Shown here piece after piece: positions 1 to 38,797 of a stretch of DNA of 38,797 nucleotides. The stretch is taken from NCBI GenBank assembly GCA_031264325.1, contig JAISEE010000034.1:1-38797 (forward strand), in the 5' to 3' direction. The notes beneath the pieces were generated by a model. It saw only the letters and a program-made list of their open reading frames with translations, was not told where the DNA came from and did no database searches. The stretch is from Endomicrobium sp. GTDB taxonomy: Bacteria > Elusimicrobiota > Endomicrobiia > Endomicrobiales > Endomicrobiaceae. A program made the translations under genes and the position numbers. Numbering within the stretch: the first letter of the stretch is position 1; the number at the start of each line of letters is the position of its first letter.

Positions 1-234
1 TTCTCTAAAGTGACACCTTCTCTAAAGTGACACCTTCTCTAAAGTGACACCTTCTCTAAAGTGACACCTTCTCTAAAGTGACACCTTCTCTAAAGTGACA
101 CCTTCTCTAAAGTGACACATTCTCTAAAGTGACACCTTCTCTAAAGTCACACCTTCTCTAAAGTGACAACTTCTCTAAAGTGACACCTACTCTAAAGTGA
201 CACCTTCTCTAAAGTGACACCTTCTCTAAAGTGA
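1..234. repeat. 17-bp tandem repeat array (13 full copies plus a partial)
   Basis: The unit TTCTCTAAAGTGACACC repeats head to tail from the first base: 13 complete 17-bp copies (1-221) and 13 bases of a fourteenth. The array may extend left of the window. Most copies are identical. Copies 7, 9, 10 and 12 carry single-base changes, for example GTGAC to GTCAC in copy 9 and TTC to TAC in copy 12. A 17-bp period is not a multiple of three and every frame meets stops, so it is not coding. There is no spacer structure, so it is not a CRISPR array. It lies about 300 bases beyond the 3' end of asd. The 235-449 stretch that follows is plain AT-rich DNA in which I see nothing. Confidence 0.97.
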
Positions 235-449
235 ATGATAATTGATAATTTTTAAAGTAAAATATAAACTTGATTTAAAATAGTTTATATTTATAAATAT
301 AAACTTTAAATATAATTATATTTAACTTTAATGTTAATAACTTTATAAAAAATTCATCGTACTTAACATAATATATATTATCGGACATAAATATTTTCAC
401 ACAAAAAAATAAATGTCAAATTTTTATTCTTAGTTTTTAAAACCAAAAA

Positions 450-525
450 GAAATAGATAGAAAAAAAGAAAGAAATAGATAGAAAAAAAGAAAGAAATAG
501 ATAGAAAAAAAGAAAGAAATAGATT
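450..525. repeat. 22-bp purine-rich tandem repeat (3.4 copies)
   Basis: The unit GAAATAGATAGAAAAAAAGAAA occurs three times exactly (450-471, 472-493, 494-515), plus ten bases of a fourth copy ending five bases before the asd stop codon. On the minus strand, which asd uses, it reads as repeated T-runs directly after the gene. It could therefore act as a series of U-rich tracts for transcript ending, but no hairpin is present. Confidence 0.95.
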
Positions 526-530
526 TATTT

Positions 531-1550
531 TTATATCAATCCATTTTTTATAAGAGTTTCTGCTATTTGTACCGCATTTAAAGCAGCACCTTTAAGCAAA
601 TTATCTGAAACAACCCAAAACGTCAAAGCATTATTTTTAGTTGAAATATCAGCTCGTATTCTTCCTACATATGTAGTCTGTATATTTTCAGCAAATAAAG
701 GCATAGGATATTTTTTACTTTCTTCAAGTTCGTCAATCAATTGAATGCCTTCGGCTTTTGATAACAACTCTCTGGCTTTTTGTGGCAAAATAGGTTTTTC
801 TGTTTCAATCCAAACATTTTCGGAATGAGAACGGAATACAGGTACTCTTACACACGTTGCACTGACTCCTATTGAATTATCTCCCATAATTTTTTTAGTT
901 TCATTAGCCATTTTCATTTCTTCTTTTGTATAACCATTATCTGTAAAAACATCTATTTGTGGTATTAAGTTAAATGCGATTTGGTATTGAAATTTATTAT
1001 TAGTTATAGGCTTTTTTTTAGCCCAAGCTTTTATTTGTTCTGTAAGTTCATTAATTCCCTTTTGCCCAGCTCCTGAAACAGATTGATATGTTGAAACTAT
1101 AACTCTCTTAATTTTTGCAAAGTCATGAATAGGTTTCAATGCTACAACCATCTGGATGGTTGAACAGTTAGGATTTGCTATAAGTTTTTTATCTTTTTTT
1201 AAGTCATGAGGATTTACTTCAGGAACTACCAATGGGATATCTTTTTTCATGCGCCAAGCGCTAGAGTTGTCTATTACAAAACAACCGTCAGCTGTAAAAT
1301 AGGGAGCAAACTCTTTAGAAACCGATGCTCCTGCACTAAAAAGAGATATGTCTATACCCTTTCCATTTTTTTTAGTGAGCAAGTCAACTGTTATTTTTTT
1401 ACCATTATATGTTAATTTTTTGCCCATAGAGCGTTCAGAAGCTAAAAATTTTATACTTTCAATAGGAAAATTTCTACTTTCAAGCATTTTTATCATTTCA
1501 AGCCCAACTGCGCCTGTCGCACCGACAACTGCTACTTTAAATTTTTTCAT
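531..1550 (-). CDS. asd: Aspartate-semialdehyde dehydrogenase
   Basis: This enzyme reduces aspartyl-4-phosphate to aspartate semialdehyde with NADPH, the branch point to lysine/diaminopimelate, threonine and methionine. The 339 residues are the usual length. The N-terminal nucleotide-binding loop GATGAVG is at residues 10-16 and the catalytic cysteine is in NPNCST (Cys129). The start is supported by a GAGG Shine-Dalgarno site 6-7 bases upstream. It is last in the run leuA-leuC-leuD-leuB-asd, 59 bases after leuB, and is probably cotranscribed with it. It also supplies the diaminopimelate route needed for peptidoglycan. Confidence 0.96.
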   Translation of the reverse strand: MKKFKVAVVGATGAVGLEMIKMLESRNFPIESIKFLASERSMGKKLTYNGKKITVDLLTKKNGKGIDISLFSAGASVSKEFAPYFTADGCFVIDNSSAWRMKKDIPLVVPEVNPHDLKKDKKLIANPNCSTIQMVVALKPIHDFAKIKRVIVSTYQSVSGAGQKGINELTEQIKAWAKKKPITNNKFQYQIAFNLIPQIDVFTDNGYTKEEMKMANETKKIMGDNSIGVSATCVRVPVFRSHSENVWIETEKPILPQKARELLSKAEGIQLIDELEESKKYPMPLFAENIQTTYVGRIRADISTKNNALTFWVVSDNLLKGAALNAVQIAETLIKNGLI

Positions 1551-1609
1551 TTTTATCCTCGTGTAAAATAAAAACTACTTTACTTTTTATTAAAGAATAA
1601 AATCTTTTA

Positions 1610-2671
1610 TTAAATATAAGAGGCTATTAAATCACCGACTTCTGTTGTTGAAAGTCCCATTTTGCCTGCAGACATGCTTTTAATTTTACCTGATTCCAAA
1701 GCTTTAGTTATGGCATTATCTATATCTTTTGCTGCTTCTATTTCACCAAGAATATCCAACATCATTACTCCCGCGTTAATTGCAGCTATAGGATTAATAA
1801 TGTTTTGTCCTGTGTATTTAGGAGCAGAACCACCCATGGGCTCAAACATAGATACGCCTTCTGGATTAATATTTCCACCTGCAGCTACACCAATTCCACC
1901 TTGAATCATTGCTGCAAGATCTGTTATGATATCACCAAAAAGGTTATCTGTAACAACTACGTCAAACCATTCTGGATTTTTTATAAACCACATGCAGATA
2001 GCATCAACATTAGCATAGTCGCATTTTATTTGAGGGTACTCTTTTGCTATATCATTAAAAGACCGTTGCCATAAATCTGAAGCATAAGTTAATACATTGG
2101 TTTTTCCACAAAGTGTAAGTTTGTTGTTTTTTGCTCTTTTTTTTGCAAATTCAAAAGCGTAACGAATACATCTTTCAACACCAAATCTAGTATTTATAGA
2201 TTCTTGTGTAGCCACTTCATATGGTGTGTTTTTTCTTAGGAAACCACCTGCGCCAGCATATAAACCTTCTGTATTTTCGCGAATAATTACCATGTCTATG
2301 TCTGAAGAGTTTTTATTTTTTAATGGTATTTCAACATTAGGATATAGTTTTACTGGACGCAAATTTATATATTGATCTAATTCAAAACGAAGTTTTAAAA
2401 GAATTCCTTTTTCAAGAATTCCTGGCTTCACATCAGGATGTCCTATAGCTCCAAGGTACATAGCGTCAAATTTTTTAAATTCTTTAATCATGTCCTCAGG
2501 AAGAACTTCTCCAGTTCTTAAATATCTTGCTCCGCCAAGATCATAATTTACAAATTCAAATTTAAAATTTTTCTTATTTGCAATAGCTTCTAAAACTTTT
2601 ACCCCTTCTCTTATTACCTCAGGTCCTGTGCCATCTCCATGCAAAAGAGCTATTTTATATGCCTTTAACAT
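1610..2671 (-). CDS. leuB: 3-isopropylmalate dehydrogenase
   Basis: This enzyme oxidises and decarboxylates 3-isopropylmalate with NAD+ to 2-oxoisocaproate, the third step of leucine synthesis. The 353 residues contain the family start GDGTGPEV, the substrate-site segment IRENTEGLY, the metal-binding [12 protein letters not shown], and the NAD loop [15 protein letters not shown]. The related NADP isocitrate and homoisocitrate dehydrogenases share these motifs; the leuACD neighbours decide the assignment. It follows leuD by 69 bases. A GAGG-type ribosome site lies close before the ATG. Confidence 0.92.
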
Positions 2672-2740
2672 TTTACCTCACCCTCTCCTATTTTATTTAT
2701 AATTAAAATTTATCTCTTATTTTCTTTACTAGAGTTTATA

Positions 2741-3232
2741 CTATTTTTTAATATACTCCAACAACCCACCAGCCCTAATAATTTTTTGCATAAATTCAGG
2801 AAATGAGTGCGATTGATAGGTTTTATTTTTGGTTATATTATATATAGTGCCTTTATTTAAGTTTATTTCTATTTCTTCACCATTTTTTATTGACTTTACA
2901 GCCTCCTCAGATTCTAAAATAGGAAGGCCTATATTTATTGAGTTTCTAAAGAATATTCTTGCAAAAGAATATGCTATTACAGCAGACACGCCTATAGCTT
3001 TAATTGATATAGGAGCATGTTCTCTTGAAGAACCGCAACCAAAGTTATTTTCAGCTACTATTATGTCGCCTGGCTTAACATTTTTAACAAAATTTTTATC
3101 AATGTCTTCCATGCAGTGTTTTGCAAGTGTTGCATGGTCTGTTGTATTTAAGTATCTTGCAGGTATTATTTCATCTGTATTTACATTGGAACCATATTTA
3201 TGAACGTTTCCTTTTAGTATTATGTCTAGCAT
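2741..3232 (-). CDS. leuD: 3-isopropylmalate dehydratase, small subunit
   Basis: This is the small (swivel) subunit of isopropylmalate isomerase, which pairs with LeuC to convert 2- to 3-isopropylmalate. The 163 residues match the short archaeal/thermophile type rather than the roughly 200-residue enterobacterial form. The substrate loop [10 protein letters not shown] is clear at about residues 65-74, and YLNT, typical of this subunit, lies near the N-terminus. It starts 25 bases after the leuC stop in the same operon. Confidence 0.94.
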
Positions 3233-3257
3233 ATTTTTTCCTTTCCAGATAGTATAT

Positions 3258-4523
3258 TTACTTTATCTCATCAGGCGTTGCAATGTATCCTTTTATTGCC
3301 GATGCAGCAGCCACGGCTGGGTTTGCCAAAAATACTTGAGACTGAACATGTCCCATTCTGCCAATAAAATTTCTATTTGTCGTTGAAACACATTTTTCTC
3401 CTGAAGCAAGTATCCCCATATGTCCACCTAAACAAGGTCCGCATGTAGGGGCAGAAACAATGGATCCTGCATCTATAAATATTTTAAGTAATCTTTCTTT
3501 TAGTGCTTGAGAATAAGTTGCAGGTGTTGCTGGAATTATTATAGCTCTTACATTAGGATTTATTTTTTTTCCTTTTTTTATGACCGAAGCCGCAATTCTT
3601 AAATCTTCAATCCTACCATTGGTGCAAGAACCTATCACAACTTGGTCTATGTACGTTTTTTTAATATCTTTAACTGCTTTTGCATTAGATGGCAAGAAAG
3701 GCAATGCAACTTGAGGCAGAATTTTGCTACAGTCTATTTCATAAGTTTTTAAATAGATTGCGTCTTTGTCGCTTTCATAAAATTTGTATTTCCTTATCGC
3801 TTTTTTTATTACATATTTTTCAGTTATTTCGTCAGGTGTAAATATGCCGTTTTTTCCACCAGCTTCTATAGCCATATTTGCTATTGTAAATCTATCAGCC
3901 ATATTGAGCTTTTTGCATATCGGCCCAGCAAATTCCATAGAATTATAAAGTGCTCCATCTACACCTATGAGGCTTATTATGTATAGAATAATATCTTTTC
4001 CGCTTACCCATTTGTTTAGTTTACCCTTTAAAATGAATTTAATTGAATTTGGAACTTTAAACCAAATTTTACCAGTAATCATGGTGGCAGCAATATCCGT
4101 TGAACCTACACCTGTAGAAAATGCTCCTAAAGCACCGTATGTGCAAGTATGAGAGTCTGCACCTATTATTATGTCTCCAGGAAGCGCTATGCCTTTTTCA
4201 GGGAGAATAGCATGTTCCACTCCAACGTTTCCGCCTTCAAAGTAATGTTTTATTTTATGTTCTTTTGCAAACTCTCTTGCAAGTTTAACATGCTCTGCAG
4301 ATAAAATATCTTTGTTAGGTGTAAAATGATCCATAACAAGTGTTATTTTATTTTTATCAAAAACTTTTTTTGCTTCAGATTTTCTAAATTCTTTTATAGC
4401 TAAAGGAGCAGTAACATCATTAATTAACGCAGTATCGACTTTAGGTTCTATAAATTCACCAGGCTCTACTGTTTTTTTTCTACAGTGAACGGCTAATATT
4501 TTTTCTGAAATCGTACTTCCCAT
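3258..4523 (-). CDS. leuC: 3-isopropylmalate dehydratase, large subunit
   Basis: This is the aconitase-family large subunit that carries the 4Fe-4S cluster of isopropylmalate isomerase. The 421 residues keep all three cluster cysteines: Cys300 in GSCTNGR, and Cys361 and Cys364 in [25 protein letters not shown] at about 121-135 is the other family signature. Only two bases separate it from the leuA stop, which implies cotranscription and probably coupled translation. LeuD is the next gene and supplies the partner subunit. Confidence 0.95.
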
Positions 4524-4525
4524 AT

Positions 4526-6073
4526 TTATTTCTCCTTTTTTATTTCAAAAGATTTTGCTTTGTTTAGTGCTTGTATATAAGCTTTTGCTCCAGCTTCTAT
4601 TATGTCTACTGAAGTTCCTTTTCCAGAATAAAGATTTCCCTTATATTTTACTTTTAAAAAAACTTCTCCCAGTGCGTCTTCACCTGAAGAAACTGCCCTA
4701 AGAGAAAACTCAATCAGCATGATATCCATTTTTACTATTTTATCTATAGCTTTATATAACGCGTCAATGGGGCCGCTTCCGCAAGCCGTTTCGCAAGTCA
4801 CTTTTTGAAATGTTTTATTTTTGTCATTTTTTTTATCTGATACTTTAGCAGTTGCGGTAGATATTCCTGCACATGAAGTTACATTTAAATATTCAAGAGT
4901 AAATATTTTATTGTCTGCTGTTGAGTCCTCTTCAATTAATGCAATAATATCTTCATCAAAAATCGATTTTTTTTTGTCTGACAAATCCTTAAACTTTTTA
5001 AATAATTTTTCAGATGCTTGAGTGTCAAGTTTATAGCCTAGATCTTTTACTTTCTTAAAAAAAGCATGCCTCCCAGAGTGCTTTCCTAAAACTAAAGAAC
5101 TTTCAGACATGCCAACATCTGTAGGACACATAATCTCATATGTTTCTCTTGCTTTAAGTATTCCATCTTGATGTATGCCTGACTCGTGAGCAAATGCATT
5201 TGCTCCAACTATAGCTTTATTTACTTGTACCAATATGCCAGTTAAACGAGACACTAGTTTACTTGCATTATATAATTCTTTTGTTTTGATTGAATGTGTA
5301 ATGTTATAATAACACTGTTTTACTTTTAACGCCATCGCAAGTTCTTCAAGCGAGGCATTCCCAGCTCTTTCGCCAATTCCATTAACAGTACATTCAACTT
5401 GCCTTGCACCGTTTTCTATTGCAGATAAAGAGTTCGCCACTGCAAGACCTAGATCATTATGACAGTGTACGCTTATTATTGCTTTGTCAATATTAGAGAC
5501 TTTTTTTTTGATTTCTGATATTTTATTTCCAAACTCTACAGGAATTGTATATCCTACGGTATCAGGGATATTAACTGTAGAAGCTCCTGCATCTATAACA
5601 GTTTCTACAACTTTACATAAGTAGTTTATGTCAGACCTTCCTGCATCTTCAGCTGAAAATTCAACATCTTTACATAAGTTTTTTGCATATTTAACGGCCT
5701 TTGCAGCCATGTCCAAAATTTCAAATCTTGTTTTTTGAAGTTTTTTTTCAATATGAAGGTCAGAAGTAGCTAGAAATATATGTATTCTTGGTTTTTTTGC
5801 ATACTTTATAGCATCCCAACATATTTTTATGTCTTTTTCTGTTGAACGACATAAGCCTGCTATAGATGAAGTTTTTATTTTTTGTGATATTGTTTTTACA
5901 GCTTCAAAATCCCCTACACTTGATGCCGGAAAACCTGCCTCTATAACATCTACGCCTAAAATCGTAAGTTGATCTGCAATAAGAATTTTTTCTTTTAAAT
6001 TTAAACTTGCACCTGGCGATTGTTCGCCATCTCTCAATGTTGTATCAAAAAATATTACTTTATCTTTTTTCAT
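4526..6073 (-). CDS. leuA: 2-isopropylmalate synthase
   Basis: This enzyme condenses acetyl-CoA with 2-oxoisovalerate, the committed step of leucine synthesis. The 515 residues include the TIM-barrel catalytic start [13 protein letters not shown], the metal-binding VHCHNDLG at about 200, the ERAGNA segment, and a full C-terminal regulatory domain (about 390-510) with [13 protein letters not shown]. Leucine feedback inhibition is therefore probably still possible. It heads the leu operon. A Shine-Dalgarno site (AGGAG, 6082-6086) is followed directly upstream by a long inverted repeat. No ilv genes are seen nearby. Confidence 0.95.
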
Positions 6074-6087
6074 GAAAATAACTCCTA

Positions 6088-6116
6088 GTAAGTAATTTTA
6101 AATTAAAATTACTTAC
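6088..6116 (-). promoter_or_regulatory. Perfect 14-bp inverted repeat in the leuA leader
   Basis: GTAAGTAATTTTAA and its exact reverse complement flank a single base, one base upstream of the AGGAG ribosome site of leuA. It could be an operator for a dimeric repressor or an mRNA hairpin next to the Shine-Dalgarno site. I see no T-box sequence and no run of leucine codons in the leader, so classical attenuation is not supported. Confidence 0.55.
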
Positions 6117-6197
6117 TTATTAACTAAGTCATCAGTACCTTAAAGTAGCTTCCTAATTGATATTGATAAATATTTTTTAATCATTTACATTAAAATC

Positions 6198-6255
6198 AAA
6201 ATACAATTTCTGCTTTATACGTCAAAAGGACATTCTTAAACAGTAGATTTGTCAA
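6198..6255 (-). promoter_or_regulatory. Candidate promoter region of the leu operon
   Basis: On the minus strand TTGACG (6220-6225) stands 16 bases before TATTTT (6198-6203). A perfect TTGACA (6250-6255) lies further upstream but has no good -10 at 17 bases. Transcripts from the first pair would have a leader of roughly 120 bases carrying the inverted repeat. This is pattern matching in AT-rich DNA, so confidence is low. Confidence 0.35.
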
Positions 6256-7977
6256 TAAATAATTAAATAAAGTCTGAGCTTGTTTAATTTTCAACATCGC
6301 TTAATGTTTTAATTTTTATATAAACAAAACATAAAATAGCAAAATTATAATATTTAATTGTCAATTTTTTAATTTTACAATTTTATTACAGCTTTAAATG
6401 AATTTTAATCCGTTCCGTCTTTTTCTATCTCTGACAACCATGACATATTACTTTCACTGTTAACTTTTTGGGAATGTTTCTTTACTTCTTGCCATCTGTT
6501 TCTGCAAGAAGTAACGATTTATCAGTTAAATCATGTATGAAAATCTCAAACAACATTTTTTTATATTCCTATCAACTTCATAGGCTTATGACATATTTTT
6601 AATATGATGATTGTGAATAAAAAATCATTAATATCATGCAAAAAATTATTTCAGTCGAGACAAAATAATTTTTTGTTTTGTAATAATTTTACACTCGACT
6701 CTTTATAATATTCTTACATATCGTTCAAGTTATATGATTTTTAATATTTTATCACATTATTTATCAAACGTTATTACCAAATTATGCATATTTAAGCAAA
6801 ATATATACTCAACATTAAATATTATTATATATTAAATTGCTTTATTTTGCAAAAAAATTAACCTAAGTTGTGCTGAAATGTCAAAATTTGTTAAACATAA
6901 AAATACCATCTAGTAAATTAAAATATGAAAAAATCAAACATATATCACAAGCAGAAAAATTAATAAAATATCTTTCAGTTAGGCTTTTTAACTAGTCTAA
7001 CACAACCAGAACCTTTTAAGATAAAAATTGACATAAGAACTTGTTTTAAACCTTATACATTTGCAAAGTAATAGTTTTATCTTTTATTGCTTGAATCATC
7101 ATAAGATATGAATATTTATCAGTTTTTTAAAGTCTTGGGTTTGATAAAGAACAGTTCATCTTGTTTTCACTTTTTAATTTTTTTAATACTCTTTTATTAT
7201 TTATTATTTAAGTTTAGATTGTAATATTTTTTAAATTTTAAAAACATTTCTTAGTAGGTACATACTTAACCATAATCTAATGTCTAAATTGACTTGTTTG
7301 AACGAAAAATCTTCTAACTAAATACAAATAAATACATTTACTGTATGGGATTTTGACCGAGCTATATACAAAATACAAACAAAAACCGCATAATATTGCA
7401 TAATAACCATAGTCAAAAATAATATTTTAAATAACAAAGACAACAGTTTTTTAAAAATAAAAACATATAAAAAATTGATAAGATTTAATTATCACTGCAA
7501 AGCCAATTACGGCGTTGGATAGCAATATCTAAGTTTGACAATAAAATCTAAAAATCTAATTTGTTTCAAAGAGTAATTTTTTATATTACTTTTAGTAGAT
7601 TCTATTTTAATTTTTTGGGTATAAATTTAACTCAAATTATATTATATAACAGCTTATAAAAGATGTTTGTGAAAATATGATAATAATTTTTGCAAATATT
7701 TTAAAATTGATGAATTTATAAAGAATATTTTAAAAAATTGTTTGGTGAGTTTGTTTCAGTATTTAATTAGGCGAATATAAGAAAAATTATTGTTTTTTTT
7801 ACAAAAACTATCAATATGTGTGGCTCATAAGGCTATTATAATAATTACTAAAACAAACAAAAAAATAAATAAAGTTATGGCTAAGTAAATAATGGTTTAT
7901 CAAAAAGAATTATAGTAGAATTAACTAAAAGAGATTGATTATAGTCATATCTTTTTGATTGAAGTATCAATTTTATA
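6256..7977. other. Long gene-free stretch between leuA and dusB, probably decayed genes
   Basis: No intact gene is visible in about 1.7 kb. Short coding-like stretches remain on the minus strand. One, ending at a stop at 6405-6407, contains WQEVKKHSQKVNSESN and overlaps another open frame one register away, as in a frameshifted C-terminus. Around 7330-7530 several minus-strand frames are rich in hydrophobic residues (for example NAVIGFAVII), suggesting a former membrane protein. I could not match any of these to a family. No tRNA or clear terminator was seen. Confidence 0.5.
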
Positions 7978-8940
7978 TTAACGCAATATATTTAATAAAT
8001 TACTGAAATCCTTTAAAGTTGTCATACTGTTAACCTCACCGCGAATTTTTGTGGCGTTTGGAATATTTTTAATGTAATAATGTGCTACTTTACGCATCAA
8101 CATGAGTCCTTTTTTTTCGCCATAAAACTCAGTAGAATATATTACGTGTTGTTTTAGCCATTTAATTTTTTCTTTCTGCGTAGGCAAAAAACCTTTTTTA
8201 CCTGTTTTAAAGAACTCTTTGAGTCTTCTAAATATTGAATAATTGCCTATGGCTCCACGTCCTATCATTATTCCTGCACAGTTTGGAACTTTTAAAAATT
8301 CTAAAGCGGTTTTTTCATTAACTATACCACCGTTGCCAATAATTGGAATTTTTGCACCATCACAAGACTGGGTAAACGCATTTAAGTCTGGCGCGATTGA
8401 ATGTCTTTGAGATGTCGGTCTTGCATGTACTACAACCATTTTAATTCCACAATTTTGGGCTATTTCTATAATTCTAGGTGCTATGTTTTGTTTTGGTAGA
8501 AAACCTGTACGTATTTTAATTGTTACTGGAATTTTAACGTTTTTTACTACAGATTCTAAAATTTTTGAAATTAGTCCTTCATTTTCAAGAAGTTTTGCCC
8601 CTGCGCCTATTTTTGCAATTTTTCTAACTGGACATCCAAGATTTATATCCAAAATGTCTGCCCCTAAGTCTTGTACAATTTTTGCGGCCTCAGACATACT
8701 ATAAGAATCTCCACCGAAAATTTGAGCGGCAACAGGGCGTTCTTCATTTAAAATTGTTAAAAGTTTTTTTGTTTTTTTGTCTCCATAAACAAGAGCTTTT
8801 GCAGATATCATTTCGGTATATACAAGTCCTGCTCCACCTTGCTTTGCAAGCCGACGTAATGGACAACCTGTTAACCCTGCCATGGGAGCAAGAAATATAT
8901 TGTTATTAATCTCTATGTTTCCAATTAATAATTTATTCAT
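7978..8940 (-). CDS. dusB: tRNA-dihydrouridine synthase
   Basis: This flavoprotein reduces particular uridines in the tRNA D-loop to dihydrouridine. The 320 residues start with the FMN-barrel segment NIFLAPMAGLTGCPLRRL. They carry the family signature NLGCPVRKIAKIGAGAKLL (about 100-118, including the catalytic Cys), KIRTGF, HARP and the phosphate-binding GNGGI and GIMIGRGA segments. The match is to the DusB/NifR3 type, though the subfamily cannot be proved by reading alone. It is transcribed after tsaD, apparently from its own promoter. The site AGGG stands five bases before the ATG. Confidence 0.93.
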   Translation of the reverse strand: MNKLLIGNIEINNNIFLAPMAGLTGCPLRRLAKQGGAGLVYTEMISAKALVYGDKKTKKLLTILNEERPVAAQIFGGDSYSMSEAAKIVQDLGADILDINLGCPVRKIAKIGAGAKLLENEGLISKILESVVKNVKIPVTIKIRTGFLPKQNIAPRIIEIAQNCGIKMVVVHARPTSQRHSIAPDLNAFTQSCDGAKIPIIGNGGIVNEKTALEFLKVPNCAGIMIGRGAIGNYSIFRRLKEFFKTGKKGFLPTQKEKIKWLKQHVIYSTEFYGEKKGLMLMRKVAHYYIKNIPNATKIRGEVNSMTTLKDFSNLLNILR

Positions 8941-8967
8941 ATAACCCTAATCATAATAAATAATAAT

Positions 8968-8995
8968 ATTTTAAACTATATTTTAAGATTGTAAA
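8968..8995 (-). promoter_or_regulatory. Candidate dusB promoter
   Basis: On the minus strand TTTACA (8990-8995) is followed after 16 bases by TAAAAT (8968-8973), giving a predicted start about 20 bases before the dusB ATG. The -10 matches those I propose for secG and the M50 protease gene. Confidence 0.4.
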
Positions 8996-9090
8996 AGTAA
9001 AAAAACAATCTCTGTAACTTTGCATATGGTTGATCAGTAAAGAATTTTTTTTGCTGATACACACCATATTTTAGATTAGTAATAAAAAAA

Positions 9091-10113
9091 CTACCAGTTT
9101 ACTAAGGATAGAGAAGGATTAGGCTTTAGTTGAATATTATTATAATTCAATCCACATTTTTTCTGTTTCAAGTATGCCGCATAACCTATTATTGCGGCAT
9201 TATCTGTACAATAAATAAACGATGGTATGAATATTTTTATTTTGTTTTTTTTGCCTTCTTGCATGAACATGCTTCTTATAAGAGAATTTGCGCTTACACC
9301 TCCTCCTAATACTATTTGTTTTAAATTAAATTTTTTTGCTCCTTCAAAAGCTTTAAAACAAAGTGTTTCTGCTATAGCTTGCCTGAAAGAAGCACAAATG
9401 TCGTTTAAATGTTGTTCTGTTTTTATTGAATTATTCTTCAAATAGTTCAGGAGGGCCGTTTTTATACCGGAAAATGAAAAATCCCAGCTTCCCTTTAAAT
9501 AAGGTCTTGTAAAATTAACTGTAGCAGGATTTCCTTTTTCCGCTCTTTTGTCTATTATGGGTCCGCCTGGGTACTCTAAGCCCAACATTTTTGCGGCTTT
9601 ATCAAAAGCTTCTCCTACGGCATCGTCTCTAGTGCCCCCGAGTATTTTGTATTTTCCAAAATCTTCAACTATCATAATCTCTGTATGTCCTCCTGATATT
9701 ATTAAGCTTAAAAAAGGAGGTTTTATTGATTTGTTTCCAATAAAAGCAGAGTATAAGTGTCCTTCCAAGTGATTGACTGGTATTAAAGGTTTTTTATAAA
9801 TGCTTGCCATTGTTTTTGCTGCTATTATACCTACAAGTAAAGCCCCTGCAAGTCCAGGACCTGCCGTAACAGCTATTGCGTCTATTTTTTTTGAAAAATC
9901 AGAAAAAGATATTTCTGATTTTTTTAAAGTTTCTACTATTACAGGATTGATATTTTCTAAATGTGCACGACTTGCAACTTCAGGGACTACACCGAAATAT
10001 TTAGCGTGTATTTTTATTTGAGAAGAAATAACCAAAGATTTTACTTTTGCTCCGTTTAAAATCACCGAAGCGGAAGTTTCATCACATGATGTTTCCAAAG
10101 CGAGTATATTCAT
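9091..10113 (-). CDS. tsaD: tRNA N6-adenosine threonylcarbamoyltransferase TsaD
   Basis: This enzyme transfers the threonylcarbamoyl group to A37 of ANN-decoding tRNAs (t6A), with TsaB and TsaE as usual partners. The 340 residues are typical. The ASKHA start ILALETSCDETS is at 3-14, the metal site HLEGH at about 119-123, the nucleotide loop SGGHTEI follows, and GGGVSAN is near 273. None of TsaB, TsaC or TsaE is in the window. The 284 bases upstream contain a short open stretch only. It was formerly called gcp or O-sialoglycoprotein endopeptidase. Confidence 0.96.
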   Translation of the reverse strand: MNILALETSCDETSASVILNGAKVKSLVISSQIKIHAKYFGVVPEVASRAHLENINPVIVETLKKSEISFSDFSKKIDAIAVTAGPGLAGALLVGIIAAKTMASIYKKPLIPVNHLEGHLYSAFIGNKSIKPPFLSLIISGGHTEIMIVEDFGKYKILGGTRDDAVGEAFDKAAKMLGLEYPGGPIIDKRAEKGNPATVNFTRPYLKGSWDFSFSGIKTALLNYLKNNSIKTEQHLNDICASFRQAIAETLCFKAFEGAKKFNLKQIVLGGGVSANSLIRSMFMQEGKKNKIKIFIPSFIYCTDNAAIIGYAAYLKQKKCGLNYNNIQLKPNPSLSLVNW

Positions 10114-10397
10114 ATTTATCTGTGATCCTTTTTCAGTATAAAAGTAATATTTGAATAAATTTTGTTTATAAAATAAAACTTATAAGTCACAAAGTTGTCA
10201 GAATTACTTATTCTGCTTAATTCAATCTTCGCTGAACATACAAGATTTTTAAATAATTTTTCAAATTTTTTATTTTTGTATACCTGCTAAGTTCTATTAT
10301 TTTATAAAATTCACGCAACTTCGTTGAGTTAGAATTTTTTGCGAATTGTTTTAAAATATTTTTTCTGCTTTATATTATGAGAGACAAAAAAAAATAA

Positions 10398-10544
10398 TTA
10401 ATATTTTTTTGTCAAAATAACGCCAGTTGATATTTTTTGTTTATTTGTAGGCTGAGTTGTAAACAAAATGATTATGCCACAAATAAACAAAAATATTAGG
10501 TATATTCTAATCAAAATGTTTTCTTTTTTATTTTTATCTGACAT
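10398..10544 (-). pseudogene. 48-residue membrane-anchor ORF, possible remnant of a yibQ-like gene
   Basis: A short ORF begins with ATG at 10544, preceded by AGGA at a spacing of seven, so the start signals are good. It encodes a basic head, one hydrophobic helix (RIYLIFLFICGIIILF) and a short polar tail, then a TAA. It sits directly after the ctpA remnant. In many bacteria an EnvC-CtpA pair is followed by a divergent polysaccharide deacetylase (YibQ) with just such an N-terminal anchor. I infer a truncated yibQ-like gene, but a genuine small membrane protein is possible. Downstream, at about 10213-10376, another minus-strand frame is open for some 50 codons without a recognisable motif. Confidence 0.4.
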
Positions 10545-10577
10545 CTAGTTTTCCTGCGTTATTTTTTCTTTAAGTCT

Positions 10578-11640
10578 TTAAGAAAATTCTATTGTTTTTT
10601 TTCTTTTATATTTTATAACTTTTGTGGCTTTATTTAAAACTTTATTTTTCAACTATATATTTTTTCTTTTATATTTATTTTTTGAAGAAAATATATTGTT
10701 TTGAGTATATAGTCTGACTTCTTTTCAATTAGTCATGGAATATATACCGAGAGAATTATGTCATTTTAACATTTTTTTATTTAATTGATTTGTTGTTACC
10801 CCCCCTTTTTTTTAAAAAAAAATAATATTTTGTTATAGTAACCCTCAAAGTTGTGCCGTCTGCTAAAGGTATAATGTTTAAACCATTATACCTTTACACT
10901 TTTTAAAAGGCTTGGAACCTAATACCTAATATTATTTTTATAATTTTATAACTAGAAGTCTCTTATAAACCATCTGTAAAACTTCAAAAACTATTTCACA
11001 ACTGTTGGTCATCTTTTACTTATAAGGTTATTTATAAAAATATCTACTATAGTATAATATTTATTTTTTTGCAGACTTTGATTGTAAGAATAAATTTTGC
11101 GTTTCTAGTAAATAAGCTTAATAAATTTAATAAACTTAACTTATTTGTATTATATTAATTATGGAATCTAAAAATCTATTAGAATTGTAGGTTGTTTTGT
11201 GTAAATTCAAAATAAAAACTTTTCCATTTTTTATTTTTTTCTTTTATATATAAAAATCATAATCATAATAAATAAAATTAAAATTAAATTTTAATTTGTC
11301 TGCAATAAAGTTCTACGGTAACCACTAATTATAAGTAAATATTGCTTTTAACAATGTTTAATTTTTTCTTTGGCTTTCATAATTGCATCTCATGGGTTTA
11401 ATTGGTTCGTATATATGTTACCCTGTTTGTGGATTTACCATTAATTTTTATAAACCTGTCATTTTGAAGTATACCTGATAGGACTAGCTGCTATAAAATT
11501 ATTTTTGACATAATCATCTGAGACTTACACCGCTATATGCTCTTTCTCTGTTTCATTTTCATAATATATATATTTCCTCATAAGCTTTAATTTTTATAAA
11601 TTCCATATTATGATAAGATACGTCTATATAAATTAAAAAA
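10578..11640 (-). pseudogene. ctpA: Carboxy-terminal processing protease gene, broken by many frameshifts and stops
   Basis: Reading the minus strand in shifting frames recovers, in the right order, the parts of an S41-family protease. The order is KAYEEIY near 11600, the PDZ core LQNDRFIKINGKST (11428-11469), a segment FILNLHKTT..LDSIINI that lines up with the family's ILDLRNNPGGLLDSAINI (about 11140-11235), TNSCEIVFEVLQMVYKR in the place of GSASASEIVAGALQD.KR (about 10958-11009), and NIIPLADGTTLRVTITKYY (10822-10878), which matches the C-terminal part of the domain. The catalytic Ser region is altered. Frameshifts separate every block, and a C7T8 plus A-run follows at 10799-10820. The signal-peptide region appears deleted. 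It lies directly after envC, the usual position for ctpA. Confidence 0.85.
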
Positions 11641-11715
11641 ATAAAAAACAATAAACAGTTTTAAACGTAATCGTAATTATTCGATTTTTCAAAATATACA
11701 AATATATTAGTAAAA

Positions 11716-12846
11716 TTATTTATTACATAACCAGAGAAGAGGATTGTCAGGTATGTTATTTTTTCTTATTTCAAAATACAAGATAGCATCTTTTTCGCTT
11801 CCAATGTCAGCTATAATTTCTTCTTTTGACACCTTTTGGCCTTCTTTAACATATATTTTATTTAAAAAGCCATAAACGGAAGTAATGGCATTTCTGTGGG
11901 CTATTATAACAATTTTTCCATAAGAACGAAAAATTCCTGCAAAAACTACTTTACCTGAATTTATACTTTTAACTTTAGCATAGTCCGAAGAGTTTATTTT
12001 TATTCCATTATTTACTATATATGTGTCTAACTCAGGATGTTTAGTTTTGCCAAAATAAGAAATTACATTACCCATAACAGGCCAAATTAACGATTTTTCC
12101 ATTTTTATCTGTGAAATCGATGAGTATATGGTTGTTTCTTTTTTTTTAGAACTTTCAGAGTTAATTTTATTTATCAAAGTTTGCAATGCTTTTGCACTGT
12201 CATTTAAAGCCTTTATTTCTTTTTCCTCATGTCGTCTTTTATCCGAAGTTGTTTTAAGTATTTTCTTCTTTCCTTCTAACAATTTTTTATTTTGAATTAC
12301 GAATTCATTTTTTTTTTGTTTCAAATTTATAAAATTTTTCTTTGATCTTTCCAATTTTTGTATATCATAAGACAAACTTTCAACATATTTTTTTTCCTTT
12401 TCAAGTTTATTTTTACTATATTCTAAATATTTTAATCTTAATTTATATTCTATTGGGTCTTTAGCGTAAGATTTTAAAAGTGTCACTTTATGAAAAAGAT
12501 TTAACTCTTCAAGAATAATCTTATTCCAGTTTGATTTTTTTAAAGAAGCAGAATTGTAGTCCTTTGTAGACTTATTAAGATTTTTTAAAACGGACTCTAT
12601 ATTTTTTGAAATTTTTTTTAATTTTTCTTCAGTTTCTCCTATTGTTTTATTAATGCCTTTCAATTCTTTTTGGTAGATTTTTTCTTGCAAAACAAGTTTA
12701 TCTTTTTTAACCTGTTTTTCTCGTATTGACTGTTTTATATCGGAAAGTTGTTTGATTTCTGATATTTCAGCATAACCTATATAAACAAATATATTTAACA
12801 TAGATGATGCAATAATAAAAATCTTTAAAAAATTATATGTTTTCAT
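11716..12846 (-). CDS. EnvC-like murein hydrolase activator (degenerate LytM/M23 domain)
   Basis: This is a secreted coiled-coil protein that in characterised bacteria is recruited by FtsX and activates cell-wall amidases at division. The 376 residues have a signal peptide or anchor (about 1-26), long Lys/Glu-rich coiled coils (about 27-240), and a C-terminal LytM domain from about 265. The M23 zinc ligands are not conserved: the usual HxGxD is replaced by NNGIKI, and the final HxH by YFEI. This fits a non-enzymatic EnvC-type activator rather than a peptidase. It starts 15 bases after ftsX, consistent with one operon. The ctpA gene behind it is dead. Confidence 0.85.
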   Translation of the reverse strand: MKTYNFLKIFIIASSMLNIFVYIGYAEISEIKQLSDIKQSIREKQVKKDKLVLQEKIYQKELKGINKTIGETEEKLKKISKNIESVLKNLNKSTKDYNSASLKKSNWNKIILEELNLFHKVTLLKSYAKDPIEYKLRLKYLEYSKNKLEKEKKYVESLSYDIQKLERSKKNFINLKQKKNEFVIQNKKLLEGKKKILKTTSDKRRHEEKEIKALNDSAKALQTLINKINSESSKKKETTIYSSISQIKMEKSLIWPVMGNVISYFGKTKHPELDTYIVNNGIKINSSDYAKVKSINSGKVVFAGIFRSYGKIVIIAHRNAITSVYGFLNKIYVKEGQKVSKEEIIADIGSEKDAILYFEIRKNNIPDNPLLWLCNK

Positions 12847-12861
12847 TTTTTTGTATTTATA

Positions 12862-13626
12862 TCAGTGTCTACATTCTGTTTTGTCAAACATAACTCCAAA
12901 TACACAAGTAAACGATATTATTAGCAGTATTGTTGTTTTTGGTATCAATAAGTTGCAATTAATATACTTGCATACAGTCCAAAATAATAAAAAACCTAAG
13001 CTAGTCGATAAAAGGTATAAAAAAAAATTTTTTGCCTTTTTTAGCATACTTGATCTGGAAATATAGATCAAAACAAATTTTAAAACTAAAAACACGAAAA
13101 AAATTGAAATAATAATAAAATACATTTTTTTATATAACAATAATTGTTTTTGAATTTTTGCATAATGAAGAAAATCTGACGCATTAAATACTACTTCATC
13201 AACTCCTGTAATTCCTTCGATAGTACTTTTTATTCTAATCAAAAAGTCATTGTCTGGTATGGATTTCGGTTTAACAACAACATAAGCCTGTAGGTATTTT
13301 TTAAAATCGTTTAAATCGCTAGATAAAAAAACATTACTTAAAAACTCATTTTTTTCAATTATTTTGCTATAGACTTTGACGACATTTACATATTCTTTTA
13401 CAAGAATTGAATTTTCTGAATTCAAAATTTCTAATACTTTATTCTCATCTTTTGAATTTTTATCAAAAAATACAAATATATTGAGTCCTTCAGATAGAGT
13501 ATTTGCATAATCTTTAATTTGATAATAATGATTTATAATAAAAACAAAGAAAGCGCCTAAAAATACCAATGTAGATAATTTCAGCAATTCTGATATAGTC
13601 CATGTTATTTTTTTTTTGATGTTCAT
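12862..13626 (-). CDS. ftsX: FtsX-like cell division membrane protein
   Basis: The 254 residues show FtsX topology: one membrane helix at about 15-37, a periplasmic domain (about 38-165), then three helices (about 168-190, 200-222, 228-248). The phrase LNIFVFFD near 48 matches the family's start of the periplasmic domain. It is shorter and more divergent than enterobacterial FtsX. The next gene is envC, its known partner, which supports the call. The ATPase partner ftsE, usually just upstream, is not in the window. A TATAAT at 13673-13678 (minus strand) about 50 bases before the ATG may be its -10 box, without a good -35. Confidence 0.8.
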   Translation of the reverse strand: MNIKKKITWTISELLKLSTLVFLGAFFVFIINHYYQIKDYANTLSEGLNIFVFFDKNSKDENKVLEILNSENSILVKEYVNVVKVYSKIIEKNEFLSNVFLSSDLNDFKKYLQAYVVVKPKSIPDNDFLIRIKSTIEGITGVDEVVFNASDFLHYAKIQKQLLLYKKMYFIIISIFFVFLVLKFVLIYISRSSMLKKAKNFFLYLLSTSLGFLLFWTVCKYINCNLLIPKTTILLIISFTCVFGVMFDKTECRH

Positions 13627-13843
13627 AAACTCTCCACGTATTTTATCATTTTATTTATCCAAAATCATTATCATTATACCTTTTTTTGTATTCAACAGAT
13701 AATTTATCTAATAAAAAGCTGTTTTAAAAAATTTACATCAAAACATTTTCATTCATTTTTTGTATTTAAATAAATGTTTTTTTGAATTTCAACATTATTT
13801 ACAAAATTTTTGTCTTTAAAGTTAATGTGTAAATGATGATATA

Positions 13844-14157
13844 TTAATAAAACCATTCCCATATTTTGTTAAGTGAGGCTATTTTAGTGTCGTCCTCTTT
13901 GAGGGTTTTTGTTGATAGTGTGAGTTGTTTTCTGGTAAAATTCGCTGTGTTCTCTATCATGTGGCATATGTGTGGCCGTGTTGGTTTAAATCGCAAGATT
14001 CATAGAGTGTATTATAAAATATTACATTATTTCTTTTATTATCTGGAAGAACTGTTAGTGTGCTATGTAAACTGTTTGTTAAATCAAAGATAATGACATC
14101 ACCCCATCTAAAGCAAAAATTTTGCTTACTTATAGAACAAACTCAGAAATAAATTTG
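13844..14157 (-). pseudogene. Unidentified gene remnant between scpA and ftsX
   Basis: Two coding-like minus-strand stretches join across one frameshift. The upstream one contains NNVIFYNTLYESCDLNQHG and stops at 13957-13959; the other ends with TLKEDDTKIASLNKIWEWFY and a TAA at 13844-13846. The residue mix is protein-like, unlike the cysteine-rich plus-strand reading of the same DNA. I do not recognise the family. It does not resemble ScpB or FtsE, the genes I would expect here. Further short open stretches continue towards ftsX (13690-13830). Confidence 0.45.
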
Positions 14158-14201
14158 AAAATTTTTATTAACTTTTCTATATAATATAGAAATTTCCCAA
14201 T

Positions 14202-14485
14202 TTAACTGATCAAAAAAATGTCTTCTTCGCTATCTTTTTTGTTACCTGAAGGAAGTAGAAATTTTGATTTTATCTGCATAAGAGCAGAAGTCATAACAAA
14301 AAATTTTCCTGCCATGTCTAACACTAAGATTAAGTTTTTTTTCTTAAATCAAGATAAGATAGATATTTCAGTTGTAATATCAATTATTTTTATCTCGCTA
14401 ATCTTAAAATCATTTTTTCTTGATAAGGTACAAATATAAGATCCAAAGGATCTTCAAAAGCGTCAAGGTGAATGCCGTATATCAT
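14202..14485 (-). pseudogene. scpA: Truncated, frameshifted segregation and condensation protein A gene
   Basis: ScpA is the kleisin that bridges the SMC heads with ScpB. The minus strand starts with an ATG at 14485, 13 bases after the trpS stop, and reads YGIHLDAFEDPLDLI. After a frameshift in an A-run it continues LIKK..NDFKISEIKIIDITTE, then after another YLSYLDL and FFVMTSALMQIKSKFLLPS, and stops at 14202-14204. These are the conserved N-terminal blocks of ScpA (FEGPLDLL, YL.YL, EFLVMAATLLEIKS) in order. The C-terminal half is gone. The trpS-scpA order is common in bacteria, which supports the call. Confidence 0.9.
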
Positions 14486-14498
14486 ATATCATAAACCT

Positions 14499-15491
14499 TT
14501 AAAATTTTAATGCCTTTCTGATTTCAGTCATGGTTTTTTGAGCACAGTCTTCAGCTTTTTGACAGCCTTCCATAATCACTTTTTCCAGATAAGCTTTGTC
14601 AGAAATAAGCTTCTTTCTTTTTCCAGATAAAGATTTCATAAACTCAGTAAGTATTTCAGTCAACTGTTTTTTGCATAACGAGCAACCTATCGATCCAACT
14701 TTGCAGTCTTTTTCCCTTTGTTTAAATTTTGAATATTTATCCGAATCTTCTGAAAGTATCTTATAGAATTTTATAACCACACAGCCATCAGGATGTCCTA
14801 AATCATTTTTTTTTATTTTTAAAGGATCTGTAAACATATTTTTTACTTTTTCTTTTATTGCATCACTGTTTTCACCAAGAAATATAGAATTTCCGTAAGA
14901 TTTTGACATTTTTCTCCCATCCGTGCCTGGTACTCTTGTAGATTTAGAAAGTTTAGCTTCAGGTTCAATAAAAATTTTGCCGTAAAAATTATTAAACCGT
15001 CTAGCTATTTCACGAGTAAGCTCCAAATGTAAAAGTTGATCTTCTCCAACAGGAACTAAGTTTGCTCTATAAAGAAGAATATCGGAAGCCATGAGTACGG
15101 GGTATCCCAAAAAACCATAATTATTTAAATTTTTATTTTTTATTTCTCTTACTTGATCTTTATATGTTGGACATCTTTGAAGCCATCCCAAAGGAGTTAT
15201 CATTGAAAGCATTAAAAATAGCTCACTATGTTGATGAATAGCGGATTGTTTAAAAATTACTGATTTCAGCGGATCTAACCCTACTGTAATCCAATCAGCT
15301 ATCATTTCAAAAGTATTTTCACTAATTTTAGACGTGTTAGCATACTCTGTAGTTAAAGCATGCCAATCTGATGCCATGTAGTAACAATCGCATTCTTCTT
15401 GAAGTTTAACCCAGTTGCGAAGTGTTCCAAAATAGTGACCTAAATGAAGTCTTCCTGTCGGGCGCATGCCTGACAATACTTTTTTTTTCAT
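14499..15491 (-). CDS. trpS: Tryptophanyl-tRNA synthetase
   Basis: This is a class I aminoacyl-tRNA synthetase that charges tRNA-Trp. The 330 residues carry the HIGH-type motif in RPTGRLHLGHYFG (about 10-22) and the KMSKS loop in GRKMSKSYGN (about 192-201). A cysteine pair, CSLCKK, lies near 272. It follows the M50 protease gene by 38 bases and precedes the scpA remnant by 13, so all three were probably one transcript from the promoter at 16215-16243. Its own Trp codons are TGG, so TGA is not reassigned here. Confidence 0.96.
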   Translation of the reverse strand: MKKKVLSGMRPTGRLHLGHYFGTLRNWVKLQEECDCYYMASDWHALTTEYANTSKISENTFEMIADWITVGLDPLKSVIFKQSAIHQHSELFLMLSMITPLGWLQRCPTYKDQVREIKNKNLNNYGFLGYPVLMASDILLYRANLVPVGEDQLLHLELTREIARRFNNFYGKIFIEPEAKLSKSTRVPGTDGRKMSKSYGNSIFLGENSDAIKEKVKNMFTDPLKIKKNDLGHPDGCVVIKFYKILSEDSDKYSKFKQREKDCKVGSIGCSLCKKQLTEILTEFMKSLSGKRKKLISDKAYLEKVIMEGCQKAEDCAQKTMTEIRKALKF

Positions 15492-15529
15492 ATATATGCG
15501 GTTACGGTGTTGTTGTATTTGCTAAAAAA

Positions 15530-16177
15530 TTAATAAGAGGCTCCACTAAAAATTATAACAAAAAAATTAATGGTAGGATATAACAAATTCCATATTGCAT
15601 CTGAATATGATAGCAAAAGTAATAATACTGTTAAACAAATAAGAGGATTGATGTTCATGTATTTTGTCGCTATATCTCTAGGTATGAAAAAAGTTATAAT
15701 TTTTGATCCGTCTAAAGGAGGGATGGGTATAAGATTTATTATTGCAAGAATAACATTTATAATAAGCATTATATACAAAAACGATTGTATTGCGGCCCCA
15801 AACCCTGCTTCAAAGTTTGGAAATATCCTTATAAGACGAATTCCAAGTCCTGAAACTAAAGCAAGTAGTAAATTTGCAACTGGTCCTGCTAGAGAAACAA
15901 GAGATATATCTAATTTTGGATTTTTAAAATTTCTGTAATCTATTGGTACAGGCTTTACCCAACCGAAAAGGATAGGAAATTTTAAAAATAAAAGTATTGC
16001 TGGGAGAATAATGCTTCCAAACAACTCTATGTGAGATAGAGGGTTTAAAGTAATCCATCCCGTAAGTCTTGCAGTATCATCTCCTCTTAAGTGTGCAGCA
16101 TATCCATGGGAAATTTCATGAATAATAGTTGAGAAAATAAAAACCACAATATATATAAATACGGTTAGTACGGTCAT
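15530..16177 (-). CDS. Site-2 protease family (M50) membrane metalloprotease
   Basis: This 215-residue integral membrane protein belongs to the short, PDZ-less M50 group. The zinc motif HEISH (His20, Glu21, His24) is in the first membrane helix. The third ligand is the Asp of NLIPIPPLDG (Asp156). Five to six hydrophobic segments are evident. M50 enzymes cut substrates within the membrane, but the target here is unknown. Genes of this family very often precede trpS and scpA, as here. AAGGA lies five bases before the ATG. Confidence 0.9.
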   Translation of the reverse strand: MTVLTVFIYIVVFIFSTIIHEISHGYAAHLRGDDTARLTGWITLNPLSHIELFGSIILPAILLFLKFPILFGWVKPVPIDYRNFKNPKLDISLVSLAGPVANLLLALVSGLGIRLIRIFPNFEAGFGAAIQSFLYIMLIINVILAIINLIPIPPLDGSKIITFFIPRDIATKYMNINPLICLTVLLLLLSYSDAIWNLLYPTINFFVIIFSGASY

Positions 16178-16214
16178 AAATATCCTTAAAAAATATCAAA
16201 AATTTAACATAAAA

Positions 16215-16243
16215 ATTTTATTATTTTAGTAGAATTTTGTCAA
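16215..16243 (-). promoter_or_regulatory. Promoter of the M50 protease-trpS unit
   Basis: A consensus TTGACA (16238-16243) and TAAAAT (16215-16220) are separated by 17 bases on the minus strand, predicting a start about 30 bases before the M50 gene. The -35 is perfect and the -10 matches five of six bases. Confidence 0.65.
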
Positions 16244-16317
16244 TTTTTTTGTTGTTGTTCTGATTAAAAAATAAAAGTAAATAGAGAAAAACATTTTGAT
16301 AAACTTAAATAAAAAGC

Positions 16318-17187
16318 TTAATATTTGTAAAAATAAATAATAAAACAGTTATCATAAGAGAAAAATTTATATCTCTCCTTTGTGGCTTCACTATAATGAC
16401 AAGATCTCTTGATAAAAAATTTGTTATCAGAGAGGAATAGATTTTGAAAAGTGAATGTTTACGAGTGTTTGTGACTTTAAACTTCATAGTTATGATAAAT
16501 AAATTTTGAAGTTTTACTGAATATCATCATAAAAGCTTTATCGTTTTTTTCAAAAAAAAAAAACAGAAATGTCAACTGTTATCTTCAAGGTTCCTGTAGA
16601 AGTAAGTATGTTTCTGCACTTGTTAGATTTATCATTTTTAATTGCTATATTTTTAATTTCGGTATTTATTTTCGTATATTCTAAAATTGTTCGGGTAACA
16701 TAATTACGATCGATTAAATTTTTAGTTACTTAGCTATTATAGATTTAAAAGTACGTCACCCATGCATACAGCGTTAAATGCAGTATTTATACTTTTCTTT
16801 GCCTGCCAAAATGTCAAACAATTCTTGATCAAGTCTCATTTTCTGTTTATGTAATGAGTGATGAGTAGGCATAATTTAATTTTTATAAAAAATTTAAATA
16901 TCCTTCGCATTTATATTCATTATCAAAATATGCCTCACTGATTCCTAAAAAATATTTATGGCTTTATAATTATCTTCTTTTTGATACAGGCCTGAAAATA
17001 AAAGTTCAACTTTTTTACAGATTATTTTTTTTGACAAAAAAATTTTTGATGAAACAGTTTTTATGTTACTTTTACTATCAGGTAATCTCCAAAGTTGAAT
17101 ACTCAACGATATCGTAGAAGTTTTTTGTGATGTCTTGTAGTTTACGAGATGCTTATTTTGCAGTATCGTTAAATCAAATCGTATCAT
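16318..17187 (-). pseudogene. queA: S-adenosylmethionine:tRNA ribosyltransferase-isomerase gene, broken
   Basis: QueA builds epoxyqueuosine in tRNA. The conserved blocks appear in order on the minus strand but in changing frames. They are KNFYDIVEY (17099-17125), KKVELLF (about 17000), LDQELFDILAGKEKYKY (about 16780-16833), ILHLTLYAWVTYF (16748-16786, family LHVGWGTF), SLFKIYSSLITNF (16416-16454, family FK.VD.LITNFHLP) and RYKFFSYDNCFII (about 16340-16377, family YRFFSYGDAMLI). There are at least five frameshifts, some at homopolymers such as the T6 near 16950 and T12 near 16555. The length of about 870 bases against about 1,020 implies deletions. It starts six bases after spoIID, so it was once in that operon. 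Confidence 0.9.
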
Positions 17188-17193
17188 TATTTA

Positions 17194-18312
17194 TTAGTTA
17201 ATTGTTTCTATTTTTGTTCCGGGATAAAAATGATAAAGAATTGTTGAATAACTTTTTCCATTTTCAGCCATACCTTTTGCTCCGTATTGACATAGACCTG
17301 CTCTATGCCCCCAACCTTTTCCACTAAAACAAATTTTATCATTTTTAACTTTTATAAAATTAAAAAAATGACTTTTTATTTTCCATGCATCAACATAAAG
17401 CCGAAATTTATAAGCATTTAATAAATACTTTCCGTTTGAATGTGTTATTTCCAATTGCTTTGTCGCACCAAAGGGTGTTTTTTCTTTAATTTTAATATCT
17501 TTTATTTTGCCTATTTTAAGTTTACTTCTTACAAAATTTTCATTTAAAACCTGCATCCATTTAACATATGGACTATTGTTGCAATAGTGACATTCTACTC
17601 CTTTTAAGTATGAAGGAGTTTCTTTCCAACCCCAAATGTATTTTGGATCTTCAGTATGACCTCCACATATGGCGTGAAAAACAGTCTGAGCTGGTTTTCC
17701 TTGATATGTTATGATCTCTCTATTTGTTTCTGAAACTATCTGATTTGTTTTTTTAGTTTCTGACCTTAGTCCGCTGTAAACTTGACAATGAGTTGTTGAA
17801 CATAAATCAAAACCTTGCGTAGAATGTCTGTTCAAATTAGATATAGCATAAGTTCTGCTTATAACAGCTTGAGCTTTTAATGCCTCTGCAGGCCAATCAC
17901 AACTTACTTCTTTTGGCAAAACACCTTTAATATAGTCTTCTACACATAGTACATTAATAACATTTATTTTTCCATCGGATTTTTTTAATACTAAACACCT
18001 TCTATATGGCTTAGAGTTTATAAAAATTACGCCATTTGAAGGTTCTATCTTTATAGGAAGAGAAAGATCATATTTGTCTATATGTACTCCTTTTTGAGAG
18101 CAAGAGATGTTAACTATCCCCTTTGTAAGCTTTAACCCTTTCCCTGTCGAATCATAGACAAAAAAATCTCCTGAACTTCCTACCATCACAGACATTTCGT
18201 TAAAAATAACTCCTATTCTTATATTTTTTTGAACATTGTCCAAGGCGTAGCCATTAGAAAAGAAAAAAAAGATTAAAAAAAATAATATTTTTAATAAAAT
18301 TGCCTTCTTCAT
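17194..18312 (-). CDS. SpoIID/LytB domain protein (secreted)
   Basis: A secreted protein of 372 residues from the ATG. The signal peptide ends near SNGYA. The SpoIID domain has EDYIKGVLPKEV, AEALKAQAVISRTYA, CGGHTED and GKGWGHRAGLCQYGA. Characterised SpoIID proteins are lytic transglycosylases that cut stem-less glycan. In a non-sporulating bacterium it is more likely a wall-remodelling LytB-like factor. A TTG three codons upstream (18319-18321) sits five bases after AAGGA and could be the real start; I prefer the ATG because it opens a clean signal peptide. The queA remnant follows. Confidence 0.9.
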   Translation of the reverse strand: MKKAILLKILFFLIFFFFSNGYALDNVQKNIRIGVIFNEMSVMVGSSGDFFVYDSTGKGLKLTKGIVNISCSQKGVHIDKYDLSLPIKIEPSNGVIFINSKPYRRCLVLKKSDGKINVINVLCVEDYIKGVLPKEVSCDWPAEALKAQAVISRTYAISNLNRHSTQGFDLCSTTHCQVYSGLRSETKKTNQIVSETNREIITYQGKPAQTVFHAICGGHTEDPKYIWGWKETPSYLKGVECHYCNNSPYVKWMQVLNENFVRSKLKIGKIKDIKIKEKTPFGATKQLEITHSNGKYLLNAYKFRLYVDAWKIKSHFFNFIKVKNDKICFSGKGWGHRAGLCQYGAKGMAENGKSYSTILYHFYPGTKIETIN

Positions 18313-18321
18313 ATATTGCAA

Positions 18322-18858
18322 ACTTTTCCTTATTTTTGTTATAAAATTTACTGTATACGCAATATTTTTGTATATTTTTTACATATAATACACTTTATAC
18401 ACCTTTTTATCTAATTGGAGAGCTTTTATTCTTATAAAATTAAATCGCAATATAAAAACTTTAGTTCCATAATTTATATACTAAAAATTTGTAATCTGTT
18501 TTATCAATCCATACTCTGATACTGACTTGAAAATAATAAGATCATAAAAAAATAAAAATCATTACTTTTTTCAAGTCTAAAATTATGCTATTTGCAGTTT
18601 TTGTCTTTCCAATATTTATAACTATAATAACTATAAATAAAATTTGGATTTTTGCAGAAAAGAGTTTAATTCTTTAATATACCTTTTTTGTATTTTTAAT
18701 CGTACTAAATACTCTCTAAATACTTGAGATTACATTAATAAAAATAATACTGTATATATTTTGTAAAATTTTTACAACAAAAGCCAAACTAAGGAGTACA
18801 GCATATATACAATAAAGTTTTATTTTTTTGAGTTAAGCGGATTATACATTTTATTTTT
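18322..18858. other. Gene-free stretch between ruvB and spoIID
   Basis: About 540 AT-rich bases hold no intact gene. On the minus strand one frame around 18500-18760 shows coding-like text (for example NPNFIYSYYSYKYWKD and RLEKSNDFYFF) interrupted by about five stops, which suggests an old gene remnant that I cannot name. Part of it may be the spoIID leader. Confidence 0.4.
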
Positions 18859-19881
18859 TTAAAATAGCTCTTTTGGAGAATTTTTTGGCATTTCAATTCC
18901 AAAATGTTTATATCCCGATTCGGTAACAACTCTTCCTCTGGATGTTCTAGCAATAAAACCAGACTGTATAAGATATGGCTCATATAAATCGGTTATTGTG
19001 TCTGGCTCTTCGGATATTGCTACAGCGATAGTATCAATGCCTACAGGGCCGCCGTTGAACTTATTAATTAAAATATTAAGAATAAGCCTGTCCATCTTAT
19101 CAAGACCATCATCGTCAATTTCTAAAGCATTTAAAGCTTCTTTTGCTATACCTAAAGTAATTTTACAGTTTTTAACTTCAGCAAAATCTCTTACTCTTTT
19201 TAATAGCCTGTTGACAATTCTAGGTGTTCCTCGGGAACGTCTTGCTATTTCTTCACTTGCAGTATGATCGATTGCTATATTTAGAATAAATGCTGAACGT
19301 TTAACTATATGTATAAGGTCTTTTATCCCGTAAAAGTCTAAGTGTTCTATAATGCCAAATCTATCCCTTAAAGAATTTGATAAAAGCCCTGCCCTTGTTG
19401 TGGCTCCAATTAGAGTAAAGCGTGGTATTGGAAGTTTAATGGTTTTAGCGGACGGCCCTTGTCCTATTATAATATCAAGTTCAAAATCTTCCATAACAGG
19501 GTACAAAGACTCTTCAACAAGATGGTTTACTCTATGGATTTCATCTATAAAAAATATGTCCCCTTTTGAAAGATTTGTAAGAATTGCCGCTAAATCGCCT
19601 ACTCGCTCTAATACTGGCCCAGATGTTATTCTAAGATTGCTGTTCATCTCTTTTGCAATTATATGAGAAAGAGTAGTTTTGCCAAGCCCAGGAGGGGCAT
19701 AAAATAAACAATGATCTAAAGCTTCTTGTCTATTTTTTGCCGCTTTTATAAAAACTTTAAGATTATTCTTAAGTTTTTCTTGACCTATAAAATCATTAAG
19801 GCTTTGAGGTCTTAAGGAATTTTCTATTATATCTTCACTATATGTTTTAATAGGTTCAACAATCCTTTCTACTTTGTCCAT
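18859..19881 (-). CDS. ruvB: Holliday junction branch-migration ATPase RuvB
   Basis: This AAA+ motor, loaded by RuvA, drives branch migration of Holliday junctions. The 340 residues contain [11 protein letters not shown], the Walker [11 protein letters not shown] (about 65-74), the Walker B FIDEIHRV, and the sensor segments GATTRAG and RDRFGI. The C-terminal winged helix has RTSRGRVVT. It starts three bases after the ruvA stop. With ruvA, ruvC and yebC it forms the usual cluster in the order yebC-ruvC-ruvA-ruvB. Confidence 0.97.
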
Positions 19882-19884
19882 TAT

Positions 19885-20502
19885 TTAAAATTCCTGTAAA
19901 GATTTAGTTATTAAATTTTCCAAAGTTATATTTTTGCTGCTTTGTTCATATACTTTATTCACTGCAACTTTTGCTTGTTGTTCTTTGTATCCGAGAGCGA
20001 TGAGGCCGTCTATAGCTTCTAAAATTAATTTATTTTTAGTTAGATTTATATTTATCCATTTTTCCATACCTGATACCTCTATGTCTATTATTTTATCTTT
20101 TAAAGCTACTATAAGCTTATCTGCAGTTTTTTTTGTAAATCCAAAAACAGCATGAAGTATTGATGAATTTTTTGAAATTATAGCAGTTTTAAAATCAACA
20201 AGGGATTTAGAAATTTTATCTATGTATTCCATTGCTTTTTTGGAACCTATTCCAGAAACTTCGTCTTTTATTAAAATATACATATCTTTTTCTTCTTTAG
20301 TTAAAAAACCATATAAATATATAATCCCGCCGTACATTCCCATAACACTTTCAACAACATATATTTTTATTTGCTCCCCGATTTTGGGAAGTTTTGAAAA
20401 CACCGACAAAGCAACAATGACTTCATAACCTATACCACTGACATTAACCGTAATGTTATTTTTTGATTTAGACTCTAAAATTCCAGAAATGTAATCTAAC
20501 AT
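19885..20502 (-). CDS. ruvA: Holliday junction-binding protein RuvA
   Basis: This tetrameric protein binds the four-way junction and positions RuvB. The 205 residues begin with the OB-fold start MLDYISGILESK. The helix-hairpin-helix motifs are recognisable as VSGIGSKKAMEYI and, weakly, VFGFTKKTADKLIVALKD (the usual GIG is FGF in the second). The C-terminal RuvB-binding domain is intact (ALIALGYKEQQA-like, here GLIALGYKEQQAKVA). It is 132 bases downstream of ruvC. Confidence 0.94.
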   Translation of the reverse strand: MLDYISGILESKSKNNITVNVSGIGYEVIVALSVFSKLPKIGEQIKIYVVESVMGMYGGIIYLYGFLTKEEKDMYILIKDEVSGIGSKKAMEYIDKISKSLVDFKTAIISKNSSILHAVFGFTKKTADKLIVALKDKIIDIEVSGMEKWININLTKNKLILEAIDGLIALGYKEQQAKVAVNKVYEQSSKNITLENLITKSLQEF

Positions 20503-20634
20503 AATATTCTTTTAAGTGACAACTAAAGTAAATTTTAAAACGAAAACTTTTGTTAAAAGAAAATTGAGGAAGTCTACTGTGAACTGTAAATAAGTGTAGA
20601 TTTTTTAAAACAAAAGCTTAAAAGTTTGCTATCT

Positions 20635-21111
20635 CTATCTTGTAGTAGTATTAATGTGGCATATTGCCATTGCCAATGCATCAGCTGCATCGTCAGGCTT
20701 TGGAATTTTTTCAAGCCTTAAAAAAGTTTTAACCATATGTTGTATTTGATACTTGTTTGCAGCACCGTAGCCTGTAAGGGCTATTTTAACACATCTTGGA
20801 TTGTATTCAGCTAAAGGAATTTTATTTATTGAGACAGTTAAAACTATTGCACCTCTGGACTGTCCTACAGATGCCACAGTTTTGGTAGCTTTTAAAAAAA
20901 ATAATTCTTCTATAGCTACGACTTCAGGTTTATATCTGTTTATAACAGATTGAAGTTTATCATGGATTGTATGGAGTCTTTCTATAAGCGGAACAAGGCG
21001 TGTCGTCTTGATGCAACCATACTGTATAGCGTTAATTTTATCTCTTGATAAAGCTTCAACAATCCCCCAGCCTGTAAGAGAAAGTCCCGGATCAATTCCA
21101 AGTACTATCAT
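20635..21111 (-). CDS. ruvC: Crossover junction endodeoxyribonuclease RuvC
   Basis: This dimeric nuclease resolves Holliday junctions. The 158 residues keep the catalytic acids: Asp7 in LGIDPGLSLTG, the Glu in VAIEELFF (about 68), and the DD-containing KPDDAADALAMAICH near 140. Its ATG overlaps the yebC stop by four bases (ATGA), which indicates translational coupling. Confidence 0.96.
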   Translation of the reverse strand: MIVLGIDPGLSLTGWGIVEALSRDKINAIQYGCIKTTRLVPLIERLHTIHDKLQSVINRYKPEVVAIEELFFLKATKTVASVGQSRGAIVLTVSINKIPLAEYNPRCVKIALTGYGAANKYQIQHMVKTFLRLEKIPKPDDAADALAMAICHINTTTR

Positions 21112-21866
21112 TGTTTTCCTACTTTTTTCATTTCTTCTGAGGAAATATCAAAGTTTGCATAAACACTTTTAACATCTTCGTGCTCTTCTAAAGAATCCAT
21201 AAGTTTTAACATACATTTTGCGTCATCGCCTGAAAGAGCTATCTGAGTTTGAGAAACCATGCTTATTTCAGAAAAAGCTACAGTTATATTTTTTTCTTTT
21301 AAGGATTTCTTTGTGGTTTCCAAATTTGAAAAATTTGTTATGATTTCATATATATCGCTGTCGGCTTCGTTTTTAAAATCTTCAGCACCCGCTTCTAAAA
21401 CTGTATTCATAACAGTTTCTTCGTCAGTTCCAGCTTTTTTTACTGCTATATAACCTTTTCTGTTAAACATCCAACCTACACATCCAGCTTCACCAAGACT
21501 TCCTTTGTGGTTTGAAAACATTTTTCTTATTTCTGAAACTGTTCTGTTTTTATTGTCCGTAGTTGTTTCCACTATTAAGGCCACACCTGCTGGACCATAT
21601 CCCTCGTAAACTACTTCTTCATAAATCGCTCCATGTAGTTCGCCGCTGCCTCTTTGTATTGCTTTCTTTATATTATCTTGAGGCATATTTACTTCTTTAG
21701 CATCTACAATAGCTTTTCTTAAACGAGCATTATTTTCAATCTGAATGCCGCTTTCTTTTGTTGCAATTATAATTTCTCTTATAATTTTTGTAAAAACTTT
21801 ACCTTTTTTTATGTCAGTTGCTGCTTTTTTATGTTTAATACTAGCCCATTTATTATGACCTGACAT
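21108..21866 (-). CDS. yebC: YebC/PmpR family protein (DNA-binding regulator or translation factor)
   Basis: The 252 residues begin SGHNKWASIKHKK and contain MPQDNIKKAIQRG and YEGYGPAGVALIVE, all diagnostic of the family. Family members have been described as transcriptional regulators and, more recently, as helpers for translation of difficult proline stretches. Which role applies here cannot be read from sequence. It leads the yebC-ruvCAB cluster and overlaps ruvC by four bases. Confidence 0.95.
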   Translation of the reverse strand: MSGHNKWASIKHKKAATDIKKGKVFTKIIREIIIATKESGIQIENNARLRKAIVDAKEVNMPQDNIKKAIQRGSGELHGAIYEEVVYEGYGPAGVALIVETTTDNKNRTVSEIRKMFSNHKGSLGEAGCVGWMFNRKGYIAVKKAGTDEETVMNTVLEAGAEDFKNEADSDIYEIITNFSNLETTKKSLKEKNITVAFSEISMVSQTQIALSGDDAKCMLKLMDSLEEHEDVKSVYANFDISSEEMKKVGKQ

Positions 21867-22013
21867 AATTAAGTTTAACTCCTATTTATACAAATAACTA
21901 TAAATTATTTTGTTATACTAACATCAAAAAAATAAATCTATAAAAATTTAAAATTAGTCTGAACTGTTTTGTAAATAGCAAGAAGCGTTAATCATATATA
22001 TCACATATAACAA

Positions 22014-22430
22014 CTACATGCCTTTACGTTTTGTATCTAAACCTGACTTTAATTCTGTAATAGATTTTTTTAATTCAGTTTCTATAACTGACATATCAAC
22101 AAATTTTTTTCTCTTTTCTTTCATATCTTTTGCAAGTTTTACAGCCTGCTCTATCTTATGTTTATTAGCATTGTCAGAATTTACTGCAAACTCTGCTATT
22201 ACATTGATATTCTTATTTGTAACCTCTGCAAAACCACCTGTAATAGTTACCTTTTTTATGCTATCTGAAGACTTAAGTATTATCTCACCATGTTTTAAGT
22301 TAGTTACAAGCCCCTCATGTCCAGGTAAGACCGTTATTGTACCCTTTGCTGTAGGAAAAGAAGCAGAGTGTATCTCTCCTTTAAAAATAAACCCTTGTGG
22401 TGATAAAATTTCTATTTCAAAATTATTCAT
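22014..22430 (-). CDS. atpC: ATP synthase epsilon subunit
   Basis: The central-stalk epsilon subunit couples and regulates F1. The 138 residues have the N-terminal beta-sandwich (FEIEILSPQGFIFKGE, GTITVLPGHEGLVT, GGFAEVTNKNINVIAE) and a C-terminal helical hairpin. It is last in the atp operon, 25 bases after atpD. I see no good Shine-Dalgarno site before its ATG, so translation may depend on coupling with atpD. Confidence 0.94.
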   Translation of the reverse strand: MNNFEIEILSPQGFIFKGEIHSASFPTAKGTITVLPGHEGLVTNLKHGEIILKSSDSIKKVTITGGFAEVTNKNINVIAEFAVNSDNANKHKIEQAVKLAKDMKEKRKKFVDMSVIETELKKSITELKSGLDTKRKGM

Positions 22431-22455
22431 ATTTTTTTTGTTTTATATTTTAATT

Positions 22456-24689
<2,234 letters not shown>

Positions 24690-24715
<26 letters not shown>

Positions 24716-26231
24716 AATTGTTTACACTTTTAAATTCATTAATCTCTTTTTCAAGTTCAGCTTTCAATGCATCATCTATTTTTATGTTTGTTGATAATTT
24801 TTCTACAGTCTCTGGGTATGTTTTTTTAACATAGTCTATCATTTGATGTTCAACTTTTATAATTTTGTCAATATCTATATTATCAAGAAGTCCTGACGTG
24901 ACAGCAAAAATTGACAATATTTCAGAAACTTCATCGTAAGGCTTATATTGGGGTTGTTTAAGAATTTCTGAAATTCTTTTTCCTCTTTCTAGTCGTTTCA
25001 ATGTGTCTTCATCTAAATCACTTCCAAACTGCGCAAAAGCCTGAAGTTCTCTAAATTGAGAAAGTTCAAGTCTTACAGGGCCTGACAACTGCTTCATTGG
25101 TTTAGTTTGGGCCGCACTGCCAACACGAGACACAGAAAGTCCAACGTTAATAGCCGGTACTATGCCTGCGTTAAATAAATCAGCTTCTAAATATATCTGT
25201 CCATCTGTTATAGAAACAACATTTGTAGGAATATATGCTGACAAATCATTTCCTTGAGTTTCAATAATTGGTAGAGCTGTAATTGACCCTCCGCCTTTTT
25301 TATCTGACATTCTTGCAGATCTTTCAAGAAGTCTTGAGTGTAAATAGAAAATATCACCAGGGTAAGCTTCACGCCCTGCAGGTCTTTTAATTAACAATGA
25401 AATCTGTCTATATGCCCATGCGTGTTTTGTCAAATCATCGTAAACAATTAAAACATCTTCTCCTTTGTCCATAAAATATTCACCAATTGTAGAGGCTGCA
25501 AGAGGAGCAATGTATTGCATTGAAGCAGGATCAGAAGCTGTTGCAGCCACAATTATGGTGTACTCCATAGCTCCTTCTTCTTTTAACTTTGCAACTATTG
25601 AGGCTAAGTTAGACTGTTTTTGTCCAATTGAACAATATATACATATAACTCTTTTTAAACCTATATCAAACTTTTTTTGATTTATTATAGTATCTATGGC
25701 TATGGCAGTTTTCCCTGTGTTTCTATCTCCGATTATAAGTTCTCTTTGGCCTCTTCCTATAGGCGTAATAACATCTATAGCTTTAATCCCAGTTTTTAAA
25801 GGCGTATCAACTGAACTTCTTTCAATAATCCCCGGTGCTATTTTTTCAACTGAATAATAAGATGGATTGGTATGTTTAAGTTCGTTTCCGTCTATAGGTT
25901 CTCCAAGAGTGTTAACAACCCTTCCTATAAGTTTGTCCGAAACAGGAACATTCAAAACTTTTCCAGTTGACTTCACCTTCATTCCACGCGAAACGTGTCC
26001 AGTATTTTTAACTAGAACAATTGAAACAAAATCTTCATCAATGTTTAATACAAATCCTACAGAGCTATCATCAAACTCTATTTTTTCATAATACCCTGCA
26101 TTAGAAAGTCCTGAAGCTTTCACAATTTCATCACCAACACTTTCTACAACTCCAAAATTTATAAGTTCAGGATTTGTCTGAGTGGAATACAATTCTTTTT
26201 CAATTTTTTGTATTATTTCTTCTGGTTTCAT
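24690..26231 (-). CDS. atpA: ATP synthase alpha subunit
   Basis: This is the non-catalytic nucleotide-binding F1 subunit. The 513 residues have the Walker A GDRNTGKTA (about 170), VYDDLTKHAWAYRQ, RRPAGREAYPGD-type text (KRPAGREAYPGD here), and SVSRVGSAAQ. It overlaps atpH by four bases and atpG by 26. The N-terminal helix that binds the delta subunit is present (EEIIQKIEKELY). Confidence 0.97.
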
Positions 26232-26587
26232 TTCAGTCTCTCTTTTATGACATTTAAGATTATTTTTACTATCCCTGAAATGCTATAATCTAAAATGAAG
26301 TCGCTATATTTAAAACATACACCGGCGACAACATTTACATCATCACGCTTAAAAGTAATTTTCTTACCAAGAAATATTGTTTCTATTTTATTTTTATTAG
26401 CGTCACTAAGTTCTCCTGCAAAGGTTGCAAGAACATTTTTATCTTTTATCTCATCAGATAAAATGCGAATAAATGTCTTAACATCTTGCCTTGAAAAGTT
26501 TGAATAAATCCAATTTAAATTTTTTTCCGACAACTCATCATATTCAACTATTGACTTTGCAAGTTCTTTAATTTGTGATCTTTTCAT
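26228..26587 (-). CDS. atpH: ATP synthase delta subunit, unusually short
   Basis: This peripheral-stalk subunit joins the b subunits to F1. It has only 119 residues against about 175-180 in most bacteria. The C-terminal part matches the family: a conserved strand ITFKRDDVNVVAGVCFKYSDFI ends in LDYSISGIVKII, like the usual V..DPSLIGG....G....D.S..G.L. The N-terminal helical domain is reduced to about 70 residues. The upstream frame is occupied by atpF, which it overlaps by 20 bases, so I see no room for a missed longer start. It may be a reduced but working form. Confidence 0.8.
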   Translation of the reverse strand: MKRSQIKELAKSIVEYDELSEKNLNWIYSNFSRQDVKTFIRILSDEIKDKNVLATFAGELSDANKNKIETIFLGKKITFKRDDVNVVAGVCFKYSDFILDYSISGIVKIILNVIKERLK

Positions 26588-27077
26588 CTATCTTTTCCAG
26601 AGCACGAGACATTAACTTTTGCTTTTCTTCTTCACTAAATAGCTCTGACAAAACTTTAGATAAAATCTTGCTTGAAATATCAACAGATATTTTACCTATT
26701 TGTCTACTCATATTTTCAAACTCAATAGAGGCTTTATTTTTTGCTTCTTCTATAATTTGCTGTGAACGGGACTTTGCTTCAACTAATGTTTTTTCTTTTA
26801 CTTCGTCAGCAGATGTTTTAATTGACATCATTAACTTGTCTGCGTCAACTTTAGCATTGGCAATAATTTTTTTTCGTTCCTCAGATGCACTTTCCAAAAC
26901 AACTTTTGCATTTTCAACATCTTGCAGAGATTGTTCTATTTTACGCTTCCTCTCGTCAAGTATTCTCTTTAAGGGCTTGAATAAAAAATTTTTAAGAATA
27001 AGCACTATGATGAAAAAATTTATCAACTGAAACAAAAACAACTTAGTTTCTAAACCAAATTTTTGTATTATTTCCAT
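26568..27077 (-). CDS. atpF: ATP synthase b subunit
   Basis: This is the peripheral-stalk subunit anchored in the membrane. The 169 residues have one N-terminal membrane helix (LFLFQLINFFIIVLILKNFLF, about 13-33) followed by the typical FKPLKRILDERK and a long charged coiled coil. Only one b gene is present, so the stalk is presumably a homodimer. It starts 21 bases after atpE and overlaps atpH by 20 bases. Confidence 0.93.
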   Translation of the reverse strand: MEIIQKFGLETKLFLFQLINFFIIVLILKNFLFKPLKRILDERKRKIEQSLQDVENAKVVLESASEERKKIIANAKVDADKLMMSIKTSADEVKEKTLVEAKSRSQQIIEEAKNKASIEFENMSRQIGKISVDISSKILSKVLSELFSEEEKQKLMSRALEKIDEKITN

Positions 27078-27098
27078 TTTATCTCTTTTAATTTTGAA

Positions 27099-27302
<204 letters not shown>

Positions 27303-28031
27303 TTATTTAGTGTGTTTATCTGTCATAATATGCATAGATGTCATAGTGAGCATCGCAAATACAATAGCTTGAATAATAGCAATCATAAGTTCAAGCCCTA
27401 TAAAAGGTAAAGGAAGTACAAGCGGACATAAGCTATACATTGTTGCAATAACATTTTCTCCTGCAAAAATGTTTCCAAATAGACGAAAAGAAAATGATAT
27501 AAATTTTGGAAATTCATTTACAAACTCTAAAATACCAACAAATAAAAATACTGGAAACATTTTAAAAGTTATAAATCTCATAACGTATGATTTTATGCCT
27601 GTTTGCTTAATACTAAGACAATGGGTGGCTACAACTGATGTAACCGCAAGTGCCAATGTTAAATTTAAGTCGCTGGTAGCAGCTCTAAAAAGAGCAACGC
27701 CATGATGTCCTGAAAAAAATGTGTAAAATCTTATAGATTCAAATCCTGGAACTTGAGGTACTAAATTTGAAATTACTATAAACAAGAAAAAAGACAATAC
27801 CCAAGGATATATAAAAGATGCTCTTTTTTCATCAATATTTTCGGTTGTTTTTCTAAAAAAATCTGAAATAGCTTCAATGATATTTTGTACTTTACCAGGC
27901 TTAAGAGCAACTGATTTTCCAACTATTAAAACTAAAATTATAAGAATTATATCTGTAATTAGTGTGGTAACTACTGTATTTGTTATAGGGAAATCCGCTA
28001 TAGTAAACAGTAGATCCGGACTGATATGCAT
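27303..28031 (-). CDS. atpB: ATP synthase a subunit
   Basis: This membrane subunit provides the two ion half-channels. The 242 residues have five to six membrane helices. The essential Arg is in SFSFRLFGNIFAGE (about 182), and the last helix region is LELMIAIIQAIVFAMLTM. It is first in the operon atpBEFHAGDC. AGAGGAA precedes the ATG, and the start codon lies within an 18-base palindrome. Confidence 0.95.
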   Translation of the reverse strand: MHISPDLLFTIADFPITNTVVTTLITDIILIILVLIVGKSVALKPGKVQNIIEAISDFFRKTTENIDEKRASFIYPWVLSFFLFIVISNLVPQVPGFESIRFYTFFSGHHGVALFRAATSDLNLTLALAVTSVVATHCLSIKQTGIKSYVMRFITFKMFPVFLFVGILEFVNEFPKFISFSFRLFGNIFAGENVIATMYSLCPLVLPLPFIGLELMIAIIQAIVFAMLTMTSMHIMTDKHTK

Positions 28032-28037
28032 ATCAGT
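28020..28037 (-). promoter_or_regulatory. 18-bp perfect palindrome over the atpB start codon
   Basis: ACTGATATGCATATCAGT is fully self-complementary and includes the atpB ATG (28029-28031) and bases right after the ribosome site. In mRNA it could fold into a short hairpin hiding the start. It may equally be chance. Confidence 0.4.
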
Positions 28038-28077
28038 TCCTCTTCCTCTTTTTTATGTTAAGTGTATTCTTAAAGTA

Positions 28078-28147
28078 TATAAATATATTTAAATTTAAAT
28101 ATATTTATAATTTATATTTTAATTATAGTCAGTTAATTATAGTCAGT
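28078..28147 (-). promoter_or_regulatory. 32-bp palindrome and duplicated TATAAT upstream of the atp operon
   Basis: 28078-28109 is a perfect 32-base AT palindrome (TATAAATATATTTAAA and its complement). Just upstream, a 14-base direct repeat (28120-28133 and 28134-28147) places two TATAAT hexamers (minus strand, 28122-28127 and 28136-28141) 14 bases apart. These are candidate tandem -10 boxes for the ATP synthase operon. Neither has a strong -35. Confidence 0.4.
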
Positions 28148-30345
28148 GTTGAAATATTCTATGAATTTTATCATTTATTTAACTATTTAACACGTTTAAA
28201 TCCGTTCAAAAGCATAACAATACTCTTTTTAGCATTTATATTTTAAGAATTCAACTCCAAAATTTTTAAATGCTTATAGATATAAATTTCGTTTTGTCAA
28301 ATTTTTTTGAAAACAAGTACCAAGTTGTTTATAGGTTTCTAGATAATCATTTTTTCGTATAACACTCCAACTTTCAACAAAAGCTATGAATATCCTTCAA
28401 TAGTCTTTTAAAATGCCATTTATAAAATAAACTAATAAAATTTTTCACGTTGAAATATATAGAATTAAGCATTAATCATATTATAAATATACTGGTAACT
28501 GGCAATGATAAAAGTTAATAAGTATGGCATTAAAAAATTAAATTTATTCCAAATGTATTACTAATCCTTTTTCGATATAAACGCATCAATTAGTTTTACC
28601 ATTTGATAGTTATGTTACTGTTAACAAACCTGTTTAAATATATTATCTTAAAACATACTATATTAATTATACAAAATTCAGAGTTAAATTTCAAAATTCA
28701 GAAAATTTTTTTCTACCAAACAAGCCATTATCGTCAGTTTTTTATTTATCAATAAAAAAACAATAAACTTATAAACATTAAATTTAAAATATTTCGACAT
28801 ATATTTTGGCATTAAATAAGGAGAATTATTTTATTTTACCGTATAAAAAATTGTGTTTCTCAATTCACAGGCATGAAAAAACAAATCTTGTATGCAATAA
28901 ATCTGCACTAAAACATTTCATGAGCAATTTGCCAGACAAAAAAACAACTATGATAGACTATAAAACAAACTTTAACAGGTTTTTTTAAATAATTTTTATT
29001 TATACTATTTTATATGTTTATAGAGTTTGTTTCTCTTCTATAAGTAAAATTAAATCTATTAAAAGCTAAAAACATAACTATAGGAAAGATAAGATGCGAA
29101 TTTTAAAAAAATCATACGAAAATAATAAAACAAACTGATTGACAAAAAAAATGGAAGTAATGCTAGACTACTAAGTAACGTGTCTGTCTTTTATATTTTG
29201 TATCCTAAAGTTAAAACAAAAAAAATTAAAGACAAGGGAAATTGTAAAACCTGTTATGTTTTTGTAATATCATAATGTCAAAATATTTATTTTCAGTATG
29301 AGCTTTCCATTAAACAAAGTTGTGTTTTAATGTGTTTCAATTTAATAAAAAGTATTAATGATTTTCTCAAAACGAATATGTGTTAATATATTAAAATAAA
29401 TGAACCCTTTCAGCACAATAGAGTTTATGTTTAATTATTTCTAAAATTGAAACCCACGTTAAATATTCTGGAGGACCAACTATTGTTTTTTTGCTTTATA
29501 TTTTTGTTATATATTATATTATATATAACAAAAATTGATAGAAATGAAACAATAAATATACATACATATATTTACATACATATTTACATATTATAGATTG
29601 TCAAAATATTGTCAATAATTTATTGTTGACCTTATTTTTATAATACAAGCAAGTGTATTTGAGTATATTTCATAGTGTAGTAAGAACGATAAACACTAAA
29701 GCAAAACCAAGTCATGTTACTTTTCTATATACCTTGATACCTTATATGACAAGGAGGGATATGCTAAAATCATAAGCCATAAAATAGCAAGGTAAATTTT
29801 TTTATAAAAAACATAAATAAAGTGAGATCTATAAGTTTCATCATATATAATCGAAAAGTTATTAAAGAAATTGTGTTTTTGTTAAAATTTAATTATTTAT
29901 CAATATAGTATAAAACTATGTCATAATATATAAATTTTTTAAGAAAATTGTTTAAGCTTGTAAGTTTGAAAGAAAAAAACGGAATGAAAAATAAACCAGT
30001 AGCAATAAAAGTAAAACTACGGATAAAATACAAATGGGTTTATTTTTAAATAAAACAAAATCGTCGCAATAAAAAAATTTTATACTTTTTTTAATAAATG
30101 CAATGACATTATATTTTCATTTATGTTAGAGTTCGTACTTAATGTGGAAAAATATAATTTTTGATACTTTTAAAATTTTTTTATTAAGTATTTATTTATA
30201 AAGTATTAGTAAAATGTTGATACAACACCTAAATATGTTTACTGATTAGCTTAACAGAAGCCGTATGATCTTTGGCAAAATTATAGTTATAGGCAAAGTG
30301 TTTATCATAATTAAAAACAATAAAATTGAAAGATAAGGATTTAAG
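28148..30345. other. 2.2-kb gene-free region between atpB and the PfpI-family gene
   Basis: No intact gene is visible. Coding-like fragments include a minus-strand piece ending at 28274 with YLETYKQLGTCFQKNLTKR, a plus-strand piece ending near 30049 with LKEKNGMKNKPVAIK, and a minus-strand piece near 29400-29490 (GPPEYLTWVSILEIIKHK). None could be named. A TTGACA at 29139-29144 with an extended TGCTAGACT at 29161-29169 resembles a plus-strand promoter with an over-long 19-base spacer. An AAGGAGG at about 29750 is followed by an ATG and only four codons. The region is best explained as several eroded genes. Confidence 0.45.
29501..29534. repeat. Perfect inverted repeat, 14-bp arms
   Basis: TTTTTGTTATATAT and its exact complement are separated by six bases. 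It would form a stable AT hairpin in RNA of either strand. On the plus strand the right arm ends in AAAAA, so it is not a standard terminator there; on the minus strand the right arm is likewise A-ended. Confidence 0.5.
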
Positions 30346-30852
30346 ATGAAAAAACTTGTTTTTATAACTGCTCCCAAACTATTTAGAGACGAAGAGTATT
30401 TTACACCTAAAAAAATTATAGAAAAAGCAGGCATAGAAGTAATTACAGCAAGTATAAAAATAGGAAAACTCATAGGGCGATTTGGTTATAAAACTGTAAG
30501 TACAATCTTAATTTCTGATATTAAGTCTTCTGATTTTGACGCTATAGTTTATATCGGTGGCAATGGATCAAGTGTATTTTTTGAAAACAAGTACACATTA
30601 CAACTTGCAAACGAATTTTTTAAGCAAAATAAACCTCTTGCTGCAATATGTATCGCGGGTGTTATTTTGGCAAATTCAGGTGTATTAAAAGGCAGGAAAG
30701 CCACTGTTTACATTGATGGGAAAGAAGCTTTGGTAAGAGGCGGAGCTGATTACACAGGCAATTCTTTAGAAGTTGACGGAAACATCATTACTGCAAATGG
30801 ACCTAATGTTGTAGAAGAGTTCGGCAAAGCAATTGTAAAAGCAATAATCTAA
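30346..30852 (+). CDS. DJ-1/PfpI family protein
   Basis: The 168 residues have the flavodoxin-like DJ-1/PfpI fold. The nucleophilic elbow is LAAICIAGVILAN with Cys102, and GRKATVY and the closing NIITANGPNVVEEFGKAI are typical. The family includes proteases, deglycase or glyoxalase-like enzymes and oxidative-stress sensors, and the exact activity cannot be assigned. The His that usually follows the nucleophile is absent (Ile-Ala instead), so protease activity is doubtful. AAGGA stands about six bases before the ATG. It is the only intact plus-strand protein gene and stands alone in eroded DNA. Confidence 0.9.
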   Translation: MKKLVFITAPKLFRDEEYFTPKKIIEKAGIEVITASIKIGKLIGRFGYKTVSTILISDIKSSDFDAIVYIGGNGSSVFFENKYTLQLANEFFKQNKPLAAICIAGVILANSGVLKGRKATVYIDGKEALVRGGADYTGNSLEVDGNIITANGPNVVEEFGKAIVKAII

Positions 30853-30929
30853 AACACAGCGATATTGTCCTTCTATAACTGAAAAAGCCTTATACTGTAT
30901 CTGAATCTGATACAATGTTAAAAACAGTT

Positions 30930-31860
30930 ATAAATAATATAAACTATACACAACACACATTTCCCACAAAATATATAACGCTTTTCACATTCACGACTAG
31001 GGGTGTCAACTTTTATTATCGTAACATATCTCTCAAGTTTCTCAAAAAAATTTTACATATACTTATACTGTGTTTCATCAATTTGAATTGTCTTGCTCTT
31101 ATGTCCACCGTATTAATAAACCCATCTTGTCAAGCTACGCAAACAACACGTCATGCTTGTAACAACACCAGCCCATTGCTAAGTATGGTACCAGGGGAGA
31201 GGTTTATAACTTACTTCACAAGAACCCAAAGTACTATATAACGCTATAACAGCGCCATATCTTTCATGAGGTGTTTCTTACTTGACGCCAACTCACGCAC
31301 TGACACCAATAAATATTTCCAAACTTTACTATCTACTCATGACCCTTTATCCACACACTAAAAGCTTTTTCAATATGTCAAAATGTCAAACTATGAAAGA
31401 ACACCTTCCATTTATCTTTTCCAAATGCAATATCGCTATCTCGTTATTTGTAATATAATTTTATTTCTTTTGCCGTTGTATGTAACATCTAAATATTTAC
31501 TCATATACACTTACTTTATCTCTAACCCTTATCGCTTAGTTTTATATTTTCACACACTAAACATTTAACACTCCACGCTATTCACTTCGCATGCTCTTTC
31601 ATAAATACAGCATCGTTAAACTTCATCTATCTTTTCTTACTCACTACTAGACATTTATCGATATATTTTCTTCGTATTTATAGTCATCATTATATTGCCT
31701 CTGTTGTTTATTGTGTCCCATTTTATTCTTGTTATCTCTTTATTTCTAAGTACCATATTTCTTTTTTGCAATACATTTTCTCTTACTTTTTTATCAGTTG
31801 ACTTTATTACTATCTTTATTTTTTATCCTTCTTAATAGTTCAAATATTTACTAGATGTAA
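30930..31860. other. C-rich, G-poor block, possibly a decayed minus-strand gene
   Basis: Over about 900 bases the plus strand is markedly poor in G: counting by hand, 31501-31560 has 15 C and 2 G, and 31561-31620 has 17 C and 5 G. Flanking DNA shows no such skew. On the purine-rich minus strand one frame is open for 55 codons (31655-31822, including NMVLRNKEITRIKWDTINN), and another at about 30915-31265 reads protein-like text (YGAVIALYSTLGSCEVSYKP) with few stops. A plus-strand frame is also fairly open (30915-31241), but pyrimidine-rich DNA lacks stops by composition. I recognise no family. Confidence 0.4.
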
Positions 31861-31889
31861 AAAACTTTTTTGGAAAATTTATATGATAT

Positions 31890-32796
31890 AAAACTATGGA
31901 TATGTAACAAAAATATGAAAATTTATGATAAAAAACAAATCATATATATATCATACAATGCAAAATACAAAAATCGAAGAATACAAAAGAGTCTTAAAAA
32001 AATACATGGATAATTTGGAAAATAGGTTCTTAGCATAATTCTACCGCATGAAAATAATATTATGTTAATTAAATTTTGACTATTGGGTACCTAACGATAT
32101 CACTTGGCATAAATAAAATCCAATACAAACTTTTTAGATACTCGCTTCATAAATGCGACAGAAGCTTTTTCCTGGTGTTCAAAATTGAAAAATCATAAAA
32201 ATATACTTTTAATCATAAATTGATAAGCACAGTTTAACAATGGTGATAAATAAATGACCTCAGTCTGAAATATTAATTTATGTATTGTGGTAATAAAAGA
32301 ATTGAAGACAAAGACGGCAAAAAGGTCTATTCCAGACAAAAGAAGCCATAGAAATTTTAAAAGTGGCAACTCTTTCAACTACAAAACAAAACGACGTAGT
32401 TTTATGCCCCTTCTTTTTGGCACAGACATAACAAGCAGTCGCTAAAAGTTTTGTCATAAATTTATCAGCCTAAAAAATTGTATACAGATATAATAACAAT
32501 AACGAGAATAAAAAAAACATAAATAGTTTATTATCTAAAGGCAGTCTGGATTGAAACGCTTAAAAAAACAATAAAAATTTTTTTGTAAATCTCATTAAAA
32601 AAATATTATAGGTATAGGTGAATTTTTTATATACCCACTAAAAGATGTAGATATAATAAACAAACTAAAGCTTTATCAGGCGGTAATTTACATTATGAAG
32701 ATACTAACCGGCTATATCCATAAAATAGAAATTATTATTCAACAAGCATTGTCCCATGTAAACAAGTTGAAATTATGGTTGTACTTAAAACAATAA
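31890..32796 (+). pseudogene. CcrM/HinfI-type N6-adenine DNA methyltransferase gene, broken
   Basis: Conserved blocks of a beta-class adenine methyltransferase occur in order on the plus strand across several frames. They are EEYKRVLKK, TWIIWKIGS (32004-32030, family IWVIGSYHN), DYWVPNDITWHK (32078-32113), DTRFINATEAFSWCSK (from 32137, family GTRF.NAHETLIW.SK), RIEDKDGKKVYSRQ, and STTKQNDVVLCPFF (about 32374-32418, family STTKPGDV.LDPFFG.GTT). Next come AVAKSF and HKFISLKN, then the C-terminal RAMA domain as GGNLHYED (about 32674-32700) and TGYIHKIEIIIQQA (about 32707-32750, family SGSIHKIGA..Q.AP). A TGA replaces the Trp of the MRSDW block. The N-terminal part with the DPPY motif is missing or unrecognisable. 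Such enzymes usually methylate GANTC. Confidence 0.9.
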
Positions 32797-33310
32797 ATTG
32801 CCATTGCTTGATGATTTGAAAATAAAGTATACAAAAATATATCATAACAAAGTACAAAATTTAATTTTTTTGTCATACTTTACTTGTGGGACTATCTTAG
32901 TGGCTATTGTCTTGTTTAAAATTTACCATAAAGTGTGTAACTCTATAAAAAAAATACTAAATATGTGATATCATTATGATTATTACAACTTTTTACAAAA
33001 AAAACTATCACTCAAAAAAACAAATGAAAATGATGACAAAAGTATTAAAATATTAATGTGGTCAAGCAAAAAATTGAACACAGTAATACAGTATATACAA
33101 ATTTCAAATTACATGAACATTTTTAACTGTTGATTACAATCAACAGTTAATGTAAAAAAAACCAAAATAAAATTATAAACAACAAATGAGTAATTTGATA
33201 AGACTTATAATGCTCAATAATTTTAAACTACTATCGTTTCTTGTCAGATGATATATATTAAAAACCATTACAACATCTCAATATTCAGAAACATAAAACA
33301 TATCAAACAA
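32797..33310. other. Gene-free stretch with a GC-containing inverted repeat
   Basis: I see no gene in about 510 AT-rich bases. The notable element is a perfect inverted repeat at 33123-33150, described separately. Otherwise there are only short open stretches with no recognisable motif. Confidence 0.5.
33123..33150. repeat. Perfect inverted repeat, 13-bp arms
   Basis: TTAACTGTTGATT and its exact complement are separated by AC. It lies about 160 bases beyond the 3' end of tRNA-Gly. No U-tract follows it in either direction, so it is not a normal intrinsic terminator; a protein-binding site or an RNA-processing hairpin is possible. Confidence 0.6.
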
Positions 33311-33381
33311 GCGGGCGATGGGATTTGAACCCACGACCTTCTCGTTGGCAACGAGACGTTCTACCACTGAACTACACCCGC
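33311..33381 (-). tRNA. tRNA-Gly (GCC)
   Basis: The minus strand folds into a full cloverleaf. The acceptor stem GCGGGTG pairs with the 3' end, the D-arm is GTTCAGTGGTAGAAC, the anticodon loop TTGCCAA lies in a CTCGT/ACGAG stem, and the T-arm has GGTTCAAATCC. The length is 71 bases. The CCA end is not encoded. It follows tRNA-Leu by 18 bases and is probably cotranscribed with it. Confidence 0.96.
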
Positions 33382-33399
33382 AAAAATACCTAATTAAAT

Positions 33400-33480
33400 G
33401 CTGAGGGCGGGATTTGAACCCGCAATCCAATTAGGACACGCCCCTCAAACGTGCGCGTATACCAATTCCGCCACCTCAGC
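33400..33480 (-). tRNA. tRNA-Leu (GAG)
   Basis: An 81-base class II tRNA on the minus strand. The acceptor stem GCTGAGG pairs with CCTCAGC, the D-loop has TTGGTATACGC, the anticodon loop is TTGAGGG (anticodon GAG), a long variable arm follows, and the T-arm has GGTTCAAATCC. CCA is not encoded. It begins 15 bases after the secG stop, a common secG-tRNA-Leu arrangement. Confidence 0.95.
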
Positions 33481-33495
33481 AAACGGTTTATTTAC

Positions 33496-33804
33496 TTACC
33501 TGGTTTTTACAGAGTCTTCTGTAGGGATACTTGGAAGTCGGCTTATAATAGATGTCATGCTTATATTTGTTGAAAGTTTTGTAAGCATCAAAGATGTAAA
33601 CAAAAATATACAAGCCATAATTATCGTCATTTTTTTTACAAAAGCCATCCCAGAAGATGCATTAAAAATTTGATCAGAACCACCTCCGACTCCAAAAATA
33701 CCTCCAATTCCTCCACTTTTTTTTGCCTGTAGAAGAACTATAAAAATTAATCCTATACATATTGAATAATGAGCAAACTTAAAAACAAAGAATAAAAAGT
33801 TCAT
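33496..33804 (-). CDS. secG: Protein-export membrane protein SecG
   Basis: This is an accessory subunit of the SecYEG translocon. The 102 residues have two membrane helices (about 4-25 and 53-75) with the conserved IVLLQ.KKSGGIGGIFGVGGG stretch between them. The tail is polar. No Shine-Dalgarno site is visible, and the proposed promoter places transcription only a few bases before the ATG. tRNA-Leu and tRNA-Gly follow in the same direction. Confidence 0.92.
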   Translation of the reverse strand: MNFLFFVFKFAHYSICIGLIFIVLLQAKKSGGIGGIFGVGGGSDQIFNASSGMAFVKKMTIIMACIFLFTSLMLTKLSTNISMTSIISRLPSIPTEDSVKTR

Positions 33805-33813
33805 AATATTGCT

Positions 33814-33842
33814 ATTTTATAACAAAAAACTTGGTGTGTCAA
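33814..33842 (-). promoter_or_regulatory. Promoter of secG and the two tRNAs
   Basis: On the minus strand TTGACA (33837-33842) is 17 bases from TAAAAT (33814-33819). The expected start near 33807 lies about three bases before the secG ATG, implying an almost leaderless message. Confidence 0.65.
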
Positions 33843-33942
33843 ATTGTTTTTACTTATTGTTGATGTTTTTGTAAGTTTTTATTATGAAAATATTTGGAAC
33901 GTTAATTGAAATGAAAACTGAAACATAGACATTATATTTATT

Positions 33943-35193
33943 TTATTTTTTATCTGGAAGAACGGTTATCCCGGGAAGATCTTTACCCTCTAAGAATTCT
34001 AAAAATGCCCCACCGCCAGTAGAAATGTGACTTATTTTTTTATCTATTCTCGCTTTTTTTGCAGCAGTGATAGAATCACCACCTCCAATAACAGATATAA
34101 CTCCTTTGTCTGTAACGTCAGCAACCACTTTCGCAATTTCAACAGTTCCTTTTGAAAATTCATCTATTTCAAAAATTCCCAAAGGTCCATTCCAAACTAT
34201 TGTTTTCGCCGATTTAATGATTTCAGCAAATTTTTCTATTGATTTAACTCCAATATCTACACCCATAAAACCGTCGCGTATAGCTTCATCAATAGTATTT
34301 TCTATAGTAGCATCTGAAGTCACGTTTTTTTTTATAAAATCAATTTTATTTGTAATGACATGATCGACAGGAAGTAAAAAGTTAACTTTCCTTTCTTTAG
34401 TTTTTTTAAAAATATCCAAAGCTAAATCAAGTTTATCATTTTCAACCAAAGACGCTCCCGTGTTTACGTCTTGAGCTTTTAAAAATGTGTAAGCCATAGC
34501 TCCACCAATGATAATAGAGTCAACCTTTTCTAAGAGATTTTTTATAATGCTTATTTTGTCAGAAACTTTTGCTCCGCCAAGAATTGCTAAAAAAGGTCTT
34601 ACGGGATTCTCAAGAATTTTTCTCAAAAATTTTAATTCTTTTTTAACAAGAAATCCTGTTGCAGCATCTTTAACATATTTAACAATACCTGTTGTTGAAG
34701 CGTGTGATCTGTGTACTGCCCCAAATGCATCTTGAATAAAAACTTCGCCCATAGAAGCAAGATCTTTGGCAAAAGTATCCATAGAAGATTTGTTTTTCTC
34801 GCCACTATCATTTTTGCTTTCTTCTCCAGGATGAAATCTTAAATTTTCAAGTAAAAAAATTTGTCCTGGTTTTAAATTTTTTGCCACTTTTTTAGACTCA
34901 ACACTTACACAGTTTTCGCTAACAAATTTAATAGATTTACCCAAAATTTTACCTAAACGAATGGCTATAGGTTTCAGGCTCATTTCAGAAACAACTTTGC
35001 CTTTTGGTCTACCTAAATGCGACATAAGAATTATCGAGGCGTTTTTTTTCAATAAATACTCTATTGTAGGAAGGGTCTCCATGATTCTCTTATCGTTTGT
35101 TATTTTAAAATTTGCGTCAAAAGGTACATTATAATCCACCCTAACTAAAACTTTTTTCCCTCTTACATCAATATCAGTAAGCGTCTTTTTCAC
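33943..35193 (-). CDS. pgk: Phosphoglycerate kinase
   Basis: This enzyme transfers phosphate from 1,3-bisphosphoglycerate to ADP. The 416 residues include the substrate site VRVDYNVPFD, SHLGRPKG, LLENLRFHPGEE, GGAKVSDKI and the nucleotide site GGGDSITAAKK near the end. Translation starts at GTG (35191-35193), preceded by a G5 ribosome site. It follows gap by 158 bases and probably has its own or a shared promoter. Confidence 0.96.
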   Translation of the reverse strand: MKKTLTDIDVRGKKVLVRVDYNVPFDANFKITNDKRIMETLPTIEYLLKKNASIILMSHLGRPKGKVVSEMSLKPIAIRLGKILGKSIKFVSENCVSVESKKVAKNLKPGQIFLLENLRFHPGEESKNDSGEKNKSSMDTFAKDLASMGEVFIQDAFGAVHRSHASTTGIVKYVKDAATGFLVKKELKFLRKILENPVRPFLAILGGAKVSDKISIIKNLLEKVDSIIIGGAMAYTFLKAQDVNTGASLVENDKLDLALDIFKKTKERKVNFLLPVDHVITNKIDFIKKNVTSDATIENTIDEAIRDGFMGVDIGVKSIEKFAEIIKSAKTIVWNGPLGIFEIDEFSKGTVEIAKVVADVTDKGVISVIGGGDSITAAKKARIDKKISHISTGGGAFLEFLEGKDLPGITVLPDKK

Positions 35194-35351
35194 TTAAAAC
35201 CCCCAGTTTTGACTAAAAACCGCGCAGCGCAAAATTTAATACGCAAGTCACGGTCTTAATTATAATTTATGAGTTTTATTTTTATTTTACATTAAATAAG
35301 TATAATACTAAAATATAATTGTTAAAGCTTACTTAGTTATTATAAAACAAA

Positions 35352-36383
<1,032 letters not shown>

Positions 36384-36462
36384 TTAAGTTGAAAATATTA
36401 TATTAGAGAGCTAGGCCTTTACTGCAGTTTGTTTTAGATTGTTTTAGATAATATATAATATA

Positions 36463-36491
36463 ATAGTATAAAAATATGTTGATTTTGTCAA
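36463..36491 (-). promoter_or_regulatory. Promoter of gap
   Basis: Minus-strand TTGACA (36486-36491) and TACTAT (36463-36468) are 17 bases apart; an overlapping TATACT would give 15. The predicted leader of gap is about 95 bases. Confidence 0.55.
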
Positions 36492-36511
36492 ACTTAGAAA
36501 ACAGATTTATT

Positions 36512-37156
36512 TCACCAAAGTAAACTTTTAACAGAAGGACAAATTTTGTTCAGTAGACAATTCTCATGATTTGGTTTTCTCGCTTTGCAAATTCTTTTTC
36601 CCAAAGCTTGTATAAGTAGAGAGAAGTTAATCCAATGCTGTTTAGGAATTATCATCATTAAATCTTTTTCTACTTTAACAGGATTTTTATGTTTTGTAAG
36701 CTTGAGTAAATTCGATATTCTTATAACATGCGTATCAACTGCAATTCCTTCTGTCTTACAAAAAGCATGCCCTAAAATGACATTAGCAGTTTTTCTTGCA
36801 ACTCCTGGAAGTTTAAGAAGTTCTATCATCGTTTGCGGAACTTTGTCATCATATAATCTTAATATCATTTGAGCAGATTTTATAATATTTTTGGCTTTGT
36901 TTCTAAAAAATCCTGCAGATTTTATACAACTTTCGAGCTTAGATATGTCTGCATTGGCGTAATCTTGCAGCCGCTTGTATTTTTTAAACAAGTCTTTTGT
37001 TATTCTGTTTACTCTTTCATCGCTACATTGAGCGGATAATATCACAGCAACAAGAAGTTCAAAAGGATTTGAAAATTTAATTGGACATTTTATATAACCA
37101 AAGACTTCTTTTAAATTTTTTATTATTTTTAAAACATATTTTTTATCTTTTTTCAC
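36512..37156 (-). CDS. nth: Endonuclease III, with a His in place of one cluster Cys
   Basis: This bifunctional DNA glycosylase/AP lyase acts on oxidised pyrimidines. The 214 residues keep the HhH motif LPGVARKTANVIL with catalytic Lys122, and the catalytic Asp141 in VDTHV. The 4Fe-4S loop should be C-x6-C-x2-C-x5-C, but here it reads Cys190, His197, Cys200, Cys206: the second ligand is His (codon CAT). Everything else looks normal. The cluster may be held by 3Cys/1His or be less stable. The gene abuts suhB with no gap. Confidence 0.93.
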   Translation of the reverse strand: MKKDKKYVLKIIKNLKEVFGYIKCPIKFSNPFELLVAVILSAQCSDERVNRITKDLFKKYKRLQDYANADISKLESCIKSAGFFRNKAKNIIKSAQMILRLYDDKVPQTMIELLKLPGVARKTANVILGHAFCKTEGIAVDTHVIRISNLLKLTKHKNPVKVEKDLMMIIPKQHWINFSLLIQALGKRICKARKPNHENCLLNKICPSVKSLLW

Positions 37157-37939
37157 TTAATAGTCCCGTATGATACCGAAAATTTTGTTATGCATAGCTA
37201 AACTGTTTGCAACAAGCAAAGTTGTCTTAAATAGAGGGCTTTTATCACCGTTGTAATCGGAAATTATACCGCCTGCTTCTTTGGCTATTAAAATACCTGC
37301 AGCTATATCCCAAGGTTTTAAACCTTCTTCCCAAAAAAATTCAAAACGACCGCAAGCAACATATGCTAAATCTAAAGCTGCTGATCCAAGTCTTCTTACG
37401 CCCTGCACTTCATGTACTATATTGTCAAAATTTTTCATTACCCTTTTACTATCTTTTCTAAAATAATATGGAAAGCCAGTAGCCGCCAAAGATCTAATAG
37501 CATTTTGATTTTTTGAAACATTTATTCTTTTACCATTGAGCCAAGATCCTTTATTTTTTTCAGCTATAAAAATTTCTTTCATTACAGGCGCATAAATAAC
37601 ACCGGTAATAATTTCATCTTTATATTTTAATCCGATAGAGACACAAAACATAGGTAAACCGTGAACAAAATTTACTGTTCCATCTAAAGGATCTATAATC
37701 CAACAATAATCTTTATCTGTTTCTTTTATGCCATCTTCTTCAGCTAAAATTCCGTGTTCAGGAAAAATATCTTTAATTATCTTTATTATAGCCTTCTGAG
37801 CATTTTTATCCGCTTGTGTAACAGGATCTACTTCTCCTTTGTACTCAATATTTAATTTTCCGTTATAATGGCTAAGCAAAACATTCACTCCAGTTTTTGC
37901 CGCAGCTAAAGCTGTATTTGCATAAGATGAAAATTTCAT
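37157..37939 (-). CDS. suhB: Inositol monophosphatase family protein (SuhB-like)
   Basis: This Mg2+-dependent phosphatase has 260 residues. The metal-binding motifs are present: AEEDG (about 70), WIIDPLDGTVNFVHG (about 88-102), and WDIAAGILIAKEAGG (about 210-224). Family members hydrolyse inositol phosphates or related sugar phosphates, and SuhB also assists rRNA transcription in E. coli; the substrate here is unknown. The nth start codon directly follows its stop, so the two are probably cotranscribed. AAGGAG precedes the ATG. Confidence 0.9.
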   Translation of the reverse strand: MKFSSYANTALAAAKTGVNVLLSHYNGKLNIEYKGEVDPVTQADKNAQKAIIKIIKDIFPEHGILAEEDGIKETDKDYCWIIDPLDGTVNFVHGLPMFCVSIGLKYKDEIITGVIYAPVMKEIFIAEKNKGSWLNGKRINVSKNQNAIRSLAATGFPYYFRKDSKRVMKNFDNIVHEVQGVRRLGSAALDLAYVACGRFEFFWEEGLKPWDIAAGILIAKEAGGIISDYNGDKSPLFKTTLLVANSLAMHNKIFGIIRDY

Positions 37940-38530
37940 TTTATCTCCTTATTTTTCAATATCAATTATTATAGTTGTATAATTCCAAATCTTTCGCCAG
38001 GTATCGCTAAATTTCATTATTAAGTTAATATTTTAGTGGTGAAATAAAACGTCAAATTTTTATTTTGTTTAGAGCGTTAAAACAAAAAGATTCATATCTA
38101 CCGATGAATATTATTTTTCAAAATGATTTAAAAATTTTATATTATCAGTGATTATGAGCTAAACATTTTTACCTTAAAACATAAGAATAATTTGTCTTAA
38201 ATTCAGAGTTTATACTATAAATATTTATCATTATCTGTCATCTATCACAAAAAAAACTCACTTGTATATTCCTGTATAGCTCGCACATGTCAAAACATTT
38301 AATAGAGATTTATTCATTCCTGTTTTCAAATGACACAACAAGAGTTTTATTATCTTTAATTAACAAAGCGAATATTCACATATAGCATGAGGCGTTCATA
38401 TTTTTAAAATACCTAAATTAATGAAGAAACTTATTTATTGTTAAACAATTTACGTTATTTAGAAAAAATTTCAGGACATTATTTTGTTTGATTTGTAAAA
38501 ATTATTTTTTGCTCATGCTTCAATTATATT
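37940..38530. other. Gene-free stretch upstream of suhB
   Basis: About 590 AT-rich bases without an intact gene. On the minus strand one frame around 38190-38370 reads coding-like text (DNKTLVVSFENRNE, then further pieces) with two internal stops, suggesting a remnant. A TATAAT at 37968-37973 (minus strand) could serve suhB, without a recognisable -35. Confidence 0.4.
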
Positions 38531-38797
38531 TTAGCTCCACTTTTTTGATAAAAATTGTTTTAAAATTTGACATCCTTGAGTGATAGGTAAACAAACTAAA
38601 ATAATAAATGGAGCATCATTAATTATAACAGCTTGTACAGAGCTATATGTTTAGACTCAACTTTCACCAAAAATATTTAGGAAAGATAGAAAAAGCTGAA
38701 CAGCTATAGAAGCAAAAAATTCTTTATAAGCTCAGTATTTATATTTTTTACCTCTCTTCCATCTTCTCTTTCTTCCAAACATAAAACCTAAACCATC
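38531..38797 (-). pseudogene. 3' end of a membrane-protein gene with three internal stops
   Basis: One minus-strand frame runs 89 codons from the window edge to a TAA at 38531-38533 and keeps register throughout. It reads a basic stretch (FGRKRRWKRGKKYKY), then hydrophobic segments (FFASIAVQLFLSFLNIFG and INDAPFIILVCLPITQG) and a KKWS end. It is broken by TGA, TGA and TAA. TGA could come from TGG (Trp) and TAA from CAA (Gln), so single point changes would explain all three. It looks like a recently lost polytopic membrane protein; I do not recognise the family. It continues beyond the window. Confidence 0.6.

Follow-up and report, generated by a model that had tools for sequence, protein, structure and literature searches.

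What is an array of near-identical 17-bp units doing at the very start of a contig of a termite-gut symbiont, and does it really end where the contig ends? The genome under study (Endomicrobium/Endomicrobiellum) comprises 802 kb in 34 contigs and is 75% complete. The window that was analysed is the entire contig C10 (38,797 bp), and the start of the window is thus the start of the contig. Comparisons with other genomes were drawn from contig ends and selected stretches.

The array and the edge of the contig

Tandem Repeats Finder (TRF) detected a period of 17 with 13.8 copies, 96% matches and no indels, corresponding to 13 full units and a partial unit of 13 bp (Table 1). In the best stretch the period-17 self-match amounted to 209 of 217 positions, whereas 30 Markov-shuffled versions of the window reached 84-93, which confirms the 13 full copies with few changes described in the initial annotation. 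The units are arranged head to tail and fall within the size range of minisatellites (roughly 10-60 bp). A CRISPR array was dismissed, as the units are contiguous and lack unique spacers. Likewise, stops are present in all six frames, which rules out a coding role and upholds the earlier view of the unit as non-coding. Only four substitutions are found across the 13 full units, one each in units 7, 9, 10 and 12, and the first six units from the contig start are identical. These pure inner units would be compatible with the recent expansion that had been proposed before. A variable-number repeat, as suggested in the initial annotation, is a plausible reading of the array.

Table 1. Features at the start of contig C10 (positions in the window; a dot marks a feature without strand)
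Feature	Position	Strand	Basis and remarks
17-bp tandem array, type A unit TTCTCTAAAGTGACACC	1..234	+	TRF, unit table, shuffles; truncated at contig start
Last, partial unit TTCTCTAAAGTGA	222..234	+	GTGA (231-234) is part of the edge motif of the element
Outer edge motif GTGA(A/G)TGATA	231..240	+	Alignments within the genus and with other genera
Accessory box 1, TTAAAGTAAAATATAA	252..267	+	Conserved; inverted relative to box 2 (94% match)
Perfect AT palindrome AGTTTATATTTATAAATATAAACT, centre of the element	282..305	.	Conserved core TATTTATAA
Accessory box 2, inverted (TTATATTTAACTTTAA)	316..331	-	Alignments and inverted match to box 1
Predicted dif site	361..388	+	XerD-type arm ACTTAACATAA 361-371; centre TATATA 372-377; XerC-type arm TTATCGGACAT 378-388
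Purine-rich tandem array, 3.5 x 22 bp, perfect, unrelated to the 17-bp array	447..524	+	TRF; between dif and the asd stop codon
asd, aspartate-semialdehyde dehydrogenase	531..1550	-	Pfam; adjoins dif in many relatives

Does the array end at position 1? In this genome exactly 119 bp are common to 15 pairs of contig ends (99 shared 21-mers each), and exact contig-end overlaps of this length are the mark of a graph assembly with k=119. The pure repeat in C10 covers positions 1-118, that is k-1 for k=119, and the first deviating base is 119. Together with the 119-bp overlaps, this means that C10 begins where a 119-mer first departs from the repeat cycle, and the array therefore extends past the contig. 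Hence, the array is collapsed and incomplete in the assembly, the real array is longer, and the assembly edge named among the earlier possibilities was rightly suspected. A study of Endomicrobia metagenome-assembled genomes (MAGs), to whose data set we take this genome to belong, used MEGAHIT with k up to 119 and dropped contigs below 1 kb (PMC11257099); given this minimum, a contig consisting solely of the repeat would be lost. At the other end of C10 (38679-38797), 119 bp are common with the start of contig C9 in the same orientation, representing a fork in the assembly graph.

Counting units genome-wide, as had been proposed, revealed only one further array, a variant located at the start of contig C25. 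It contains 6.5 copies of a type B unit, TTTTCTAAAGTAACACC (minus strand), which differs from type A by two substitutions. The pure run in C25 measures 111 bp and not 118 bp, so that the break of this contig is not fully explained by k. The C25 array is adjoined by cstA, followed by an MFS transporter, and inspection of ORFs pointed to genes resembling glucuronate isomerase, fructuronate reductase and KDG kinase on the same contig. The array is closed by a C-rich run, TACCCCCCCCACCCC (L038 112-127), though the genome is AT-rich. A perfect hairpin, TGACACCTTTAAGGTGTCA (L038 201-219), follows cstA; this TGACACC/GGTGTCA hairpin was considered as a source of the unit and discarded, as it is single in the genome and looks like the cstA terminator.

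In relatives, genes of the two contigs are found on opposite sides of dif. In genome G057, dif is directly flanked by genes of C10 on one side and by genes of C25 on the other, oriented such that the array ends would face each other. Moreover, in 16 of 26 other genomes orthologues of C25 genes (saccharopine-dehydrogenase-like and PLP-decarboxylase-like) lie no more than 1.5 kb from dif, and in 11 of the 26, including G057, they share one dif locus with asd. In G008, cstA and asd are 43 kb apart, with dif between them, and cstA points at the asd/dif side. Based on this face-to-face gene order, and on gene strand and GC skew, which in both C10 and C25 run toward the array ends, we take the arrays as one: very probably they represent the two ends of a single compound array at the terminus. 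We further take some 10 kb of other genes to lie between the compound array and the ancestral neighbour in C25. In the assembly, cstA and a hexuronate-type cluster (L038 1-8000, C25) separate the array from those genes that are neighbours of dif in relatives, which looks like an insertion at the terminus. The hexuronate pathway has been discussed as horizontally acquired (PMC11257099).

A predicted dif site with a conserved accessory element

Comparison of the region 3' of asd across relatives disclosed that the array is adjoined by a non-coding element that is conserved, the terminal part of which, ACTTAACATAATATATATTATCGGACAT, has the 11-6-11 form of dif. In the alignments this site comprises 28 bp, with a 6-bp centre between two 11-bp arms that are partly inverted copies of each other; the arms presumably correspond to the XerD and XerC arms, as named by analogy to E. 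coli dif. At a dif site, chromosome dimers are resolved by XerC and XerD, helped by FtsK. Two proteins of this genome match the XerD model, one on C9 over the cut-off and one on C12 below it, the second presumably being XerC, and FtsK is encoded on C27, with a gamma domain that is weakly recognised, below cut-off. With up to three mismatches allowed, the dif pattern occurs exactly once in each of 27 of the 42 genomes of the genus and is not found in the other 15. In G057 (99% complete) a change of GC skew from +0.09 to -0.18 coincides at dif with a switch of the main coding strand, and in the single-contig genome G066 the skew turns from +0.05 to -0.11. The site in C10 is thus a predicted dif of the XerCD-FtsK type at the skew switch, with which the skew and gene strand of C10 and C25 agree. 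The array ends 127 bp before dif, where it abuts the element, and the association with the replication terminus that was to be checked according to the initial annotation is borne out.

As regards a plasmid iteron origin, in which a Rep gene would lie beside the repeats, C10 is flanked by asd and leuB and C25 by cstA and the transporter, and genes of both contigs adjoin dif on the chromosomes of relatives (part of the ORFs were screened for plasmid Rep domains). The leuB gene (1610-2671) is 92% identical to leuB of an Endomicrobium MAG, and its best approximately 20 matches derive from Endomicrobium, Endomicrobiellum, Endomicrobiia or other Elusimicrobiota. The orientation of the dif element relative to asd is flipped in this genome as well as in G009 and G019, against most relatives.

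How far does the conservation reach? In most congeners the conservation covers about 130 bp to the left of dif and does not extend to its other side: the mean pairwise local score was 48 upstream versus 17 in shuffles, and 12 versus 10 downstream. The element harbours an outer edge motif and two boxes, inverted relative to each other, one on each side of an AT palindrome (Table 1). The last unit of the array, which extends to 234, overlaps the edge motif, which begins at 231, and supplies its GTGA. Among the hexamers of the element, TAAAGT ranks first within the genus (41 seen versus 8 expected, in 25 of 27 genomes) and among the top two outside it (18 versus 4.4, in 16 of 20). A profile of element plus dif matched in 65 of 96 genomes of the class, representing 19 of 29 genera, with the reservation that dif alone adds to the score, so that the weakest matches do not prove the accessory part. 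Within the family, and in some genomes beyond it, there is mostly one full-length place per genome. Of 20 places read outside the genus, those in the family and in G027 retain most parts in recognisable form, and those in G028, G029, G032 and G058 mainly box 1 and dif. The element hence appears to be conserved together with dif in other genera and partly in other families. In the literature searched there was no description of such an arrangement in Endomicrobiia, with conserved inverted accessory boxes beside dif, and this element, rather than the array, is the more novel part of the locus.

The array behaves differently. No such array was present in 40 other genomes searched, 24 of them of the same genus, and it was unmatched at all 26 other dif loci, including that of the closest relative (G023/L039), which carries the same element without a repeat outside. 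Unit dimers found no match in the genome contigs or viral contigs searched, and nothing was found in a literature search on tandem repeats or the terminus in Endomicrobium.

Origin of the array

Taken together, we favour, with a probability of roughly 0.6, a lineage-specific minisatellite at the replication terminus, located next to the dif accessory element and made by slippage or recombination. This reading builds on what was observed: the array, dif and its accessory element, the skew flip in relatives, the collapsed contig edge and the absence of the array from relatives. In this lineage, a few bases from the outer margin of the accessory element would have been duplicated, and the resulting array may then have grown by slippage or unequal recombination, favoured at a place where replication forks fuse and XerCD and FtsK act. 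Type A units would now lie next to dif and type B units next to cstA, with an assembler unable to cross between them. As the gene blocks on either side converge on the non-coding gap that holds the array, expansion would cost little and growth would be tolerated; an essential role would then be absent. A tandem-repeat reporter in E. coli showed that recombination increases locally where forks fuse (PMC12809603). The same dif is present without arrays in other genomes, and fork fusion alone is thus insufficient. We count the unrelated 22-bp array across dif from the 17-bp array in favour of the minisatellite. What speaks against it is the TAAAGT box, which is kept in all 14 units, as a purely neutral repeat need not do.

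This box is an argument for a functional protein-binding array, the second possibility raised in the initial annotation, in which the unit would be a multiplied accessory box (TAAAGTRA) and one putative protein would bind both array and element and either organise the terminus or control XerCD at dif. In every unit TAAAGT has the orientation of box 1, and the chance for a random 17-mer from the window to contain it is 2.5% (0.35% for TAAAGTRA). Furthermore, the last unit and the edge (227-243) form an 82% inverted match to box 2. These observations are suggestive of a shared binding site in units and element, although the comparison of motifs between them was partly post hoc. Type A reads TAAAGTGA and not the consensus TAAAGTAA, the element is kept in relatives without any array, and there is no candidate protein. 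We therefore consider a binding array possible but doubtful. The same tentative standing applies to its wider version, in which the chromosomal dif of Endomicrobiia would be a compound site with an accessory element bound by a putative protein at TAAAGT boxes, one box having been multiplied in this lineage into a long binding platform that spans the terminus.

A fork barrier or terminus organiser of a known type, such as Tus-Ter or MatP-matS, would suit the position of the array at the terminus, and most units match matS (GTGACRNYGTCAC) with two mismatches. However, the units lack the palindromic second half of the site, copies of one unit amount to one independent match, and type B fits worse by eye, which speaks against MatP-matS. 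The Tus-Ter fork trap is largely refuted, as Tus was absent from all 42 genus genomes searched while the control was found in E. coli. Such systems are therefore highly improbable here. Very unlikely, too, is an origin from a mobile element, as its remnant or one of its arms, with the host XerCD mediating integration at dif. In G023/L039, phage-type genes do lie directly on the XerC side of a dif whose XerC arm is altered, the picture that a prophage inserted by the host XerCD would give; genes for RecT-like, exonuclease, SSB-like and Holliday junction resolvase proteins (L039 3710-7300) begin near this side. The array, however, is located across dif from that position, on the accessory side, those flanking genes of C10 and C25 that were examined have metabolic functions, and the lack of viral matches to unit dimers argues against this origin as well. 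That the repeat is a chimera produced by the assembler is extremely improbable, even though the array is collapsed and located where a contig begins. There is no break between seven inner units, which bear four private substitutions, and the conserved element, and this element can be aligned to relatives right up to the junction. In addition, a related array is present in C25 at the end that is expected to be the neighbour.

The array explains the assembly break at the terminus and links two contigs. Moreover, the element is conserved beside the chromosomal dif in many genera of Endomicrobiia, where usually only the 28-bp core is considered. Two questions thereby become testable: does resolution by FtsK-XerCD depend on additional factors in this class, and do repeats at the terminus arise as by-products when forks fuse or serve as binding platforms?

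Comparison with known systems

Unusual repeated DNA at the replication terminus is likewise present in Lactobacillus delbrueckii, where, in contrast to the 17-bp direct repeat described here, the repeats are inverted and measure tens of kilobases (PMC5345009). With bacterial minisatellites and variable-number tandem repeats (VNTRs) the array shares short head-to-tail units, few substitutions, the non-coding location and the greater purity away from the flank. It differs from them by its location at dif and the terminus, where it touches a conserved element.

A dif site was predicted in one Elusimicrobia genome by Kono et al. 2011 (PMC3025954). The site described here corresponds to a chromosomal XerCD-FtsK site in its 28-bp 11-6-11 form, its single occurrence per genome, the switch in skew and the presence of XerC/XerD-type and FtsK genes; unlike the usual chromosomal dif, it carries a conserved element of about 130 bp on the XerD-type side. 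A paper on Vibrio cholerae describes chromosomal dif as a 28-bp, FtsK-controlled site, whereas plasmid Xer sites need approximately 200 bp of flanking accessory sequence (PMC2533119). The layout found here, in which a long conserved stretch resembling protein-binding boxes adjoins the core on a single side, is reminiscent of plasmid sites of the cer/psi type. As in a cer-type compound site, the accessory sequence is fixed beside the core, both in the genus and in other genera; cer-type sites are bound by accessory proteins such as ArgR and PepA. Nevertheless, the site is chromosomal and the likeness seen is one of layout; while the accessory DNA of cer is located on the XerC side, that of the Endomicrobium site lies on the XerD-type side.
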